Part shown: positions 1 to 64,000 of the stretch, piece after piece
How positions within the stretch are numbered: the stretch's first letter is position 1
Layout: every line of letters starts with the position of its first letter
NCBI GenBank assembly: GCA_003142255.1
Contig: PLLO01000016.1
Span: 124,001-188,000, forward strand
DNA length: 64,000 nt
Source: Bacteroidales bacterium
GTDB taxonomy: Bacteria > Bacteroidota > Bacteroidia > Bacteroidales > VadinHA17
Direction: 5' to 3'
Made by a program: the position numbers and the translations under genes
The notes under the pieces: model-generated
Databases searched by the model: none
The model's input: only the letters and a program-made list of their open reading frames with translations
Told to the model about the DNA's origin: nothing

Positions 1-152
1 GCAACGCCGCATTTCATACAAATTGTTGCTCCGGGTGTTGTTTCTGCTTTACAGTTCGGGCAAAATTTATTCCCGGCATTTGGTGGCGTTCCGCAAGCTA
101 CACACATAACAGCTTTTTCAGAAACTTCATTTCCGCAATTCCTGCAATACAT
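1..152 (-). CDS. zinc-ribbon protein, N-terminal fragment (runs off the window)
   Basis: Reading leftward from an ATG at 152, the frame stays open to the window edge. It encodes three closely spaced CxxC pairs (MYCRNCG, VMCVACG, FCPNC), then a fourth (CMKCG). This is the tandem zinc-ribbon pattern at the N-terminus of many small Bacteroidota membrane proteins, where it is followed by transmembrane or TM2-like domains. The function cannot be told because the rest lies outside the window. It is too short to be picked up by ordinary ORF length cut-offs. The start has no obvious ribosome binding site, as is common in this phylum. Confidence 0.75.
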   Translation of the reverse strand, partial: MYCRNCGNEVSEKAVMCVACGTPPNAGNKFCPNCKAETTPGATICMKCGV

Positions 153-357
153 AACTTAGTTAATTTTAATTATCCTACTCATAAGGCTTTTCGGTCACGC
201 CCCGTTTAATGGTTTCTGGACTCCGGGTTAATCAGTTATTCAAAAAATGCTTTCTGAAAGATAATAAAAATTAGTCTTGTGTACATTTTTGTTAATATGA
301 TTTTCCTGGCCGACCAAAATTATTTTTCAAGTTTTACTGAAAACTGAATGGCAAAAC

Positions 358-1728
358 TCAGAATTCAATAATTTTCTCTACTCTGTTCGATCTGAGATAC
401 TGTTTAAGGATCACCTGTATATCTTGATTGTCGGCTAAAGGCTTAATGCACTCATGAAGGGCGGTGAGACCGAATCCCATGTCGTTTATGTTGAAATACC
501 CATAACCGGAATATTTTCCATTGACCATTTTAACGGCGCATCTTTCTTCAGTTTCCCTGCCTTTGTCAATTATGAAAAAATTGCGACGGGCAAATACAAA
601 TTCTTCTATTGCCTGCGATGCCCGCTCATTGTACTTTTCAGGAGTTTCCTTCCCGCAGCAGGCTCCTTTGCATATACCTACATGATACTGGAAACAGGGC
701 CCGCCTGTCTCGTACAGACCTGAAAGCCCCTGGCACAGATTGTGAGCTGTCACAAGCGATTCAAGCCTGCCTTTGGCCTTTTCGCGTGAAGTCAGCAGCG
801 ACAGCGGCTCGTCATCGGAATTGGCGGGACCATAACTGAAATTTATATACCCATTCCTGTCAGTAAAGCTGTAAATACCCCATTGAAACGACGATCTTTT
901 CTGAGCCCTGTTATAGAAAGGCTTGCTTTCCTTTATCTCCAATGATTCCTTCAGAAGTGCAATGAGCTCGCTGCCTGTAAGCTCCCAACCGATATCCGCT
1001 ATCAGGTCGCGCATCTCCATGGCCCGGTTGGTAGTATTGTTCGACAGATGGGTGTCTATCCGCTGCTTCAGGTTCCGGCTCTTGCCAATGTAAATGAGCT
1101 CCCCCGATTCGTCGTAAAAGTAATAGACCCCCGGCTCTTCAGGTATGGCATCAAACTTAGCAGTATCAAGCTTTGGGTTAAGTTTTGATACCCGTGTATT
1201 TTTTATCAGGCTTGATCTCTTTCCGTTTATTTCCTTGTCTTTTTCGAGGATAATCTCAAAGAGCTTTACGGTGGCCAGGGCATCGCCTGCTGCCCTGTGA
1301 CGACCGTTGATGACGATCTTAAGGTCCCTGCATATATTTCCAAGGCTATAGGAGCGATGCCCTGAGATCAGTTTCCTGCTTAAGGCTACCGTATCAAGCA
1401 AATTCCTCTTGTAATTAAATCCGAGTGATTTGAATTCCTGTCTTATAAAAGAATAATCGAACCTGGCATTATGGGCTACAAATGTTCTTCCCTCTGTAAG
1501 CTCCACAACTGTTTTTGCAATTTCAAAAAAACGGGGAGCATCCTCAACCATTTCGTTAGTGATTCCAGTAAGGTTGGTAATGAAATATGGAATATTTTTT
1601 TCAGGGTTTACAAGGGAGACGAATTCACCTGTAATCTTTTCACCATCGTGAAGATAAATTGCAATTTCGGTAATCTTTTCATTGATTGCGCTGCCTCCTG
1701 TTGTCTCAATATCAATGATTGCATACAT
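358..1728 (-). CDS. DEDD exonuclease fused to a GIY-YIG nuclease domain
   Basis: The first ~165 residues are a DnaQ-like 3'-5' exonuclease; the DIETTGG motif at residues 6-12 supplies the first two acidic catalytic residues, and an HNARFD motif follows. From about residue 197 there is a GIY-YIG domain (GVYYFYDESGELIYIGKSRN) like that of UvrC and Cho, followed by a Cys-containing tail. This exonuclease plus UvrC-N fusion is a known family expected to act in DNA repair, cutting damaged or branched DNA and trimming ends. An in-frame start exists further upstream at 1821, but the ATG at 1728 is chosen because the exonuclease motif begins immediately after it, a purine-rich AAAGGTC precedes it, and the longer form would overlap the divergent gene at 1820. 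Confidence 0.85.
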   Translation of the reverse strand: MYAIIDIETTGGSAINEKITEIAIYLHDGEKITGEFVSLVNPEKNIPYFITNLTGITNEMVEDAPRFFEIAKTVVELTEGRTFVAHNARFDYSFIRQEFKSLGFNYKRNLLDTVALSRKLISGHRSYSLGNICRDLKIVINGRHRAAGDALATVKLFEIILEKDKEINGKRSSLIKNTRVSKLNPKLDTAKFDAIPEEPGVYYFYDESGELIYIGKSRNLKQRIDTHLSNNTTNRAMEMRDLIADIGWELTGSELIALLKESLEIKESKPFYNRAQKRSSFQWGIYSFTDRNGYINFSYGPANSDDEPLSLLTSREKAKGRLESLVTAHNLCQGLSGLYETGGPCFQYHVGICKGACCGKETPEKYNERASQAIEEFVFARRNFFIIDKGRETEERCAVKMVNGKYSGYGYFNINDMGFGLTALHECIKPLADNQDIQVILKQYLRSNRVEKIIEF

Positions 1729-1819
1729 AAAAACTGACCTTTGCCTTTTGTTCCACGAATATAAACAGAAATGAGGCAGTGTTGTTATAAGTTTGTATTT
1801 TTGTTGAAATGGAATCGGC

Positions 1820-2671
1820 ATGAATGAGTGTTTCGGAAAAAAATTAATACTGAACGGAAAGCTTGAATCAGCAGATCTGTTCGATAATTCGTTTATTTAC
1901 GAGGGTAATTCAATATATGAAGTCATACGCATGGTCAAAGGAAGCCCGGTATTCTTTTACGACCACATGGAACGGCTTGCAACAAGCGTCTCTCTCCAGA
2001 AGAAAAAAATGCTTGCAGATGCGGAAACCCTGAAAAAAGATATTATACGACTCTCAAAATCAGAAAAGAAAAAAGAGATAAACCTTAAAATTGTATTCAA
2101 TTATAATAAAGGTGAGGAAAATTACCTTATCTATTTCATTGAGCCTATTTACCCCACTGAGGATCAGTACAGGAACGGAGTTAAGGGTATCCTTTTCTAT
2201 GCCGAGCGGAAAGATCCGGAATCGAAAGTTATCAATCATAAATTAAGGTCTTCAATCTTTCATAAGCTTATTCTCGAGGGTGGTTATGAAGCAATCCTTG
2301 TAAACGAAAACGGGGTAATTACTGAAGGCAGCAGATCGAATATCTTCTTTTTTAAAAACGATGTATTATACACTGCTCCGGACAATATGGTTTTGGGCGG
2401 AATTACCCGCAAGCATATTCTCGATATCTGCGCCAAAAACGATATCACAGTTAAAATGGTGTGTCTGAAGGCAGCTAAGCTATCTGAATATGAAGCTGTA
2501 TTTATGACCGGCACTTCGCCCATGGTGCTGGCATTCAATAGTATAGATGACAAGAAATTCAAGGTAAGAGTACCTGTCATCGAAAAGCTAAGGCATCTGT
2601 ATATTGGAAGGGCCGAAGAGAGCATCGCCGGTTTTAGGATTGGAAACCCTGATCGGACAGGAATAAAGTAA
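1820..2671 (+). CDS. class IV PLP-dependent aminotransferase (BCAT / aminodeoxychorismate lyase family)
   Basis: A 283-residue fold-type IV aminotransferase. The PLP-binding lysine is in NHKLRSS, the EGSRSNIFF motif binds the cofactor phosphate, and GGITRKHIL is the conserved helix of the family. The family includes branched-chain aminotransferases, D-amino-acid aminotransferase and 4-amino-4-deoxychorismate lyase (PabC). The length suits PabC or a short BCAT, but substrate choice cannot be settled by eye. It is divergent from the exonuclease gene and is followed after 20 bp by a small conserved gene, with which it is probably co-transcribed. Confidence 0.8.
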   Translation: MNECFGKKLILNGKLESADLFDNSFIYEGNSIYEVIRMVKGSPVFFYDHMERLATSVSLQKKKMLADAETLKKDIIRLSKSEKKKEINLKIVFNYNKGEENYLIYFIEPIYPTEDQYRNGVKGILFYAERKDPESKVINHKLRSSIFHKLILEGGYEAILVNENGVITEGSRSNIFFFKNDVLYTAPDNMVLGGITRKHILDICAKNDITVKMVCLKAAKLSEYEAVFMTGTSPMVLAFNSIDDKKFKVRVPVIEKLRHLYIGRAEESIAGFRIGNPDRTGIK

Positions 2672-2691
2672 TTTTAAATAAATTAATAATT

Positions 2692-2988
2692 ATGGCAAAT
2701 ATCAGGAAACTTAAGAAGGCTGTTGATTCACAGGTTTATGAGGTGATATCAGATTGTTTTACCTGGACTGAATTAAACCAGGGCAAAAAATCCGAGGTTG
2801 TGGATGGCATTATCTCGGATGCAGTTAATCTCAGGAACGAACTCATAAACAGGATTAATAACGCGGATCCTTCGGCCGACCCGAAAGGAGTTAAAGCTCA
2901 TTATCAGCTGATTGGAAAAGACCTGGCTTCAGGCATCGATTCGCTGTTTGGCCGGCTCAGTTCTGTATCGACGAAGAAAAAGAAGTAA
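2692..2988 (+). CDS. conserved small hypothetical protein
   Basis: A 98-residue, mostly helical, charged protein with a basic KKKK C-terminus and no signal peptide or membrane segment. It reads like a small cytoplasmic Bacteroidota protein of unknown function. I do not recognise a domain. It lies 20 bp after the aminotransferase gene, suggesting one operon. Its last 32 bp overlap the 3' end of the convergent amrS gene, so the two messages would be antisense to each other there. Confidence 0.65.
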   Translation: MANIRKLKKAVDSQVYEVISDCFTWTELNQGKKSEVVDGIISDAVNLRNELINRINNADPSADPKGVKAHYQLIGKDLASGIDSLFGRLSSVSTKKKK

Positions 2989-4012
2989 AGTTCCTGTAAA
3001 TAGAGGTGCCGCATCCAGTGCAATTCCCTTTCTTGTCGAGGTTCTGGATATTAATGTTGTAGCCCGACCTTTTTGTGACAATTTTGCCACACTTCGGGCA
3101 TCTTGTATTCTGGCCGTTCTCAGACTCAATGTTCCCGGAATATACATAATTCAGATGTTTCGTTGCCGTCTCTGCCAGTCTTTTAATAGTATCCTTCGGT
3201 GTAGCAGGGTCTTCTCTTTTGAACATCGGGAAATATCTGCTCAGGTGAAGCGGAGTATCCCTGCCAAGCTCACCTGCTATCCATTCTGATTCGTATTCCA
3301 TTTCCTTTTCATCGTCATTCTGTCCCGGGATAACAAGTGTTGTAACTTCGAGATGCTTTCCTGAAACCGATATTTGCCTGAGCGCATTTTTGACCGGTTC
3401 AAGCTCCGCACCCACCAGATTTTTGTAAAAATCATTATTGAATGCTTTCAGATCGATGTTGAAGGCATCAGTGAATGAAATAATTTCAGCAAGAGGATCC
3501 CTGTTCACAAAACCATTTGACACCATAACTATCCGTAAGCCCTTCTTCTTTGCCTTCAATGCAACATCGCGAATGAACTCGAACCATATCACAGGCTCAT
3601 TATATGTGAATGCAATTCCGATATTGTTCAGGGCCGACAATGCATCCTTCACGATTCGGTCAGGTTCAGTTTTTATGCTGAAGTCGGCCGACGAACGCTG
3701 TGAAATATTGTAGTTCTGGCAAAAATCGCATCGCATATTGCATCCGTAAGATCCGAGCGACAGGATATTAGTGCCCGGGAAGAAGTGATAGAGAGGCTTC
3801 TTTTCAACAGGATCGAGAGCATATCCCGAAATTACACCATAAGTAACCAGCTCAATGATTTCTCCATTGCGTCTCCGCGCACCGCATATCCCTGCCTTCC
3901 CCTCTGCCAGTTTGCAAAAATGAGGACATAGCAGGCATTCAACCTTACCATCATCTTTTTTTGAAAGCAACAGCATAATAATACAGTTACAGAGCAAATT
4001 TACATTTTTCAT
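2957..4012 (-). CDS. amrS: AmmeMemoRadiSam system radical SAM enzyme
   Basis: A radical SAM protein with the CNMRCDFCQN cluster motif (CxxxCxxC) at about residue 91 and the N-terminal CLLCPHFCKL and GICGARR cysteine motifs typical of the AmrS/PflA-like family. The C-terminus adds a zinc ribbon (RCPKCG ... CTGCG). In this family the enzyme accompanies AMMECR1- and MEMO-type proteins and is thought to modify an unidentified substrate; neither partner is visible here. The start at 4012 gives a hydrophobic 12-residue lead; an alternative ATG at 3976 would remove it. Convergent overlap with the 98-residue gene is 32 bp. Confidence 0.85.
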   Translation of the reverse strand: MKNVNLLCNCIIMLLLSKKDDGKVECLLCPHFCKLAEGKAGICGARRRNGEIIELVTYGVISGYALDPVEKKPLYHFFPGTNILSLGSYGCNMRCDFCQNYNISQRSSADFSIKTEPDRIVKDALSALNNIGIAFTYNEPVIWFEFIRDVALKAKKKGLRIVMVSNGFVNRDPLAEIISFTDAFNIDLKAFNNDFYKNLVGAELEPVKNALRQISVSGKHLEVTTLVIPGQNDDEKEMEYESEWIAGELGRDTPLHLSRYFPMFKREDPATPKDTIKRLAETATKHLNYVYSGNIESENGQNTRCPKCGKIVTKRSGYNINIQNLDKKGNCTGCGTSIYRNFTSFSSSIQN

Positions 4013-4090
4013 CGTCTTATATCAAATAGTTTTGCTCTTTATGCCTGATTTCAGGTATGGAATTTTATTACTTTTGAGAAAACATATAAA

Positions 4091-5347
4091 ATGAAAAGAG
4101 GATTCTTTCCGGTTTGTGCCTTGGTTCTTTCCTTCAGTTTCCTGTACTCACCAGGCAACTCCCAGGTGGACGATACATGGAAAGCCTCGCCGGAAGCAGT
4201 GGCAAAATTATCCAGGTCTCAGCCGGACTTCAATTATTATGAAGAGAAGATTCCGGCATATACCTTGCCTGATCTCCTTGTAACATCATCCGGCAGGAAG
4301 GTTACCACGGCAAATGAATGGATGAAAGTTCGCAGGCCTGAAATACTTGAGCTTTTCCGGGAGAATATCTTTGGAAGAGCTCCGGAGACACCCTATACCA
4401 AATCGTTTAAGATCGTAAATGAAGATAAAAATGCCATGAATGGAGCGGCAACCCTTAAACAGGTTGACATAACTATTGAGTCAGAAGGAAAGTCACTGGT
4501 AATTCATCTTATTATGTTTGTTCCGAACCGGGTTAAAAAGCCTGTCCCGGCATTTCTTCTGATCGATAACAGGGGACCGGAGAACACTGATCCAACCAGA
4601 AATTTAAAGAGCGAGTTCTGGCCGGCTGAAGAGGTAATTGCCCGAGGTTACGCAATTTCGGTTTTCAGTAACTCAGATGTCGATCCCGATGACTTTGATG
4701 ATTTCAGGAACGGGATACATGGCCTTCTAGACCGGGGAGTGCGTAAGCCTGATGCCTGGGGCTCGCTCGCAGCCTGGGCCTGGGGAGCAAGTCGCTGCAT
4801 GGATTACTTTGAAACAGACAAGGACATAAATAATAAAAAAGTTGCTGTAGTCGGACATTCACGCGGCGGGAAGACTGCATTATGGGCCGGAGCAGAGGAT
4901 CAGCGGTTTTCCCTGGTAATAGGAAATGAATCCGGCGCCGGCGGAGCTGCTCTTGCCAGGCGCAGGTTTGGAGAGACAGTAGCAAAGCTGAATTCTGGAT
5001 TCCCTCACTGGTTCTGTGCAAACTATAAGAAATTTGCAGGTAACGAGGATTCCATGCCCGTCGATATGCATATGCTGCTGGCTCTCACTGCCCCTCGGGC
5101 ATTATATATAGATTGCGCAAGTGACGATCTGTGGGGCGATCCAAGGGGATGCTATCTCGCCCTTTATAATGCGTTGCCTGTATTTCAGCTCTTCAACAAG
5201 AGCAGCATGGTGCCCAGGATAATGCCGCCATTGAATAAACAGGTTTTCAGCGGCCACACCGGGTTCCATATCCGCGACGGCGTTCATAATATGCTGTTGC
5301 AGGACTGGAAATGTTTTATGGATTTTGCAGATACTGTCTGGAAATAA
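4091..5347 (+). CDS. secreted CE15-type glucuronoyl esterase
   Basis: A 418-residue protein with a cleavable signal peptide (about residues 1-24) followed by an alpha/beta hydrolase domain. The nucleophile elbow is GHSRGGK with Ser257, followed by the CE15-like segments ESGAGGAAL and FPHWFC; the catalytic His is in GVHNMLL near residue 398. CE15 enzymes hydrolyse the ester between 4-O-methyl-glucuronic acid of xylan and lignin alcohols, acting outside the cytoplasm. The next gene, a diketogulonate-reductase-like enzyme, starts 4 bp downstream, so the pair may link release of a uronic acid to its metabolism. The family assignment is strong; the exact substrate is inferred. Confidence 0.85.
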   Translation: MKRGFFPVCALVLSFSFLYSPGNSQVDDTWKASPEAVAKLSRSQPDFNYYEEKIPAYTLPDLLVTSSGRKVTTANEWMKVRRPEILELFRENIFGRAPETPYTKSFKIVNEDKNAMNGAATLKQVDITIESEGKSLVIHLIMFVPNRVKKPVPAFLLIDNRGPENTDPTRNLKSEFWPAEEVIARGYAISVFSNSDVDPDDFDDFRNGIHGLLDRGVRKPDAWGSLAAWAWGASRCMDYFETDKDINNKKVAVVGHSRGGKTALWAGAEDQRFSLVIGNESGAGGAALARRRFGETVAKLNSGFPHWFCANYKKFAGNEDSMPVDMHMLLALTAPRALYIDCASDDLWGDPRGCYLALYNALPVFQLFNKSSMVPRIMPPLNKQVFSGHTGFHIRDGVHNMLLQDWKCFMDFADTVWK

Positions 5348-5351
5348 AAAT

Positions 5352-6374
5352 ATGGAAAATACTACTCTTGTACCTGCCGGAGTGATGCACTCCGAATTTG
5401 TAAGAATTCTGAAAAAAATCGGTTTTTCTGATCCTAAAGCTGAAAAATGCGCTGAAATATTCACCTCCAATAGCATAGATGGAATCTATACCCACGGTGT
5501 CAACAGGTTTCCGAGGTTTGTAAGCAATGTGAAGAATGGGTTTTTCAAGCCTGATGCAGAACCATCCCTTATTCATTCAGCAGGTGCTCTTGAACAGTGG
5601 AATGGCAACCTTGGCCCCGGACCTCTTAATGCTGTTTTTGCAACTGACAGGGCAGGTGAGCTGGCCGACCAGAACGGAATCGGTCTTGTTACACTGGCCT
5701 TTACCAACCACTGGATGCGTGCCGGATATTACGGCTGGCAAGCTGCGAAAAAAGGATATGTATTTCTGGCATGGACAAATGCAGAAGCAAACATGTCGGC
5801 ATGGGGAGCAACTGATCCTCGTCTCGGCAATAACCCTTTTGTGATCGCAGCGCCGTATGAAAATGAAGCTATCGTGCTTGACTTTGCCATGACTCAGTTC
5901 TCTTATGGCAAGATGGAATTATACAAGTCTGAAAATAAGCAGCTTCCTTACGCCGGTGGATTTGACACGAAGGGACAACTCACAAAAGATCCGGGCGAGA
6001 TCCTGCTGTCGTGGCGGGCGCTTCCGATCGGTTACTGGAAAGGAGCAGGGCTTGCGCTGCTCCTCGACATCCTTGCTGCTGTACTGTCAGGTGGACGCTC
6101 TACAGCAGAAATAACCGGGAGCAAAAAGGAAACCGGGGCTGAGTACGGAGTATCGCAGGTTTTTATTGCAATTAACCTGAAAAGGCTTCATAACTACCCG
6201 TCGATAGGAGATACAACCCGTCAGATTATAGATTTTCTTCATCAGTCAGTCCCTGAAAATGAGAACAGCTCTATACGATACCCTGGTGAGAATGTGCTGA
6301 ATGTTCGAAAGCATAACCTTGAAGCCGGTATCCCTGTAAACAAAAAGGTCTGGAACGAGATAATTGCTTTGTGA
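5352..6374 (+). CDS. malate/L-lactate dehydrogenase family oxidoreductase, DlgD-like
   Basis: A 340-residue NAD(P)H-dependent reductase of the LDH2/MDH2 family. The conserved active-site region reads THGVNRFPRF, and the segments LGNNPFVIAAP, MTQFSYGKME and LSWRALPIGYWKGAGLALLLD match 2,3-diketo-L-gulonate reductase (YiaK/DlgD) most closely by eye. It would reduce a 2-keto acid in the cytoplasm. The ATG at 5352 is chosen because an upstream in-frame ATG (5325) lies inside the esterase gene. Spacing of 4 bp from the esterase stop points to one transcript. Confidence 0.8.
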   Translation: MENTTLVPAGVMHSEFVRILKKIGFSDPKAEKCAEIFTSNSIDGIYTHGVNRFPRFVSNVKNGFFKPDAEPSLIHSAGALEQWNGNLGPGPLNAVFATDRAGELADQNGIGLVTLAFTNHWMRAGYYGWQAAKKGYVFLAWTNAEANMSAWGATDPRLGNNPFVIAAPYENEAIVLDFAMTQFSYGKMELYKSENKQLPYAGGFDTKGQLTKDPGEILLSWRALPIGYWKGAGLALLLDILAAVLSGGRSTAEITGSKKETGAEYGVSQVFIAINLKRLHNYPSIGDTTRQIIDFLHQSVPENENSSIRYPGENVLNVRKHNLEAGIPVNKKVWNEIIAL

Positions 6375-6450
6375 TGAATTAGAACAGGTTTACCTTTCTT
6401 TGGCTTATGACAGATAAATTCATGTCATGAAGTTGGAGTAAGTTAGTTTG

Positions 6451-6608
6451 AGATTCCTCATTTCTCCGCCTGACGGCGGATCCATTCGGAATGACAATTC
6501 ATTTATAAATAAAGGGGGAAAGGGAAGGCGATTCGCCTGAGCGAATCGCCTTCCCTTTCCCCACTAATCTAAAAAACCATTGTCATTCCGAGCGTCAGCG
6601 AGGAATCT
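6451..6608. repeat. MITE-like palindromic element, copy 1
   Basis: This fills most of the 305-bp gap between the DlgD-like gene and the next one. It has perfect 9-bp terminal inverted repeats (AGATTCCTC at 6451-6459, GAGGAATCT at 6600-6608), inner inverted repeats CGGAATGACAAT (6487-6498) and ATTGTCATTCCG (6579-6590), a short palindrome TCCGCC-tgac-GGCGGA (6465-6480), and a perfect 22-bp stem with a CTGA loop in the centre (6515-6562). A second copy with the same ends but a different central hairpin is at 60706-60866. No gene is inside. Confidence 0.8.
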
Positions 6609-6679
6609 TCCTCTCTCTGCCCTGGGTGCCTTGCTTAGTGTAACTAGATATCTGTACCGTTGTACCTTTGCCCCGTTAA

Positions 6680-7195
6680 TTAGATCTCCTCTTTCTTTTC
6701 TTCGACAGGAATAGAATTCATCTCGGCAAAATCGACAATTTCATCTTTAACGGGGTTAATGATCTCAGTGTTTGACAGGCCGAAACGGAAAATAATCTTT
6801 TTATGTTTTTTGAGTCTGAAAAGTATGCTTAGTGGGAATATTTCAATTGCATCAAGATCACCTGCCCTGAGTTCTATTTTTGGAAGGAATGAATTCTGTT
6901 TCAGGACAATCTTTTCAGGACCGGTTTCAATATATCTTTCAGTTTTTCCAAAGCCGGCAAGAATCTGGTAAGCTCCAAAGCTAATAAGGAAAACAATAGT
7001 TATCCACAGGGTACTGTCGCTCTTAAGTGACATTACATTATGCATTAACCATAAGATGGCTGTTGCAATACAGATTATTCCGAACACGATCTGGATTATT
7101 TTAATTGCATGCGTATTCTCCTTAGCATCAAGTAAAAAATATTTCTTCTCCATTTTAACCTGGTTTGAGTCACTATTTACCGGTGGATCCGGCAT
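6680..7195 (-). CDS. small membrane protein of unknown function
   Basis: A 171-residue protein with two predicted membrane segments (about residues 31-52 and 62-82) and a beta-rich cytoplasmic C-terminal part that resembles a PH-like or 'photosystem assembly'-like domain by layout only. The end is acidic and lysine-rich. No family is recognised. A second possible start is the ATG at 7153, which would remove the polar first 14 residues. Directly after its stop codon there is a degenerate heptanucleotide array (see findings). Confidence 0.6.
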   Translation of the reverse strand: MPDPPVNSDSNQVKMEKKYFLLDAKENTHAIKIIQIVFGIICIATAILWLMHNVMSLKSDSTLWITIVFLISFGAYQILAGFGKTERYIETGPEKIVLKQNSFLPKIELRAGDLDAIEIFPLSILFRLKKHKKIIFRFGLSNTEIINPVKDEIVDFAEMNSIPVEEKKEEI

Positions 7196-7285
7196 CCTGC
7201 GAAATAATAATTATTAAGGCAAGATAGATTAAAATTGAATTAATTATTAATTTTAAAGATCATAAAAAATTAAATCTACCTGAAA

Positions 7286-8776
7286 ATGAAAGAAGATTCA
7301 AAAAACATTACCCGCCGGACATTTATCGGAACTACCGGTGCGGTTGCAGCAGGTTTGACCATATTGCCAAGTTCAGTGATAAGCGGCCTTGGCAAGAAAG
7401 CCCCGAGCGACAAGCTTAATATTGCAGTTGTCGGTATTGGTGGAATGGGAAATTCAAACATTAAAGCTGTTAAAGGAACAGAAAATATCGTTGCCCTCTG
7501 CGATGTCGACTGGGATTATGCGAAACACGTTTTTGACGAGAACCCTGATGCGAAAGCTTACTGGGACTGGAGGAAAATGTACGACGAAATGGGCAAATCG
7601 ATCGATGCGGTTATTGTAGCAACTGCTGACCATTCCCATTGTATTGCAGCATCAACTGCTATGACAATGGGCAAGCACGTTTATGTTCAGAAGCCTCTTA
7701 CCCATTCGGTTTATGAATCAAGGCTTCTTACAAAACTTACTGTATCCCAGAAAGTTGCAACACAGATGGGAAACCAGGGATCATCCGGTGAAGGCGTAAA
7801 CCTAACTGTCGAATGGATACGGAACGGCGAGATAGGTGAAATAAAGAAAGTAGAAGCTTTCACCGACAGGCCCATTTGGCCCCAGGGACTCAATCGTCCC
7901 GCAAAAGGGGAATGGGTTCCTGAGACTCTTAACTGGGATCTTTTTATCGGCCCGGCTCCGATGCGTCCTTACCACAGCATGTACACTCCATGGAACTGGA
8001 GAGGTTGGTGGGACTTCGGCACAGGTGCACTTGGCGACATGGCTTGCCACATAATGCATCCGGTGTTCAAATCACTCAAGCTGAAATACCCGATCAAAGC
8101 TCAGGGAAGTTCAACTCTTTTGTTAACTGACTGCGCTCCCAATGCTCAGATGGTCAAGCTTACATACCCTGAGAGAGTTGCTCCAAAGGGCTCAAAAATC
8201 AAATATCCTGAGGTTGAAGTAATATGGTATGACGGCGGCATTCAGCCACCTAAGCCTGCTGGCTGGCCTGCCGGAAAGAATATGAATGATTCAGGAGGAG
8301 GTGTTATATTCCATGGAACAAAAGATAAACTGATTTGCGGCTGCTACGGAGTAAATCCATGGTTACTGTCAGGAAGAGTTCCTGTTGTTCCTAAAACAGA
8401 GCGCAGGCTTCCTGATAATGTTTCTCATGAAATGGATTGGGTACGCGCATGCAAAGAGAGTCCTGAATCACGCATCAATTCAAAATCAGATTTCTCTGAA
8501 GCAGGTCCTTTCAACGAAATGGTTGTAATGGGTGTTCTGGCAGTTCGTCTCCAGGGTCTTAACAAAGAGCTTGAATGGGATGGCGAAAAAATGGCATTCA
8601 ATAATATCAGTGATACTGATGTTCTTCAGATAGTCCTTGAGGATAAATTCTCGATCAAGGATGGTCACCCGACATTTGAAAGACCTATGCTAAAGCTCAA
8701 CGCCAAACAGTTTGCTTCAGAAATGATCAAGCATAACTATCGCAAGGGCTGGTCATTGCCTGACATGCCGGCATAG
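7286..8776 (+). CDS. Tat-exported Gfo/Idh/MocA family oxidoreductase
   Basis: A 496-residue protein beginning with a twin-arginine signal (TRRTFIGTTGAVAAG), then a Rossmann fold with the NAD(P) loop VVGIGGMGN and the family motif EKP-like segment VQKPLTHS. Gfo/Idh/MocA proteins oxidise or epimerise sugars with tightly bound NAD(P); Tat export implies cofactor loading before transport to the periplasm. The gene is followed after 32 bp by a DUF1080 lipoprotein. Such pairs are common in Bacteroidota and Planctomycetota and are linked to 3-keto-sugar pathways, so a role in oxidising or cleaving glycosides is likely but not proven. Confidence 0.85.
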   Translation: MKEDSKNITRRTFIGTTGAVAAGLTILPSSVISGLGKKAPSDKLNIAVVGIGGMGNSNIKAVKGTENIVALCDVDWDYAKHVFDENPDAKAYWDWRKMYDEMGKSIDAVIVATADHSHCIAASTAMTMGKHVYVQKPLTHSVYESRLLTKLTVSQKVATQMGNQGSSGEGVNLTVEWIRNGEIGEIKKVEAFTDRPIWPQGLNRPAKGEWVPETLNWDLFIGPAPMRPYHSMYTPWNWRGWWDFGTGALGDMACHIMHPVFKSLKLKYPIKAQGSSTLLLTDCAPNAQMVKLTYPERVAPKGSKIKYPEVEVIWYDGGIQPPKPAGWPAGKNMNDSGGGVIFHGTKDKLICGCYGVNPWLLSGRVPVVPKTERRLPDNVSHEMDWVRACKESPESRINSKSDFSEAGPFNEMVVMGVLAVRLQGLNKELEWDGEKMAFNNISDTDVLQIVLEDKFSIKDGHPTFERPMLKLNAKQFASEMIKHNYRKGWSLPDMPA

Positions 8777-8808
8777 TATTGAATATTAAACATTTAATTT
8801 ATTTAATT

Positions 8809-9537
8809 ATGAAATATGTAACTATCTTATTTGCCTGCCTGGTCGTAATCGGGCTTGCAACATCTTGCAAAGTAAAAGAGAAGACAGCTAAATCAGCTGA
8901 TCAGGGCTTTGTTTCAATTTTCGACGGTAAGACCGCAAATGGCTGGAGAGGATACAATAAACCGGCTTTTCCTGCAACTGGATGGGAAGTAATTGACGGT
9001 ACTCTTCATTGCATCGGCTCCGGTGCAGGTGAAGCAGGAGGGGGCGGAGGCGATATCATCTACGATAAGAAACTGAGCAACTTCGAGTTATCACTTGAAT
9101 GGAAAATCTCTGAAGGCGGAAACAGCGGGATATTCATCCTTGCACAGGAGATACCGGATACCCCTATTTATGAGTCTTCTCCGGAAATGCAGATCCTTGA
9201 CAATGAAAGGCACCCCGATGCCAAGCTTGGCAAGAACGGGAACAGGATGGCTGGTTCACTTTATGACCTGATACCTGCAGTACCACAGAATACAAAACCG
9301 GCCGGACAATGGAACAAGATAAGTATTATATGCTACCAGGGTACGGTGGTTTATAATCAGAACGGCGCGAATGTTGTTGAATATCATCTCTGGACTGACG
9401 CCTGGAAGAAGATGGTCGCAGACTCCAAATTCAAAGATTGGCAGTGGTTTATCAATATGGCAAAAGAAGGATATATCGGATTACAGGATCATGGCAATGA
9501 CGTCTGGTTCCGTAATATTAAGCTCAAAATGATGTAA
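8809..9537 (+). CDS. DUF1080 (3-keto-disaccharide hydrolase-like) lipoprotein
   Basis: A 242-residue lipoprotein; the signal peptide ends in the lipobox LATSC with Cys20. The mature part begins FVSIFDGKTANGWRGY and contains the DUF1080 core with GNSGIFILAQ and YESSPEMQILDN, a concanavalin-like jelly roll. The family includes 3-keto-glycoside hydrolases that act together with Gfo/Idh/MocA oxidases, which fits the gene directly upstream. The ATG at 8809 is used because it gives a proper lipoprotein signal; a TTG further upstream is less likely. Confidence 0.85.
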   Translation: MKYVTILFACLVVIGLATSCKVKEKTAKSADQGFVSIFDGKTANGWRGYNKPAFPATGWEVIDGTLHCIGSGAGEAGGGGGDIIYDKKLSNFELSLEWKISEGGNSGIFILAQEIPDTPIYESSPEMQILDNERHPDAKLGKNGNRMAGSLYDLIPAVPQNTKPAGQWNKISIICYQGTVVYNQNGANVVEYHLWTDAWKKMVADSKFKDWQWFINMAKEGYIGLQDHGNDVWFRNIKLKMM

Positions 9538-9544
9538 TTAACTT

Positions 9545-9690
9545 GCCCCCCATCCCCCCTGAAGGGGGGTTAAAACGGAGCCAGGTATTAATGTCTGGCT
9601 CTTTTTATTCTCAGTTTGCTTGAATATGGGTTAAATATAGTCAACTAAATTTTATTGATTTTCAGGCCCCCTTCAGGGGGTCGGGGGGCT
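9545..9690. repeat. C/G-rich inverted repeat pair between convergent genes
   Basis: Two similar C-rich palindromes face each other: CCCCCC-at-CCCCCCTGAAGGGGGG at 9545-9570 and CCCCCTTCAGGGGG-tc-GGGGGG at 9666-9689. They flank about 90 bp that includes a terminator. The first starts 8 bp after the DUF1080 stop codon and the second contains the stop codon of the HD-domain gene. Related C-rich repeats sit at 24157-24182 and 47289-47387. Confidence 0.7.
9578..9606 (+). terminator. rho-independent terminator
   Basis: GAGCCAG and CTGGCTC form a 7-bp stem around a 10-nt loop and are followed by TTTTT. It would end transcription of the oxidoreductase/DUF1080 operon. Confidence 0.75.
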
Positions 9691-10260
9691 ACCTTTTAAT
9701 CCGATCTCCTCAGCAACTGCCCTCATCCCCATTATGCAATCGGTTATCAGGTCATCAAGGCTTACGCCCAGCATGGCAGCACCTTTTTCAATCACCGATC
9801 TGTCGACCCCGGCAGCAAATCTTTTATCACTCCACTTTTTTTTAACTGATCTTGACTCCATATCAAGAACGCTCCTTGAAGGTCTTACGAGCGCGCTCGT
9901 TGCTACAAGTCCGGTAAGCTCATCAATTGCATATATTGTCTTTTCGAGTCTTGTAACAGGCTCTATATCCGTGACGAGGCCCCAGCCATGACTCAAAACA
10001 GCCCTTATATAATCTTCAGGCCATCCGTTCTCTTCAAGGATCTTTTTGGTCATGGTGCAATGCTGCTCAGGATACATTTCATAATCGAGATCATGAATAA
10101 GTCCGATGATACCCCATTTTTCCTGGTCTTCGCCTGATTTTACCGCCATGTATCTCATCACACCCTCGACGGCCAGAGCATGCCTGTAAAGGCTTTCTGA
10201 CTTGTTGTATTTTCTGAATAGCTCAAGGGCATCTTCCCGTGTCGGTTGATTTGAAGGCAT
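9673..10260 (-). CDS. HD-domain phosphohydrolase
   Basis: A 195-residue HD protein with the metal-binding His of YRHALAVEG, the HD pair in LIHDLDYEMYPEQH and a further SHGWGL motif. Members of this HDIG-type group hydrolyse nucleotides or related phosphoesters; the substrate is unknown here. The gene stands alone. The last six residues (GSPPTP) and the stop codon are encoded inside a C-rich palindromic repeat, so the C-terminus seems to have been rewritten by repeat insertion. Confidence 0.8.
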   Translation of the reverse strand: MPSNQPTREDALELFRKYNKSESLYRHALAVEGVMRYMAVKSGEDQEKWGIIGLIHDLDYEMYPEQHCTMTKKILEENGWPEDYIRAVLSHGWGLVTDIEPVTRLEKTIYAIDELTGLVATSALVRPSRSVLDMESRSVKKKWSDKRFAAGVDRSVIEKGAAMLGVSLDDLITDCIMGMRAVAEEIGLKGSPPTP

Positions 10261-10305
10261 AATTATATTATAATATGATATGATATGATTGAAACTGACT
10301 GTACT

Positions 10306-13300
10306 CTATTTTATTTTAACGACAGGTATGGTTTGGGTCTTGCTGCCAAACCTTATTCTGAGATAATAAACCGCGGGCCCTATTTTCAGATCACTGATCG
10401 TAATGACATTCCTTCCTTCAGTGATCTCCTTTTCGAAATCAGTTATAAGCACACCCATTGTACTCGTAAGGGTGAAATGTGCACTGGTGTCTGCATTGGA
10501 GTTGATCGTAATCTGAAATTCATCTGTAAACGGGTTCGGACTTACCGTTAATGGCTCCAGAATATCGGTATGCACGATAACTGTCCTCACTGTGTCGTTC
10601 TTAAGATAAACATCATTATTATTAAAGCTATAGGCAGTGATTTTAAAAATACCATAATGGGTGAGGTCTGCCGGTTTTTTAAATGTAACCGTCACGGTGT
10701 CAAAGGGTACAAGACGCTGGTCAAAATACTGGCTGACAGGCAGAAGGTCATTGATTGTGTAGGCCAGATTAAAACCTTTTATCGTATCAGGTGCCACATT
10801 AAGCAATTTAACAACCACAGGTTCTGAACCCATGGTCTCTTTCTTAACCGGTGAAACAATCCTCACAGCAAGTATGTCTTTTGATATATATCTTACTGAG
10901 CTTGACCGAGAAAAATCTATCATATCGACCATTGCCATGTCCGACCCGGCTGAAACATTGCCGTCTTTGGAATAGATCCATTCCATCTTATTATACCCGG
11001 CAGGTACAAAAATAACGGCATTTGTCCAGGGGATTTCACCCGATTTTCTGAAATTGGAAACAACAACGTCATTGAGCTTGAAAGTGAGATAGTCATAGCC
11101 TGATTCAGAGGAAACTTTGTACCAGAATTTAAGTGAATCGGGAGCATCGTAATATGTCTTGATTACCAGCGAAGATGACTGGTTATGGGTTATGGAACCT
11201 GACTGGGCGGCTATCCTTCCGTCATAAGGATCAACGGCATTCAATTTCCAGGGGATGGTGCTTCTGTTGATCCATGGAAATGCGCGGAACGTGGATGATT
11301 CAAATGACTCCTGGATTTGTCCAACCTTGAACGAAAAATCCTTATTTATATTGATTGATCCGCAGTTTAACTGGGTCAGTAGATTAATGGAAGTCCCAAT
11401 ACTGGTATTCTCTGAAAGCTTAACAGGTACAGTGACATTAGTGGTTGATTCTGCAGTCAGCTCGCCGGAATTTTTAGTAGGCGGCTCCAGAAGAGTAAGA
11501 TCCTGTGATGCAGAACTGATGGTAAACAATCCTGAAGAGCTGCTGGTTCCAAGGTTGCTGATATTGAAGACAAGATTTACGGTTTCCCCCGGATCAGGAA
11601 CACAATTGCCGTTTCCAGTAACCGAATCATCAATAATTAATCCGGTTATATCGAGTTTTGGAGCATGTGTACATATATCGATCTTATATCTTTTCTCTCC
11701 AATGGCATCCTTTAAAACCAGATCAATTGTGATCACTCCAAGGTCAGGTACATTCCCGGAAATTATAAGTGGAAACAAATTGTTTAGGATCGCTTCTCCT
11801 CCTGCTGACAGTGTACCTATCATAACCGAATCGCTCAAAATCGAAACCCATGGCGAGGTTGACGATATCTTTGCAAAAAGACCGCTTACCGGGTGAGTTC
11901 CCGAATTGGAGACTACAAGGTTTAGCATAATTCCTTCACCAAAGTCGGCTAAACCATCATTATTGCCTGCTGAATCAGTTATACCGGAACTTTTCAGGTT
12001 TACAAATTCTTTATGGTTATCTGAAATATATATTTTCTTTATCAGAGGTTTCCTGTTCTGACCTGTAATTATAATGAGGCAGGAATCATTTGATAAACTA
12101 GGGAGATCAAGGCTTACAGATCCTGAAGCGCTTGCAAAGGAAGCATCCCATAGCGTATCGAAATGTGAAACGGCTATGTAAGAAAATGGTTCTGAAACCA
12201 GCGAAAACTTAGTAAGATTATTTGGAAGGGTGTCAGGAAGCGCAATACTAAAAGAATCGGGCTGGCTTATTATCGGTATCACGCTCGGATCGCCGATGAG
12301 GTTGTAGGTCTCCCAGTAAGATTTCTTTCTCGGACTTGTACTTGCACTTACAGAAAGGTTGCCAGCAAAATTCACCTGTCCCATCGTTATATACCAGTCA
12401 GAGGCTGCTTCGCCATGGGTATGGAAAAGCCGATCCAGTGCACCCAGACCTGTTGTCTCGTACGTGGGATTACTGGCTATGGTTCCTACGCCTACAGCCC
12501 AGTAATAATCTTCATCCCAGTAAGAACTAACTGAACAACCTATAAAACCGATTGCTCCTTTATCCTGCGACGTGACCATTTTGTTCCCAAAAGATCCAGT
12601 GGTATAGAAAGATGCTGTTTCACAAGCGTTACTTATTATAAATGGATACATATCCTTGTTGACAAAGTTAGTAATATCACTTGTCGTTATAGAAGGACCA
12701 AGCCATGCGTCATAAACCCCATGCCCGGTATAGTTCAAAAATGAAATGCCTTTATTTATGATCTTTATTATTGAATCTCTTGTTGAAGAAGGAAATGGAT
12801 AATAAAAGTGATAACCATTAATCCGGTTCGCTGGATTAAAGTAGTTGGTAAGTCCGTAATATGCCTGCCCGTTAGTATAATTTTCGTGATCGCTGTCACC
12901 TCCGGCAGTGATAAGGGCATTATCATAAAATTTATTGGAAGCCTTGAAGTCAAACTTCTCATATTGAATTATTTTGTTCAGAACTGTTTTTACCTCAGTG
13001 GTGTCCTTTACTGGCAGCCTTCCTTCAAACATATCGGGAATATAATCACCGTTTCCGTCAAATTCTCCATAGTACATATCGGTGCTATAATTTCCACCTG
13101 AGTAATACGGGATTCTTGAAACGTCACCAAGAATGAGAAGATACTCAGGAGGAGGGTTGTCAGCAGTCGACGAATTATAAATGTTTGTCAGCGTGTTCTT
13201 TATGGCGGTATAGTTGTCGCCTGCAAATGCAGCACCCTTGTACAGGACCTCAACACGGAATCCCTTCTGTGTCTTCCACTTTACAAACGGCTTTATCTGT

Positions 13301-14082
13301 TTCCTGAATGCAGTATCGGTAAGTATTATCATTCTAACCGGTTTATCTGAATAGCCGGGTACCACATTTTCGGGATTATAATTGAGAACACCTTTGCCGA
13401 TAGTCTCACTAAAAAGTCTTGATTCAGGTATTGCTGATTTGGATGAAGCTTTCCCGTCAGGCACAAAGGTTATTTCAATTTTCATTGAAGTGATAACCGA
13501 AAGCCGGTTCGAATGAGGGTTATATCTGACCGGTGAAATAATGACGCTTGCGAGCTTCTTATGCCTTACAATTCCAATCGGTTCTATTCTTACCGTATCT
13601 GAATTAAGGTAATCCCTGACAGCATATGTACTTTTATCCAGTGTAAAAGGATGTCTTCTCTGCAGACTATCTTTGGTTTCACCCTCCTGAACCGGGTATA
13701 AAAAGCCTCTGATCCGTTTCCTTGAAGGCTTCATTTCTGTGGTACTCACGCCGGAGATCATCGTTTTGCATGAATATCCTTCCGGAACCTCTATAAGCCG
13801 GCTTAAAACCGGAAGTTCAGGTTTCCCTACTTCCGAAGTCGGTATATGACCGGGTATACTTGCCCTGAAATAAGTTCCGTCAATAGTTGTGAATGACTTA
13901 AGATTAAGCTCTGATAATGTGTAGTTTATGATAAGAGAGTGGTCAGTTGATACAACAGTATTTTCCTTGCCGCCAGGGTTGAATGAATATCTGAAACTCC
14001 TGGAAGTCTGACCCGCCACAGTGGTGGCAAAAGCCATAAAAAGGACAAGTAATTTTACTTGTTTAAATTTCCCTAAACGCAT
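10306..14082 (-). CDS. secreted C25 (gingipain-like) cysteine protease with type IX sorting domain
   Basis: A 1258-residue protein with a signal peptide (about residues 1-25), a propeptide region, and a peptidase C25 domain in which NYTGHG carries the catalytic His (about 454) and ISNACETASF the catalytic Cys (about 487). It continues with immunoglobulin-like beta domains and ends with a T9SS type A sorting domain beginning VSPNPFTDEF and closing with YYLRI...VVKIK. Such proteins are exported by the Sec and then the type IX system, and are attached to or released from the cell surface. The ATG at 14082 is used because it is directly upstream of the hydrophobic signal; an upstream ATG at 14124 adds an unlikely lead. 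Confidence 0.9.
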   Translation of the reverse strand: MRLGKFKQVKLLVLFMAFATTVAGQTSRSFRYSFNPGGKENTVVSTDHSLIINYTLSELNLKSFTTIDGTYFRASIPGHIPTSEVGKPELPVLSRLIEVPEGYSCKTMISGVSTTEMKPSRKRIRGFLYPVQEGETKDSLQRRHPFTLDKSTYAVRDYLNSDTVRIEPIGIVRHKKLASVIISPVRYNPHSNRLSVITSMKIEITFVPDGKASSKSAIPESRLFSETIGKGVLNYNPENVVPGYSDKPVRMIILTDTAFRKQIKPFVKWKTQKGFRVEVLYKGAAFAGDNYTAIKNTLTNIYNSSTADNPPPEYLLILGDVSRIPYYSGGNYSTDMYYGEFDGNGDYIPDMFEGRLPVKDTTEVKTVLNKIIQYEKFDFKASNKFYDNALITAGGDSDHENYTNGQAYYGLTNYFNPANRINGYHFYYPFPSSTRDSIIKIINKGISFLNYTGHGVYDAWLGPSITTSDITNFVNKDMYPFIISNACETASFYTTGSFGNKMVTSQDKGAIGFIGCSVSSYWDEDYYWAVGVGTIASNPTYETTGLGALDRLFHTHGEAASDWYITMGQVNFAGNLSVSASTSPRKKSYWETYNLIGDPSVIPIISQPDSFSIALPDTLPNNLTKFSLVSEPFSYIAVSHFDTLWDASFASASGSVSLDLPSLSNDSCLIIITGQNRKPLIKKIYISDNHKEFVNLKSSGITDSAGNNDGLADFGEGIMLNLVVSNSGTHPVSGLFAKISSTSPWVSILSDSVMIGTLSAGGEAILNNLFPLIISGNVPDLGVITIDLVLKDAIGEKRYKIDICTHAPKLDITGLIIDDSVTGNGNCVPDPGETVNLVFNISNLGTSSSSGLFTISSASQDLTLLEPPTKNSGELTAESTTNVTVPVKLSENTSIGTSINLLTQLNCGSININKDFSFKVGQIQESFESSTFRAFPWINRSTIPWKLNAVDPYDGRIAAQSGSITHNQSSSLVIKTYYDAPDSLKFWYKVSSESGYDYLTFKLNDVVVSNFRKSGEIPWTNAVIFVPAGYNKMEWIYSKDGNVSAGSDMAMVDMIDFSRSSSVRYISKDILAVRIVSPVKKETMGSEPVVVKLLNVAPDTIKGFNLAYTINDLLPVSQYFDQRLVPFDTVTVTFKKPADLTHYGIFKITAYSFNNNDVYLKNDTVRTVIVHTDILEPLTVSPNPFTDEFQITINSNADTSAHFTLTSTMGVLITDFEKEITEGRNVITISDLKIGPAVYYLRIRFGSKTQTIPVVKIK

Positions 14083-14162
14083 CAGTGTTAAATAATTAAC
14101 GCTGTACCTAAATTCCCGGAGCAAGTTATTAAAAATTCAACATAAAACGAATGTTAGGATAA

Positions 14163-14170
14163 TAAATTTG
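14163..14170 (+). promoter_or_regulatory. putative Bacteroidota -7 promoter box
   Basis: TAAATTTG matches the TAnnTTTG -7 consensus of Bacteroidota and lies 60 bp upstream of the propeller/SpoIIE gene. No clear -33 TTG is seen, so this is tentative. Confidence 0.35.
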
Positions 14171-14230
14171 ATTAAAATAATAAGATTCGTATTTTTATAG
14201 TTAATTTGATTGACGAACATAAAAAACGAT

Positions 14231-17200
14231 ATGAAAAGATTCGCCGTTTTTTTGATAGTGAACCTTCTTTTTACCGTATTGCCCGCACAGGTAAATAAGT
14301 TTGGAACTCCTCTTTCTAAAAGTTACCCTATGCAGGTAACGCAAGGCTCAGAGAATAACTATTGTATAACAAAAGATAAATTCGGGGTAATTTATTTTGG
14401 CAATGATAACAATCTTGTTCTGAGATTCGATGGCAGCAAATGGTCAACTATACCGCTTAATCCTGAAAATGAAACCTTCGTCAGGGCACTTTGTGCCGAT
14501 GACAAAGGAATAATATACCTGGGAGGAGCCAGTGAATTCGGATATATTGAACCTGACTCTACCGGAAAGCAGGTTTATGTTTCTTTGACCGGACGAATTG
14601 CAACAGCTGCAGATATTACTTATGCTGGGAAGGACACTTCTATTACTCAGGGAAGTGCAGATTTTAAGTTTTCGATCGGGGAAATTCAATCAATTATAAT
14701 CAATAATTCGATAGTCTATTTTATGAGCCGCAGGAGCCTCATCATTTATGATACGAATAATGACAGCCTCAGTTATGTTAACCTGAGGGAGCTGGGCTAC
14801 AGGCAATTTGAGAGGATGTTCTTAATTGAGGGCAAGATAATGCTCGGGAGCAATGTATTTGGATTATTTGAGTATACGGGAGGGAAAATAGTTCAGATGC
14901 CGGGTGGTGAGTTTTTCAAACTGAAGACGTGTTTGTCAATTCTTCCATTTTCAGATAATGAAGTCATTGTCGGGACTGATAAAGCAAGTATATACCGTTA
15001 CAATTTTTCCACAGGGGTAGTTGACAGCAGCTTCGTTGATCCTGATATGTTCAAAACATTTAAGAATGGCCGTATTTACAACGGAGTCAGACTCCTTACG
15101 GGCGATTTTATCTTTGGCACGATGGACGATGGCTTGTATGAATTTGATAAGACCGGCAAATATATTGGACACTGGACTGCACAGAACACGAACATGCTCG
15201 ACAATTCAGTTTACGCTCTATATACAGATTCAAAAGTAAATTCGGAATTGTGGATATGCACCACGGCTTCGATAACTAAAATCTACGTAAACCTGCCGTT
15301 TACTGAGATTTCCGAAAAGGAGGGTATTAAGGGCAGTATAAACAGCTTCTGCAAATTCAGTGGTTCGACCTATGTGGCAACCAACATTGGCTTATTCAAG
15401 AGCATGGTTACTGATTCCGGAACTGTTGTCTATAAGTTGTTCAATAACATTTCATCTGAAATATTTCCTTTGATAAAAGCCACAGTTGAAAAGGATAGCT
15501 TCCTCCTGGCAGGAAGTATTGATGGTGTTTACAGGATCGACAAAAACGGAATCATATCTATTATCAAAGGTAATAAGATCATAACAGATCTTGAAACAAT
15601 CAGGATCGGATTTATAGCAAGAAGTATCCTTCAGTCTAAAATAAAGCCAAATAGATTCTATTTCGGAAAAAAAGCCCAGGGACTTATTACTCTTGATTTT
15701 GAAAACGGCCGCTGGAAACATATCAATAACATTTCCGGGGCTGATGGGATGGTCCTTTATATGAGCGAGCTGGACAATGGCGACCTTATCCTGATGTATA
15801 AGTACCCTGACGGTCTGTATAAGGTGCCTTTCAACGGTACCCAGCAAATCAGGTACAATTCTGAAAAAGGTATACCTGACGTTAGTCTTACATCCCTCGA
15901 CAAGATCAACGGAGAGGTTGTCTTGTCGACCGGTAATGGGCTGTTCAAGCTGAATGAGAAAAACGATTCATGGGAACCATGTGACTACCTGACAGGTGGA
16001 TATTCAAAAAACAGATATATCGATGGAATTTATAATAGCCCGAAGGGTGGTTTATGGGTTACAACCAAGGAAGAAAGATATAATGATATCTTTTTTGAAC
16101 GCCGCAATGACTCAATAGTAAACCATAAAAGCGGCAACCTGGCACTTATTCCTGAGGGGAGTTTTACATTTGTGACATCTATAGACGGACGAACCTGGAT
16201 TCCGAAATCAAAGTCTATCTATGTTGTCGACGAATCAAGGTTGACTGAGACTATCCCCAGTGCCCGGACCCTGTTTACAAAAATCTTAAAGCTGTCGCGC
16301 GGCACAAGTTCCATTATCATGGCAGATAACTTTGTGAAGGTTGATTCTGATAACAGAAGATATCCGATAAACTTTGATCCTTTACCAAAGCCACAGGAAT
16401 TCAACTATAAATATAATTCCCTTTCATTCTACTGGACAACACCATATATGATCCAGGAAGAGAATATCCTTTACAGTTACAAGCTGGACGGATTTGATAA
16501 CGACTGGTCGAAATGGGATAAGGTAAGCTATAAGGATTATACAAACCTCCCATTCGGAAAATATACTTTCCATGTAAAAGGACTGACTTTCACTAATATT
16601 GAAACCGCTGAAGCTTCCTATAGCTTCAGCATTCTTAAGCCATGGTACCTTACAACGTGGATGATAATTCTTTATATTATTGCTACCATTCTCGGCATAC
16701 TCGGAATAATTGCAGCATATACCAAACGACTGAAAAATGAAAATATCAGGCTCGAAGGTGTTGTTGCGGAACGTACTGCCGTTGTTGTAAAACAGAAGGA
16801 AGAACTTGAATCAAGCATCCATTACGCAAGCCGGATCCAGATGGCCCTTCTTCCTTCCCAGAAGGTTCTTTCCGATAACATCAAGAACTACTTTGTCCTG
16901 TTCAAGCCGCGCGATATTGTCAGCGGAGATTTTTACTGGATGACTAAAAAGAATGAAAGACTTTATGTTGTTGCAGCTGACTGTACCGGTCATGGTGTTC
17001 CCGGCGCTTTTATGAGCCTGCTCGGCATGTCATTCCTCGATGAGATAATCGGCAAGCAGCCGGCTCCGCGTGCCGATGCCATTCTAAACCAGCTCAGGCT
17101 GCATATAACCGATTCATTGAAGCAGGTGGGCGGCGATGATGAAGCAAAAGATGGTATGGACATGGCGCTGCTGGTAATTGATTTTACAAACCAGAGGATT

Positions 17201-17632
17201 GAATTCTCGGGGGCTTATAATCCATGCTTCAGGGTAAGGCGCCTTTCCGAGAATGAAGCACCTAAGTACGAGGTGGATTCTGATGAAAGACCGGACGGAA
17301 CAATGTCAAACGGCAAGTACCTTCTCGAAACAATATATGCAAGTAAAATGCCTATAGGTATTTCTTCGAGAATGAATGAGGATTTCGTTTTTTACGACTG
17401 GGCACTTGAAAGGGGTGTATCATATTACCTCTTCTCAGATGGATATATCGATCAGTTCGGAGGAGAGCACGGGCGAAAGTTCATGAAGAAGAACTTTAAG
17501 AAGCTGATCCTTGAGATCCAGGATTATCCGATGAATAAACAAAAGGAGCTCCTCGAAAAGAACCTTAAGGACTGGATGGGACAAGTTCCCCAGATTGATG
17601 ATATACTGGTTATGGGTATCAGAACTGAATGA
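14231..17632 (+). CDS. beta-propeller sensor with SpoIIE-type PP2C phosphatase output
   Basis: A 1133-residue protein. A signal peptide is followed by a long periplasmic region of two-component-regulator propeller repeats (to about 715), a Y_Y_Y domain (about 720-803, with YSYKLDGFDNDWSKW), one membrane helix (about 805-828), a short coiled coil, and a cytoplasmic SpoIIE/PP2C phosphatase (about 870-1133, with VSGDFYW, DCTGHGVPGAFMSLLG and DDILVMGI). The periplasmic half is the one used by hybrid two-component sensors for carbohydrates, but the histidine kinase is replaced by a phosphatase. It probably controls an anti-sigma/anti-anti-sigma switch; no such partner is in the window. The ATG at 14231 places the signal peptide at the N-terminus. 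Confidence 0.88.
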   Translation: MKRFAVFLIVNLLFTVLPAQVNKFGTPLSKSYPMQVTQGSENNYCITKDKFGVIYFGNDNNLVLRFDGSKWSTIPLNPENETFVRALCADDKGIIYLGGASEFGYIEPDSTGKQVYVSLTGRIATAADITYAGKDTSITQGSADFKFSIGEIQSIIINNSIVYFMSRRSLIIYDTNNDSLSYVNLRELGYRQFERMFLIEGKIMLGSNVFGLFEYTGGKIVQMPGGEFFKLKTCLSILPFSDNEVIVGTDKASIYRYNFSTGVVDSSFVDPDMFKTFKNGRIYNGVRLLTGDFIFGTMDDGLYEFDKTGKYIGHWTAQNTNMLDNSVYALYTDSKVNSELWICTTASITKIYVNLPFTEISEKEGIKGSINSFCKFSGSTYVATNIGLFKSMVTDSGTVVYKLFNNISSEIFPLIKATVEKDSFLLAGSIDGVYRIDKNGIISIIKGNKIITDLETIRIGFIARSILQSKIKPNRFYFGKKAQGLITLDFENGRWKHINNISGADGMVLYMSELDNGDLILMYKYPDGLYKVPFNGTQQIRYNSEKGIPDVSLTSLDKINGEVVLSTGNGLFKLNEKNDSWEPCDYLTGGYSKNRYIDGIYNSPKGGLWVTTKEERYNDIFFERRNDSIVNHKSGNLALIPEGSFTFVTSIDGRTWIPKSKSIYVVDESRLTETIPSARTLFTKILKLSRGTSSIIMADNFVKVDSDNRRYPINFDPLPKPQEFNYKYNSLSFYWTTPYMIQEENILYSYKLDGFDNDWSKWDKVSYKDYTNLPFGKYTFHVKGLTFTNIETAEASYSFSILKPWYLTTWMIILYIIATILGILGIIAAYTKRLKNENIRLEGVVAERTAVVVKQKEELESSIHYASRIQMALLPSQKVLSDNIKNYFVLFKPRDIVSGDFYWMTKKNERLYVVAADCTGHGVPGAFMSLLGMSFLDEIIGKQPAPRADAILNQLRLHITDSLKQVGGDDEAKDGMDMALLVIDFTNQRIEFSGAYNPCFRVRRLSENEAPKYEVDSDERPDGTMSNGKYLLETIYASKMPIGISSRMNEDFVFYDWALERGVSYYLFSDGYIDQFGGEHGRKFMKKNFKKLILEIQDYPMNKQKELLEKNLKDWMGQVPQIDDILVMGIRTE

Positions 17633-17684
17633 TGCCTGTCTGTTTTACTCATTACTTTAATAATTTTTAACCAAATCTTTGGCT

Positions 17685-18416
17685 ATGATTGTGAGAATTA
17701 TTGCACTTTTAACAATTATGACGATGACTGTTCCATCATTTTCTCAGGGCAACCCTTCTTCCGACAAGTTAACCTCCTCGGCAGGTATAATTGAAATGAA
17801 TTTTATAGGACATGCATCATTGATGTTCAATATGAACAGTTTCATAGTTTATATTGACCCGGTCAGCTCAATGGGTAATTATAACAATATGCCTAAAGCT
17901 GACCTGGTGCTTGTTACACATGAACATTCCGATCATCTGGATGCAAGTCTGATCAAAAGCCTCAGTAAGCCGGAAACAGTCGTTATCTGCAATGAAGCTT
18001 CGCTTTCCGGGTTGCCATCGGCACAGGCAATGAAAAACGGGGACAGGAAAAATATCAATGGAATTGAGGTGGAAGCTTTGCCGGCTTATAATATTGTCAA
18101 CATGCGTGCTCCCGGACAACCTTTCCACCCTAAGGGAAACGGGAACGGATATATAATCACTTTCGGTGACAAGCGTATTTATGTTGCAGGTGATACTGAA
18201 AATACCCCGGAGATGAAGGCACTGAAGAATATCGATGTAGCGTTCCTGCCTATGAATCTGCCTTATACAATGACCCCTTCAATGGTTGCCGATGCAGCCA
18301 TCGCCTTCAGGCCAAAAATACTTTATCCATACCATTTCGGAAATACGAAAACAAGCGAGATTGTTGATTTACTGAAAAATACAGATATAGAAGTGCGCAT
18401 AAGAGACCTTAAATAG
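17685..18416 (+). CDS. secreted MBL-fold metal-dependent hydrolase
   Basis: A 243-residue protein with a signal peptide and a metallo-beta-lactamase fold of the UlaG/UPF0173 type. The metal motif is THEHSDHLD, with a later AGDTENTPEM that supplies the bridging Asp, and the C-terminal YPYHFG His. The family hydrolyses phosphoesters or lactones of unknown identity. Seven bp separate it from the Tat-exported aldo/keto reductase, so they likely share a transcript and perhaps a periplasmic role. Confidence 0.8.
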   Translation: MIVRIIALLTIMTMTVPSFSQGNPSSDKLTSSAGIIEMNFIGHASLMFNMNSFIVYIDPVSSMGNYNNMPKADLVLVTHEHSDHLDASLIKSLSKPETVVICNEASLSGLPSAQAMKNGDRKNINGIEVEALPAYNIVNMRAPGQPFHPKGNGNGYIITFGDKRIYVAGDTENTPEMKALKNIDVAFLPMNLPYTMTPSMVADAAIAFRPKILYPYHFGNTKTSEIVDLLKNTDIEVRIRDLK

Positions 18417-18423
18417 TTTTAGA

Positions 18424-19611
18424 ATGAAAGAAATAAACAGAAGAAATTTTCTTAAAACAGGAATTGCCGGCGCAGGAATGGTCGCCATTTCTCCCAAGCT
18501 GGTCAGGGCAGCTGCTTCCTTCCAGGAGAAAAACATTACTTACAGGACACTTGGAAAAACAGGACTGAAAGTTCCGGTTATAAGCTTTGGCGTTATGAGA
18601 TCCGATAATCCCGGCCTCTGCAAAGCGGCTTATGACAAGGGCATCAGGCTTTTTGACACGGCTAACGGTTACCAGGGCGGCAACAATGAACTCATGCTAG
18701 GGAAATTTTTTAAGGATTATAAACGTGATTCATTTATCCTGGCTACTAAGGTTAAGCCAAATACCGACAGGGAGGGTAAGCCAACCGACCAGGCAACCCC
18801 TGAAAGATTTCTTGAATTGTTCAATACCAGCCTCTCAAGGCTGCAGATGGATTATGTCGATATTCTATATATTCATGACGTCAGTAATCCTGAGCTTCTT
18901 GAATATAAGCCTATTGTGAATGCCATGAAAAAACTGAAAAAGGAAGGCAAAATAAGGTTTATGGGATTCTCGACACACAAGAATGAACCGGCAATGATCA
19001 ATGCAGCAGCCGATACCGAAAATTGGGATGTTATTCTTACTCAGTATAATTACAAAGTAGCATACCTCGCCGACCTCAACAGCTCAATTAAAAAGGCCGG
19101 AAAGGCTGGAATAGGAATAGTAGCAATGAAAACCCTTGCAGGCGGCGGATACCTCGACCGTGAAAGAACGAAGCCTATGAATACGACAGCTGCCCTGAAG
19201 TGGGTTCTTTCAAACCCGGATGTTCATACTATTATCCCTGGCATGACAAACTTCGATCAGCTTGAGTTGAATGCTAAAATACTTGAGGATATTAGCCTCA
19301 GCGACCAGGAAAAGAACGATCTGCTTGCCGATAATTCAGTTCCGGGACTCCTGTGTTCCGGCTGCATGCAATGTGTGCCCACATGCAGGAAGAAATTGCC
19401 TGTTCCGGATCTCATGAGGGCTTATATGTATGCATACGGGTATTCGATGCCCTCCATGGCTCAGAATCTACTCACGGAAATTGGTACCAGCGCCGACCCA
19501 TGCAGCAATTGCGGGTCGTGTAATATAAAATGTTCCAGAAACTTCAGCATACGGGAAAGGATATCTGATGTTTCAAGACTGGTGAACGTTCCTTCAGGTT
19601 TTCTTGCCTGA
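18424..19611 (+). CDS. Tat-exported aldo/keto reductase with C-terminal 4Fe-4S domain
   Basis: A 395-residue protein. It begins with a twin-arginine signal (NRRNFLKTGIAG), followed by an aldo/keto reductase barrel (about residues 38-300, with GVMRSDNPGL, LFDTANGYQGGN and YIHDVSN). The C-terminus adds ferredoxin-like cysteine motifs CSGCMQCVPTC (about 311-321) and CSNCGSC..KC (about 360-370), enough for two clusters. Such AKR-ferredoxin proteins are widespread in anaerobes. Tat export would place the loaded Fe-S enzyme in the periplasm. The substrate is unknown. Confidence 0.85.
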   Translation: MKEINRRNFLKTGIAGAGMVAISPKLVRAAASFQEKNITYRTLGKTGLKVPVISFGVMRSDNPGLCKAAYDKGIRLFDTANGYQGGNNELMLGKFFKDYKRDSFILATKVKPNTDREGKPTDQATPERFLELFNTSLSRLQMDYVDILYIHDVSNPELLEYKPIVNAMKKLKKEGKIRFMGFSTHKNEPAMINAAADTENWDVILTQYNYKVAYLADLNSSIKKAGKAGIGIVAMKTLAGGGYLDRERTKPMNTTAALKWVLSNPDVHTIIPGMTNFDQLELNAKILEDISLSDQEKNDLLADNSVPGLLCSGCMQCVPTCRKKLPVPDLMRAYMYAYGYSMPSMAQNLLTEIGTSADPCSNCGSCNIKCSRNFSIRERISDVSRLVNVPSGFLA

Positions 19612-19640
19612 GCATAGAATGAATTAATAATTCACAAAAG

Positions 19641-20486
19641 ATGAAAAAGAGAATTATAACAGGTTTCCTTTTTATTGTCATTACAGTTGTGTCATTGGGC
19701 CAGGATATTTCTTTTCCCGAGCTTGAAGGCTTCAAAAAATCGGCACAATATCCGGTATATACAAATGCCGATCTGTGGAGCTTCATCGATGGTGCCGCAG
19801 ATGCATACGTGGCTCTTGGATTTATTGATCTACATGTCATAGAATACAAGAAGGGCAAAGAGACTATCAAGCTCGAAATTTACAGGCACAGCGATCATAC
19901 CATGGCTTTCGGTATCTATGCGTCAGAACGATCTTCTACCTACAGGTTTGTCAACCTGGGATCACAGGGATATATTACAGGCGGTGCGATTAATTTTTTC
20001 AAGGGAAATTATTATGTGAAGATCAGGACCTATTCCGTGAAGCCCAAAACTCTTCATGCCGAAGAATCGCTTGCCTCGATCGTTGCAAACATGCTTGGAG
20101 GTGAGACTGACATGCTGGCGCTTCTTTCAAAATTTCCTGACGAAAACAGGAAAGTCAACGAAGAGACTTTTATAAATGAAAGTGTATTGGGACATGAGTT
20201 TCTGAATAAGGCATTCAAGGCTGATTACAGTGTCGGAACAGATAACTTCAGCATTTACCTGATAAAATTCAATTCACCTCAGGAGACACTCAAAACAGGC
20301 AAGGCTTATCTTTCAGCTGCCGGCGTTGATCTTGTAGAATCAAATAATGTGAAATGCGTTATTTCAGACGGGTATAACGGCACAATTTTCCTCTCATGGT
20401 ACGAAGATACCATGGTAATAATATCCGGTCTGGCCAAGGATCAGGCAGCCATTGCCGATAAATACACCTCACAAATAATTAAATAA
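19641..20486 (+). CDS. DUF6599-like secreted protein
   Basis: A 281-residue protein with a signal peptide ending near residue 21. The segment YTNADLWSFIDGAADAYVALGF followed by a Tyr-rich region resembles the DUF6599 family, whose members often read 'W.YIDGAA..Y..YGF'. No catalytic motif is known for the family. It is 29 bp downstream of the aldo/keto reductase and probably the last gene of that operon; it ends 4 bp from the convergent DoxX fusion gene. Confidence 0.7.
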   Translation: MKKRIITGFLFIVITVVSLGQDISFPELEGFKKSAQYPVYTNADLWSFIDGAADAYVALGFIDLHVIEYKKGKETIKLEIYRHSDHTMAFGIYASERSSTYRFVNLGSQGYITGGAINFFKGNYYVKIRTYSVKPKTLHAEESLASIVANMLGGETDMLALLSKFPDENRKVNEETFINESVLGHEFLNKAFKADYSVGTDNFSIYLIKFNSPQETLKTGKAYLSAAGVDLVESNNVKCVISDGYNGTIFLSWYEDTMVIISGLAKDQAAIADKYTSQIIK

Positions 20487-20490
20487 GGAA

Positions 20491-22038
20491 TCAGGAGTAC
20501 CAGGGTCTCTGCCTGTTCTTCAGTTCCAACAGCACCCGCGTTGCGGTATTGACGTCATCTACTATCTGGAAGTCAAACATCCCGACACATATAAAATCAG
20601 CTCCATTCTCAAATGCAAAGCGGAACCCGTCTTTCGGTTCTATTGCTCCTCCGGCAAGCACTTTGAATGCAATCCATGGCTTGTTTATCCCCTTCATGAG
20701 CTCAGAGGTCTTTTCATGAAAAAGGTCGAACATATTATCATGTATCATATTGTGGTCGTCGTACCTTTTGTAATCAACGCTCCATTCGACTCTCTGGGAT
20801 TCTGGATGAGCTGACCAGTAATTATCGTTATGGTGGGTCTTGACATAATAATCGACCGGGATACCTTCTTTTTCGACAGCTTTGATCACCTCCAGGGAAT
20901 GTGCTCCGATCCCTGCCATGTATCCTTTCTTTTTAATATACTCAATAGCTTCCCCGAGTTTTTTTACATTTCCTTCCCTGACATACCTGTCGCCTTCACC
21001 GCCCTGGATATATAGAGTATTGGCTCCATTGCCTATTGCTTTGTCAATGTCGCCGAAGAAGTCATCAGGTTTAAGATATGTCTGGCATATTGAATGCATT
21101 TTCCCGTTGTAGAGCTTGAGGTACTTGTTGAATATCGGGTAATCGGAGTTGGTGATAAATGTCGCATTTATACCTGCCATTTCAGCCAGGTGAAAGGTCT
21201 CAAGTATCTTCTGATTTGTATTGTAGGCCTTGAAGAGAGTATTTGCGTAGAGCAGGTCGCGGGCATGTGCCCATCCACCGATCAGGTTGCAGCCCATGAT
21301 CATCCTGGTTATCTCAAAATTGCCAAGTTTCCCCTTTGGGAGCTCACCCTTCAGTTCGGAGATATGCTTGTATGTCACTTTTGGCATAGTAGCCCCTGAG
21401 ATTGCATCTGCACTTGGTTCAGCAAGTTCTTTAAGAAAAGCCCCGGCAAAACCTGCAAGGAAAGGCAACCCGGCAAGACCCTTCAGTAATTCCCTTCTCT
21501 TGTTCACAGGCTCGGGAACAGCGTCTGGTTCAGCTTCATCTTTTGCAGCAGGTGTAATTTCTGATTTTTTCTTTTTAAGAAGCATATCAAGCCCGAAGAA
21601 GTTCCCCGACCTGGTAAAAGCAAGAACCAGCAGAGCAGCAAGCTCAATAAGGTTTTTGCTGACTATAAGATAGCTGCCTTCATTTACAGCGCCATAGCTG
21701 TAACCTCCGAAAGGAGGGTAGGCAAGGTAATACATCGAAAGCATTATGATGCCGGCCCATGAAGCCAGCCTGGTAAATAATCCCAGCATCAGTGCAAGGC
21801 CGACTGCAGTAAGTCCCCAGGCATTAAGGAAATCAATTATATGAATCCCCGAGGTACCTGAGGCCATCCAGCGGAAAATATCTCCAAAGATCCACCTTGA
21901 TCCTTCGAGATATGGTCGTGCAGTCCATGCGGGATCTAGCAGCTTTATAAGCCCTTCATAAAGGAACTGCCATCCGATAAGAATTCTTAATAGGGCAAGA
22001 AGCCCCGGGACAATCTTGTTTTTCGATATCGGAATCAT
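20491..22038 (-). CDS. DoxX-like membrane domain fused to an aldo/keto reductase-like barrel
   Basis: A 515-residue fusion. Residues 1-150 have four membrane helices with DoxX-family features (RILIGWQFLYEGLIKL, GLALMLGLFTRLASWAG). After a charged, Pro-rich linker a second twin-arginine-like signal appears in the middle (NKRRELLKGLAGLPFLAGF, from about 180). From about 220 to the end there is a soluble TIM-barrel domain (ITRMIMGCNLIGGWAHARD, GANTLYIQGGEGDRY, FKVLAGGAIEP) related to aldo/keto-reductase-like proteins without a clear catalytic Tyr. The design anchors an exported barrel enzyme to a quinone-type membrane protein. It is convergent to the Fe-S reductase operon, so both may serve one redox pathway. 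Confidence 0.78.
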   Translation of the reverse strand: MIPISKNKIVPGLLALLRILIGWQFLYEGLIKLLDPAWTARPYLEGSRWIFGDIFRWMASGTSGIHIIDFLNAWGLTAVGLALMLGLFTRLASWAGIIMLSMYYLAYPPFGGYSYGAVNEGSYLIVSKNLIELAALLVLAFTRSGNFFGLDMLLKKKKSEITPAAKDEAEPDAVPEPVNKRRELLKGLAGLPFLAGFAGAFLKELAEPSADAISGATMPKVTYKHISELKGELPKGKLGNFEITRMIMGCNLIGGWAHARDLLYANTLFKAYNTNQKILETFHLAEMAGINATFITNSDYPIFNKYLKLYNGKMHSICQTYLKPDDFFGDIDKAIGNGANTLYIQGGEGDRYVREGNVKKLGEAIEYIKKKGYMAGIGAHSLEVIKAVEKEGIPVDYYVKTHHNDNYWSAHPESQRVEWSVDYKRYDDHNMIHDNMFDLFHEKTSELMKGINKPWIAFKVLAGGAIEPKDGFRFAFENGADFICVGMFDFQIVDDVNTATRVLLELKNRQRPWYS

Positions 22039-22124
22039 AACCTGATTTTATTATCACATTTATTCAAAGTAAATATAAATAAAAAATAAACAGGGTACCG
22101 GCAGTTGCATTAATCAGTTCCGGG

Positions 22125-22730
22125 TCATGATTCAAGTCGCTCAAAGATAATATCTTTAAGTTCCTCGTATGATCCGACAACCTGAATGTCGGCATTGTCA
22201 TCCACAACATTCTGCGGAGGTCTGTAAAGCAATCCAAGATCAGCTTTACGGAGCATATTTATGTCGTTATAGGAATCGCCGATGGCAATGACTTTATAGT
22301 TAAGATTCTGCAGTGCCTCGGCGACTTTCATCTTGCCGTTTTCCTGGCGCAGGTTATAACCGGTGATATTTCCGAGGTGGTCTACTGAAAGGTTGTTGCA
22401 GAACAATGTGGGAAGCCCCAGCTTTTCCATTAACGGTCCGGCAAATTCTTCGTATGTATCGGAGACAACTATTAACTGTGTCTTTCTCCGAAGCCAGTAA
22501 ATAAATTCTGCTGCTCCGGGCAATGGCTTGATGTACGAAATCACATGCCTGATATCATCAATTGTAAGCTTGTTCCGGGCCAGTATGTCAAGGCGTCGTT
22601 TCATAAGCACATTATAATCGCTTATGTCGCGGGTTGTAAGCTTAAGCTCATCTATGCCGGTGTGCTTGGATACATTTACCCATATCTCAGGGACGAAGAC
22701 ACCTTCAAGGTCGGAACATACTATGTACAT
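22125..22730 (-). CDS. thrH: phosphoserine phosphatase / homoserine phosphotransferase ThrH
   Basis: A 201-residue HAD-superfamily protein that matches ThrH over its full length. Motif I is SDLEGVFVPE with nucleophile Asp7, motif II is VVSDTYEEF, and motif IV is IGDSYNDINML. ThrH of Pseudomonas aeruginosa transfers phosphate from phosphoserine to homoserine and can replace homoserine kinase. It lies 10 bp after thrC as the last gene of thrA-thrC-thrH; no thrB is seen, so it probably supplies O-phosphohomoserine for threonine synthase. Confidence 0.88.
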   Translation of the reverse strand: MYIVCSDLEGVFVPEIWVNVSKHTGIDELKLTTRDISDYNVLMKRRLDILARNKLTIDDIRHVISYIKPLPGAAEFIYWLRRKTQLIVVSDTYEEFAGPLMEKLGLPTLFCNNLSVDHLGNITGYNLRQENGKMKVAEALQNLNYKVIAIGDSYNDINMLRKADLGLLYRPPQNVVDDNADIQVVGSYEELKDIIFERLES

Positions 22731-22740
22731 AATCTTTTTA

Positions 22741-24099
22741 TTAGCGCTTAAGGATTATATCCTTCAGCTTCGGATAATTATTTTCAATTTTAATAAAATC
22801 TTCTGTTTTATCGATTACATCCATGAGCGAATCAGGCATTTCAGCAGAAAAACCAAGAATACGGCTCAGTTCATCATTGAATTTTGCCGGATGTGCAGTC
22901 TCAAGCGATATTGCAAGCAGATCAGCAGTTTTAAAAACATCCTGATAGATTTCCAGCCCTCTCCATGCAACAGCCCCATGCGGCTCAAGCAACAGCCTGT
23001 ATCTCCGGTAACTCTCAAGGATGGTTTCCCGGGTATCCTCATCGGAAACACTGACGCCATAAAAATCCCTTCGCAGCCTTTCAAGGTCAGGTTCTTTTAT
23101 GATTATACCATTTTCGTCCATTATTCCCCCATATAGGGCGATGATCCTTGCAAAATTGCTGGGATGTCCTACATTCATTGCGCTGGAGATGCAGTTAACA
23201 GATGGGTTGATGGTACTATAAACACCTGTTGCAAGATACCTGGGAACTTCATCGTTGCTGTTCGTTGAGATAATGAATTTTTCAACCGGGAGCCCCATCT
23301 CCCGGGCAATTATACCACCCATCAGGTTGCCATAGTTGCCCGAGGGCACGCTGAAGATGATCTTTTCATCAGGATTTGTTGCAAGCCTTGACCATGAATA
23401 AAAATAATAGACTGATTGCGGAAGCAGCCTCCCGATGTTTATAGAATTGGCTGACGAAAGCTGTTGCCCGGATAACGAAGCATCATTGAAAGCCTGCTTA
23501 ACAAGACGCTGGCAATCATCAAATTTACCGTCGACTGCAATTACCCTTATGTTTTTACCCAGGGTAGTCATCTGTTTCCGCTGTATTTCCGTAACCTCGC
23601 CGAATGGGAAGAGTATGATTACATCAATATTCTCAAGCCCCTGGAAAGCGCTTGCAATTGCACTGCCCGTATCTCCTGACGTAGCTGTAAGTACGGTCAG
23701 ATGGATCTTGTCGAGTGAAGCATAATAGTTCATAAGCCTCGACATAACCTGTGCGGCAAAATCCTTGAACGATGCCGTTGGTCCCTGGTCGAGCCTTAAT
23801 ACGTAGTTACGGTTAAATATTCTCTCAAGCGGGATTCTGAAGCTGTATGCATCCCGGCAAATATTCATCAGAATGGATTCCTCTAATTCATCGCCAAGGA
23901 TTTTTTTCAGGATTATAAAAGCGGTTTCCTGATAATCACTGAAGAAGATGGATTCAATTTCCTCCTTGCTTAGCGATGGAATTGAAAAGGGCACATAAAG
24001 TCCGCCGTCGGGTGCAAGCCCTTTAAGAAGCGCTTCCCTGAATGAGATTTCACGTGCTCGCAGGTTTGTAGAATAATATTTTATAGGACTTCTTTTCAA
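22741..24099 (-). CDS. thrC: threonine synthase
   Basis: PLP-dependent lyase converting O-phosphohomoserine to threonine. The PLP lysine is in TASFKDFAAQ, with the family landmarks ISFREALLKGLAPDGGLY, TATSGDTGSAIASAF and VPSGNYGNLMGG. The start is unusual: the usual N-terminus 'MKYYSTN' appears as IKYYSTN with an ATA codon at 24084-24082, and no in-frame ATG is available nearby. I use the TTG at 24099, four residues upstream of the usual start region; a GTG at 24159 inside a C-rich repeat is an alternative. It lies between thrA and thrH on the same strand. Confidence 0.85.
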   Translation of the reverse strand: MKRSPIKYYSTNLRAREISFREALLKGLAPDGGLYVPFSIPSLSKEEIESIFFSDYQETAFIILKKILGDELEESILMNICRDAYSFRIPLERIFNRNYVLRLDQGPTASFKDFAAQVMSRLMNYYASLDKIHLTVLTATSGDTGSAIASAFQGLENIDVIILFPFGEVTEIQRKQMTTLGKNIRVIAVDGKFDDCQRLVKQAFNDASLSGQQLSSANSINIGRLLPQSVYYFYSWSRLATNPDEKIIFSVPSGNYGNLMGGIIAREMGLPVEKFIISTNSNDEVPRYLATGVYSTINPSVNCISSAMNVGHPSNFARIIALYGGIMDENGIIIKEPDLERLRRDFYGVSVSDEDTRETILESYRRYRLLLEPHGAVAWRGLEIYQDVFKTADLLAISLETAHPAKFNDELSRILGFSAEMPDSLMDVIDKTEDFIKIENNYPKLKDIILKR

Positions 24100-24156
24100 T
24101 TCTTTATTCTTATTTCGATTATTCAAAAATTTGAATGTTCTTCTTCCTTTTTGACC

Positions 24157-24182
24157 CACCCCTCACCCCTCCCAGGAGGGGA
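24157..24182. repeat. C-rich intergenic repeat inside the thr operon
   Basis: Runs of CACCCC and CTCCC end in a CCTCCCAGGAGGGG hairpin. It is of the same type as the C-rich repeats at 9545-9690 and 47289-47387 and occupies the start region of thrC. Confidence 0.5.
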
Positions 24183-24192
24183 TCTATATCCT

Positions 24193-24227
24193 TTGTGACT
24201 TTTTACTATTGCCTATTGCCTTTATCC
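24193..24227 (-). repeat. heptanucleotide array after thrA stop
   Basis: Read on the minus strand, two bases after the TGA of thrA, five consecutive 7-bp units begin with G (for example GGCAATA twice in tandem, then GTAAAAA). One of six such arrays in the window, all at gene ends. Confidence 0.65.
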
Positions 24228-24229
24228 TT

Positions 24230-26662
24230 TCACACATTAACTACTCTCATCAGGTCAGCAAATACGCCGGCAGCCGTCACATCTGCACCAGCCCCGTAAC
24301 CTTTAATGACCATCGGCAGTTCGCGGTACCTCTCTGTGGTAAGCAGAACGATATTATTGCTTCCCTCCAGGTTGTACGATGGATGATCCGAATTGACTGT
24401 AATCAGTTTTACCGATGCCTTTCCATTATCGAGTGTAGCAAAAAATCTCCATTTTTTTCCCTCTTTTGTCAGTTCAAGCCTTCTTCTTTCGAACTCGCTG
24501 TCATATTTTTCAACTTCAATATAAAAATCATTCAGATCGCCTTCAAAACAATTTTCAGGAAGAAACTTCTCCACGCGAACATCTCCTTTCTCAATCTGGT
24601 ATCCTGCCTCGCGCGACAAAATCAATATCTTCCTGACTACATCTATTCCACTCAGGTCTACGCGCGGATCAGGTTCAGAATAACCTTTTTCGCGTGCCCG
24701 ACGGATGGCTTTGCTCAGCGGCATATCCGGACCGATTTCATTGAATATAAAATTCAACGTTCCTGAAAGGACAGCTTCAATTTTAAGTATCCTGTCACCG
24801 CTGAGCACCAGGTCGCTTATGGTCTTTATTATCGGCAGACCGGCCCCAACGGTTGTCTCATACATGAACCTCACACCTTTCTCACCGGCAATTCTCTTAA
24901 GCTCATGATAATAGCTGTATTCGGAGGAACATGCTATTTTATTGGCTGTAACTACCGAGATATAGCCGGAGAGAATGCCTGCGTATGTTGCTGCAACTTT
25001 ATCATCGGCAGTGCAATCTATGAAGGCAGAGTCCCTCAGGTTCAACTTCTTCATCCGGCGTATGAATTCAGGCAGGTCAGCCTTTTTACCCTGTGATCTG
25101 AGTATGTCGCGGTATTTTTCAAGATCAATGCCTTTGATATCGATCAGCATTTTGCGGGTATTGGAGATACCTATAAGGTTTACCTTTACCCTTCGCTCGG
25201 CAAGAAGAAGATCATACTGTTTCTGAAGCTGCTTCAGAAGGCTTGTCCCGACAATCCCTGTACCTGTCACAAAGAGGTTTATCTCCTTGAATTTTGAAAG
25301 GAAGAAGCCATCATGGATCGAGTTCAGGGCCTTCCTGAGACTTTCGCTCCTGATAACGACAGATATGTTTAATTCAGATGATCCCTGTGCAGTTGCAATT
25401 ACGTTAATCCCGTTCCTGGCCAGCGACCTGAACAGCGTTGCAGAAATGCCGGGAGTGTTTTTCATTCTCTCGCCTACAATTGCAATGATTGACAGGTTCT
25501 TTTCAATTATCAGCCTGAGTTCGTTGTTATGTTCGATTTCTCTCCTGAACTCATCCGAGATCGCACTCTGTGCCGCCAAAAAATCTGAGGGGTTTATAGC
25601 AAAGGTTATCGAATATTCAGAAGAAGCCTGGGTTATAAGTATAATATTGATATCATTTTTCGCAAGCGCTCCAAAAAGTCTGGATGATGTCCCTGTAACC
25701 CCTACCATCGCAGGCCCCTGCAATGTTATCAGGTCTATATGATCGATAGAGGAGATGCCCTTTATGGGACTTGGACTGGTGTCATCGGATTTATGGTTGA
25801 TGATAGTTCCCTTTGAATCCGGATTAAATGTATTTCTTACACTTAATGGAATATTTGCTTTATAGACAGGTCGAAGGGTAGGAGTATAGATCACTTTTGC
25901 ACCGAAATGAGAAAGCTCCATTGCTTCGGGATATGTAAGAGTCTCAATGGTGTACGCCTTATCAACTTTTCTGGGATCGGCGGTCATGAATCCATCGACA
26001 TCAGTCCATATCTCGAGCATTTCTGCACCCAGGGCAGCGGCAACAATGGCTGCAGTATAATCTGAACCGCCTCTTCCCAGGGTGGTTGTTTCACCGTTCG
26101 TGCCGCTCGCGATAAATCCGGGCATGATCACGAGATCTTTTTTCTGGCCGATCTTCTCCCGAATAAGAGAATTGGTTATAGCAAAGTCGACGGACGGGTT
26201 GCCCTGACGGTTATCGGTTTTTATCATTTCCCTTGAGTCGGCATGAAAGCAATTATCAAAAAGTTTGCTGATAATAAGGGATGATAATCTTTCGCCGGAC
26301 GAAAGCACCTGGTCGAGAGAGTGTTTGGTACACTCATGGAGGAGGAAAATACCGTTTAACAGTTCCCTCAGTTCACTGGTAATAACTGTGATCTCTTCAA
26401 GGGCTTTTTCCTGACGGGCTTTATCGCTGATCAGGCTTCTTGCGAAATCATAGTGCTTTATAATAAGCTTTTCAAGATGATCGCGATAACCTGATACACC
26501 TCCGGCGGCGAGTGATGATATAAGCGAAAGCTCATCTGTAACTCCCTTGAATGCAGAGACTACCACCACACATGGGAGCGACTGGGATTCAATGAGCTTC
26601 CTGACTCCCCTTATCCGCTCGGGTGAGCCAACCGAAGAACCGCCGAATTTCAGAACTTTCAT
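24230..26662 (-). CDS. thrA: bifunctional aspartate kinase / homoserine dehydrogenase I
   Basis: An 810-residue fusion enzyme for the first and third steps from aspartate to threonine. The aspartokinase domain opens with KFGGSSVGSPERI and contains TTLGRGGSDYTAAI; two ACT domains (about 305-455) should bind threonine as feedback inhibitor; the dehydrogenase half begins with LFVTGTGIVGTSLL and contains ANKIACSS and GLPIIKTISDL. Length matches the family. It heads thrA-thrC-thrH. A strong terminator hairpin stands 17 bp before its start codon, indicating transcription attenuation. Confidence 0.93.
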   Translation of the reverse strand: MKVLKFGGSSVGSPERIRGVRKLIESQSLPCVVVVSAFKGVTDELSLISSLAAGGVSGYRDHLEKLIIKHYDFARSLISDKARQEKALEEITVITSELRELLNGIFLLHECTKHSLDQVLSSGERLSSLIISKLFDNCFHADSREMIKTDNRQGNPSVDFAITNSLIREKIGQKKDLVIMPGFIASGTNGETTTLGRGGSDYTAAIVAAALGAEMLEIWTDVDGFMTADPRKVDKAYTIETLTYPEAMELSHFGAKVIYTPTLRPVYKANIPLSVRNTFNPDSKGTIINHKSDDTSPSPIKGISSIDHIDLITLQGPAMVGVTGTSSRLFGALAKNDINIILITQASSEYSITFAINPSDFLAAQSAISDEFRREIEHNNELRLIIEKNLSIIAIVGERMKNTPGISATLFRSLARNGINVIATAQGSSELNISVVIRSESLRKALNSIHDGFFLSKFKEINLFVTGTGIVGTSLLKQLQKQYDLLLAERRVKVNLIGISNTRKMLIDIKGIDLEKYRDILRSQGKKADLPEFIRRMKKLNLRDSAFIDCTADDKVAATYAGILSGYISVVTANKIACSSEYSYYHELKRIAGEKGVRFMYETTVGAGLPIIKTISDLVLSGDRILKIEAVLSGTLNFIFNEIGPDMPLSKAIRRAREKGYSEPDPRVDLSGIDVVRKILILSREAGYQIEKGDVRVEKFLPENCFEGDLNDFYIEVEKYDSEFERRRLELTKEGKKWRFFATLDNGKASVKLITVNSDHPSYNLEGSNNIVLLTTERYRELPMVIKGYGAGADVTAAGVFADLMRVVNV

Positions 26663-26679
26663 TTCAGTTTATTAATCTT

Positions 26680-26706
26680 AAAAAAAGCATCCTTTGGGAT
26701 GCTTTT
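26680..26706 (-). terminator. rho-independent terminator 17 bp upstream of thrA (probable attenuator)
   Basis: On the minus strand AAAAGCATCC and GGATGCTTTT pair in a 10-bp stem with a 4-nt loop, followed by a U-run of seven. It lies between the peptide transporter gene and thrA. There is no room for a promoter between the hairpin and thrA, so thrA transcripts must read through it. Confidence 0.7.
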
Positions 26707-26827
26707 AAAGATGTAAAATTAATAAAAAAAGGTAAAAACATCAGTATAATTATAAATATTAATAATTACCGATCAATTTGCATAAATATATTAAATAAAA
26801 TGCTTGTTGGCTTAAATACTGTTGTCT

Positions 26828-28660
26828 TTAGCTTGAGGCGGCTTTCTCGAGTCGTTTCAGTATTGAGAAAATGAATATTGCCGACAATAATAAGCATACA
26901 ATAAATACCAGCCAGAGCAAACTCAGCGGAATCTTATCCCAAAGCAATGTTCCGACAAATAATAATTTATTACCAGCGGCCGTTGCAAGAAGCCATCCTC
27001 CCTGCATCAGCCCCTGAAACCTTGAAGGCGCAACCTTTGAAACAAAAGAAAGTCCCATCGGACTCAGGAAGAGTTCTGCAACAGTAAGTGTAAGATAACT
27101 GCTTATTAGCCAGTATGGTGACACTCTGCCTGCATCTAAAACAGGTGCTCCGTGAAGTGAAACAGGTGATTGAGCTCCAATTGAAGCAACAAGTACAATG
27201 GCAAATCCCACAGCAGCAATAATCAAACCTATACCTATTTTCTTTGGAGTAGAAGGTTCAATTCCTTTCTTATTCAACCACGAAAATGCAGCCATAACCG
27301 GAAATGTAAGAGCAACAATGAAAAGTGGATTGAAAGACTGGAATACTTCGGGGGCTATTGCGTTTTTCAGTCCAAATGGTGTAAGAAATTTGCCTAACAA
27401 TCCGGTTGGATCAAATCCATTTGTGAAAAATAAAGCGAGCAGAATTGCAAAAACAAACAATAATCCACCGATGACCTTGATATTTGTTTTCAGGTTTTTA
27501 TATAATAGTATTACAATACCGGCAATAGCTGCTATAACTGCAAGCATTGATGGCAATGTGAAAAACAAGCTGGTAACAGGACCAACCTGTTTGACCGTAT
27601 AATCTCGTGCGAATAAGGTAAGGGTCAATCCATTCTGATGAAATGACATCCAGAAAAAGATGGCTACAAAGAAAACAAGCACCAGTGCCGTGATCCTTGA
27701 TCTTTCTTCTTTCCTCGAGCTCAGGATGATCCATGTGATAAAGCCTGCGAAAAGCCCAAAAGCAAAACCTGCCTTCCAGCCAACCTGTTTAATGAAGTGA
27801 AGAGCAAAAGCTGTCAGTCCCATTGCAATAGCAGCAGCAACAAGTGCTTTTGGAACAAATTCAACTTTTTCTGTCGCAACTTCAGCTTCCTTCGTCTCCT
27901 TATTCGGTAGATACTTGTTGAAAATTATGTATACCAGGAGTGAAATTACCATTGCCCCGGCTGCAATTCCGAAAGCATAATTATACCCTTTTGAAAAGAC
28001 ATTGAGATAACTGTGCGCAAAAGAAGAGAGGTCTGTTACTGGGCCTGCCAGGTTGACCTTATCTGCAAGCTGCTGGAAAGTCGTGGTATCTGTCATTGTG
28101 CCATTAAGGAACTGATGACACAGAGAGGGAACAGTTCCGTCATGTGAAAAACCGTTCACCTTAAGCCACCAGTTGCGCATACCATTTGCAGCATACGGAG
28201 CAAAAAAAGCTCCCACATTTATTCCCATGTAAAAGATCATGAATGCCGTGTCCCTTAGCTTATCGTACTTAGGATCGTCATACATCTGTCCGACTACTGC
28301 CTGGAGATTGCCTTTGAAAAGTCCATTCCCGAAAGCAATTGTCATCAGGCTTATAATAGTGAATGTAAGGGTCATCCCCGGGATGGCCATAAAGATGTAG
28401 CCTGCAAACATTATTATAATTCCGACAAGAATTACCAGCTTGTACTTCTTCGTGGAATCAGCCAGGATACCTCCAAATAGAGCCAGTGCATAGATGCTGA
28501 AGTAAAACCAGCTGTAAATGTCCCCTGCCTTTTCTGCTGAAAGACCGAATTTTGCCTGCAGGAACAGAACCAGGATTGCCATCATTGTGTAAAACCCAAA
28601 TCTTTCTCCCATATTTGAGAAAAAGGCTACCAGCAGTCCCTTTGGATGATTCTTGAGCAT
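26828..28660 (-). CDS. POT/PTR2 family proton-dependent peptide transporter
   Basis: A 610-residue inner-membrane carrier of the proton-dependent oligopeptide transporter family. The N-terminal signature FFSNMGERFGFYTM contains the ExxERF-like motif of the family, and GNGLFKGNLQAVVGQMY corresponds to the second PTR2 signature. There are about 14 membrane helices, with a longer loop around residues 165-215 as in many Bacteroidota members. It imports di- and tripeptides. Same orientation as thrA, 165 bp upstream of it. Confidence 0.88.
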   Translation of the reverse strand: MLKNHPKGLLVAFFSNMGERFGFYTMMAILVLFLQAKFGLSAEKAGDIYSWFYFSIYALALFGGILADSTKKYKLVILVGIIIMFAGYIFMAIPGMTLTFTIISLMTIAFGNGLFKGNLQAVVGQMYDDPKYDKLRDTAFMIFYMGINVGAFFAPYAANGMRNWWLKVNGFSHDGTVPSLCHQFLNGTMTDTTTFQQLADKVNLAGPVTDLSSFAHSYLNVFSKGYNYAFGIAAGAMVISLLVYIIFNKYLPNKETKEAEVATEKVEFVPKALVAAAIAMGLTAFALHFIKQVGWKAGFAFGLFAGFITWIILSSRKEERSRITALVLVFFVAIFFWMSFHQNGLTLTLFARDYTVKQVGPVTSLFFTLPSMLAVIAAIAGIVILLYKNLKTNIKVIGGLLFVFAILLALFFTNGFDPTGLLGKFLTPFGLKNAIAPEVFQSFNPLFIVALTFPVMAAFSWLNKKGIEPSTPKKIGIGLIIAAVGFAIVLVASIGAQSPVSLHGAPVLDAGRVSPYWLISSYLTLTVAELFLSPMGLSFVSKVAPSRFQGLMQGGWLLATAAGNKLLFVGTLLWDKIPLSLLWLVFIVCLLLSAIFIFSILKRLEKAASS

Positions 28661-28790
28661 AATTGTATAATTTTATAGGTTATGTTAAATGTTAGTACCA
28701 ACATGATGAACCATGATTATGAATTCATCTGTGATCTTTTTGTGCCTGTAACAAAAGTATTAATCTTTTTTTATTAACGGCCGAAGAGTT

Positions 28791-28798
28791 TAAATTTG
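28791..28798 (+). promoter_or_regulatory. putative -7 promoter box for nnr
   Basis: TAAATTTG fits the TAnnTTTG consensus and lies 19 bp before the ATG of the NAD(P)HX repair gene, implying a very short leader. A -33 element is not evident. Confidence 0.4.
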
Positions 28799-28817
28799 TA
28801 GAATTGAGGTTTGAACT

Positions 28818-30350
28818 ATGAAAATATTTACCAGAGGACAGATAAGGCAGATTGATGATTATACAATAAAGCATGAGCCGGTTGCTTCTGCTGATCTTAT
28901 GGAACGTGCTTCCGGGAAACTTTTGGAATGGTATGTTGAGCGATTTGCAATATCAGTTCCATTGTTTATTTTCGTCGGCCCCGGCAACAATGGGGGCGAT
29001 GGATTAGCCCTGGCAAGGCTTCTTTCAGAATCCAACTACCGGCCTGAAGTCTATTCAGTCGAAATCACGGCCAGTAAGTCTGCCGACTGGGAGCTGAACA
29101 GGAAAAGGCTTGAAAATGAGACAAGTGTTGTCTTCAGGACAATTTCTGCAATCGGGCAATTCCCTGACATTTCATCCGGATCTGTAATTATTGATGCTAT
29201 ATTCGGTTCGGGGCTTTCACGTCCTGCCGACGGTCTGGCCGCAGAAGTTATCCGGAAAATCAATTTGTCGGGAAACAAAGTGATATCAATCGATATTCCG
29301 TCCGGGTTGTCGGGCGAGGATAACAGCGACAGGATACCTGAAAACATTATTCATGCAGTATATACGCTCAGCTTCCAGTTTCCGAAGCTCTCTTTCATGT
29401 TCGCTGAGAACGAACAGTTTGTTGGTCAGTGGAGTCTGCTGCCTATTGGACTGGCTGCAGGCCCAATTGAAGGTACCGCGACTCCCTGGCGGTTTACCGA
29501 ACAGGATGATGTATTCCCGCTACTTAGAAAAAGGAATAAATTTGATCATAAAGGAACATTCGGGCATGGACTGTTCATTGGCGGTTCGTACGGAAAAATT
29601 GGTGCGTCAATCCTGGCCTCAAAGGCAGCTCTTCACACTGGCATCGGGCTCCTTACGTGTCATATTCCGTCGTGTGGTAACCTTATAATGCAGAGAGAAC
29701 TACCTGAAGCAATGATCAGTTATGATAAAGGAGAAAAACATATTTGCGGGCCTATCGATGCAGGTCCTTGCACAGCCGCCGGAATTGGCCCGGGAATGGG
29801 AACTGCTGCAGAGACGCAATCTGCTTTTCATTCATTTATTAAGGATTTTGGTAAACCACTTGTGATCGATGCTGATGGTCTGAATATATTATCACTTAAT
29901 AAGTCCTGGCTCAGCAGCATTCGCCCGGGAACGGTATTAACGCCACATCTTAAGGAATTCGAAAGACTTGCAGGAAAAAGCGGGAACAGCTATGCAAGGC
30001 TGCTCAGGCAGGTTGAATTTTCGTCAGAACATAAATGTATCCTTGTCATTAAAGGTGCATATACCTCAATATCAGATCCTGACGGTAATGTATTTTTCAA
30101 CAGCACCGGCAACCCCGGCATGGCAACCGCCGGCAGCGGTGATGTGCTTACCGGTATGATATTATCATTGCTTGCACAGGGATACTCTCCATTGGATGCT
30201 GCAGTTACAGGTGTCTATATTCATGGACTGGCCGGCGATATGGCTGCTGAAAAATCGTCAGTCGAATCTGTGATCTCATCCGATATTATCAACGCCATCG
30301 GATCTGCATTCAGGAAGATCAGAGGTGAATTAAACTTGCAGCCTAAGTAG
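28818..30350 (+). CDS. nnr: bifunctional NAD(P)H-hydrate epimerase / ADP-dependent NAD(P)H-hydrate dehydratase
   Basis: A 510-residue repair enzyme for damaged (hydrated) NADH and NADPH. The N-terminal epimerase domain (about 1-215) has GPGNNGGDGLALARLL and IDIPSGLSGE; the C-terminal dehydratase domain (about 225-505) has GPGMGTAAE, VIDADGLNIL, TPHLKEFERL and TAGSGDVLTGMI, the last of which contains the catalytic Asp. Length and order match the NnrE-NnrD fusion. The next gene is 21 bp downstream. Confidence 0.93.
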   Translation: MKIFTRGQIRQIDDYTIKHEPVASADLMERASGKLLEWYVERFAISVPLFIFVGPGNNGGDGLALARLLSESNYRPEVYSVEITASKSADWELNRKRLENETSVVFRTISAIGQFPDISSGSVIIDAIFGSGLSRPADGLAAEVIRKINLSGNKVISIDIPSGLSGEDNSDRIPENIIHAVYTLSFQFPKLSFMFAENEQFVGQWSLLPIGLAAGPIEGTATPWRFTEQDDVFPLLRKRNKFDHKGTFGHGLFIGGSYGKIGASILASKAALHTGIGLLTCHIPSCGNLIMQRELPEAMISYDKGEKHICGPIDAGPCTAAGIGPGMGTAAETQSAFHSFIKDFGKPLVIDADGLNILSLNKSWLSSIRPGTVLTPHLKEFERLAGKSGNSYARLLRQVEFSSEHKCILVIKGAYTSISDPDGNVFFNSTGNPGMATAGSGDVLTGMILSLLAQGYSPLDAAVTGVYIHGLAGDMAAEKSSVESVISSDIINAIGSAFRKIRGELNLQPK

Positions 30351-30371
30351 TCAAACAACTAATTCAATAAT

Positions 30372-31493
30372 ATGAAAAAAATTGCCAGGCTCTTTATATT
30401 TTTTCTCATTCCGGTTACCATCTCTTCCTGCCTTACAGGAAAAAAAACTTCCGGGTCCGCGAGGATCACTTCCATATCTTCAGACACCATGGAACTTCGT
30501 GATGGAAGCCTCATTTATGCTCTGCCAAGAACAGTTTTTACCGTAAAGGTCGAGGCTGAAAGAACTTTAATGATCCCCGGTCCTTACGCAGATTATGCTG
30601 AAGATTTCCTTGGGCTTAAGGATGTACAGAAAGCCAGGGAAGAGCACTGGTCATTAAAGAATTTGTCAATAAGCTCGCATGAGGAGGTGGACCCTTCGGA
30701 ATATTATGTTATTCATACTAATGGGATGTTCCGGTCAAATGTGCTGGCGCTGAAAAAGGAGGGAATCATCCTTGATTTAAATCCTGCCGTAAATTACCAG
30801 GAATTGAATAATGCCGGGAAAAGTGGTATCAACTTAAACAGGTTCAATCCCCCTGATCTTGGATCGGATGAATATTACGAGGTTCAGACGGATACTGCTT
30901 TCAGGCGAGTGAAAATAGATTCCACATTCATCAGGATACCATATATAGTTGAAAAGAAGAAGAAGCTTTCACAGGATCAGCTTGCCGAGCGGGCTGCGAA
31001 GAGACTTATGGAGCTGCGTGACGGGAAAGTGCTGATCCTGACCGGAGAAGCAAATGTCTTTCCTCAGGATGATGCTTCAATAAATGAGATTAACAGGATG
31101 GAAAAGGAATATACCGAGTTATTTACTGGTAAGTGTATTACTGATATAAATATTTTTACTTACCAGTTTATTCCGGTGAAGGAGTCATCGGGCAAATCAT
31201 TTGAAATTTTCAGATTTTCTGAAGAAGCCGGACCTGAAGATGCGGGTTCCGCTTCCGGAATTCCTGTTCTTGCGGAAGTTGTTCCCGAACAAAAGACAAA
31301 GGATATTGTAATTGTTGAAAAAGGAACGCAGAAATCATCCAATGCATTATACGACAAGCTTTTCTACAGGATGCCGGATGTCGCCAATATTAAAATAAGT
31401 ATGAATGGTAAAACGCTTTACAGCTCCAGGAAACTGATTTATCAGCTGGGTGAGGTAATGCAGCTGCCATCTAATTACGTGATTGGAAAGTGA
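30372..31493 (+). CDS. DUF4831 family lipoprotein
   Basis: A 373-residue protein with a lipobox ISSC (Cys20) after a hydrophobic leader. The sequence GSLIYALPRTVFTVKVEAERT and the repeated 'LMIPGPYADYAEDFLGL' region match the DUF4831 family of Bacteroidota, whose function is unknown. It is probably anchored in the outer membrane facing the periplasm. It follows nnr by 21 bp, suggesting co-transcription. Its stop codon is followed by a short heptanucleotide array. Confidence 0.8.
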   Translation: MKKIARLFIFFLIPVTISSCLTGKKTSGSARITSISSDTMELRDGSLIYALPRTVFTVKVEAERTLMIPGPYADYAEDFLGLKDVQKAREEHWSLKNLSISSHEEVDPSEYYVIHTNGMFRSNVLALKKEGIILDLNPAVNYQELNNAGKSGINLNRFNPPDLGSDEYYEVQTDTAFRRVKIDSTFIRIPYIVEKKKKLSQDQLAERAAKRLMELRDGKVLILTGEANVFPQDDASINEINRMEKEYTELFTGKCITDINIFTYQFIPVKESSGKSFEIFRFSEEAGPEDAGSASGIPVLAEVVPEQKTKDIVIVEKGTQKSSNALYDKLFYRMPDVANIKISMNGKTLYSSRKLIYQLGEVMQLPSNYVIGK

Positions 31494-31519
31494 TTGCCGG
31501 TCACCGGTTGCCGGGATTC
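31492..31519 (+). repeat. heptanucleotide array between two convergent stop codons
   Basis: Four 7-bp units beginning with G (such as GGTCACC then GGTTGCC) fill the whole space between the stop codons of the DUF4831 gene and the thioredoxin gene. Confidence 0.5.
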
Positions 31520-32064
31520 TACTTAATCTTCCCAACAAAACTCTTCTGGTAATCTTCCCATTTTCCGGTAAGATAAGCCTTTTCAGCAAAGAATGTAAGA
31601 AGGACCTCCATCTGCTTTGCTTCCTCGAAGCCTGGAACAGGAGAGACACCTATTTTGCCATTTTCCTGGGTAAGGAAGACGACAGTCGGGTATGAAAGCT
31701 GTCCCTGGAGAAGAGCAACAGCCAGCTGATGGGCATTCCCGTATTTACCATCGTTTACGAATTTCTGGCCCAGGAAGGTAATGTCCTCCTTACCTTCTGC
31801 ATTAAGCTTGACCGGGTAGAATTTATTGTTGAGCAAGTCGGAAATAACGGAATTCGTAAAGGTCTCCTTGTCCATTTTCTTGCACCACCCGCACCAGTCA
31901 GTATAGGCATCAATAAACAGAGGGCGGGGAGCTTGCTTCATAAGCTTTTCGGCATCCTGGATTGTATACCATTTTACTGAAGAGTTATCTGAAGAAGGTG
32001 TACTCTGGGAAAATGCAGCAACCGTACCAAGTATGAACAAAATGATTAATAGAGAGTGTCTCAT
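31519..32064 (-). CDS. secreted thioredoxin-fold protein
   Basis: A 181-residue protein with a signal peptide and a thioredoxin fold. The active site is WCGWCKKM (CxxC), as in the thioredoxin_7/DUF255-type group, and the cis-Pro region reads SYPTVVFL. It is expected to reduce or exchange disulfides in the periplasm. The ATG at 32064 is used because it is directly followed by the hydrophobic signal; an upstream in-frame ATG at 32148 adds a basic lead that is unlikely to be translated. Confidence 0.85.
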   Translation of the reverse strand: MRHSLLIILFILGTVAAFSQSTPSSDNSSVKWYTIQDAEKLMKQAPRPLFIDAYTDWCGWCKKMDKETFTNSVISDLLNNKFYPVKLNAEGKEDITFLGQKFVNDGKYGNAHQLAVALLQGQLSYPTVVFLTQENGKIGVSPVPGFEEAKQMEVLLTFFAEKAYLTGKWEDYQKSFVGKIK

Positions 32065-32255
32065 ATATTGAAATATTCCAAGTGAGTAAATTTTTACAAA
32101 AGTATTAAATCTCCCGGATTTTATTCTAACTACCCGGTTTAACTTCAATACAACAATCAGGCCAGAGTTTAGTTTATTATTAATGATCAGATTGGGGAAT
32201 TACATCCAATTTATTTTTTACATTTACTGCACTTAAAATTCACTAATTCATTTTT

Positions 32256-33635
32256 ATGGAATCAATAACAAATACCTTGCGCGACTCCAAAGCAGCCCGC
32301 TGGACGGCTTTAGGTGTGGTCGCTTTCACAATGTTATGTGGTTATTACCTCACTGATGTAATGGCTCCGCTAAAACCGTTGCTTGAAAAAGAGTTACTCT
32401 GGAACAGTGCTGAATATGGATTTTTCACCAGTGCATATGGCTGGTTTAACGTATTCCTCCTGATGCTGTTATGGGGCGGAATCATCCTTGATAAAATGGG
32501 AGTAAGATTTACCGGGGTAATGGCAGCATCAATTATGGTTATTGGTACGGCCATAAAATACTGGGCTATTTCAACTCATGCTATGGATGGTCATGTTTTG
32601 CTTGGAATGAAAGAGCAGGTGGTAGTTGCCGGCCTGGGATTTGCTACTTTCGGCGTTGGTGTCGAAGTGGCTGGAATTACCGTTTCAAAAATAATTGTAA
32701 AATGGTTCAAGGGAAAAGAGATGGCACTGGCCATGGGACTTGAAATGGCAACTGCCCGTTTAGGCACTGCCCTGGCCATGACGACTTCTATTCCTATAGC
32801 GAGAGCACTTCATGGTGTATCCAAGCCGATCCTGGTATGTCTTATAATGCTTTGCATCGGATTGATATCATTCATTGTTTATACTTTCATGGATAAAAAA
32901 CTGGATAAGTCTGTTGAAGCAGCAGGTTTATCAATATCCTCGGAAGAAGAGGAATCATTCCGTATGAAGGATATACTCTTCATTGTTAAAAACAGAGGTT
33001 GGTGGTATATAGCAATTCTTTGCGTATTGTTCTATTCAGCTGTATTCCCGTTTATCAAATATGCAACAGATCTGATGGTTAACAAATTCCATGTTGATCA
33101 GGAACTGGCAGGAATAATACCAGGACTTCTTCCTTTCGGAACGATATTGCTCACACCATTTTTCGGTAATCTTTATGATCGAAAGGGGAAAGGTGCTACT
33201 ATAATGATAATAGGAGCAATCTTACTGATTTTTGTACATGCCATGTACTCAATTCCTTTCCTGAATGCAACTCCGATAGCAATATTTCTAATCATTATCC
33301 TTGGAATCGGATTCTCGCTTGTTCCTTCAGCAATGTGGCCTTCTGTTCCTAAGATCATTCCTGAAAAACAGCTTGGAACAGCATACGCTCTTATATTTCT
33401 GATTCAGAATATAGGCCTTTCCCTGGTTCCTTTGCTTATCGGATGGGTGCTTAATAAATATTGTATAACCGGGACGCGAATGCTTGACGGTGTTGCAGTC
33501 TCAAACTATAATTACACTCTCCCGATGTTAATCTTTACATGTTTCGGGGTCCTGGCCCTTATCTTTGCATTTCTGCTGAAAGCTGAAGACAAGAAGAAGG
33601 GTTACGGCCTTGAATTACCAAATATTAAGCAGTAA
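32256..33635 (+). CDS. MFS transporter
   Basis: A 459-residue major facilitator with about 12 membrane helices. It begins with a short polar N-terminus (DSKAARWTALGVVAF) and has the MFS loop LYDRKGKGATIM between the two halves. The substrate is not recognisable. It is a single-gene unit ended by a strong terminator. Confidence 0.8.
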   Translation: MESITNTLRDSKAARWTALGVVAFTMLCGYYLTDVMAPLKPLLEKELLWNSAEYGFFTSAYGWFNVFLLMLLWGGIILDKMGVRFTGVMAASIMVIGTAIKYWAISTHAMDGHVLLGMKEQVVVAGLGFATFGVGVEVAGITVSKIIVKWFKGKEMALAMGLEMATARLGTALAMTTSIPIARALHGVSKPILVCLIMLCIGLISFIVYTFMDKKLDKSVEAAGLSISSEEEESFRMKDILFIVKNRGWWYIAILCVLFYSAVFPFIKYATDLMVNKFHVDQELAGIIPGLLPFGTILLTPFFGNLYDRKGKGATIMIIGAILLIFVHAMYSIPFLNATPIAIFLIIILGIGFSLVPSAMWPSVPKIIPEKQLGTAYALIFLIQNIGLSLVPLLIGWVLNKYCITGTRMLDGVAVSNYNYTLPMLIFTCFGVLALIFAFLLKAEDKKKGYGLELPNIKQ

Positions 33636-33654
33636 TATATTATAGGTATCCTGG

Positions 33655-33687
33655 TAAAGACGCTGCGAGCAGCGTCTTTATTTTTTT
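33655..33687 (+). terminator. rho-independent terminator
   Basis: An 11-bp perfect stem (TAAAGACGCTG with its complement) around a CGAG loop, followed by seven T. It ends the MFS transcript. Confidence 0.88.
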
Positions 33688-33746
33688 ACGCCTGAATGAA
33701 CCTTAAAGAACCTGGGTTGTTCTACTGTTAATAAATTAACACTAAA

Positions 33747-34079
33747 ATGGAAACAAACGAATTTGAAAAGGGGAAAGTCTTTAATTTCAACGATTCAGTG
33801 GAATATGCCAGCGGAGGAATTCTCAGCAAAACTGTACTAAAAAAAGAGACAGGCAACATATCGCTGTTTTCATTTGCCAGGGGCGAAGCATTAAGCGAGC
33901 ATACAGCTCCCTTCGATGCAATGATTCAGGTGGTCGACGGGAAGGGCGAGGTTACAATAGGAGGGAAGCCATTCATTCTAAAAGCCGGGGAGGCTATAAT
34001 CATGCCGGCAAACATACCTCATGCTGTTAAGGCAGTTGAGAAGTTCAAGATGGTTCTTACGATGATCAGGAGCAAATAA
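33747..34079 (+). CDS. cupin-domain protein
   Basis: A 110-residue single-domain cupin. The two cupin motifs read LSEHTAPFDAMIQVVDGKGEV and MPANIPHAVKAVEKFKM, with the His residues that can bind a metal. Small cupins of this type act as sugar or metabolite binding proteins or dioxygenase-like enzymes; the specific role is unknown. It stands alone between the MFS terminator and the phosphate genes. Confidence 0.8.
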   Translation: METNEFEKGKVFNFNDSVEYASGGILSKTVLKKETGNISLFSFARGEALSEHTAPFDAMIQVVDGKGEVTIGGKPFILKAGEAIIMPANIPHAVKAVEKFKMVLTMIRSK

Positions 34080-34108
34080 AACAGGTTCAAAGTACACGGC
34101 GTCGTTCA

Positions 34109-34150
34109 TTAAGTCTTCTTCCTTGAACCGTGTGCCTTGCATCTTGCACC
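34109..34150 (-). repeat. heptanucleotide array after DUF47 gene
   Basis: Read on the minus strand four bases after the TAA, six 7-bp units all begin with G (for example GGTGCAA then GATGCAA). Confidence 0.65.
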
Positions 34151-34154
34151 GTTG

Positions 34155-34805
34155 TTATGCCATTTTAATCAGTATCGACTTAATCGTATCTGTAACGTCT
34201 TCAGCTTCATCAACGGTTCTTTCAAGAATCTCCAGGATCTTGTTGTTCTTCAAAAGTTCTGCCGGATCTTTTTCTTTTTCAAAAAGCTCTGCAATAGCGA
34301 CATAATAATACTCATCAGCCTGATGCTCTATTGCCTTGACATTATCGCACGATCTGGTTATCTCCTCTTTGTTTGCGGCAGCATCATTTAGGCCGTGAAT
34401 GCATATCTGTATCTCCAGGGTAGCTGCATAAATCTCTGCAGCCATCTCTTTGTACACTGGCATGAGATGTTTTGGCTTATACAGACATATCCTTCTGCTT
34501 ATGCCATTTATTGAATCAACAACGTCGTCGATATTAGCAGTCAGCTCATGAATATCTTCCCTGTCGAACGGAGTGATAAATGACTTATTAAGAGCCTGAT
34601 AGGTCTTATCAGTGATTTCATCGCCGATATGCTCCACATCCTTTATCTCTTTATATATCCTTTCATGTTCATGATTGTCACTGGTTGACATGAGCTCTTT
34701 AAGCAGTTCAGCTGCTTTGACGAGGTTTTTTGCATCCTCTTCGAAAAGGGGATAGAAAGAGTGATCCTTCGGAACAAAAAACTTTAGCATTTTATCGATA
34801 TTCAT
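34155..34805 (-). CDS. DUF47 family PhoU-like protein
   Basis: A 216-residue all-helical protein with the DUF47 pattern (FYPLFEEDAKNLVKAAELL, KDVEHIGDEITD, TPFDREDIHELTANIDDVVD, KAIEHQADE), which resembles PhoU and binds metal through acidic helices. In many genomes it is paired with a PiT-type phosphate carrier, as here: the PiT gene ends 35 bp upstream. It probably regulates the carrier's activity. Confidence 0.88.
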   Translation of the reverse strand: MNIDKMLKFFVPKDHSFYPLFEEDAKNLVKAAELLKELMSTSDNHEHERIYKEIKDVEHIGDEITDKTYQALNKSFITPFDREDIHELTANIDDVVDSINGISRRICLYKPKHLMPVYKEMAAEIYAATLEIQICIHGLNDAAANKEEITRSCDNVKAIEHQADEYYYVAIAELFEKEKDPAELLKNNKILEILERTVDEAEDVTDTIKSILIKMA

Positions 34806-34840
34806 ATTTTATCTGTTAAAAATTCAACTTTAAATTAATT

Positions 34841-35833
34841 TTATAAAGGGTGTACGAAATTGAAGAAAAAATACATCAAACCTCCGATTGCACCAGAAAC
34901 CGGAATAGTAAGAATCCATGCCCAGAATATTTTCTTTGTCACTCCCCACCTTACAGCTGAAACCCCTCTGCGCGCGCCGACCCCTATTATTGCTCCTGTG
35001 ATTGTATGAGTGGTACTGACAGGAATGCCAAAGTGCGTGGCTATAAAAAGAGTAATTGATCCGGCAGTCTCAGCGCAGACTCCTTCGAATGGCTTGATCT
35101 TTGTGATTTTCTGACCCATTGTCTTGACGATCCTCCATCCTCCGAAAAGCGTTCCAAAGGCAATGGCGGTCTGGCAGGACATTTTTACCCATAACGGTAT
35201 TTCAGAATCTTTTGTTACCAGATTGCTCAGTAGCATTGCCACCCAGATTATACCCATTGACTTTTGGGCATCATTTCCACCATGACCAAGACTAAGCGCA
35301 GAAGAGGAAACAAGCTGAAGCCGTCTGAATACCTTATCAATAGTAGAAGGAGTTACTTTCCTGAATATCCACATAACAATGGTTGAAAGCCCGTGCGATA
35401 AAACCATACCCATCAATGGGGCAATGAAGATGAACGCCACTATCAATATAACCCCTCCTGAGATCACTGCCCCAAAACCTGAACTTGCAATAGCACCTCC
35501 GATTAGTCCGCCTACAATAGTATGGGATGAACTTGAAGGCAATCCCAGCCACCATGTAACCAGGTTCCAGATTATGGCTGCAACGAGTGCGGCTCCGATA
35601 ACATTTATGTTTATCACGTCAGTCTGAACCACCCCTATTCCTATCATTTTTGCTACCCTCATAGGGAAGACAGTAAAAGCAATGAAATTGAAAAAGGCAG
35701 CAGCAGCGACTGCTGCCAAAGGTGAAAGAACTTTTGTAGAAACAACGTTAGCTATGGAATTTGCTGAATCATGAAACCCGTTGATAAAATCAAAGATTAA
35801 TGCCAGTACAACTATTATGTATAAAAATGTCAT
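34841..35833 (-). CDS. PiT family inorganic phosphate transporter
   Basis: A 330-residue carrier with the two PiT signatures: GFHDSANSIANVVSTK near residue 19 and GHGGNDAQKSMG near residue 186, plus STTHTITGAIIGVG. About 10 membrane helices are seen. PiT proteins import phosphate as a metal complex with protons or sodium. Directly followed by the DUF47 gene in one operon. The name pit is not assigned because substrate and coupling ion are inferred. Confidence 0.88.
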   Translation of the reverse strand: MTFLYIIVVLALIFDFINGFHDSANSIANVVSTKVLSPLAAVAAAAFFNFIAFTVFPMRVAKMIGIGVVQTDVININVIGAALVAAIIWNLVTWWLGLPSSSSHTIVGGLIGGAIASSGFGAVISGGVILIVAFIFIAPLMGMVLSHGLSTIVMWIFRKVTPSTIDKVFRRLQLVSSSALSLGHGGNDAQKSMGIIWVAMLLSNLVTKDSEIPLWVKMSCQTAIAFGTLFGGWRIVKTMGQKITKIKPFEGVCAETAGSITLFIATHFGIPVSTTHTITGAIIGVGARRGVSAVRWGVTKKIFWAWILTIPVSGAIGGLMYFFFNFVHPL

Positions 35834-36082
35834 TCCTTAGTTCCGGGAATTAAATTCTGTGATTATATGCTTTTTGCACATACAAGCAACGGGGTATTTA
35901 TCAACTTATACCTTCTCTTTCAGGTCCGAATTTGGTCACCAAAAGTAATTAATAGAGGCGACATTTCAAAATCCCTGAATATTACTATTTTGCTTCAATT
36001 TGAATAGTTTAATAAATAAAACCAAAAGCCCTTTTTTGTTGTTTTTCAATTTAATATCACTATTTTTAACTGAAGAATATCT

Positions 36083-36090
36083 TACATTTG
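36083..36090 (+). promoter_or_regulatory. putative -7 promoter box for pepD
   Basis: TACATTTG matches TAnnTTTG and lies 38 bp upstream of the pepD start. The rest of the 295-bp gap (35834-36128) is AT-rich and I see no gene in it. Confidence 0.45.
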
Positions 36091-36128
36091 CAAAGTGAAT
36101 TTATGTTTAATTTTAAAGCCAATTGAAT

Positions 36129-37586
36129 ATGAGTGATATACGAAAACTTGAACCCGCACCAGTCTGGAATTATTTCCATGAAATAACACAAATTCCCCAT
36201 CCTTCAAAAATGGAGAAAAAACTTGCTGATTTCATTGTAAAATTTGGCAAGGACCATAAGCTCGAAACAACGGTTGACAAGGTTGGAAACGTTATAATAA
36301 AGAAACCTGCAACGAAAGGCCTGGAGAACCGTAAAGGAGTGATTCTTCAGTCTCACATCGATATGGTACCGCAGAAAAATAGCGACAAAAAACATGATTT
36401 TGCGAAAGACCCTATTCAGACCCTGATCGACGGTGAATGGGTAAAGGCAAATGGTACCACCCTCGGTTCTGACGATGGTATCGGAGTAGCATCGGCACTC
36501 GCCGTTCTTGCTTCAAAAGACCTTAAGCATGGTCCGATTGAAGCACTCTTTACTATTGACGAAGAGACAGGGATGACAGGTGCATTCGGCCTGAAGAAAG
36601 GTATTCTGAAAGGAGATATTCTGATGAATCTCGATTCGGAAGATGAAGGCGAACTTTATGTGGGCTGTGCAGGAGGAATTGATGTAAGCGCAACAAAAAA
36701 ATATGCTGAAGAAAATTCACCTCGCGGAATGACGGCATACCGTGTTGTGGCAAAGGGACTTAAAGGCGGACATTCAGGAGTAGATATCGCTCTCGGAAGA
36801 GCCAATTCCAACAAGCTGATGTTCAGGTTCCTCATGCAGGCTGGATCTGATTATAATATAAGGCTTGCAGAAGCAGCAGGAGGCGATCTCCGCAATGCTA
36901 TACCCCGCGAATCATACTCTGTACTTCTCGTTCCATCCAAATCAGTTAAACAGTTCGAGAAGTTTGTTAAGGGTTACGAAAAAATGTACAGGGCTGAATT
37001 TGCAGAGACAGAACCGACTCTTTCATTCACCTGTAAAAAGTGTGATTCTCCTGCAAAAGTAATGAGTAAGGCAGATCAGTTCAAGATCATCCGTGCAGTT
37101 TTTGCTTGTCCCAATGGCGTCGTGCGTATGAGCCAGGCGATGAAAGGACTTGTCGAAACCTCGAACAATATTGCTATTGTAAGGTGCATAAAAGGAAAAT
37201 TCGAAGCCCATAACCTTACAAGAAGCTCTGTTGACTCGTCGAAGGAATCGACTGCATGGAGAATTGCCGCTGTTTTCCAGCTTATTGATGCCAAAGTGAC
37301 TCTTACAGGAAGCTATCCCGGATGGAAACCAAATATGAATTCTCCGATCCTGAAAACAATGGGCGGAATATATAAGAAGATGTTCGGCAACACTCCGGAG
37401 ATAAAAGCTATTCATGCAGGCCTTGAGTGCGGATTGTTCGGAGGCGTTTATCCGAATCTCGATATGATTTCTTTTGGCCCGACGATCAAGTACCCACATT
37501 CACCTGATGAGAAAGTAAATATACTTTCAGTTAAAAAGTTTTATGATTTTCTGTGTGAAACATTGAAACAGGTACCTGCAAAATAA
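36129..37586 (+). CDS. pepD: aminoacyl-histidine dipeptidase (Xaa-His dipeptidase)
   Basis: A 485-residue M20-family zinc dipeptidase matching PepD. Metal-binding motifs are SHIDMV, GSDDGIG, DEETGMTG and GGHSGVDI, and the end has GLECGLFG. It hydrolyses dipeptides such as carnosine-type Xaa-His in the cytoplasm. The ATG at 36129 is preferred to the TTG at 36123. The gene is monocistronic and is followed by a two-way terminator. Confidence 0.9.
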   Translation: MSDIRKLEPAPVWNYFHEITQIPHPSKMEKKLADFIVKFGKDHKLETTVDKVGNVIIKKPATKGLENRKGVILQSHIDMVPQKNSDKKHDFAKDPIQTLIDGEWVKANGTTLGSDDGIGVASALAVLASKDLKHGPIEALFTIDEETGMTGAFGLKKGILKGDILMNLDSEDEGELYVGCAGGIDVSATKKYAEENSPRGMTAYRVVAKGLKGGHSGVDIALGRANSNKLMFRFLMQAGSDYNIRLAEAAGGDLRNAIPRESYSVLLVPSKSVKQFEKFVKGYEKMYRAEFAETEPTLSFTCKKCDSPAKVMSKADQFKIIRAVFACPNGVVRMSQAMKGLVETSNNIAIVRCIKGKFEAHNLTRSSVDSSKESTAWRIAAVFQLIDAKVTLTGSYPGWKPNMNSPILKTMGGIYKKMFGNTPEIKAIHAGLECGLFGGVYPNLDMISFGPTIKYPHSPDEKVNILSVKKFYDFLCETLKQVPAK

Positions 37587-37599
37587 AAATCAGGAATAA

Positions 37600-37640
37600 A
37601 ATAAAGAGCCCGGTGTAAATATTTACCCGGGCTCTTTATT
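37600..37640. terminator. bidirectional rho-independent terminator
   Basis: A 14-bp stem (AATAAAGAGCCCGG with its complement) around a 13-nt loop; each arm ends in an A/T-rich tail, so it can serve pepD and the convergent carboxylase operon. Confidence 0.8.
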
Positions 37641-37661
37641 TATTATATTATACTGAATTCA

Positions 37662-37696
37662 GTTCTACATTCACCGTGTGCCGTGCATCGTGTACC
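37662..37696 (-). repeat. heptanucleotide array after biotin carrier gene
   Basis: Five 7-bp units beginning with G (for example GGTACAC then GATGCAC), five bases after the stop codon on the minus strand. Confidence 0.65.
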
Positions 37697-37701
37697 TTTT
37701 T

Positions 37702-38229
37702 CTATTCCACCTTTATCACAATAAGCACATCATCCTTCATAACATTGCAGCCTGCTTTTGTGCTGACTTTAATTACTTTGCCGTTTACCGGTGACTGAAT
37801 TTCATTCTGCATCTTCATTGCTTCAAGGATTACCACCGGTTCGCCACGAAGGACGCTTGAACCTTCCCTCACAAGGACATCAATTATCTTGCCTGGCATA
37901 GGGGCTTTTAAAGACTCCTGCTCATTGACGCCCTTAGTTGAATTAATGACTTTCATCCTCTGAAGTGAAAATGGGGTCTCGACTGTGAATGTGTAGCTTA
38001 TATCGTTGAAAAGGATCTCGTACTTATTCTGCCTCGACCTTACGATCTCGACAGGATATTTCCGGTTCTTCCAGAGGATATATGTTCCGTACTTCTCGTC
38101 TGATTTAAGCTGGACAACATAATCTCTCCTGCCAATGCGAATCTTGTTCTTCAGCGGTACCGAAAAGCTGAATTTCCTGTTCTCGGATGAGAGAGCATAC
38201 AGCTTTTTTATTTTGAGGTTCTCGTTCAT
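37702..38229 (-). CDS. biotin carboxyl carrier protein of an acyl-CoA carboxylase
   Basis: A 175-residue protein whose C-terminal ~70 residues are a biotinyl domain with the biotin attachment Lys in VILEAMKMQNEI. The N-terminal part (about 1-100) is a beta-rich extension typical of Bacteroidota carriers. It is the third gene of a three-gene operon with the biotin carboxylase and carboxyltransferase, and carries carboxybiotin between them. The stretch LKAPMPGKIIDVLV starts the domain. Confidence 0.88.
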   Translation of the reverse strand: MNENLKIKKLYALSSENRKFSFSVPLKNKIRIGRRDYVVQLKSDEKYGTYILWKNRKYPVEIVRSRQNKYEILFNDISYTFTVETPFSLQRMKVINSTKGVNEQESLKAPMPGKIIDVLVREGSSVLRGEPVVILEAMKMQNEIQSPVNGKVIKVSTKAGCNVMKDDVLIVIKVE

Positions 38230-38245
38230 TGTGTCGCCGGCATGT

Positions 38246-39751
38246 TTAAAATTGGTTTATTCTTTTGTTGAGAAGCCAGGGGCTCATCTCTTTTCCGTTT
38301 TCAAAATCAACATTGATACTGTCCTCCTGAAGATTCTCTTCTACAAAAAGCTTTGTTGCAAGCCATGCGGCAAGCATCTCTTCGTACTCACTGTTCAGGT
38401 AGCATTTCTCAATATCTTTCTCAATAAAGGCAGTAGTAAAAGTTCCATCCTGGAATTTCTGGTTGCGCACCAGCATCCTGAAAAAAGGAAGAGTAGTTTT
38501 GGTTCCTTTTATCCAGACCTTGTCGAGCGCCATTTTGCAGTTTTTTATTGCTTCCTTCCTGTCTTTACCTGTAATGATCAGCTTTGCGATCATGGAATCG
38601 AATGAGGCAAGAATTATAGATCCCGGTTCAATCCCTGTGTCAACTCTTACATAAGAATCTGCAGGCATGCTAAGGTTTTCTATTTTGCCGGGAGCGGGAG
38701 CGAAGCCTGCCTGAACATCTTCTGCATTTATCCTGCACTCTATGGCCCAGCCTTTAAGTTTAATGTCTTCCTGCTTCATTGACAGTTGCTCACCTTCAGC
38801 AATCCTGATCTGCTGTTCTATCAAGTCAATACCGGTTATTGCTTCAGTTACAGGATGCTCTACTTGTATCCTGGTATTCATTTCCATGAAATAAAAATTC
38901 TTATCTGAATCGAGAAGAAATTCTACAGTACCAGCCGAATGATAATTGACCGCGCTTGCGATCTGAACTGCCATGTTCCCCATCACCCTGCGGAGCTCTG
39001 GATCAAGTGCGCAGGAAGGAGCCTCTTCAAGGAGCTTCTGATGCTTCCTCTGGATTGAACATTCTCTCTCCCCAAGATGAATAATATTCCCCTTTGTATC
39101 CCCAAGTATCTGAAATTCAATATGCTTTGGATTCTCAATATATTTTTCAATAAAAACTGAAGGGTCATTGAATGCCTTTTCAGCCTCCTTGCTTGCAGTG
39201 GAGAACATCCTTTCCATTTCTTCCTCCTTGCGGACAATTCTCATACCCCTTCCGCCACCTCCTGAGGCAGCCTTTATAATTACAGGATATCCTATTTTTG
39301 AAGCTGTCGCCAGTGCCTCTTCGACGTCTGAAATGTTTCCTGCACTGCCCATAGCCATTGGGATCCCGATTTTCAGGGCCAGCCTTCTGGCAATGGTTTT
39401 GTTTCCCATTTTATATATGGCATCGGGGGAGGGACCTATGAAAATAATCTTATTGTCGAAGCACTTCTGGGCGAAATAGGCATTTTCGGAAAGGAAGCCG
39501 TAACCTGGGTGAACAGCATCAGAACCTGTTTTCAGCGCAATGGAAATCAGCTTATCGATATCCAGGAATACGGGGATATCTGAGACATCTTCGCTGTTAT
39601 CAAAGATCTCGTCTGCAAATGAAAGATACATCGCACCGGATTCTGCCGCTGTTCTTATCGCAACAGTGCGGATCTTCATTTTCCCGGCGCTCTTCATTAC
39701 CCGGATAGCAATCTCACCCCTGTTCGCAATCAATATTTTTTTGATCTTCAT
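38246..39751 (-). CDS. biotin carboxylase subunit
   Basis: A 501-residue ATP-grasp enzyme with the glycine-rich loop SGGGGRGMRIV and EMNTRIQVEHPVTE, the AccC/PccA N-terminal family. It carboxylates the biotin of the neighbouring carrier with bicarbonate and ATP. The C-terminal ~50 residues extend past the usual AccC length. The gene is 16 bp upstream of the carrier gene. Because the carboxyltransferase is of the acyl-CoA type, it belongs to that complex rather than to fatty-acid-synthesis ACC. Confidence 0.9.
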   Translation of the reverse strand: MKIKKILIANRGEIAIRVMKSAGKMKIRTVAIRTAAESGAMYLSFADEIFDNSEDVSDIPVFLDIDKLISIALKTGSDAVHPGYGFLSENAYFAQKCFDNKIIFIGPSPDAIYKMGNKTIARRLALKIGIPMAMGSAGNISDVEEALATASKIGYPVIIKAASGGGGRGMRIVRKEEEMERMFSTASKEAEKAFNDPSVFIEKYIENPKHIEFQILGDTKGNIIHLGERECSIQRKHQKLLEEAPSCALDPELRRVMGNMAVQIASAVNYHSAGTVEFLLDSDKNFYFMEMNTRIQVEHPVTEAITGIDLIEQQIRIAEGEQLSMKQEDIKLKGWAIECRINAEDVQAGFAPAPGKIENLSMPADSYVRVDTGIEPGSIILASFDSMIAKLIITGKDRKEAIKNCKMALDKVWIKGTKTTLPFFRMLVRNQKFQDGTFTTAFIEKDIEKCYLNSEYEEMLAAWLATKLFVEENLQEDSINVDFENGKEMSPWLLNKRINQF

Positions 39752-39772
39752 ACTATTACAATTGAAATCTAG

Positions 39773-39817
39773 ATGCCATTGTACAGACAGGTCTCAGACC
39801 TGTCTCTACAATGGCAT
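39773..39817. repeat. palindromic repeat containing the carboxyltransferase stop codon
   Basis: Arms of 20 bp (ATGCCATTGTACAGACAGGT and its near-perfect complement, one mismatch) enclose a 5-nt loop, CTCAG. The right arm contains the last codons and stop of the carboxyltransferase gene at 39806. Confidence 0.8.
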
Positions 39818-41362
39818 ATTCCCATGCTTTCTTGCCGGTACCTTTACCCATTTATTGGAAAGAGCGTTAAAGGCCGATACAATTTTTTTGCGTGTAACGG
39901 CAGGATCAATTACCTCATCAATGTAACCGCACTCATCTGCGATAAAAGGATTTGCTATTTTGTCGCGGTATTTTTTTACAAGCTCTTTCTTAAGTTCCGC
40001 AGGATTTTTGGATTCAGCCAGCTCTTTACGATATAGTATCGCTACAGCCCCGTCAGGCCCCATTACTGCGATTTCTGCAGTAGGCCATGCAAAGCTGAAG
40101 TCGCCTCCCAGGTTTTTGCTGTTCATCACAATAAAGGCTCCGCCATATGCTTTCCTCAAAATGACTGTTATCTTCGGAACTGTGGCTTCGCTGTATGCAA
40201 ACAGCATTTTAGCGCCATGGCGTATAATACCAGCGTGTTCCTGGTCAATTCCGGGGAGAAATCCTGGTACATCTGCCAGGGTAAGGATTGGAATATTAAA
40301 GGCATCACAGAATCTTATAAATCTTGCTCCTTTAGTCGATGAATCAATGTCCAGCACTCCTGCAAGCACCTTAGGCTGGTTGGCGACTATACCGATAGTT
40401 TTTCCTTTAAGACGTCCAAAACCTGTAACGATATTGCCAGCAAAGAGCTCAGAGGTCTCAAAGAAGCTGTTTTTATCGATGATAAGATTAATGACATCCT
40501 TAACATCATATGCTTTATTCGGATCATCAGGAATAATATCCCTTAATTTCTCATTTATGTCCGGAGTTGCTCCGTCGTCAATAACCATCGGGGGGTTTTC
40601 GACATTATTTGAGGGCAGGTATGACAGAAATTTTTTCAGTGCCAGTATAGTATTCTCTTCGTCATCGTATATCATGTGTGCAACTCCGCTTTTTCGGGCA
40701 TGTATCTCTGCTCCGCCGAGCTGTTCGGATGTTACTTCCTCATTAAGAACTTCCTTAACCACATTCGGCCCAGTGACAAACATATAGCTGGTATGGCTTG
40801 TCATGAATACGAAATCAGTTAGGGCAGGGGAGTAGACTGCACCACCGGCAGCAGGACCCATCACGACTGATATCTGGGGGATGATACCTGATGAATGAAT
40901 AATGTTTTGAAATATTGTTGCATAGCCGCTAAGGCTTGCAACACCCTCCTGAATTCTCGCACCTCCGGAATCCATAAGACCTATAATCGGTGAACCCATT
41001 TTGAGGGCCATCTCCTGTATCTTTGCAATCTTTTTTGCATGGACAACCCCGAGAGATCCCCCCATTATTGTGAAATCCTGGGCATAGGCAAAAACTAGGC
41101 GTCCGTTCACTTTTCCATGGCCAACGATGACACCGTCACCATATGTCCTGTCAACTTTTCCGAATTCTACTGGCTGATCAGCAGGAGTGACAAATGCGTC
41201 AATTTCCTCAAAAGATCCGCTATCAAAAACAAGGCTGATCCTCTCATGAGCTGTCAGCTTTCCTTTGGAGTGCTGCTTTTCTGCCTGCTTCTCACTGAAC
41301 TGTTTTTTAAGTGCCTCCTGACGTTCGATGAAAGTCCTGTAACTTTTTCCGGAAAGATCCAT
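39806..41362 (-). CDS. acyl-CoA carboxylase carboxyltransferase subunit (propionyl/methylmalonyl-CoA type)
   Basis: A 518-residue protein with both crotonase-like halves of a carboxyltransferase, as in PccB and MmdA. The acyl-CoA motif is GLMDSGGARIQEGVASLSGY and the C-terminal half has PGFLPGIDQEHAGIIRHGAKMLFAYSEATVPKI. It would transfer CO2 to or from an acyl-CoA, most likely propionyl-/methylmalonyl-CoA, with the next two genes. The last three residues (MPL) and the stop come from a palindromic repeat. Confidence 0.88.
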   Translation of the reverse strand: MDLSGKSYRTFIERQEALKKQFSEKQAEKQHSKGKLTAHERISLVFDSGSFEEIDAFVTPADQPVEFGKVDRTYGDGVIVGHGKVNGRLVFAYAQDFTIMGGSLGVVHAKKIAKIQEMALKMGSPIIGLMDSGGARIQEGVASLSGYATIFQNIIHSSGIIPQISVVMGPAAGGAVYSPALTDFVFMTSHTSYMFVTGPNVVKEVLNEEVTSEQLGGAEIHARKSGVAHMIYDDEENTILALKKFLSYLPSNNVENPPMVIDDGATPDINEKLRDIIPDDPNKAYDVKDVINLIIDKNSFFETSELFAGNIVTGFGRLKGKTIGIVANQPKVLAGVLDIDSSTKGARFIRFCDAFNIPILTLADVPGFLPGIDQEHAGIIRHGAKMLFAYSEATVPKITVILRKAYGGAFIVMNSKNLGGDFSFAWPTAEIAVMGPDGAVAILYRKELAESKNPAELKKELVKKYRDKIANPFIADECGYIDEVIDPAVTRKKIVSAFNALSNKWVKVPARKHGNMPL

Positions 41363-41564
41363 ACACAGTTATATTTATTCTAAAATCAGGTTTAAAACAG
41401 AAAATGATTCATAAATGTTTATAACCAATTTTCCCGGGCGTAAAATTAGTCAATATCAAGATTTTTCCAAATAAAACTTCGACCGGCAAATGTCACGAAA
41501 TTCTAAAGTATAGATATACAATAGGTTAATATATCAAATATTTCGACCAACGATTGGTAAATAA

Positions 41565-42848
41565 TTATTTATCCTTTTCAGCCTGTATCATCGCCGACTC
41601 TTTTATAAATGATACCATAATGGCGGCAATCGCTATTAATATTACAAAAGAAATCATGAAAACAGGAAGAAAGGATTTGTTATTCATGCTCATCCCGGTA
41701 ACCATGATTATGCCGCTAAGCTGGCCAACCCAAAGCATTAGTCCCTGAGATGTCGATTCCGGTGCGGGTGCTGATATCTCTGCAGCATACTGAAATCCAA
41801 TAGGACCGGCGCTCATTACAAAGAAACCCAGGATGAATGAACAAACCAGTGCCATTGTATGAGCAGCTTCGGGATGAACCCCCGCTCCGCCGGTAAGAAT
41901 CGGGGCAAAAGTAATCCCCGCAATTCCCGGAATCATCCCAATGACACAAATCACAAGGAAAAGCTTTCTCTTTTTATAAAGATCAGATAAAATAGGTATT
42001 ATAATTGCACCGATAATACCCCCGATAAGCATTAATCCACCTATCAGCCCATTGGAATCGTCGACACCAATATAACTCGCAATTGAATCGACCATTGAAC
42101 TAACCGCATTGAATACTCCAAGGCCTATTGTGAAAAGCAGGATCATTATCCACATGTCCCGCATCTTGAAAATATGTTTCAGCCCGGCGAAAAAATCTAT
42201 CCGTGAATAATTTTCGTCCGACGGAGGTGTCTCAGGCTTTTCTCTCAGCAGGATCCATCCGGTCACTGAAAAAACAACAGTGATTATGCAATATATTTTC
42301 AACATACTTCCGATGCCATTTCCATATTCAGGTGATGAAGGCGAAGAGACAATAAGCATTGGAGTAACAACCATTGCAATCAAAATTCCGATATACTGTG
42401 CCAATGTTGCCAGTCCTGTCGCCATGGCCCTCTCCTTAACAGGGAACCATTTCGCGGCTACAGCCGTTGGAGAATTGATAATAAAGGGCTGCGCAATCGC
42501 CAGGATCACCTGTCCTGCCATTACCATATTAAATGATTCGCCTGAAAATCCCTTGAGACTTGCTCCGACAACTGTCAGAAGAACGCCGAGTCCGATTCCT
42601 TTCACTATTCCGAAAGTGGAAATGAAATATGATGCGGGTATGGCGAAAACCAGGTAAAGGATCATATATGATGAAGCCAGGAAATCGATGTTGAAGAATG
42701 AGAGGGGATTAAACCTTCCCTTGTAGTAAACCTCAGCGGCTCTCGCAATTGGAGCATGCGTGAGCCATTGAACCTGTGACATCATGGTGATCATCATCAG
42801 GGCAGCAAGGATTACCCAGCGGTATTTTGACAGTTTATTTGTTTCCAT
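41565..42848 (-). CDS. MFS transporter
   Basis: A 427-residue major facilitator with about 12 membrane helices. It has the half-way loop SDLYKKRKLF and the N-terminal pattern typical of the NarK/OxlT-like side of the superfamily, but the substrate is not evident. The gene starts directly after the transglutaminase-like gene (stop at 42849), so it is the last member of the four-gene operon starting at 45957. Between its stop and the carboxyltransferase start lies about 200 bp of AT-rich sequence without a gene. Confidence 0.8.
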   Translation of the reverse strand: METNKLSKYRWVILAALMMITMMSQVQWLTHAPIARAAEVYYKGRFNPLSFFNIDFLASSYMILYLVFAIPASYFISTFGIVKGIGLGVLLTVVGASLKGFSGESFNMVMAGQVILAIAQPFIINSPTAVAAKWFPVKERAMATGLATLAQYIGILIAMVVTPMLIVSSPSSPEYGNGIGSMLKIYCIITVVFSVTGWILLREKPETPPSDENYSRIDFFAGLKHIFKMRDMWIMILLFTIGLGVFNAVSSMVDSIASYIGVDDSNGLIGGLMLIGGIIGAIIIPILSDLYKKRKLFLVICVIGMIPGIAGITFAPILTGGAGVHPEAAHTMALVCSFILGFFVMSAGPIGFQYAAEISAPAPESTSQGLMLWVGQLSGIIMVTGMSMNNKSFLPVFMISFVILIAIAAIMVSFIKESAMIQAEKDK

Positions 42849-43478
42849 TTATTTATTATTTGTTTTTTTAGGTTTAAATAATCCTTCAGGCTTTGATCCG
42901 AGCAAACCAGCCCTGAGCATTGAATCACTTGCAGAATAAAGTCCTTTTATCATCTTATCGGTTACAACAGGAAAATGATGCAGCGATTCAATCTTATCAC
43001 CGATATATTCAAGATCTTCATCAGTGGTCGTCCAATGACGCGGTTCATAAGCTGTAAGGTCGAAGGGCAGTGAATATGATCTAAGTGATTTATAACCATC
43101 CGTATTGAAAAAGAAATCAAAATATGACATTATCAGCTCCCTGAGGCTCCTGTAAACAGGTTCCCTGAAACGGAGCGATGTGAAGTTCGATTTGGCAACT
43201 GCTCCCCAGCAGCCATTTTCCTTGAAAAGTGCTATAACGTGGTCGTCATCATTTACAGCCTTCATGTCGACAATGAGCGGCTTGTATCCCATGAATTGCA
43301 AGGCAGCAGCTGCAAACAGTGCCCCTTCAAAGCAATGGGCCGAACGCTTCTTTATCACCCACCTAGGTGATCTGCACTCATAATTTGGGTTATAGCCAAT
43401 CGAATCAAGATATGCCTGGATTTTGTCAGGATTGCTTAATGTTTTAAGAAACCCGGCCTCCTCTTTAGTCCACTCCAT
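42849..43478 (-). CDS. transglutaminase-like fold protein of unknown function
   Basis: A 209-residue cytoplasmic protein. The segment SAHCFEGALFAAAALQFMGYKPLIVDMK followed by DDDHVIALF has the order Cys49, Asp71, His80 seen in transglutaminase-like/cysteine-protease folds, which suggests an acyl-transfer or hydrolase activity. No named family is recognised. It is sandwiched between the sugar kinase and an MFS carrier, with only 24 bp and 0 bp spacers, so it is likely part of the same sugar or peptidoglycan-fragment pathway. Confidence 0.65.
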   Translation of the reverse strand: MEWTKEEAGFLKTLSNPDKIQAYLDSIGYNPNYECRSPRWVIKKRSAHCFEGALFAAAALQFMGYKPLIVDMKAVNDDDHVIALFKENGCWGAVAKSNFTSLRFREPVYRSLRELIMSYFDFFFNTDGYKSLRSYSLPFDLTAYEPRHWTTTDEDLEYIGDKIESLHHFPVVTDKMIKGLYSASDSMLRAGLLGSKPEGLFKPKKTNNK

Positions 43479-43479
43479 A

Positions 43480-43520
43480 CCTTACTTTTTACTTTTTACT
43501 TTTTACTTTTGTCTTTTATC
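43480..43520 (-). repeat. heptanucleotide array spanning a stop codon
   Basis: Read on the minus strand, GATAAAA, then GACAAAA, then three copies of GTAAAAA and a partial unit. It encodes the last five residues and the stop of the sugar kinase gene and ends one base before the next gene's ATG. Confidence 0.75.
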
Positions 43521-44615
43521 TTTAATCAGAACATCAATAATCTTCTTCATCTCTTCATATTGCTCTTCCATGCTCACGACAAGCTTAAGCTGTGCCTGTG
43601 CTCTCTCAAGATTATGATGCTCATGGTTTATCTTGAAATAATTATCGCCATCAATGTAATCAGTCAGAAATCTGGTGGCTATGGTGTATGTGATGAGTCT
43701 CGGTGCAAACGCAAGGTATTCCTTTTCAGTATCGTTGAGAGTGTTGCAGGTCTCTGAAAGGTACCCTTTTGAATAAGCTTCAAAGAGTTCAATATCCATT
43801 TTTATCTTTGAAAGATCTTTTTCATCTTCAACTGCAGTATTTGCCGCAGTCCGGATAGCGTCACCAAAATCATAATGGATATACCCAGGCATCACGGTAT
43901 CAAGGTCAATTACGCAAAGAGCCTTGTTGTTACTGTCAAGGAGGATATTGTTGAACTTTGTATCATTATGAGTGATTCTAAGAGGGATTTTTCCCTCTCT
44001 GCCAAGCCTGAGGATTATTTTCATATCGTCGGCCCTACTGAGAACAGACGAGATCTCATCTCCGATATTACCTACCCTGCCAGAAGGATCAGTCTTTATG
44101 ACTTTTTGAAATGTTTCAAGCCGTTTCTCAATGTTGTGGAAATATGGAATAGTCTCATGCAGCGGCTCTCCCGGAAGATCAGCCAGCATAGCCTGGAAAC
44201 GGCCTATAGCTTTCCCTCCTTCGTAAGCCTTCCCGGGTGTATCAACAATATTATAGGAGCGGTGATCCGAGATGAAAATATACATCCTCCAGTACTTTCC
44301 CTGTTTATCTGTTATCCAGCTTTTGCCTTCTTTTGACGGGATAAGCCTCAGGCATTCTCTCCTGAGATCAGACCCCGGAATGGCGCTCAGTTTTTTCCGG
44401 AGATGAACTGTGACTCTTTCAATATTCTCCTGAAGCTCTGGTATGTTTTTAAATATCCTGCTGTTAAGTCGCTGAATGATATAATCATCCTTGTCATTTT
44501 CCACGGTTTCGACCCTGAAGGTATCATGAATATGACCGCTTCCGAAAGGCTCTCCCTTTAAAAAGGTGCCTTCTGTGCAGAAACATTCAAATATTTCTTT
44601 CAGATCAGTTTCCAT
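43503..44615 (-). CDS. NahK/APH-family sugar kinase (N-acetylhexosamine kinase-like)
   Basis: A 370-residue phosphotransferase of the APH fold. The catalytic loop is ITHNDTKFNNILLD and the metal motif is CVIDLDTVMPG, followed by YDFGDAIR. The closest recognised group is the N-acetylhexosamine 1-kinase (NahK/LnpB) and 'mucin desulfatase' kinases. It would phosphorylate a sugar imported by the FucP-like carrier whose gene overlaps it by 11 bp. The C-terminal DKRQK is encoded by a heptanucleotide array. Confidence 0.82.
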   Translation of the reverse strand: METDLKEIFECFCTEGTFLKGEPFGSGHIHDTFRVETVENDKDDYIIQRLNSRIFKNIPELQENIERVTVHLRKKLSAIPGSDLRRECLRLIPSKEGKSWITDKQGKYWRMYIFISDHRSYNIVDTPGKAYEGGKAIGRFQAMLADLPGEPLHETIPYFHNIEKRLETFQKVIKTDPSGRVGNIGDEISSVLSRADDMKIILRLGREGKIPLRITHNDTKFNNILLDSNNKALCVIDLDTVMPGYIHYDFGDAIRTAANTAVEDEKDLSKIKMDIELFEAYSKGYLSETCNTLNDTEKEYLAFAPRLITYTIATRFLTDYIDGDNYFKINHEHHNLERAQAQLKLVVSMEEQYEEMKKIIDVLIKDKRQK

Positions 44616-45957
44616 TCTTCAATCCTGCTTTATGTCCCAGGAAAGCATAGTACATTATTATGAGATAACATGGTACGCAGAGCCAGTAGGCACTCTGGGT
44701 GGAGAATGTAACTGCAAGTTTGCCATAGAGCAACGGAATGGCTGCACCACCTGCAATTGCCATAACCAGCAGAGCGGAACCAGTTTTTGTGAATTTGCCG
44801 AGTCCGTTCAGAGCAAGTGGCCATATTGCTGGCCATACAAGTGAGTTGGCGAGCCCGAGAAGTGCTACAAACAGCACAGTAACAGGAATTACGAGCTGAA
44901 GTGGCTTAAAGGTGACGAGATCGACAAATGGCATTGTAAACTGCCTCCCCGCGGGAGTAAGAATTGCACCCATGGAAAAGATCAGGCCAAGTATGGTGCA
45001 AATTTTCAGGGCAGTAACCTGCTTAAGATATTTTGGTATTAAGACTATTCCTGCCAGATATCCGATTATCATTCCCAGCAGTGTAAGGGAAGTATAGTAT
45101 TTTGCCGATTCCATCGGAATTCTAAGAGACTGGCCATACCTGATTATGGTGTCTCCAGCAATCACTTCGACACCAACATAGAAGAAGAGTGCAATGACAC
45201 CCAGTACCAAGTGGGGAAACTGCCAGATGCTGGTCTTCAGGGTGTTGGTTTCAGCCGAAGATTCTTCTTCAGCATCGGTGTCTATTTCAGGAAGATTTGC
45301 AAGTTTCAGCAGCAGGCCTAGAAGCACAAGGATTACTGCCATAACAAGATACGGCATTATAACTCTGCGCGCCATTTCGTCGAGAATAACCGCCTTTCCT
45401 GCAGCGTCAGCAGCCTGGGCAAGCTTAATTTCAAGCAGATGAGAATCTTTCAATATAATGCTAGCCAGTATTATGGGAGCTATCATACCTGCAAATTTAT
45501 TTGCTATGCCCATGATACTGATCCTTTTTGCTGCACTCTCCTGTGGACCGATAATTGTAATATAAGGATTGGATGCAGTCTGGAGAAGAGCTAGTCCTGT
45601 ACCCTCAACAAAAAGCCCTGTGAGAAACAGGCCAAAGGTTCTGGTAAGTGCAGCCGGTATAAAGATCAATGCTCCGGCAGCCATGATCCATAGACCTATT
45701 GACATCCCGCTTTTAAATCCGGTCTTTTTTAGAAGCGCTGAAGAAGGAAGCGCCATTACAAGGTATGAAACATAGAATGAAAACGTAACAAAATATGCTT
45801 CAAAGTCATTTAATTCACATGCGGTTCTGAGAAATGGAATAAGGATGCCGTTGAGCCATGTTACAAAGCCAAAGATGAAAAAGAAGAGACCTATAATAGT
45901 TATTGAAAAGATATAATCTTTCCTGCTTATCCCATTCGAAGAGGTACTATTTCCCAT
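44605..45957 (-). CDS. FucP/GluP-like sugar MFS transporter
   Basis: A 450-residue sugar:proton symporter with 12 membrane helices. The N-terminal FFFIFGFVTWLNGILIPFLRTACELNDFEA region and SNPYITIIG are hallmarks of the fucose/glucose/galactose group. The ATG at 45957 is preferred to a TTG at 45981. It is the first gene of the operon: carrier, kinase, transglutaminase-like protein, MFS. It is divergent from a MarR/GbsR-type regulator, which probably controls it. Confidence 0.85.
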   Translation of the reverse strand: MGNSTSSNGISRKDYIFSITIIGLFFFIFGFVTWLNGILIPFLRTACELNDFEAYFVTFSFYVSYLVMALPSSALLKKTGFKSGMSIGLWIMAAGALIFIPAALTRTFGLFLTGLFVEGTGLALLQTASNPYITIIGPQESAAKRISIMGIANKFAGMIAPIILASIILKDSHLLEIKLAQAADAAGKAVILDEMARRVIMPYLVMAVILVLLGLLLKLANLPEIDTDAEEESSAETNTLKTSIWQFPHLVLGVIALFFYVGVEVIAGDTIIRYGQSLRIPMESAKYYTSLTLLGMIIGYLAGIVLIPKYLKQVTALKICTILGLIFSMGAILTPAGRQFTMPFVDLVTFKPLQLVIPVTVLFVALLGLANSLVWPAIWPLALNGLGKFTKTGSALLVMAIAGGAAIPLLYGKLAVTFSTQSAYWLCVPCYLIIMYYAFLGHKAGLKNGN

Positions 45958-46079
45958 AATTGCAGTAATGAATTGTTTCAATGTAAAGAATCAAAACTAA
46001 TGCTTTTATCCAATGATGCAAAAAAATAATTAATTTGTTTTTTTAGTTCAAAAGTTATAGAACTGATCAGGAAATATTA

Positions 46080-46087
46080 TAATTTTG
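46080..46087 (+). promoter_or_regulatory. putative -7 promoter box for the GbsR-type regulator
   Basis: TAATTTTG fits TAnnTTTG and lies 25 bp before the start codon at 46113, in the shared 155-bp divergent promoter region. Confidence 0.4.
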
Positions 46088-46112
46088 GCCGCCATTACGA
46101 ATCCTTGAATAT

Positions 46113-46577
46113 ATGGACGAAAGTGAAAAAACCAACCGTGAGATGGTTGAAGAGACAGGAAAGGTATTTGAGAAATTCGGTTTAACGCCGATGCAGGGAA
46201 GGATTGTAGCTTATTTTACCATAAGCGATCCTCCTGAAAAGACTTTTGAAGATCTTGTGCTTTACTTCAAGGCCAGCAAGAGCTCTATAAGCAACTCACT
46301 GAATTTCCTTCTTTCGAATAAGATCATTGATTATAAAACCTACGCAGCCGACAGGAAGAGATACTTTTTCATTACAGATTCATTTTTCAGGGTATATTTT
46401 GAAAAGGTGCTCGAAAATGTAAGTGAGCTTAAGAAACATACATTTAAAACCGTTTCGATGCGTTCTCCCCGTCACCCTGAAGCGAGTGCAATAATATTGA
46501 AATGGATCGAAAATGCAAACCTTTTCCAGGAGACTATCGGAAAAGCAATGGTGCAGCTTACAAAAGAATCTGTCTGA
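46113..46577 (+). CDS. MarR/GbsR-family transcriptional regulator
   Basis: A 154-residue regulator with a winged helix-turn-helix (about 24-80, with LTPMQGRIVAYFTISDPPEKTFEDLV and ASKSSISNSLNFLLSNKIID) followed by a helical C-terminal dimer region. It resembles GbsR-type MarR proteins. It is divergent from the FucP-like operon with a common promoter region, so it probably represses or activates it. It ends 6 bp from the convergent SIS gene. Confidence 0.82.
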   Translation: MDESEKTNREMVEETGKVFEKFGLTPMQGRIVAYFTISDPPEKTFEDLVLYFKASKSSISNSLNFLLSNKIIDYKTYAADRKRYFFITDSFFRVYFEKVLENVSELKKHTFKTVSMRSPRHPEASAIILKWIENANLFQETIGKAMVQLTKESV

Positions 46578-46583
46578 ACTCTT

Positions 46584-47231
46584 TCATCCCCGTTTGTTAT
46601 CTTTGCCGATAACCTTCGGAATTCCTGATTTCTGCCTTGATTTTGCCCCAAGATATCCGCCATGATGTCTTTTTGCATAATCAGCTGCAGTAAACCTTAT
46701 TTTCTCCATCATCATGACAACAAGCGCATCACCGATAACTGTAAAGACAGTTGTGGAAGTGGTTGGTGTGAGCCCCAGGGGGCAAACTTCAGCAGGAGCC
46801 CCGGTAAGGATATGGCAATTGCATTTCTGAGCCAGCGGACTTTCGTCGTTGCCTGTTATGACTATGACCGGAATTCCGGGGAAGAGATTATTCTTAAGAT
46901 CTATAAGCTCGATTATTTCCCTTGTTTTTCCGGAATTGGATATAGCCAGTAAAATATCGTTCTTCTGGAGAATACCAAGATCTCCATGCTGTGCCTCGCT
47001 TGGATGCAGGAAAACAGAGGGTGTCCCGGTTGAACTGAATGTAGTAGCAATGTTATGAGCAATCTGACCCGCTTTTCCCATTCCGGAAGTCACGAGCTTT
47101 CCATTCTTCTTATGAACCTGGGTATATATCATTTCAACAGCCTTTTCATAACTGTCGTCAACAGGTATATTCTGAATTGCAGATGATTCAGCGTTAAATA
47201 TCTGCCTGATTTTAGCTTTCATATTTTCCAT
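46584..47231 (-). CDS. SIS-domain sugar isomerase, KpsF/KdsD-like without CBS domains
   Basis: A 215-residue single SIS-domain protein with the motif VTSGMGKAGQIAHNIATTFSSTGTPSVFLHPSEAQHGDLG, which matches arabinose-5-phosphate isomerases (KpsF, GutQ, KdsD) closely. The usual C-terminal CBS pair is absent and the protein ends with a short basic tail. It may isomerise or bind a sugar phosphate. It is convergent to the regulator. Confidence 0.8.
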   Translation of the reverse strand: MENMKAKIRQIFNAESSAIQNIPVDDSYEKAVEMIYTQVHKKNGKLVTSGMGKAGQIAHNIATTFSSTGTPSVFLHPSEAQHGDLGILQKNDILLAISNSGKTREIIELIDLKNNLFPGIPVIVITGNDESPLAQKCNCHILTGAPAEVCPLGLTPTTSTTVFTVIGDALVVMMMEKIRFTAADYAKRHHGGYLGAKSRQKSGIPKVIGKDNKRG

Positions 47232-47288
47232 TTAACTCAAAGAATGGCAAAGTTATTAAAAAATAATGATCTTGCTTCATGGTTGCAA

Positions 47289-47387
47289 TTAACCCCCTTT
47301 CCTGTCACGCAAGGGATGATCTCCCTGGTTCTCCTTCCCCGTGGGGGAAAGCCTGCCCCGCTTCGGCGGGGGTTGGGAAGGGGGTAA
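47289..47387. repeat. C-rich repeat with inverted ends and internal hairpins
   Basis: The ends are imperfect inverted repeats (TTAACCCCCTTTCC at 47289 and GGGAAGGGGGTAA at 47375-47387). Inside are two hairpins, one around CTTCCCCGTGGGGGAAAG and one around CCCCGCTTCGGCGGGG. It lies upstream of the ROK gene and is of the same type as the repeats at 9545 and 24157. Confidence 0.6.
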
Positions 47388-47473
47388 TATTTATTTAGCC
47401 TGCAATTCTTTATTTAATGATTATCAATAATCTTTAAAAATTATTATATTGTGTCTTAAATAGATCACTGGGA

Positions 47474-48439
47474 ATGTTTAAACGTACATCAGCAATAGGA
47501 GCAGACATCGGCCGCTTTTCTTTAAACCTCGCGGTTGTCAGTTATGCTGGTGAAATCATAGAATCCCTGGCTGTTCCTCTCGGAAACTCTCAGGACAAAA
47601 AGTGTGTTCTTGACAAGCTTTCAGTAGGTATCTCGGAAATCCGGCAAGGGGTAGCAGTCAAAGGCATAAACCCGATTTGCGTTGGCATCTCGGCTAAAGG
47701 TTTTATTGATCACCAGGCTGGAGTGGTACTTGGTCCTGACCAGGGAATAACCGGCTGGAAAAATGTTCCGGTTGCGAGGATTATAAGTGAAGTTACAGGC
47801 TTGCCGGTGTTTGTTGGAAATGATGCCAACCTTATGACAATCGCTGAACACAGGTTTGGAGTTGCAAAAGATTTTGATAATGTTGTTTTTGTCGCCCTCA
47901 GAACTGGTATTGGCGGAGGTATCATAATAAACGGCAAGCTTTACAGAGGAGTAAACAATGCAGGAGGAGAGATCGGGCAGATGATTATAAATTGTGACGA
48001 CGGACTAAGTGATAAAGGGATAAGAGGATCATTTGAGCATATGGCATCTGCCTCAGCCCTGGTGCGCAGGTACGCTGAACTGGCAGGTATCCCGTTAAGT
48101 GATAAGGAAAAGTCTCCCGGATGCAAGGAAATATTTGAACTGAGCTACAAGAAGGATAAGTTTGCTCTTAAGGCTGTCACGGAAAATGCTGAACTTGTGG
48201 GGATCGGCCTGGCAAACCTGATAACGATCTTTGCCCCGGAAATTATAGTAATCGGAGGAGGGATGGCTGAAGCGGCCGATTCATATTTAAAAATGGTCAG
48301 GAAAAGCGCTTTTGCCAATTCGCTCGAAAACTGCAGGTCGGAAGTTCGTATCGAAAGAGCTTTGCTCGGATCAAAAGCTGCACTTACCGGAGCCGCATTT
48401 TATTCTCTTTCACGCCTGGAAGGGAAATCGGTATGGTGA
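47474..48439 (+). CDS. ROK-family protein, zinc-binding motif missing
   Basis: A 321-residue ROK fold: phosphate 1 motif GADIGRFSLNLAV, catalytic-Asp motif GNDANLMT, and ALRTGIGGGIIINGKLYRG...NNAGGEIG. The usual GH...CxCGxxGC zinc site is replaced by GQMIINCDDGLSDKGIRGSFE, so the metal site appears lost. ROK proteins are sugar kinases or repressors; there is no N-terminal HTH here, so a kinase or a non-catalytic derivative is more likely. The MFS gene 50 bp downstream may be its transport partner. Confidence 0.8.
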   Translation: MFKRTSAIGADIGRFSLNLAVVSYAGEIIESLAVPLGNSQDKKCVLDKLSVGISEIRQGVAVKGINPICVGISAKGFIDHQAGVVLGPDQGITGWKNVPVARIISEVTGLPVFVGNDANLMTIAEHRFGVAKDFDNVVFVALRTGIGGGIIINGKLYRGVNNAGGEIGQMIINCDDGLSDKGIRGSFEHMASASALVRRYAELAGIPLSDKEKSPGCKEIFELSYKKDKFALKAVTENAELVGIGLANLITIFAPEIIVIGGGMAEAADSYLKMVRKSAFANSLENCRSEVRIERALLGSKAALTGAAFYSLSRLEGKSVW

Positions 48440-48489
48440 ACGTTTTGTAGTTTGACAGAATAGTTGTAATTACTTTAGAGAACAGGGAC

Positions 48490-49695
48490 ATGGAGCTTAA
48501 ATCGCGGAAAGCTGGCCACCAGACATTCATATTAATAGCAGCCTTTTTTACCCTGCTTGCAATTGTTGGTTTTGTACTGTACGGGCTTCCATTTTTCTAT
48601 GATTTTTATATTAAGGATTTTGGATGGTCACGCAGTGTGGTAACTTCCGGCAATGCACTCGGCAAGCTTCTGGTTGCCCCGCTGTTTGGATTTCTGGCAG
48701 GCTGGATGATCGACAAATACGGTCCACGGAAGCTAATGATGACAGGCATACTGATGACTGCCGTTGCACTCATTGGTCTGAGTATGATGAAATCGCTGGG
48801 TCTTTTTTATATCTCATATATTTTTGTCGCCCTTGGATATGTTTTCGGAGGTCCTCTGCCATGCCAGGTACTGATATCAAGGTGGTTCTCAAAGAACAGG
48901 GGAAAGGCAATGGGAATAGCCTATCTCGGCATTGGCACCGGATTCGCACTTGTACCCCAGATCGCTGCAGCCCTGGAAAGGAATGTGGGCTGGCATCTTG
49001 CACTGGTTGTGCTTGCAGTCATCATTGTAGTAGTTGCACTTCCGCTGGCATTCTTTGTAAAGAATTCCCCTCCTGATTTTGAAACTTCATTAAACCCTGA
49101 ACCGGTTGTTCCTGTCAGGGACATTCTTAAAAACCCTAATTTCTATCTTTTGGCGTTTGGCAGCATGTGTTCCATTGCTGCAGTGGGAGGTATAAATCAG
49201 CATCTTAAACTGTATCTGCGCGACCTTAGCTTTTCACAGTCACAGGCCGCAAATGTCTTATCGCTGGTTGCGCTGATGAGCCTTGCAGGGCGCGTGATAA
49301 TGGGATGGCTGGCAGATCTTTTCCCGCGAAAATATGTGATGATATTTATATATCTGATTGTCGGGAGCGCGATCCCATTTCTGCTTATGCCTGATTTTAA
49401 TGGCCGCATCTATGTATTTGCTGTGATATTCGGCCTGGGCCTTGGTGGCGATTATATGATAATTCCCCTGATAGCAGGCGACCTGTTCGGAGTGAGGATA
49501 CTGGGAAGAGTAATGGGAATAATCCTGGTTGCGGATGGACTGGCTGAGTCTGCAATGCCAATGCTGGTAGGTAAGTTGTACGATATCGGATCAAAGAGCT
49601 ATTCAATGGGTTTCATTATACTGATCTGTGTTGCTCTGACCGGTGCCCTGGTGGTATCTTTCCTGCCAAAGAAAAAGCTTAGTATGAATGTTTAG
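48490..49695 (+). CDS. MFS transporter, OxlT/monocarboxylate-type
   Basis: A 401-residue 12-helix carrier. The N-terminal YDFYIKDFGWSRSVVTSGNALGKLLVAPLFGFLAGWMIDKYGPRKLM block and the RWFSKNRGKAMGIAY signature are typical of the oxalate/formate antiporter (OxlT) and monocarboxylate-like MFS group. It probably moves an organic anion. It lies 50 bp after the ROK gene. Confidence 0.8.
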   Translation: MELKSRKAGHQTFILIAAFFTLLAIVGFVLYGLPFFYDFYIKDFGWSRSVVTSGNALGKLLVAPLFGFLAGWMIDKYGPRKLMMTGILMTAVALIGLSMMKSLGLFYISYIFVALGYVFGGPLPCQVLISRWFSKNRGKAMGIAYLGIGTGFALVPQIAAALERNVGWHLALVVLAVIIVVVALPLAFFVKNSPPDFETSLNPEPVVPVRDILKNPNFYLLAFGSMCSIAAVGGINQHLKLYLRDLSFSQSQAANVLSLVALMSLAGRVIMGWLADLFPRKYVMIFIYLIVGSAIPFLLMPDFNGRIYVFAVIFGLGLGGDYMIIPLIAGDLFGVRILGRVMGIILVADGLAESAMPMLVGKLYDIGSKSYSMGFIILICVALTGALVVSFLPKKKLSMNV

Positions 49696-49735
49696 GTAAT
49701 TGAACTATGTATGTGATAATTAAAACCAACATCTT

Positions 49736-50650
49736 ATGAGAAAACTTTATTACCGGGATTTAATCATCCTATTATTATTTGCATTATTGCAGGTGCTTGT
49801 ATCATGTGGTACATCAGAAAAAACGGCCATAACATGCCCCAGGACTCCCGATGCGAGGAACAGTTACAAAGCAAGGCATGATGCAGGAAAACAATTCAAA
49901 TATGATCTCTATTCCTTTAATCAGGCCAGGCAAGGGAAAAGGAATATTAATAAAAGAAGCTCATTAAAGAGATATTCTTCGGCTCCAACTTTTAAACCGG
50001 TAAAAGAAAGTGGGGTGAAGAATCTTAAAGTGCAAGACAGATATATAAGTATTGCAGATATTGACAAGGATGAGTATCTGAAGGGATTGTCGGCTTCAAT
50101 TGACAATAAGAATCTGGTATCCAGCTCAATTGCCTTTGATCCCCCGTTACCTTCCAAAAGACAGAAAACAGCGAAGGTGAAGCTTGATCTTGATGGCCAG
50201 CAGGAATCATGCGATACGATTGTATCAACAATGGGGGATGTAATTGTTGGTAAAGTTACTGATGTCAGTGAGATAGAGATAAAATACAAGCGTTGCGGAA
50301 TATTCAACAGCCCGACTTACTCAATCCGGAGAAGTAATATTTCAGTAATAAAATACGCCAACGGAACGAAAGATCTCTTTACTGCTTCCGGTCCGGTTGA
50401 TTACAGATACTCAACGGAAGAAGTTAAAACAGAAGGGCTGGGACTTGCAGGTTTCATAGCTAGCCTTGCAGGATTATTTGTTCTTGCCATTCCCTTCGGC
50501 TTGATTGCTATCATTTTTGGATCTATAAGTTTAGGCAGAATAAAAAGGAGCCCCGGCAGGTACAAAGGCAGAGGGTATGCATTAGCGAGCCTGATAATAG
50601 GAATTCTAGATATTGTAGGTGGAGTGATTCTTCTGGCAACAACCATATAG
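49736..50650 (+). CDS. lipoprotein with C-terminal DUF4190-like membrane domain
   Basis: A 304-residue protein. The leader ends in a lipobox LVSCG (Cys24). A middle basic/Ser-rich region is followed by an SH3-like beta part (about 155-215, 'GDVIVGKVTDVSEIEIKYKRC') and two C-terminal membrane helices with GLAGFIASLAGLFVL and GRGYALASLIIGILDIVGG, the DUF4190 pattern. Function unknown. Confidence 0.75.
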   Translation: MRKLYYRDLIILLLFALLQVLVSCGTSEKTAITCPRTPDARNSYKARHDAGKQFKYDLYSFNQARQGKRNINKRSSLKRYSSAPTFKPVKESGVKNLKVQDRYISIADIDKDEYLKGLSASIDNKNLVSSSIAFDPPLPSKRQKTAKVKLDLDGQQESCDTIVSTMGDVIVGKVTDVSEIEIKYKRCGIFNSPTYSIRRSNISVIKYANGTKDLFTASGPVDYRYSTEEVKTEGLGLAGFIASLAGLFVLAIPFGLIAIIFGSISLGRIKRSPGRYKGRGYALASLIIGILDIVGGVILLATTI

Positions 50651-50767
50651 GGATATTGACATATCAATTTCCTGATATAATAAGGGAGCGCGAATACAAG
50701 CATAATGGCTATTCTGTATGTTGCGTCAAAGACTCTGTGCCTCTTGATTAATATCTTTGTCTTTCAT

Positions 50768-50848
50768 GGGATGTTAGCTCAGTTGGTTCAGTCCGCCAGC
50801 CGGCGGATGACAGGTAAGAAGTCACTGGTTCGAATCCAGTACGTCCCA
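50768..50848 (+). pseudogene. tRNA gene disrupted by a palindrome (probable tRNA-Val(GAC))
   Basis: The outer parts fit a tRNA: acceptor GGGATGT/ACGTCCC, D-loop start TAGCTCAGTTGG, a perfect T arm ACTGG-TTCGAAT-CCAGT, and variable loop AAGTC. The 3' half of the anticodon arm (TGACAG then GTAAG) implies anticodon GAC. But the 3' D-stem and the 5' anticodon strand, about 10 nt, are replaced by the palindrome TCCGCC-agcc-GGCGGA, giving 81 nt. The molecule cannot form a normal cloverleaf. CCA is not encoded. The anticodon assignment is tentative. Confidence 0.6.
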
Positions 50849-50870
50849 CTTAGAAATTGAAACACCTCTC

Positions 50871-50908
50871 AGCCCTCGGAAATCAGTTCCGGGGGCTTCT
50901 TAATTTTT
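50871..50908 (+). terminator. terminator after the disrupted tRNA
   Basis: AGCCC-t-CGGAA pairs with TTCCG-g-GGGCT (one bulge on each side) and is followed by a T-rich tail. Confidence 0.6.
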
Positions 50909-50911
50909 ATC

Positions 50912-51042
50912 ATGCAAATTTATTTTGCCTCAGCAGTGGAGACAGACAATAAGTCTGTTGCACCATTGTCGCACAAATAGAGTCAATAAAAAAACGTAAC
51001 TCATTGGTTTATAGTTGAATTCCGCTTTGTTTTTGTGATCCC
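50912..51042. repeat. degenerate copy of the element's right end
   Basis: ATGCAAATTTATTTTGCCTCAGC (50912-50934) differs by one base from 60388-60410. Both are followed by a short hairpin, and the segment ends with TTTGTGATCCC (51032-51042), identical to the first 11 bp of the att repeat. It is therefore a likely scar of an earlier related insertion. No gene is present. Confidence 0.55.
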
Positions 51043-51045
51043 AAA

Positions 51046-51371
51046 GGGATTATTCGCTACGCTCATGATCCCGCTGACAGTGGATACAAAACAAACTATG
51101 CCGCAGCTGACGCTGCATGTCATTTTTTGTTTTCATCATGGAATCAGGCCATCAGGCCTGTTCCGTTCTTCAAACAAAAAATGCTCCTTTCGGAGCATAT
51201 TGTAGAAGGGGATTATTCGCTTCGCTCATGATCACTTTGACAGAGGATACAAAACAAACTATGCCACAGCTGACGCTGCATGTCATTTTTCGTTTTCATC
51301 ACGGAATCAGGCCATCAGGCCTGTCCCGTTCTTCAAACAAACTATGCTCCTTTCGGAGCATAGTTTGTTTT
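51046..51371. repeat. two tandem copies of a 163-bp palindrome-rich unit
   Basis: Units start at 51046 and 51209; landmarks recur exactly 163 bp apart (CAAAACAAACTATG at 51087 and 51250; GGCCATCAGGCC at 51147 and 51310; ATGCTCCTTTCGGAGCAT at 51181 and 51344). The unit is not a multiple of three and carries no sensible gene. It abuts the left att site. Confidence 0.85.
51335..51370. repeat. perfect 16-bp hairpin next to attL
   Basis: AAACAAACTATGCTCC and its exact complement around a TTTC loop, ending at the left att repeat. Confidence 0.8.
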
Positions 51372-51415
51372 GTGATCCCGGGGGGATTCAAACCCTCAAC
51401 CTTCTGATCCGTAGT
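51369..51415. other. attL (left 47-bp att repeat)
   Basis: Identical to 60537-60583. It carries the 3' end, T arm and anticodon-loop part of tRNA-Arg on the minus strand and then diverges inside the anticodon stem. Confidence 0.88.
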
Positions 51416-51416
51416 T

Positions 51417-51483
51417 TGAAAAACCCCATAATTCATAAGTTTTCACTTTCATTCAGTATGATACTGAAAACCCCATTTATTCA
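51417..51483. promoter_or_regulatory. paired direct repeats and palindromic operator upstream of int
   Basis: Two 19-bp direct repeats (TGAAAAACCCCATAATTCA at 51417-51435 and TGAAAACCCCATTTATTCA at 51465-51483, 48 bp apart) could be integrase arm-type sites. Between and overlapping the second is a perfect palindrome TTCAGTAT-g-ATACTGAA (51452-51468), a likely operator. Confidence 0.55.
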
Positions 51484-51538
51484 GGTTATCTGTTTATAAC
51501 TTTAATTCATTGCTTTTCATTTATATTCATTTATATAC

Positions 51539-51546
51539 TATATTTG
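51539..51546 (+). promoter_or_regulatory. -7 promoter box of the integrase gene
   Basis: TATATTTG is a full match to TAnnTTTG. Transcription would begin near 51553, downstream of an ATG at 51548, which supports the ATG at 51578 as the integrase start. Confidence 0.55.
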
Positions 51547-51577
51547 TATGCAAATTGTATGTACAAACATTATAAAC

Positions 51578-52801
51578 ATGGAAAAATTTTCACTTGCAGG
51601 GATTACGGCCTCGGTAATATTTGATACCAGGCGAACTAAAGAGGATCTGACTTTCCCGGTTAAATTCCGGGTGACCTTCGACCGTAAACAGGTTTACTAT
51701 CTTTCAGGAATTAGCCTGACGGAAGATGAATGGAATAAATTAGACAAAACCAGAATCAGGGAGCTGATAAGGGTACGGGAATTAATTCAGATCGGATTTG
51801 ATAAGGTAAAAAATCATATTGTCGAAATGGAAAGAGGCGAGGGCTTTTCATGGCAGGGGCTAAATACAAGGCTTAAACAGGGCAAGCAAAATTCTCTTGT
51901 CCCTGAATTTCTATCCAAAATTGATAAGCTGGAAGCTGAAGGAAGGCCGGGAACCGCCTCATCTTATAGATGCTCTGCAAACAGTATTCAGAAGTTTACA
52001 AGGCTTAATCTGAAATTTGGCGACATAACCCCGGAGTGGTTAATGAAATACGAAAGGCACATGGTTTCTGAGGGCAGGGCGATGGCAACGGTCGGGATCT
52101 ATATGAGGGCTATCCGGGCCATAATAAACGAAAATAAGGCTTTTATAACCCCGTCTCAATATCCTTTCGGCAGGGGCAAATATGAGATTAAGAAAGGATC
52201 AGGGCGAAAGATGGCCTTAACTCTGGCTCAAATCAATGAGATTTTAAAACTTGAACTACCAACACCGGAAGCAAGGAAATACCGTGATCTATGGTACTTC
52301 AGTTTTCTATGTAACGGAATTAACATAAATGATTTATTAAGATTGAAATTTTCAAATATTGAGAACGGGGAAATACTTTTTTTAAGGGGTAAAACAATCA
52401 GGACAAACAAGGAACTGAAAGAGATCAGGGCAACACTTTTGCCGGAAATGAACGGAATTATTAAGAAGTGGGGCAATCCTGACCGGAAGCCGGAGAATCA
52501 TATATTTCCCTTCCTTACCAGCGAAATGACACCTTTACAAATAAGGGTCAGGGTTCAGGACGTTACCAGGCGAATAAATTTGAGAATGAAAAAAATAGGT
52601 GAGGCCCTGAACTATGGAAGTATTTCGACATACAACGCCCGGCACTCATTCGCTACAATTTTAAAACATAATAACGTGAATATTGCCTTTATTTCTGAAT
52701 CATTAGGCCATAGCGATCTAAAAACAACGGAGAACTATCTGGAATCATTCGACAATGTAGAAAGGGCAAAAGTTGCATCAATACTCACAAATAATAAATA
52801 A
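51578..52801 (+). CDS. tyrosine recombinase / integrase
   Basis: A 407-residue site-specific recombinase of the Bacteroidota conjugative-transposon type: an N-terminal Arm-DNA-binding domain (about 1-95), SAM-like core-binding domain (about 105-205), and catalytic domain. The HxxR-like box is TYNARHSFAT and the nucleophile Tyr is in TTENYLES after LGHSDLK. At the place of the first catalytic Arg the sequence reads CNGININDLLRLK, so this Arg is apparently missing, as reported for CTnDOT integrase. It should integrate the element at tRNA-Arg. Start chosen from promoter position. Confidence 0.9.
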   Translation: MEKFSLAGITASVIFDTRRTKEDLTFPVKFRVTFDRKQVYYLSGISLTEDEWNKLDKTRIRELIRVRELIQIGFDKVKNHIVEMERGEGFSWQGLNTRLKQGKQNSLVPEFLSKIDKLEAEGRPGTASSYRCSANSIQKFTRLNLKFGDITPEWLMKYERHMVSEGRAMATVGIYMRAIRAIINENKAFITPSQYPFGRGKYEIKKGSGRKMALTLAQINEILKLELPTPEARKYRDLWYFSFLCNGININDLLRLKFSNIENGEILFLRGKTIRTNKELKEIRATLLPEMNGIIKKWGNPDRKPENHIFPFLTSEMTPLQIRVRVQDVTRRINLRMKKIGEALNYGSISTYNARHSFATILKHNNVNIAFISESLGHSDLKTTENYLESFDNVERAKVASILTNNK

Positions 52802-52805
52802 GACA

Positions 52806-53453
52806 ATGGAAATACTTAACGACAAACAGGTGAATGAAAGATTCTTGAAGGCTTACAAGAATAGGCGACATATCGCTAACCTTAATACCGAAGAAACGAT
52901 CGAGGTTATTGAATTAGTGGAGAAAAAAATATGTATGATCGAGGAGCATCATTCTAAGGTTGTAGAATTTAACCCGCAAATGAAGGATAATAGCATTGAT
53001 AATGTTTCAATGGGTGGTTACACTCATAAACAATTGAGCCAATTTAAGGGCGATTTAGAAAATCATTTATCGAAGGAATCAAAAACGGAACAGGAGACTA
53101 TCATTGATAAAATTTACATTCTCCATTTTTACAAAAAATTTAAGAGTTACTTTCCTGATGAAACAAAAGAAATCTGGCTCCAAAGGTTTATTTATCCCTT
53201 CCAAAAACCCATTAATCCTATCAAAATTGAAAGTAGGGTAAACGGGGAAAATAACAGATTGATATTATTAGCCATACTATCTGAAATATACAAATGTCCG
53301 CACGCTGATTTTATCTATAAAGATTTTGTTTTCGACAGGTTCGGGATAAAGGCGTTTCATAAGGCAGTTAGCACCCATAAAGACAAACCAGAATTTAAGA
53401 AAAATTCAGAGGGTTGCAGAATAATTTTAAAAGATATGACACTTTTAAAGTAG
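52806..53453 (+). CDS. unknown protein of the element
   Basis: A 215-residue cytoplasmic protein, mostly helical and charged, with a basic C-terminus. I do not recognise a domain. It begins 4 bp after the integrase stop codon and so is co-transcribed with it; such a place is often held by regulators of excision. A terminator follows 30 bp downstream. An in-frame ATG at 52773 inside the integrase gene is less likely. Confidence 0.65.
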   Translation: MEILNDKQVNERFLKAYKNRRHIANLNTEETIEVIELVEKKICMIEEHHSKVVEFNPQMKDNSIDNVSMGGYTHKQLSQFKGDLENHLSKESKTEQETIIDKIYILHFYKKFKSYFPDETKEIWLQRFIYPFQKPINPIKIESRVNGENNRLILLAILSEIYKCPHADFIYKDFVFDRFGIKAFHKAVSTHKDKPEFKKNSEGCRIILKDMTLLK

Positions 53454-53455
53454 CA

Positions 53456-53546
53456 ACTTACCCCGACTTACTGTTTGACTTTGTAACCAACTATATTTTA
53501 AATAGTTGGTTTTTTCATTTTGCATAAAACTTACCCCGGCTTACTG
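53456..53546. promoter_or_regulatory. 18-bp direct repeats around the terminator, likely operator
   Basis: ACTTACCCCGACTTACTG (53456-53473) and ACTTACCCCGGCTTACTG (53529-53546) differ by one base and lie 73 bp apart, close to seven helical turns. The second is 41 bp before the HTH gene. Confidence 0.55.
53485..53516 (+). terminator. rho-independent terminator of the int operon
   Basis: AACCAACTAT and ATAGTTGGTT form a 10-bp stem around a 7-nt loop, followed by a T-run. Confidence 0.85.
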
Positions 53547-53587
53547 ATAGGGTCTATAATTTTATTACTGCATTAATACTTGCAGTT

Positions 53588-53923
53588 ATGACACAGATAG
53601 TACAGCTCAATTATGAAGATTTACAGACAGCTATAAAAGACTGCCTGAGGGATGCAATAGCAGAAATAAAAGCGATCCCGGAACCCGAAAAGCCAGCCGA
53701 CCGGATGACCTTGCCGGAAGCCTGCGATCTTACCGGACTATCCAGAAGCCTATTATATAAGATGAGTATGGACGGGACCATACCCCGGCAGAAGTACGGC
53801 AAGCGGTTAGTATTTAGCCGGGAATCCCTCAATGAATGGATGCAAGTCAGGACCGTATCAATGGCCAGCCCTGAATCAGTTATGACCGGCAGGCTTCAAA
53901 AATCAGCAAAAAAGAAAATTTAA
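53588..53923 (+). CDS. helix-turn-helix protein, excisionase-like
   Basis: A 111-residue protein with a MerR-like/HTH_17 domain at about residues 38-84 (MTLPEACDLTGLSRSLLYKM followed by GTIPRQKYGKRLVFSRESLNEWM), typical of element excisionases. Residues 1-35 form a helical lead. It could bind the direct repeats upstream and promote excision or control the helicase operon that starts 11 bp downstream. Confidence 0.82.
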   Translation: MTQIVQLNYEDLQTAIKDCLRDAIAEIKAIPEPEKPADRMTLPEACDLTGLSRSLLYKMSMDGTIPRQKYGKRLVFSRESLNEWMQVRTVSMASPESVMTGRLQKSAKKKI

Positions 53924-53934
53924 TAAGTGTTGAA

Positions 53935-54903
53935 ATGGGGACAAAGGTAGAAATTAAACAGGGTACGGACCTGAATCAAAATATTGACTTTTTGATTGCA
54001 AAACCCGTTAACGAATGGATCAAAGAGGCCAGCCTCAGGGAGACACCCAGGGACCTGTTTAATAAATTAATTTATGAGGGAGACCTGGGAATATTATTTG
54101 CCTCATCAGGTGCCGGAAAATCAATCTTAGCATGTCAGTTTGCAGACGAAAACAGCAAAAATGAGATTGTGCTTCTCCTGGATTGCGAACTTTCGGATAA
54201 ACAATTTCAGCTAAGATATACAAACGAAGCTGGGGATAATTATCCATTTAAAGACAATTTCATCAGATTAGAACTTAATCCAGATGCAGATAAGCCGGAA
54301 AAACTGACTGATGAAGATTTCCTAATGCAGTCAATTGAGAATTGCGTTACCACCACCGGGGCGAAAATTCTTATCGTGGATAACATTACCTATCTGAGGC
54401 AAGACACCGAAAAGGCAAAAGAAGCCCTTCCCCTGATGAAAAAATTGAAGGCAATAAAGAAAAAATATGATTTAACGGTGCTGGTAATTGCACACACACC
54501 CAAAAGAGACGCAACAAAACCAATTTCGCAAAATGATTTATCCGGTAGCATGATGCTTTATAATTTTTGCGATCAGGTTTTCGCAATCGGAACAAGTAAC
54601 GCGGATCCCAGCTTAAGGTATATAAAACAATTAAAAACAAGGTACACGGAAACCCTTTACGGGGAAGATAATGTGATTTTATACCAGGTTGAAAAAAATA
54701 ATTGTTTCCTGGGATTCACTTTTCTGGGATATGGGAAAGAGGCCGATTATCTAAGACAATTATCCGAACCAGGCAAAAAGGATTTAGAGGAGCAAGTAAA
54801 CGTCCTGCACGGGCTGGGAAAGAGTTTACGTGAAATTGCAAAAGAGTTTAATATTTCCCCTTCAAGGGTGTACCGGATAATAAATAAGCCTCTAAATAAG
54901 TGA
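53935..54903 (+). CDS. RecA-fold replicative helicase (RepA-like) with C-terminal HTH
   Basis: A 322-residue ATPase. Walker A is ASSGAGKS (56-63), Walker B is ILIVDN (145-150), and the layout matches RSF1010 RepA-type hexameric helicases (AAA_25). The C-terminal ~40 residues add a helix-turn-helix (GKSLREIAKEFNISPSRVYRI), so the helicase may bind its origin directly. Its stop codon lies in the first iteron of the array that follows. It belongs to the HTH-helicase-primase operon. Confidence 0.85.
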   Translation: MGTKVEIKQGTDLNQNIDFLIAKPVNEWIKEASLRETPRDLFNKLIYEGDLGILFASSGAGKSILACQFADENSKNEIVLLLDCELSDKQFQLRYTNEAGDNYPFKDNFIRLELNPDADKPEKLTDEDFLMQSIENCVTTTGAKILIVDNITYLRQDTEKAKEALPLMKKLKAIKKKYDLTVLVIAHTPKRDATKPISQNDLSGSMMLYNFCDQVFAIGTSNADPSLRYIKQLKTRYTETLYGEDNVILYQVEKNNCFLGFTFLGYGKEADYLRQLSEPGKKDLEEQVNVLHGLGKSLREIAKEFNISPSRVYRIINKPLNK

Positions 54904-55116
54904 AACAGTGAAACAATACATAAATAACTAATAATAAAATGATTAAGTGTTTCAGAGTGTTTCAGAAGTGTTTCAAAGTGTTTCAAAGTGTTTCAGTGAA
55001 ACAGGCCTTAAGTGTTTCAGGTGAAACAGTAGTGAAACAGTACGAACATTTTAATAATGAATCATTTAACCCCAGAAACGAGGGTGTTTCGTTTCAGAAA
55101 GTGAAACAGTGAAACA
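54901..55116. repeat. TGTTTCA/TGAAACA iteron array, putative replication origin
   Basis: Six copies of TGTTTCA (starting 54948, 54958, 54969, 54979, 54989, 55013) and seven of TGAAACA (54901, 54909, 54997, 55022, 55033, 55102, 55110) occur in 216 bp, with two variants near 55085-55096. Five forward copies are spaced 10, 11, 10 and 10 bp, one helical turn each. The array sits between helicase and primase genes and includes the primase start codon, so it could be both origin and operator. Confidence 0.8.
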
Positions 55117-56368
55117 GTCAATTTTAAATATTACCGTGTCCGGTTTTGAGAATTGTAAAAGCATATCCCCGAAAGAAGTTAATCTTTTGTCCTGGCTGAC
55201 TTCAGATAAATACCGGGATAAGGTCGAGCAGGTGCGGAAAATTCAGGATGAGAATATACAAAAAGTAATTAAAGCCTCACTTCCAGCGATAACTCCTTCC
55301 GGGACATTCAGCACACGATCAGAAAAGGGGTTAATAGAACATTCAGGATTCATGGCATTTGACATAGATTTTAAGGACAATTCCGATATAACCAATTTTG
55401 ATGAACTAAAAAAACAGCTCAGTAAGTTATCAAATGTAGCTTATTGCGGTCTGTCCGTTCGGGGTCGCGGCTTCTGGGGTTGCGTCCCCATTCCCGGAAG
55501 CACCCCCGAACTTCATAAACAGCGTTTTAATGCGCTTGCAAAAGATTTTAAAGATATGGGAATTGTGCTGGATCCTTCCGGAAGTGATGTTTGCAGGTTA
55601 AGGATTTACAGTTTTGACCCCGAAGGCTATTTTAACCACAATGCGAAACCGTACACAAAGATACTGAAGCCCCAACCAAAGAGAACAACCCGTCCGGCCC
55701 TTACCGATTCCAGGGAACGTGTCGAGGCTGTTATAAGCCAGATAAAAGAGAACAGAATTGATATAACACAAAGTTATAAAGGCGAATGGTTCCTGATTGC
55801 TTCCGGTATGGCAAATGAGTTTGGCGAATCCGGAAGGGGTTACTTCCATGCGGTCAGTAGGTACCATTTAAAATATAATGAATCAGAAACAGACCGAATG
55901 TTTGATGATGTTTTGAAAAAAACCTATTCTAAAATAAGTATTGGATCCTTCTTTAAAATTGCTTCAGATTACGGGATAAAGCAAAATATCGCAAAGGAAT
56001 CTATTGATGAAATAGGTGAATTTGATATTGAAGTAAAAGAGAAGGAAGCGGAATGGCTCAATGAATTTTATCCGCATGGAGTTAGGTCGGATAACAGAGT
56101 TGCCAAAATGGAAACTGTGAAAATGCCAGCCACAAAAAAAGAATCGGCACCCGGTCCCTGGGATCAGGACATAACAGAGCTGGAACAATTCTTTAATGCA
56201 GTAGGGCTTCCTGAAGCACACATTCAGCTCAGTGCAGTCGAAAGGATAACAGATCCCTCTTTGTTCATTAAGACACACCTGGACATTGTGAAGGGTCAAA
56301 ACGGAAATATGAGATATGCACCTTACCTGGAACGGCTGAAGGAATTAAGAACAATATTAAGCAACTGA
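55109..56368 (+). CDS. primase-like protein with BT4734/VirE-N and PriCT-2 domains
   Basis: A 419-residue protein. Residues 1-190 match the BT4734-like (VirE N-terminal) domain, with GFMAFDIDFKDN, GLSVRGRGFWGCVPIPG and DPSGSDVCRLRIYSFDP. Residues about 205-295 look like PriCT-2 (GEWFLIASGMANEFGESGRGYFHAVSRYH). Such proteins are primases of Bacteroidota mobile elements. The start is GTG at 55109, inside the last iteron; no in-frame ATG exists before a stop at 55058. Expression may thus be controlled by binding to the iterons. Confidence 0.8.
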   Translation: MKQSILNITVSGFENCKSISPKEVNLLSWLTSDKYRDKVEQVRKIQDENIQKVIKASLPAITPSGTFSTRSEKGLIEHSGFMAFDIDFKDNSDITNFDELKKQLSKLSNVAYCGLSVRGRGFWGCVPIPGSTPELHKQRFNALAKDFKDMGIVLDPSGSDVCRLRIYSFDPEGYFNHNAKPYTKILKPQPKRTTRPALTDSRERVEAVISQIKENRIDITQSYKGEWFLIASGMANEFGESGRGYFHAVSRYHLKYNESETDRMFDDVLKKTYSKISIGSFFKIASDYGIKQNIAKESIDEIGEFDIEVKEKEAEWLNEFYPHGVRSDNRVAKMETVKMPATKKESAPGPWDQDITELEQFFNAVGLPEAHIQLSAVERITDPSLFIKTHLDIVKGQNGNMRYAPYLERLKELRTILSN

Positions 56369-56441
56369 TATGTTAACGAGGCACTTAATAAGAGTACGAC
56401 GGAGACGACGTATCAGGAGACAGGACCAAATAAAAAACAAT

Positions 56442-56708
56442 ATGAAAATAGATATTAAAATTTTTGTGCAGGCTGCTCAGGAGTTCAAAATTGAGGCTGA
56501 ATATTTAAGCGAGGATTCATTCCGGTTGAACGGGATTACAGTTTACCTCCACGACAATCTGGCACAGGCAGGCACTTTTAAATTTCGTTTTACTGATTGC
56601 TTTGACTTCGTTTCTTGTTTGTCCCAGGAAGGATTATTATCCTTGACCACTAACCAGAGACATCAAATAAAAGAAACTTATAAAAAATTACTTAAAGCCC
56701 CGATATGA
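56442..56708 (+). CDS. small unknown protein of the element
   Basis: An 88-residue acidic protein of alpha/beta type, no recognised family. An in-frame ATG at 56370, directly after the primase stop, would add an Arg-rich lead (RVRRRRRIRR) that looks like non-coding sequence, so the ATG at 56442 is preferred. It overlaps the next start codon by 4 bp, suggesting translational coupling. Confidence 0.55.
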   Translation: MKIDIKIFVQAAQEFKIEAEYLSEDSFRLNGITVYLHDNLAQAGTFKFRFTDCFDFVSCLSQEGLLSLTTNQRHQIKETYKKLLKAPI

Positions 56709-57049
56709 CAAAATTTGATTTAAATATTCTTTGCAAGGTTCTCAAAGCTTCTCTGATTGACGAAAACACGATTTCAATTAACAGTCATTTTATCGAGTTT
56801 GGAGATTCACTAACAATTGACGGCATTGAATATGGTAACCCGCAAAACATGAAAAGCCTGATGAGTTGCATTACTCGGTCGCAGATCCTGGGAAATGTTA
56901 ACTACGAAAATTTATCTTTCTGGTATTGCCTCGGATATCATACCGAGGTCGAAAAGGCCAAAAACAGGCTTGCAAATATGAAAAAAGGGCAGTTTCCGAA
57001 TCAAAACAAGGGGGGTTTACTATCAGATTTAGACAATAATTTGAATTAG
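56705..57049 (+). CDS. small unknown protein of the element
   Basis: A 114-residue protein overlapping the preceding gene by 4 bp (ATGA). Its first 40 residues (FDLNILCKVLKASLIDENTI) have a layout like the start of the previous protein (KIDIKIFVQAAQEFKIEAEYL), so they might be distant paralogues. No domain is recognised. Confidence 0.55.
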   Translation: MTKFDLNILCKVLKASLIDENTISINSHFIEFGDSLTIDGIEYGNPQNMKSLMSCITRSQILGNVNYENLSFWYCLGYHTEVEKAKNRLANMKKGQFPNQNKGGLLSDLDNNLN

Positions 57050-57055
57050 TAAAAT

Positions 57056-57238
57056 ATGCAACACTTTGAATATCAGAAAATAGGGATTAATTCTTCGAAT
57101 ATTGAAGTTAAATATTCTAAAAACGACTTTCGTAGACGCGTGACTGCTGCGAGATTTGACCGTACCCCCCCTTCTAAGAAAAAAGACCGCCATCCCTTCG
57201 GCACTGCATGGGTGTTTGAGACGATAGGCAATGAATAA
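57056..57238 (+). CDS. possible small protein of the element
   Basis: A 60-residue basic ORF, 6 bp downstream of the previous gene, same strand, with a Lys/Arg-rich middle and an aromatic C-terminal segment (HPFGTAWVFETIGNE). No family is recognised. Spacing supports it as a gene. Confidence 0.4.
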   Translation: MQHFEYQKIGINSSNIEVKYSKNDFRRRVTAARFDRTPPSKKKDRHPFGTAWVFETIGNE

Positions 57239-57248
57239 AGATAATGAT

Positions 57249-57356
57249 ATGAATAAAGATAGAGAACAATATCAGGCATACAGAGAGACAACTCGAACTC
57301 ATCTCGAACATTACGAGATGACATGGATAGGACGGCAACAAGTTAGTAAATGTTAA
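57249..57356 (+). CDS. possible 35-residue protein of the element
   Basis: A short ORF 10 bp after the previous stop, beginning MNKDREQYQAYRETTR and ending with IGRQQVSKC. Its composition is protein-like and the spacing fits, but it may be chance. Confidence 0.25.
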   Translation: MNKDREQYQAYRETTRTHLEHYEMTWIGRQQVSKC

Positions 57357-57360
57357 TAAG

Positions 57361-57406
57361 TATAACGAATAATATAGTTATATAACGAATACATTAGTTA
57401 TCTTTG
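57361..57406 (+). promoter_or_regulatory. tandem 20-bp operator repeats with overlapping -7 box
   Basis: TATAACGAATAATATAGTTA (57361-57380) is followed directly by a 17/20 copy (57381-57400). A full -7 match, TATCTTTG (57399-57406), overlaps the second copy. The RHH gene starts 28 bp downstream, so it may repress itself here. Confidence 0.55.
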
Positions 57407-57434
57407 TTACCTGAATAACTTAATACATCATACA

Positions 57435-57665
57435 ATGAATAAAGAACAACGCAACACAACCGGACTGAACCTTCAGATACCTTTAAATATTAGTATGGCA
57501 TTATCGAAGCGGGTGTGTGACCTTAAAGAATCGGGATCACTTATTACAAAGTCTGAACTGATATTGCACTATGCAAACAGAGGGTTGCATGAAGATCAGG
57601 ACGGTCAGTCTGTGACTTTGATAGGCGAGGACTTAAAAGGACTTAATGAGACAGAACAACGATAA
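57435..57665 (+). CDS. ribbon-helix-helix (CopG-like) regulator
   Basis: A 76-residue protein with the RHH layout: a beta strand (TGLNLQIP), helix A (NISMALSKRVCDLKESG), and helix B (TKSELILHYANRGLH). RHH dimers bind tandem operators, and two 20-bp tandem repeats lie directly upstream. The C-terminal 20 residues are acidic. It is likely the regulator of the downstream cargo genes. Confidence 0.6.
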   Translation: MNKEQRNTTGLNLQIPLNISMALSKRVCDLKESGSLITKSELILHYANRGLHEDQDGQSVTLIGEDLKGLNETEQR

Positions 57666-57714
57666 CGACATACAGAGCAATAACGCTTTGTTATAATTAA
57701 TACTTTGGAAGAAA

Positions 57715-58326
57715 ATGAAAAACGAAAGATTGGACGCAATTATCTCAAGAACGCCTGCCATGACGGCAGCAATTGAAAAAGAAGGGGGAGAGAAAATTTC
57801 AAAGCTACCCGACAATTTTAATGAAAATTACATTAAGTGGAAGGTTCTGGAAAGAATCGGGAACTATGTATTTTTGCAGGGCAAATCTCAAACAGGATCT
57901 GGAGGGTTGGTATACGACCAGCAATTAGTCCGGGTTGACGAAACGGGGCTGGAATATATCAAAAGCCCCATGAATTGGGACTCACTGGCAGACCCAATGC
58001 GTAAGCCGACCGATCCCCCACCGAGACAGTTTTCTAAAGATCTTATTTATCAAGATTTTCTGGCAAGTATTCGCAACAATGAAATGGCAATTTTGAGACG
58101 TGCCAGAACGGCGGAAGAAAACAGACTTGCAGAAATTTTGCGGGATAAAAATTTTAAGATTATTACCGACATGAAATCCTTAGCAGAACATTTGCAGATT
58201 GAGCTTCAAGAATTAACAGATCGGAGCGAAAACTCGCAAGGGATTTTCTCAAATAAAAGATGTAAGGAGATCCTTCTTCAGTTATCACAGATTGATTTAT
58301 TTTTAAAACATATAAAATTATCGTAA
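57715..58326 (+). CDS. unknown cargo protein of the element
   Basis: A 203-residue soluble protein. The N-terminal third has a mixed alpha/beta look, and the last ~100 residues form two long helices with heptad-like spacing (MAILRRARTAEENRLAEILRDKNFKIITDMKSLAEHLQ). No domain is recognised. It is 49 bp after the RHH gene and directly joined to the next gene (start at 58327), so the two form a pair. Confidence 0.6.
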   Translation: MKNERLDAIISRTPAMTAAIEKEGGEKISKLPDNFNENYIKWKVLERIGNYVFLQGKSQTGSGGLVYDQQLVRVDETGLEYIKSPMNWDSLADPMRKPTDPPPRQFSKDLIYQDFLASIRNNEMAILRRARTAEENRLAEILRDKNFKIITDMKSLAEHLQIELQELTDRSENSQGIFSNKRCKEILLQLSQIDLFLKHIKLS

Positions 58327-58701
58327 ATGGAAACAATTGAAAGGGCAACAGTCAAAAGACAACCTGAATTTTTCAGGAAGATCAAAGACTGCGAATCAAG
58401 AGGTTTGAAAGTTAAACCAGGTACCAGCGTAACTCCTGCAATGATCGCAGAGTTTGAAAAAACTGGAAAGGTAACAGAACCTTCAGTAAGGAAAGCATCA
58501 TTAATGGAGCTAACTACCGAGGACAGGGCCAAAATTCTGAATCGGAAGCTAAAAGAAATCGCAGACGCTGAGGAAAAAAAGGCAAGGGATGTCCGGCAGG
58601 ATCAAAGGCATCTGGATTTTGCCAAAGAACGCAAAATAGTCAAAGCCGGTTTGTGCTTGGTTGAAAAAGGCGGAACAGAAAAAACAACGCTTTACAGATA
58701 A
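58327..58701 (+). CDS. unknown cargo protein of the element
   Basis: A 124-residue, highly charged protein with a predicted long helix at about residues 65-105 (TTEDRAKILNRKLKEIADAEEKKARDV). No domain is recognised. It starts on the base after the preceding stop codon and is followed by a strong terminator, so it closes the operon. Confidence 0.6.
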   Translation: METIERATVKRQPEFFRKIKDCESRGLKVKPGTSVTPAMIAEFEKTGKVTEPSVRKASLMELTTEDRAKILNRKLKEIADAEEKKARDVRQDQRHLDFAKERKIVKAGLCLVEKGGTEKTTLYR

Positions 58702-58720
58702 CTTTATTTTTCAGTTTGTT

Positions 58721-58755
58721 GGGGTGTACCGGCTAACGACCGGCACCCCATTTTT
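58721..58755 (+). terminator. rho-independent terminator of the cargo operon
   Basis: GGGGTG-t-ACCGG pairs with CCGGCACCCC around a CTAACGA loop, followed by five T. Confidence 0.85.
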
Positions 58756-58816
58756 ATAATTAGAACGATTCTTAATAAGGCCCTTTTCATGCGTTTTAAG
58801 GCCTATTCCCTTTAAA

Positions 58817-58887
58817 GTGGTACTATCCCTTCAAAACGACCTCACCAGGTGACGCAGGAGCCACGATCACACCTCTGGCAATACCAC
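58817..58887. other. GC-richer non-coding block, possibly structured
   Basis: The 362-bp gap between 58701 and 59064 holds no gene. A ~70-bp block is bounded by GTGGTA (58817-58822) and TACCAC (58882-58887) and has an inner TCACC-a-GGTGA palindrome. It stands out from the AT-rich flanks and could be a small RNA or transfer/packaging site. Confidence 0.35.
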
Positions 58888-59063
58888 AGCATCCCTGCAA
58901 TGCAATAAAAAAGTCTTACTGTAATACTATGTTTAATTTAAGGTATTACACTGATACTTAAATTAATATAAGCATAATAAAGTTATAAAACAACATTATT
59001 ATCTATTGATTTACATTTATTTTCATTCGACCTTTGTTCCATTATTAATTTAAACTTACGAAA

Positions 59064-59345
59064 ATGAAAGTAACCTACCTGGAACCAAAGAGCGATTCAT
59101 TCGAACGCTTGAAATTCGAAAATGAAATCCTTAGACGTGAGACGGACCGGTTGCATGTTATACAAAAAGGCATGGATATTAAATATAAAAAAAATCCCAC
59201 TGAGGCAAATCGCAGAAAAGCTCAGATCGCTTATATGAAATATTCTGCTTGTCTAACGAAGGCGGTTGATGCTACGCTACTGTATAGTCGTGCCTTTAAT
59301 TTACATTACGACATCGACAATTCTCATCTTAGAATAGTTAAATAA
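59064..59345 (+). CDS. small unknown protein of the element
   Basis: A 93-residue basic protein with a long predicted helix (FERLKFENEILRRETDRLHVI) that could form a coiled coil, and no recognised domain. It is separated from the cargo operon by a terminator and 300 bp, so it has its own promoter. The next gene is 27 bp downstream. Confidence 0.55.
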   Translation: MKVTYLEPKSDSFERLKFENEILRRETDRLHVIQKGMDIKYKKNPTEANRRKAQIAYMKYSACLTKAVDATLLYSRAFNLHYDIDNSHLRIVK

Positions 59346-59372
59346 GTTACTTAATAAATAAAATCTCATATT

Positions 59373-59582
59373 ATGACAGCAAAACAAATTCTCCTTGATC
59401 TGAGTTATATCGATAGCACAAAGCATTTGCGGAAGATCCTGCTGGAAATGATTCTTGAATTTATGGCAAATGATGAAATTGATGATCGTTCAGATGCGTA
59501 TGCAACTTATATAGCACTTGATTTTCACTTACGACAAATCGGTAAGTATCAGAAAAAATTGACGAGTTCTCGACGAGGTTGA
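59373..59582 (+). CDS. small unknown protein of the element
   Basis: A 69-residue, acidic, helical protein ending in a basic SSRRG tail. It follows the previous gene by 27 bp and ends before a terminator hairpin. No family is recognised. Confidence 0.5.
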   Translation: MTAKQILLDLSYIDSTKHLRKILLEMILEFMANDEIDDRSDAYATYIALDFHLRQIGKYQKKLTSSRRG

Positions 59583-59585
59583 AAT

Positions 59586-59611
59586 AAAAAACCCGGCACT
59601 TGTCCGGGCTT
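59586..59611 (-). terminator. rho-independent terminator for the 55-residue gene
   Basis: CCCGG and CCGGG enclose a 7-nt loop; on the minus strand the hairpin is followed by a U-run, so it serves the gene at 59617-59784. Confidence 0.75.
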
Positions 59612-59616
59612 CCCTA

Positions 59617-59784
59617 TCAGATATTATCCTTTCCAGTCCAGCGACTGAATTTTAATTTAGCATCCCGTTCAGCCTTCAGCTTCATGTATTTCCGCTTCAC
59701 AGTTTCATCAGGGATATCGGTTGAAACCTCAACCCATGTCCGAGGCATATTACAGACTTGTACCAACTTCATTGGAGTTTTCAT
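59617..59784 (-). CDS. 55-residue unknown protein of the element
   Basis: A minus-strand ORF from an ATG at 59784 to a TGA at 59617. It encodes a basic, tryptophan-containing protein (MPRTWVEVSTDIP and ending KFSRWTGKDNI). A terminator follows 6 bp after its stop, which strongly supports it as a true gene despite its size. No family is recognised. The motif MKTPMK at the start gives two possible ATG codons. Confidence 0.6.
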   Translation of the reverse strand: MKTPMKLVQVCNMPRTWVEVSTDIPDETVKRKYMKLKAERDAKLKFSRWTGKDNI

Positions 59785-59914
59785 TGACAAAAGAGTAAAG
59801 TTAATATTAATGCCACAAAGAGAATTATCAGGATCCTGAAGATTATCTTTTCAGTTTTGAAGATGAAACGCTTTTTAAAATACCTCCTTCTTTCAATTAT
59901 TATCCGATCCGGGG

Positions 59915-60232
59915 TCATTTGCGCCTCCTTTCATTCTGGCAGCATTGATAAAAGAAGTTGAACCCTAACATCATTGCACCCATGCAAACAGCAGAGGCAC
60001 CAAATAACAGCACCATGCCACCGCATGAAATAGAATCTAATCCGATTACTCGAATAATAATCAGGACAGCACCGGCCAGACCTAACAGGCCAATGAATAG
60101 ATAAATAAACTTTCCATATCTTTTCGGAGCAAGTGAATCCTGAATGTAATTTCGACGTCCGAGGTCTGTTTTGGGATACCTGATTTTATTCAGGCACGGC
60201 GATTGCCGTAAACAAAAGATTTGTTTTTTCAT
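59915..60232 (-). CDS. small membrane protein of the element
   Basis: A 105-residue protein with a basic N-terminal cytoplasmic part and two membrane helices (about 43-62 and 69-94), ending with a basic CQNERRRK tail. No family is recognised. It is on the minus strand next to the right end of the element, in front of a cluster of 12-bp repeats that may control it. Confidence 0.55.
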   Translation of the reverse strand: MKKQIFCLRQSPCLNKIRYPKTDLGRRNYIQDSLAPKRYGKFIYLFIGLLGLAGAVLIIIRVIGLDSISCGGMVLLFGASAVCMGAMMLGFNFFYQCCQNERRRK

Positions 60233-60358
60233 TTCGCAGTTGTTTTTTAGTAAATAAAAGAACCCCCCTTTCCGAAGTCCAGGGAAACAACTGCGAAGTC
60301 GAAAACCTGTAAATCAGTCCAGGGGGCCTTTTATACTCTATTGTTTTTCGCAGTTGTT
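60233..60358. repeat. three copies of TTCGCAGTTGTT near the right end
   Basis: TTCGCAGTTGTT occurs at 60233-60244 and 60347-60358 and inverted at 60286-60297. They lie 180 bp inside attR and directly upstream of the membrane-protein gene, so they may be recombinase arm-type sites or operators. Confidence 0.6.
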
Positions 60359-60387
60359 AATTCAAAGTTGAACTTTATAAATGAGAT

Positions 60388-60536
60388 ATGCAAAATTATT
60401 TTGCCTCAGCGAGTTTTCAACAATAAACTCGTATGCAATAGTGTTTCAGAGTGCGGGTTAGAGTGAGGTTGTATGCAAATTGTGTGCAAACGATAAAAAG
60501 AAAGGGAGCTAACTTTGAGCTAACTCCCTGATTCTC
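60388..60536. repeat. right-end non-coding segment of the element
   Basis: It begins with the ATGCAAAATTATTTTGCCTCAGC block, followed by the GAGTTT...AAACTC hairpin and an AGTGTTTCAGAG segment that repeats the iteron motif. It ends at attR. No gene is present. Confidence 0.5.
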
Positions 60537-60583
60537 TTTGTGATCCCGGGGGGATTCAAACCCTCAACCTTCTGATCCGTAGT
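60537..60583. other. attR (right 47-bp att repeat)
   Basis: Identical to 51369-51415; overlaps the 3' part of the tRNA-Arg gene, which is thus intact on this side. Confidence 0.88.
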
Positions 60584-60614
60584 CAGATGCTCTATTCAGT
60601 TAAGCTACGGGACC
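60541..60614 (-). tRNA. tRNA-Arg (anticodon ACG)
   Basis: A full 74-nt cloverleaf on the minus strand: acceptor GGTCCCG/CGGGATC with discriminator A, D stem GCTT/GAGC, anticodon stem TCTGA/TCAGA with loop CTACGGA (anticodon ACG), T arm GAGGG-TTTGAAT-CCCCC with one A-C mismatch. CCA is not encoded. It is the integration site of the element. Confidence 0.9.
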
Positions 60615-60705
60615 ATTTTCCAGTTCGCAAAGATAATAAAAAAACGTTTTTATTGTACAAAATTCAAATTCATTGCTTGCTGTCGTTATTCCGCTATTGT
60701 TAATA

Positions 60706-60866
60706 AGATTCCTCGCTAACGCTCGGAATGACATTGTTTTGGGATCACAGGAAGGGGATGGAAGGGAAGGATGAAAACCTCGTGTTTTCTTCCTTCCCTT
60801 CCATCCCCTCCATCTCAAATATAACGGATTGTCATTCCGAATGAAGCGCAGCGGAATGAGGAATCT
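60706..60866. repeat. MITE-like palindromic element, copy 2
   Basis: Same ends as the element at 6451-6608: AGATTCCTC (60706-60714) and GAGGAATCT (60858-60866), with inner CGGAATGACA (60724-60733) and TGTCATTCCG (60830-60839). The central hairpin is different (about 27 bp, GGGGATGGAAGGGAAGGA arm). No gene is inside; an apparent ORF here only translates the repeat. Confidence 0.8.
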
Positions 60867-60900
60867 CCCTCTATGATTATACTATATAAAAACGGTTGCC

Positions 60901-60936
60901 ATCATTCCGGATGTTGCGATGCGAAATGAGGAATCT
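60901..60936. repeat. solitary right end of the MITE-like element
   Basis: ATCATTCCGGATG followed by GAAATGAGGAATCT (ends with GAGGAATCT at 60928-60936) repeats the right end of copy 2 without a left end. Confidence 0.6.
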
Positions 60937-61050
60937 CTCAAATCATCTGCTTTTTTCTAATGTCCGGAATATTATTTACTTTTAAGGATCGTTTTATATA
61001 ATTAATGCAGCCTTTTAAACGCATGAAAATCAATTGAAAATATAACAGAT

Positions 61051-63870
61051 ATGAAAAAAACAGCTGGTTGGATACTAAAAATATTGGGAGGGCTGATTCT
61101 GCTCATCCTTATACTGCTTTTTACTATTCCTATTATCTTCAAAGACAAGATAAAGACAAAAGTCGAACAGGTAATTAATGAATCGGTCAATGCGAATGTA
61201 AAATTTGCAGATTACAAACTTGGATTCTTCAGCAACTTTCCGAATCTTTCATTCGGTATGAAAGATGTATCGGTTGTTGGCGTCGATAAATTTGCAGGTG
61301 ATACGCTTGCCGGATTTAAATCATTTGACCTGGTATTTAACCTGGCAAGCCTGTTTGGGAAGTCAGGCTATGAGGTCAGATCAATTATAATTGACAGGGG
61401 AGTGGTTAATGTTATTTACCTTAAAGACGGAAGTGCCAACTATGATATAATGAAGCCATCGGCTGATACTTCAGCTGCTGCAACTAGTACTACCTCCTCT
61501 GACATTAAGATACTTCTGAAAAACTTTTCAGTACGAAACAGCTCAGTCTCCTACGTTGATGAGAGCTATGCAATGGCAGTTTATCTCAATAAGCTTAATT
61601 TCGATCTGAAAGGCGATATGACCATGAGTCAGACTGATATGCAGATCAGTCTGAATTCCGGTGAAATGACTTTCATGATGGACGGTACAAAATACATTAA
61701 CAAGGCTCTTCTGGACTCTAAGATTGATATGCTCGCCAATCTAAACAAGTGGAAATTCACTTTCAGGGAAAACTATATAAAGTTGAATGACCTTATGCTG
61801 AAGTTCACAGGTACGGTTGAGATGCCAGGTAATGATATAACTACTGATTTGAAATTCAGTACGGAAAAAGCTTCATTCAAATCATTACTGTCTCTAATAC
61901 CTGCTGTTTATATGGCAGATTATAAAGACCTTAAGGCAAGCGGTGAATTTACCATGAATGGATCGGCAAAAGGAGTCTATAGCGATGCTGACAGCACATT
62001 GCCTGATATTTCACTTGCAATAGATGTAAAAAATGGCATTGTAAGCTACCCTGCGCTGCCAGATAAGATTCAGAATATAAACATCAGTTCAGATCTTTTC
62101 ATGGATGGAAAAGTCATGGATAGGACCACCGTCAATGTGAATCGTTTCCACTTTGAGCTGGCAGGCAATCCTTTCGACATGACATTTGCCCTTAAGACAC
62201 CTATGAGTGATCCTGACTTTTCAGGGTCGATGATTGGCAAAATAGATCTCACGGCACTGACTAAGGCAGTTCCTCTCGACAGCATTAGCCTTTCAGGACT
62301 GATAGACATATCCGTAAAGATGGCCGGGCGATACTCAATGATCGAAAAAGGACAGTACGATAAGTTCCAGGCCTCCGGCTCAATGAATATCAGGAATATG
62401 CTGGTGGCTATGATCGGATATCCGGAAGTAAAAATCAACCAGGCTGCCTTTGATTTCTCTCCCGCTTATGCAGCAATGTCTAAAGCCGATATGACTGTTG
62501 GCGGAAAGAGCGACTTCAACCTGACCGGCCGTTTTGAAAATTATATTCCTTATGTTCTTAAAAATGAGACTATCAAAGGATCAATGACATTGAAGTCAAA
62601 CCTTGTTGATGTTTCAGATATACTCTCAAAGATGGTTTTAGATACTACAGCTGTGGAAGACACAACATCTCTGGCTGTAATTTCCATTCCGAAAAATATT
62701 GATTTCGATTTCAATGCTGCGATTAACAGCCTGATATATGACAAGATAAAGGCTCAGAATATAAAGGGCCATATTTTAATCCATGACGGGGTTCTGAGTT
62801 TCCGCGATGCCGCGATGAATATTCTTGGAGGTCTTATTTCGATGAATGCTGATTATGATACCCGTGATACGCTGAAGCCGGTTATGAAAGCTGATTTCAA
62901 CATCCAGAATCTCGGAATCAAGGACGCATTTACTACGTTCAATACTATTCAAAAGCTGGCTCCGGCCGCAAAAGGGATTGACGGGAAAATCAATCTTCAG
63001 CTTTCGTACCAGAGCCTTCTTGGAAGCAACATGATGCCGGTTGTAAAAACAATAACCGGCAGCGGTAAGCTCCAATCAGATGAGGTTACTCTTCTTGAAT
63101 CGGTAGCATTTAATAAAATGAAGGAGGTGCTTAAGCTTAGTGACAAATACAGCAATACATTCAAAAACATTAATGTAAGCTTTAAGATAAATGATGGCCG
63201 TGTTTATGTCAATCCTTTCGACACGAAAGTCGGCAACATAAAAATGAACGTTAGTGGCGACCAGGGTTTGGACCAGACATTAAATTACCTTGTTAAAACT
63301 GAAATTCCAAGGTCTGAATTAGGAAGTTCCGTGAACTCGCTGATTGACAACCTTTCTTCACAGGCTTCAGCTTTCGGCATTGCATTCAAGCCAGCTGATG
63401 TTCTTAAGATAAATGTGAAAATAACGGGAGTTTTCGGGAAGCCAATTGTTATGCCGGTATTCGGAAGCTCAACCGGTGAGAGTTCATCCGGGTTGAAGGA
63501 GACTGCCAAGGAAACGGTTAAGCAGACAATTGATAATAATGTTGACAAGGGCAAGGAAAAACTAAGGCAGGAAGCTGAAGCCCAGGGCGACAAGCTGGTT
63601 AGTGAGGCTGAAACCAGGGGGCAACAGCTTCGCGATCAGGCAGACTCAACTGCAGTAAAGATCCGTAAGGAAGCAGATGTCCAGGCACAAAAACTGATTG
63701 ATGGAGCAAAAGGTCCGATTGCAAAAATTGCTGCACAGAAAGGTGCTGATGCTCTTAGAAAAGAGGCAGATAAGAAAGCTACCAAGCTTACGACTGAAGC
63801 TGATACTCAGGCTACAAAGCTGGTAGATGAAGCTAAGGCTAAAAAACAGGAGTTAATAAATAAAATCTGA
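61051..63870 (+). CDS. AsmA-family membrane-anchored protein
   Basis: A 939-residue protein with one N-terminal membrane helix (about residues 9-30) and a long periplasmic region of beta repeats (FPNLSFGMKDVSVVG near the start; QSLLGSNMMPVVKTITGSGKLQSDEV later), matching the AsmA family, which is linked to outer-membrane biogenesis and lipid transport between membranes. The last ~110 residues form an Ala/Lys/Glu-rich coiled coil of repeating KEAD-like units (AEAQGDKLVSEAETRGQQL) that may span the periplasm. Confidence 0.85.
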   Translation: MKKTAGWILKILGGLILLILILLFTIPIIFKDKIKTKVEQVINESVNANVKFADYKLGFFSNFPNLSFGMKDVSVVGVDKFAGDTLAGFKSFDLVFNLASLFGKSGYEVRSIIIDRGVVNVIYLKDGSANYDIMKPSADTSAAATSTTSSDIKILLKNFSVRNSSVSYVDESYAMAVYLNKLNFDLKGDMTMSQTDMQISLNSGEMTFMMDGTKYINKALLDSKIDMLANLNKWKFTFRENYIKLNDLMLKFTGTVEMPGNDITTDLKFSTEKASFKSLLSLIPAVYMADYKDLKASGEFTMNGSAKGVYSDADSTLPDISLAIDVKNGIVSYPALPDKIQNINISSDLFMDGKVMDRTTVNVNRFHFELAGNPFDMTFALKTPMSDPDFSGSMIGKIDLTALTKAVPLDSISLSGLIDISVKMAGRYSMIEKGQYDKFQASGSMNIRNMLVAMIGYPEVKINQAAFDFSPAYAAMSKADMTVGGKSDFNLTGRFENYIPYVLKNETIKGSMTLKSNLVDVSDILSKMVLDTTAVEDTTSLAVISIPKNIDFDFNAAINSLIYDKIKAQNIKGHILIHDGVLSFRDAAMNILGGLISMNADYDTRDTLKPVMKADFNIQNLGIKDAFTTFNTIQKLAPAAKGIDGKINLQLSYQSLLGSNMMPVVKTITGSGKLQSDEVTLLESVAFNKMKEVLKLSDKYSNTFKNINVSFKINDGRVYVNPFDTKVGNIKMNVSGDQGLDQTLNYLVKTEIPRSELGSSVNSLIDNLSSQASAFGIAFKPADVLKINVKITGVFGKPIVMPVFGSSTGESSSGLKETAKETVKQTIDNNVDKGKEKLRQEAEAQGDKLVSEAETRGQQLRDQADSTAVKIRKEADVQAQKLIDGAKGPIAKIAAQKGADALRKEADKKATKLTTEADTQATKLVDEAKAKKQELINKI

Positions 63871-63976
63871 TTGCACGATTCAAGGAGCTCGCGACAGGGA
63901 CGAGCGTTAAAAACTTGCCTGGCAGGCAAATTTAGCGAAGGAGCCAGATTTTTGTGAGGAAACAGTGGAAGCACGA

Positions 63977-64000
63977 TAAAAAAAAGCTGCCCTCAGGCAG
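63977..64000 (-). terminator. rho-independent terminator of a gene beyond the window
   Basis: CTGCC and GGCAG around CTCA; on the minus strand a run of U follows. It would end a minus-strand gene to the right of the window. The AsmA-to-end gap otherwise holds only a TTGCCTG-g-CAGGCAA palindrome at 63915-63929. Confidence 0.6.

Follow-up and report, generated by a model that had tools for sequence, protein, structure and literature searches.

A heptamer array beside the gene of a RecA-fold helicase in integrated Bacteroidota elements: a probable replication origin, likely read by the helicase's own helix-turn-helix

The helicases Rep of SaPI and Cch of SCCmec elements belong to the DUF927 or D5/Primase_Cterm families, and the C-terminal domains of SaPI Rep and SCCmec Cch2 recognize iterons located just downstream of their own genes, according to passages of PMC7581432. 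The locus described here, in a 64,000-bp stretch of Bacteroidales DNA (hereafter, the window), shares with those systems, as those passages present them, an element-encoded helicase, short repeats directly downstream, a primase nearby, and an integrated mobile element as the carrier. C-terminal recognition of the repeats would be a further likeness, suggested here by covariation. The helicase core is different, being of the AAA_25 type (with KaiC, RadA, and T7 gp4 as neighbors) and joined to a resolvase-like helix-turn-helix (HTH); it was not assignable to DUF927/D5. Also unlike the SaPI and SCCmec repeats as presented there, the heptamers of this family occur in both orientations and change with a helix of the helicase across dozens of loci. 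In replicons of the RSF1010 type, a RecA-fold plasmid helicase (RepA) has a primase partner, and the iterons are bound by a separate initiator, RepC; here, the putative iteron-reading HTH is fused to the helicase. In classical iteron plasmids, the repeats likewise adjoin the replication gene, but the Rep_3 initiator is not a helicase, whereas the corresponding gene here encodes one. A Rep_3 domain was not matched among the ten element proteins scanned.

The closest known systems also include the Tn4555/cfxA mobilizable transposons of Bacteroides, whose plasmid-borne copies encode a helicase 45-47% identical to that of the window, preceded by an excisionase-like gene and, in L034 and L036, followed by a DUF6371 gene. 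Unlike in the window, their repeated word is TGGGACA, and a large part of the array falls within the helicase gene's coding tail. In L034-L040, which are of this type, the TGGGACA array in the tail encodes a VPSVPLSQP...GTMGQ-like peptide. A 2017 review (PMC5704250) dealt with the upkeep of excised mobilizable elements under a heading that called it an "unexplored world"; replication of SGI1 has since been reported (PMC7433901). In the excerpted text of that review, which names Tn4555, neither "iteron" nor "primase" was found. No title or abstract on the present helicase-heptamer system was found among the open-access papers searched.

The coordinates of the features are collected in Table 1. 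The array comprises 13 exact copies of a heptamer within 216 bp, six reading TGTTTCA and seven TGAAACA on the forward strand. Five forward copies are spaced by 10, 11, 10, and 10 bp, the first copy begins with the TGA stop codon of the helicase gene, and the TG of the primase's GTG start falls within the last copy. The number of copies and their two orientations, the spacing, and the placement of the two codons agree with the preliminary description of the locus. A near-copy (TGTTTCG) is found at 55085, and the bases flanking the heptamers are variable. Counted over the whole window, TGTTTCA occurs 35 times, and 100 shuffles averaged 14.25 copies; locally, its 13 copies compare with at most 4 for any 7-mer in 100 dinucleotide shuffles. 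Among the 7834 7-mer classes of the window, TGTTTCA is the densest in 220 bp, and the next seven listed overlap the same array. When a loose three-copy TGTTTCA pattern was run against the 3.73-Mb genome, it matched at five places, all inside this array, and no other cluster was found.

Table 1. Positions of the heptamer array, the helicase, and the other features of the integrated element in the window
Feature	Position	Strand	Remarks
att-like repeat, left element end	51369..51415		47 bp, identical to right copy
Tyrosine integrase, 417 aa	51548..52801	+	domain scan
HTH_17/excisionase-like protein, 111 aa	53588..53923	+	
AAA_25 (RecA-fold) helicase with C-terminal HTH, 322 aa	53935..54903	+	stop codon inside first repeat
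HTH helices 2 and 3 of helicase, codons 296-318	54820..54888	+	structure model, covariation
Helix 3, putative recognition helix, residues 309-316	54859..54882	+	structure model; helix 2 is residues 298-305
Heptamer (putative iteron) array	54901..55116	mixed	motif count, shuffles, genome pattern search
TGTTTCA copies	54948, 54958, 54969, 54979, 54989, 55013	+	
TGTTTCA copies	54901, 54909, 54997, 55022, 55033, 55102, 55110	-	
A+T stretch, 88%	54916..54947		candidate unwinding element between first two copies and main block; composition only
Primase, 419 aa, BT4734-like N-terminal + PriCT_2 + DUF6965	55109..56368	+	GTG start overlaps last repeat
Isolated AGTGTTTCAGAGTG copy	60440..60453	+	near right element end
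att-like repeat, right element end	60537..60583		overlaps tRNA-Arg(ACG) 60540-60614 (-)

The array is part of an element of 9.2 kb that has integrated at a tRNA-Arg gene, and the presence of an integrase and of flanking repeats at the tRNA gene identified the element as mobile. In a sample of 393 genomes of the order, 34 gave a helicase match with an E-value of 0.001 or better, its own genome included, and no such match was obtained in the two other genomes of the same genus in that sample; such patchy presence is expected of a mobile element. The element was not seen in a free form, which was counted against the origin reading given below. Adjoining the left att-like repeat is a 157-bp tandem duplication (51043-51362, 92%). 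An incomplete att-like copy lies at 51027, and a degenerate tRNA was called nearby at 50768; these are possibly the remnant of earlier integrations.

The window helicase was matched to PF13481 (AAA_25, E = 4.8e-16), PF02796, KaiC, and DnaB_C in Pfam. Its RecA core is of the Walker type, and G61, K62, D149, and N150 are invariant in 22 sequences. The structure model has a pLDDT of 85.4, and its best PDB matches in Foldseek include KaiC, RadA, and T7 gp4.

Relatives were sought by two routes. In the first, only the TGTTTCA pattern was used, and it yielded 130 loci (102 genome-contig and 28 viral stretches), 126 of which had ORFs of at least 120 aa. Many of the 130 matches were simple tandem repeats of 9-12 bp, including coding ones. 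A helicase profile detected relatives in five of the 126 (L126, L140, L189, L078, and L156), and TGTTTCA copies lie just 3' of the helicase gene in all five. L140, on a Phaeodactylibacter contig, has the same order as the window, i.e. helicase, 17 mixed copies, and BT4734-like primase; its helicase is 39% identical to that of the window, and its primase 50% identical over 193 columns, beginning at a residue nearly equivalent to the GTG start assigned here. Viral contigs scanned with single element proteins yielded no relative. Many loci come from metagenome bins, and host labels may err, e.g. Acidobacteria (L078, L156) and Azovibrio (L126). One Acidobacteria bin contributed five contigs with TGTTTCA arrays (L074, L118, L142, L156, and L157), and a helicase was visible only in L156 among these stretches. 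Downstream of the L126 helicase, a gene with a Fic domain lies between two TGTTTCA arrays (1280-1350 and 2751-2819).

In the second route, loci were chosen by the helicase. The core set comprised 71 helicase loci, window included, with profile scores of at least 330; the core counts exclude 30 of 101 loci, whose score was below 330 or in which less than 100 bp was present downstream. As only exact duplicates were removed, the 71 still include near-identical loci. The array region extended from -200 to +300 of the stop codon, and an array was termed significant when its density was reached by at most 2 of 100 shuffles, a threshold at which 1-2 of the 71 would be expected by chance. Significant 7-mer arrays were found around the helicase stop codon in 46 of the 71 loci, in 41 of which no shuffle was as dense; removal of the window and three motif-found loci left 42 of 67. 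At least five copies were present at 43 of 71 helicase stops, compared to 3 of 128 other ORF stops in the same loci. Of these three, one is another TGAAACA array of L126, one is a TGTTCAA array that immediately precedes the L217 helicase, and the last precedes the L253 helicase. No stop-codon array was evident in 18 of the 71 loci even at 6 of 100 shuffles. Upstream of the helicase gene, arrays were found in 6 of 68 loci tested (1-2 expected by chance), five of them among these 18, and the upstream words in L217 and L254 resemble those of loci with similar helices (L215 and the SLGAVNK group, respectively).

The place of the array is thus held more constant than its word. The elements have different heptamers, among them TGTTTCA, TGTAACA, TGGGACA, GTGAACA, GTACGCA, and CGGAAA; the commonest of the 24 top words, some of which are overlapping frames of one repeat, were TGTAACA (10 loci), TGGGACA (6), and TGAAACA (4). 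The first copy lies no more than 20 bp from the helicase stop in 33 of the 46 arrays, and the exact copies number 6 at the median and up to 17. Orientation is mixed in 41 of 46. The commonest same-strand spacing is 9 bp (84 of 186), and the phasing emphasized in the preliminary description therefore holds for the five window copies at 10-11 bp and not as a rule of the family. That description also counted a lack of motif conservation here in homologous elements among its refuting conditions. This refutation fails, though in an unforeseen manner: the position is conserved, and the word changes along with the recognition helix. Conservation of TGTTTCA itself had been tried as the measure and looked refuting, as L005-L040 have at most two copies per 250 bp; a de novo 7-mer count revealed other words in the same place. 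L010 departs from the 9-bp spacing, with head-to-tail 7-bp ATCCGCA units between the helicase and the downstream gene, and its HTH contains an insertion.

The variation of the word was compared to that of the helicase. For regional correlations, helicases at least 85% identical in the ATPase were dropped, which reduced 53 loci to 40. Motif similarity correlated with identity in residues 306-318 with the ATPase controlled (partial r = 0.362, 0 of 9999 permutations, n = 40), and the value without the window and the motif-found loci was 0.353 (n = 36). ATPase similarity with the helix held constant gave r = 0.011. Among other regions, the coefficients were 0.271 for helix 2, 0.125 for helix 1 (65 of 2000), and -0.176 for core residues 227-268. 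All residues (302 variable columns) were also scanned singly, without (n = 38) and with (n = 40) L010 and L209; an earlier scan had covered residues 150-322 only, with those two dropped. The top columns were 314, 298, 310, 253, 309, and 99 at n = 38, such that four of the best five are in the HTH, and 314, 298, 309, 99, 315, 310, 253, 299, and 312 at n = 40. Columns outside of the HTH (253, 99, 284, 288, and 161) also score, with z = 3.4-4.6; because of these and the helix 1 signal, some linkage or shared descent remains in the data.

Particular helices accompany particular words: xMKVxR is found with TGTAACA, KSTV/KSKV/KSSV with GGGACA, SLGAVNKYL with GTGAACA, SEGA[IV]RKW with GTACG, SDRQVRN with CGGAAA, and, in the window, L126, L140, and L189, S-x-[SA]-x-V-x-R with TGTTTCA. 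When each motif was predicted from the locus nearest in recognition residues, 5.02-5.59 of 7 bases were correct, compared to 4.3 with shuffled labels, the columns having been selected from these same data. L009, L010, L209, L025, L027, and L275 are misfits that have three or fewer of 7 bases in common with the nearest-helix motif; L271 and L272 have TGGCACA in common despite unlike helices. The word follows the HTH and not the primase. BT4734-like primases follow TGTTTCA arrays in the window and L140 and GTGAAC-type words in L210 and L211, and such words also occur with DUF6371 in L207 and L245, which argues that the primase is not the reader. The array beside the gene in most relatives and the covariation of its word with the recognition helix point to the helicase HTH as the likely reader, in line with the first of two readers proposed in the preliminary description.

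We consider, with a probability of roughly 0.7, that the array is the cis-acting site of a replication module belonging to the element itself. The helicase's C-terminal HTH would bind each TGTTTCA heptamer, and the bound HTHs would gather helicase protomers on the array beside the A+T-rich stretch, a candidate opening site. The gathered helicase would mark the origin and probably help to open the DNA, and the adjacent primase would then prime synthesis. Points against this reading are the loci that lack an array at the stop codon, the misfitting words, the scoring columns outside of the HTH, and the location of much of the array in the helicase coding tail of Tn4555-type elements. A self-recognizing helicase-iteron origin is the best explanation of the data, with binding suggested by covariation; by analogy with the systems cited above, the array is best interpreted as a replication origin where the helicase would collect.

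The strongest competitor, although an improbable one, is that the array is an operator to which the helicase HTH binds solely to autoregulate the helicase-primase operon, with the origin located elsewhere. The HTH covariation would be equally expected of such an operator, and the window array covers the primase start codon. However, usual operators carry fewer copies than these arrays, in some relatives the array extends into the end of the helicase coding sequence or precedes the helicase gene, and the domain that would read them belongs to a helicase. Repression of the primase gene from the array and a resulting coupling of copy number to primase supply, both suggested in the preliminary description, are no more than possibilities.

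Covariation might also arise without binding if the HTH-coding 3' end and the adjoining array were swapped together by recombination. The two are only tens of base pairs apart, and the weak signals in helix 1 and a few ATPase columns are of the kind that this would leave. Yet the residues encoded closest to the array (317-322) have no signal (r = 0.011), nor do columns 300-308, while 298, 309, 310, and 314 peak; moreover, MKV accompanies TGTAACA on unlike HTH backbones. We therefore regard such co-transfer as a distinctly unlikely sole cause. Reading by a host DNA-binding protein, the second reader named in the preliminary description, is very improbable: nothing was found in its favor, the word and a helix that the element itself encodes change together from one element to another, and a single such cluster was found in the host genome. 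Many motif matches elsewhere are simple tandem repeats, but a functionless expansion of that kind is the least credible reading here, given the mixed orientation of most arrays, their fixed position relative to the gene, and the covariation.

More broadly, a widespread class of RecA-fold helicases of mobile elements in Bacteroidota, and possibly other phyla, may be their own origin-recognition proteins, with an HTH that reads element-private heptamers and a helix-to-heptamer code that sets which element replicates, resulting in many compatibility groups; we give this generalization even odds. With the 9-bp spacing and a median copy number of 6, it is conceivable that each protomer of a hexamer takes one repeat. 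For a large group of elements, relatives of Tn4555 type included, the present system offers an origin candidate together with an initiator candidate, and the specificity code derived for the HTH is testable and would allow origins to be predicted from helicase sequences.

The gene downstream of the helicase was defined as the longest same-strand ORF within 900 bp, and 47 of the 74 such genes listed were scanned. DUF6371 was found in 32, a zinc ribbon in 30, and BT4734-like_N in 4; judged from these domains, the downstream genes are mostly primase-like. Arrays were also observed in a set of distant viral AAA_25 proteins from IMG/VR (L221-L238), mostly of ca. 620 aa, whose genes are followed mostly by GTAAAA-type arrays at 9-bp spacing. 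Just after the helicase stop, none of 100 shuffles was as dense in 16 of the 17 listed loci, and one was in L230. These arrays are perhaps the same type of origin in phages. The two viral loci scanned (L221 and L226) encode toprim-AAA_25 fusions.
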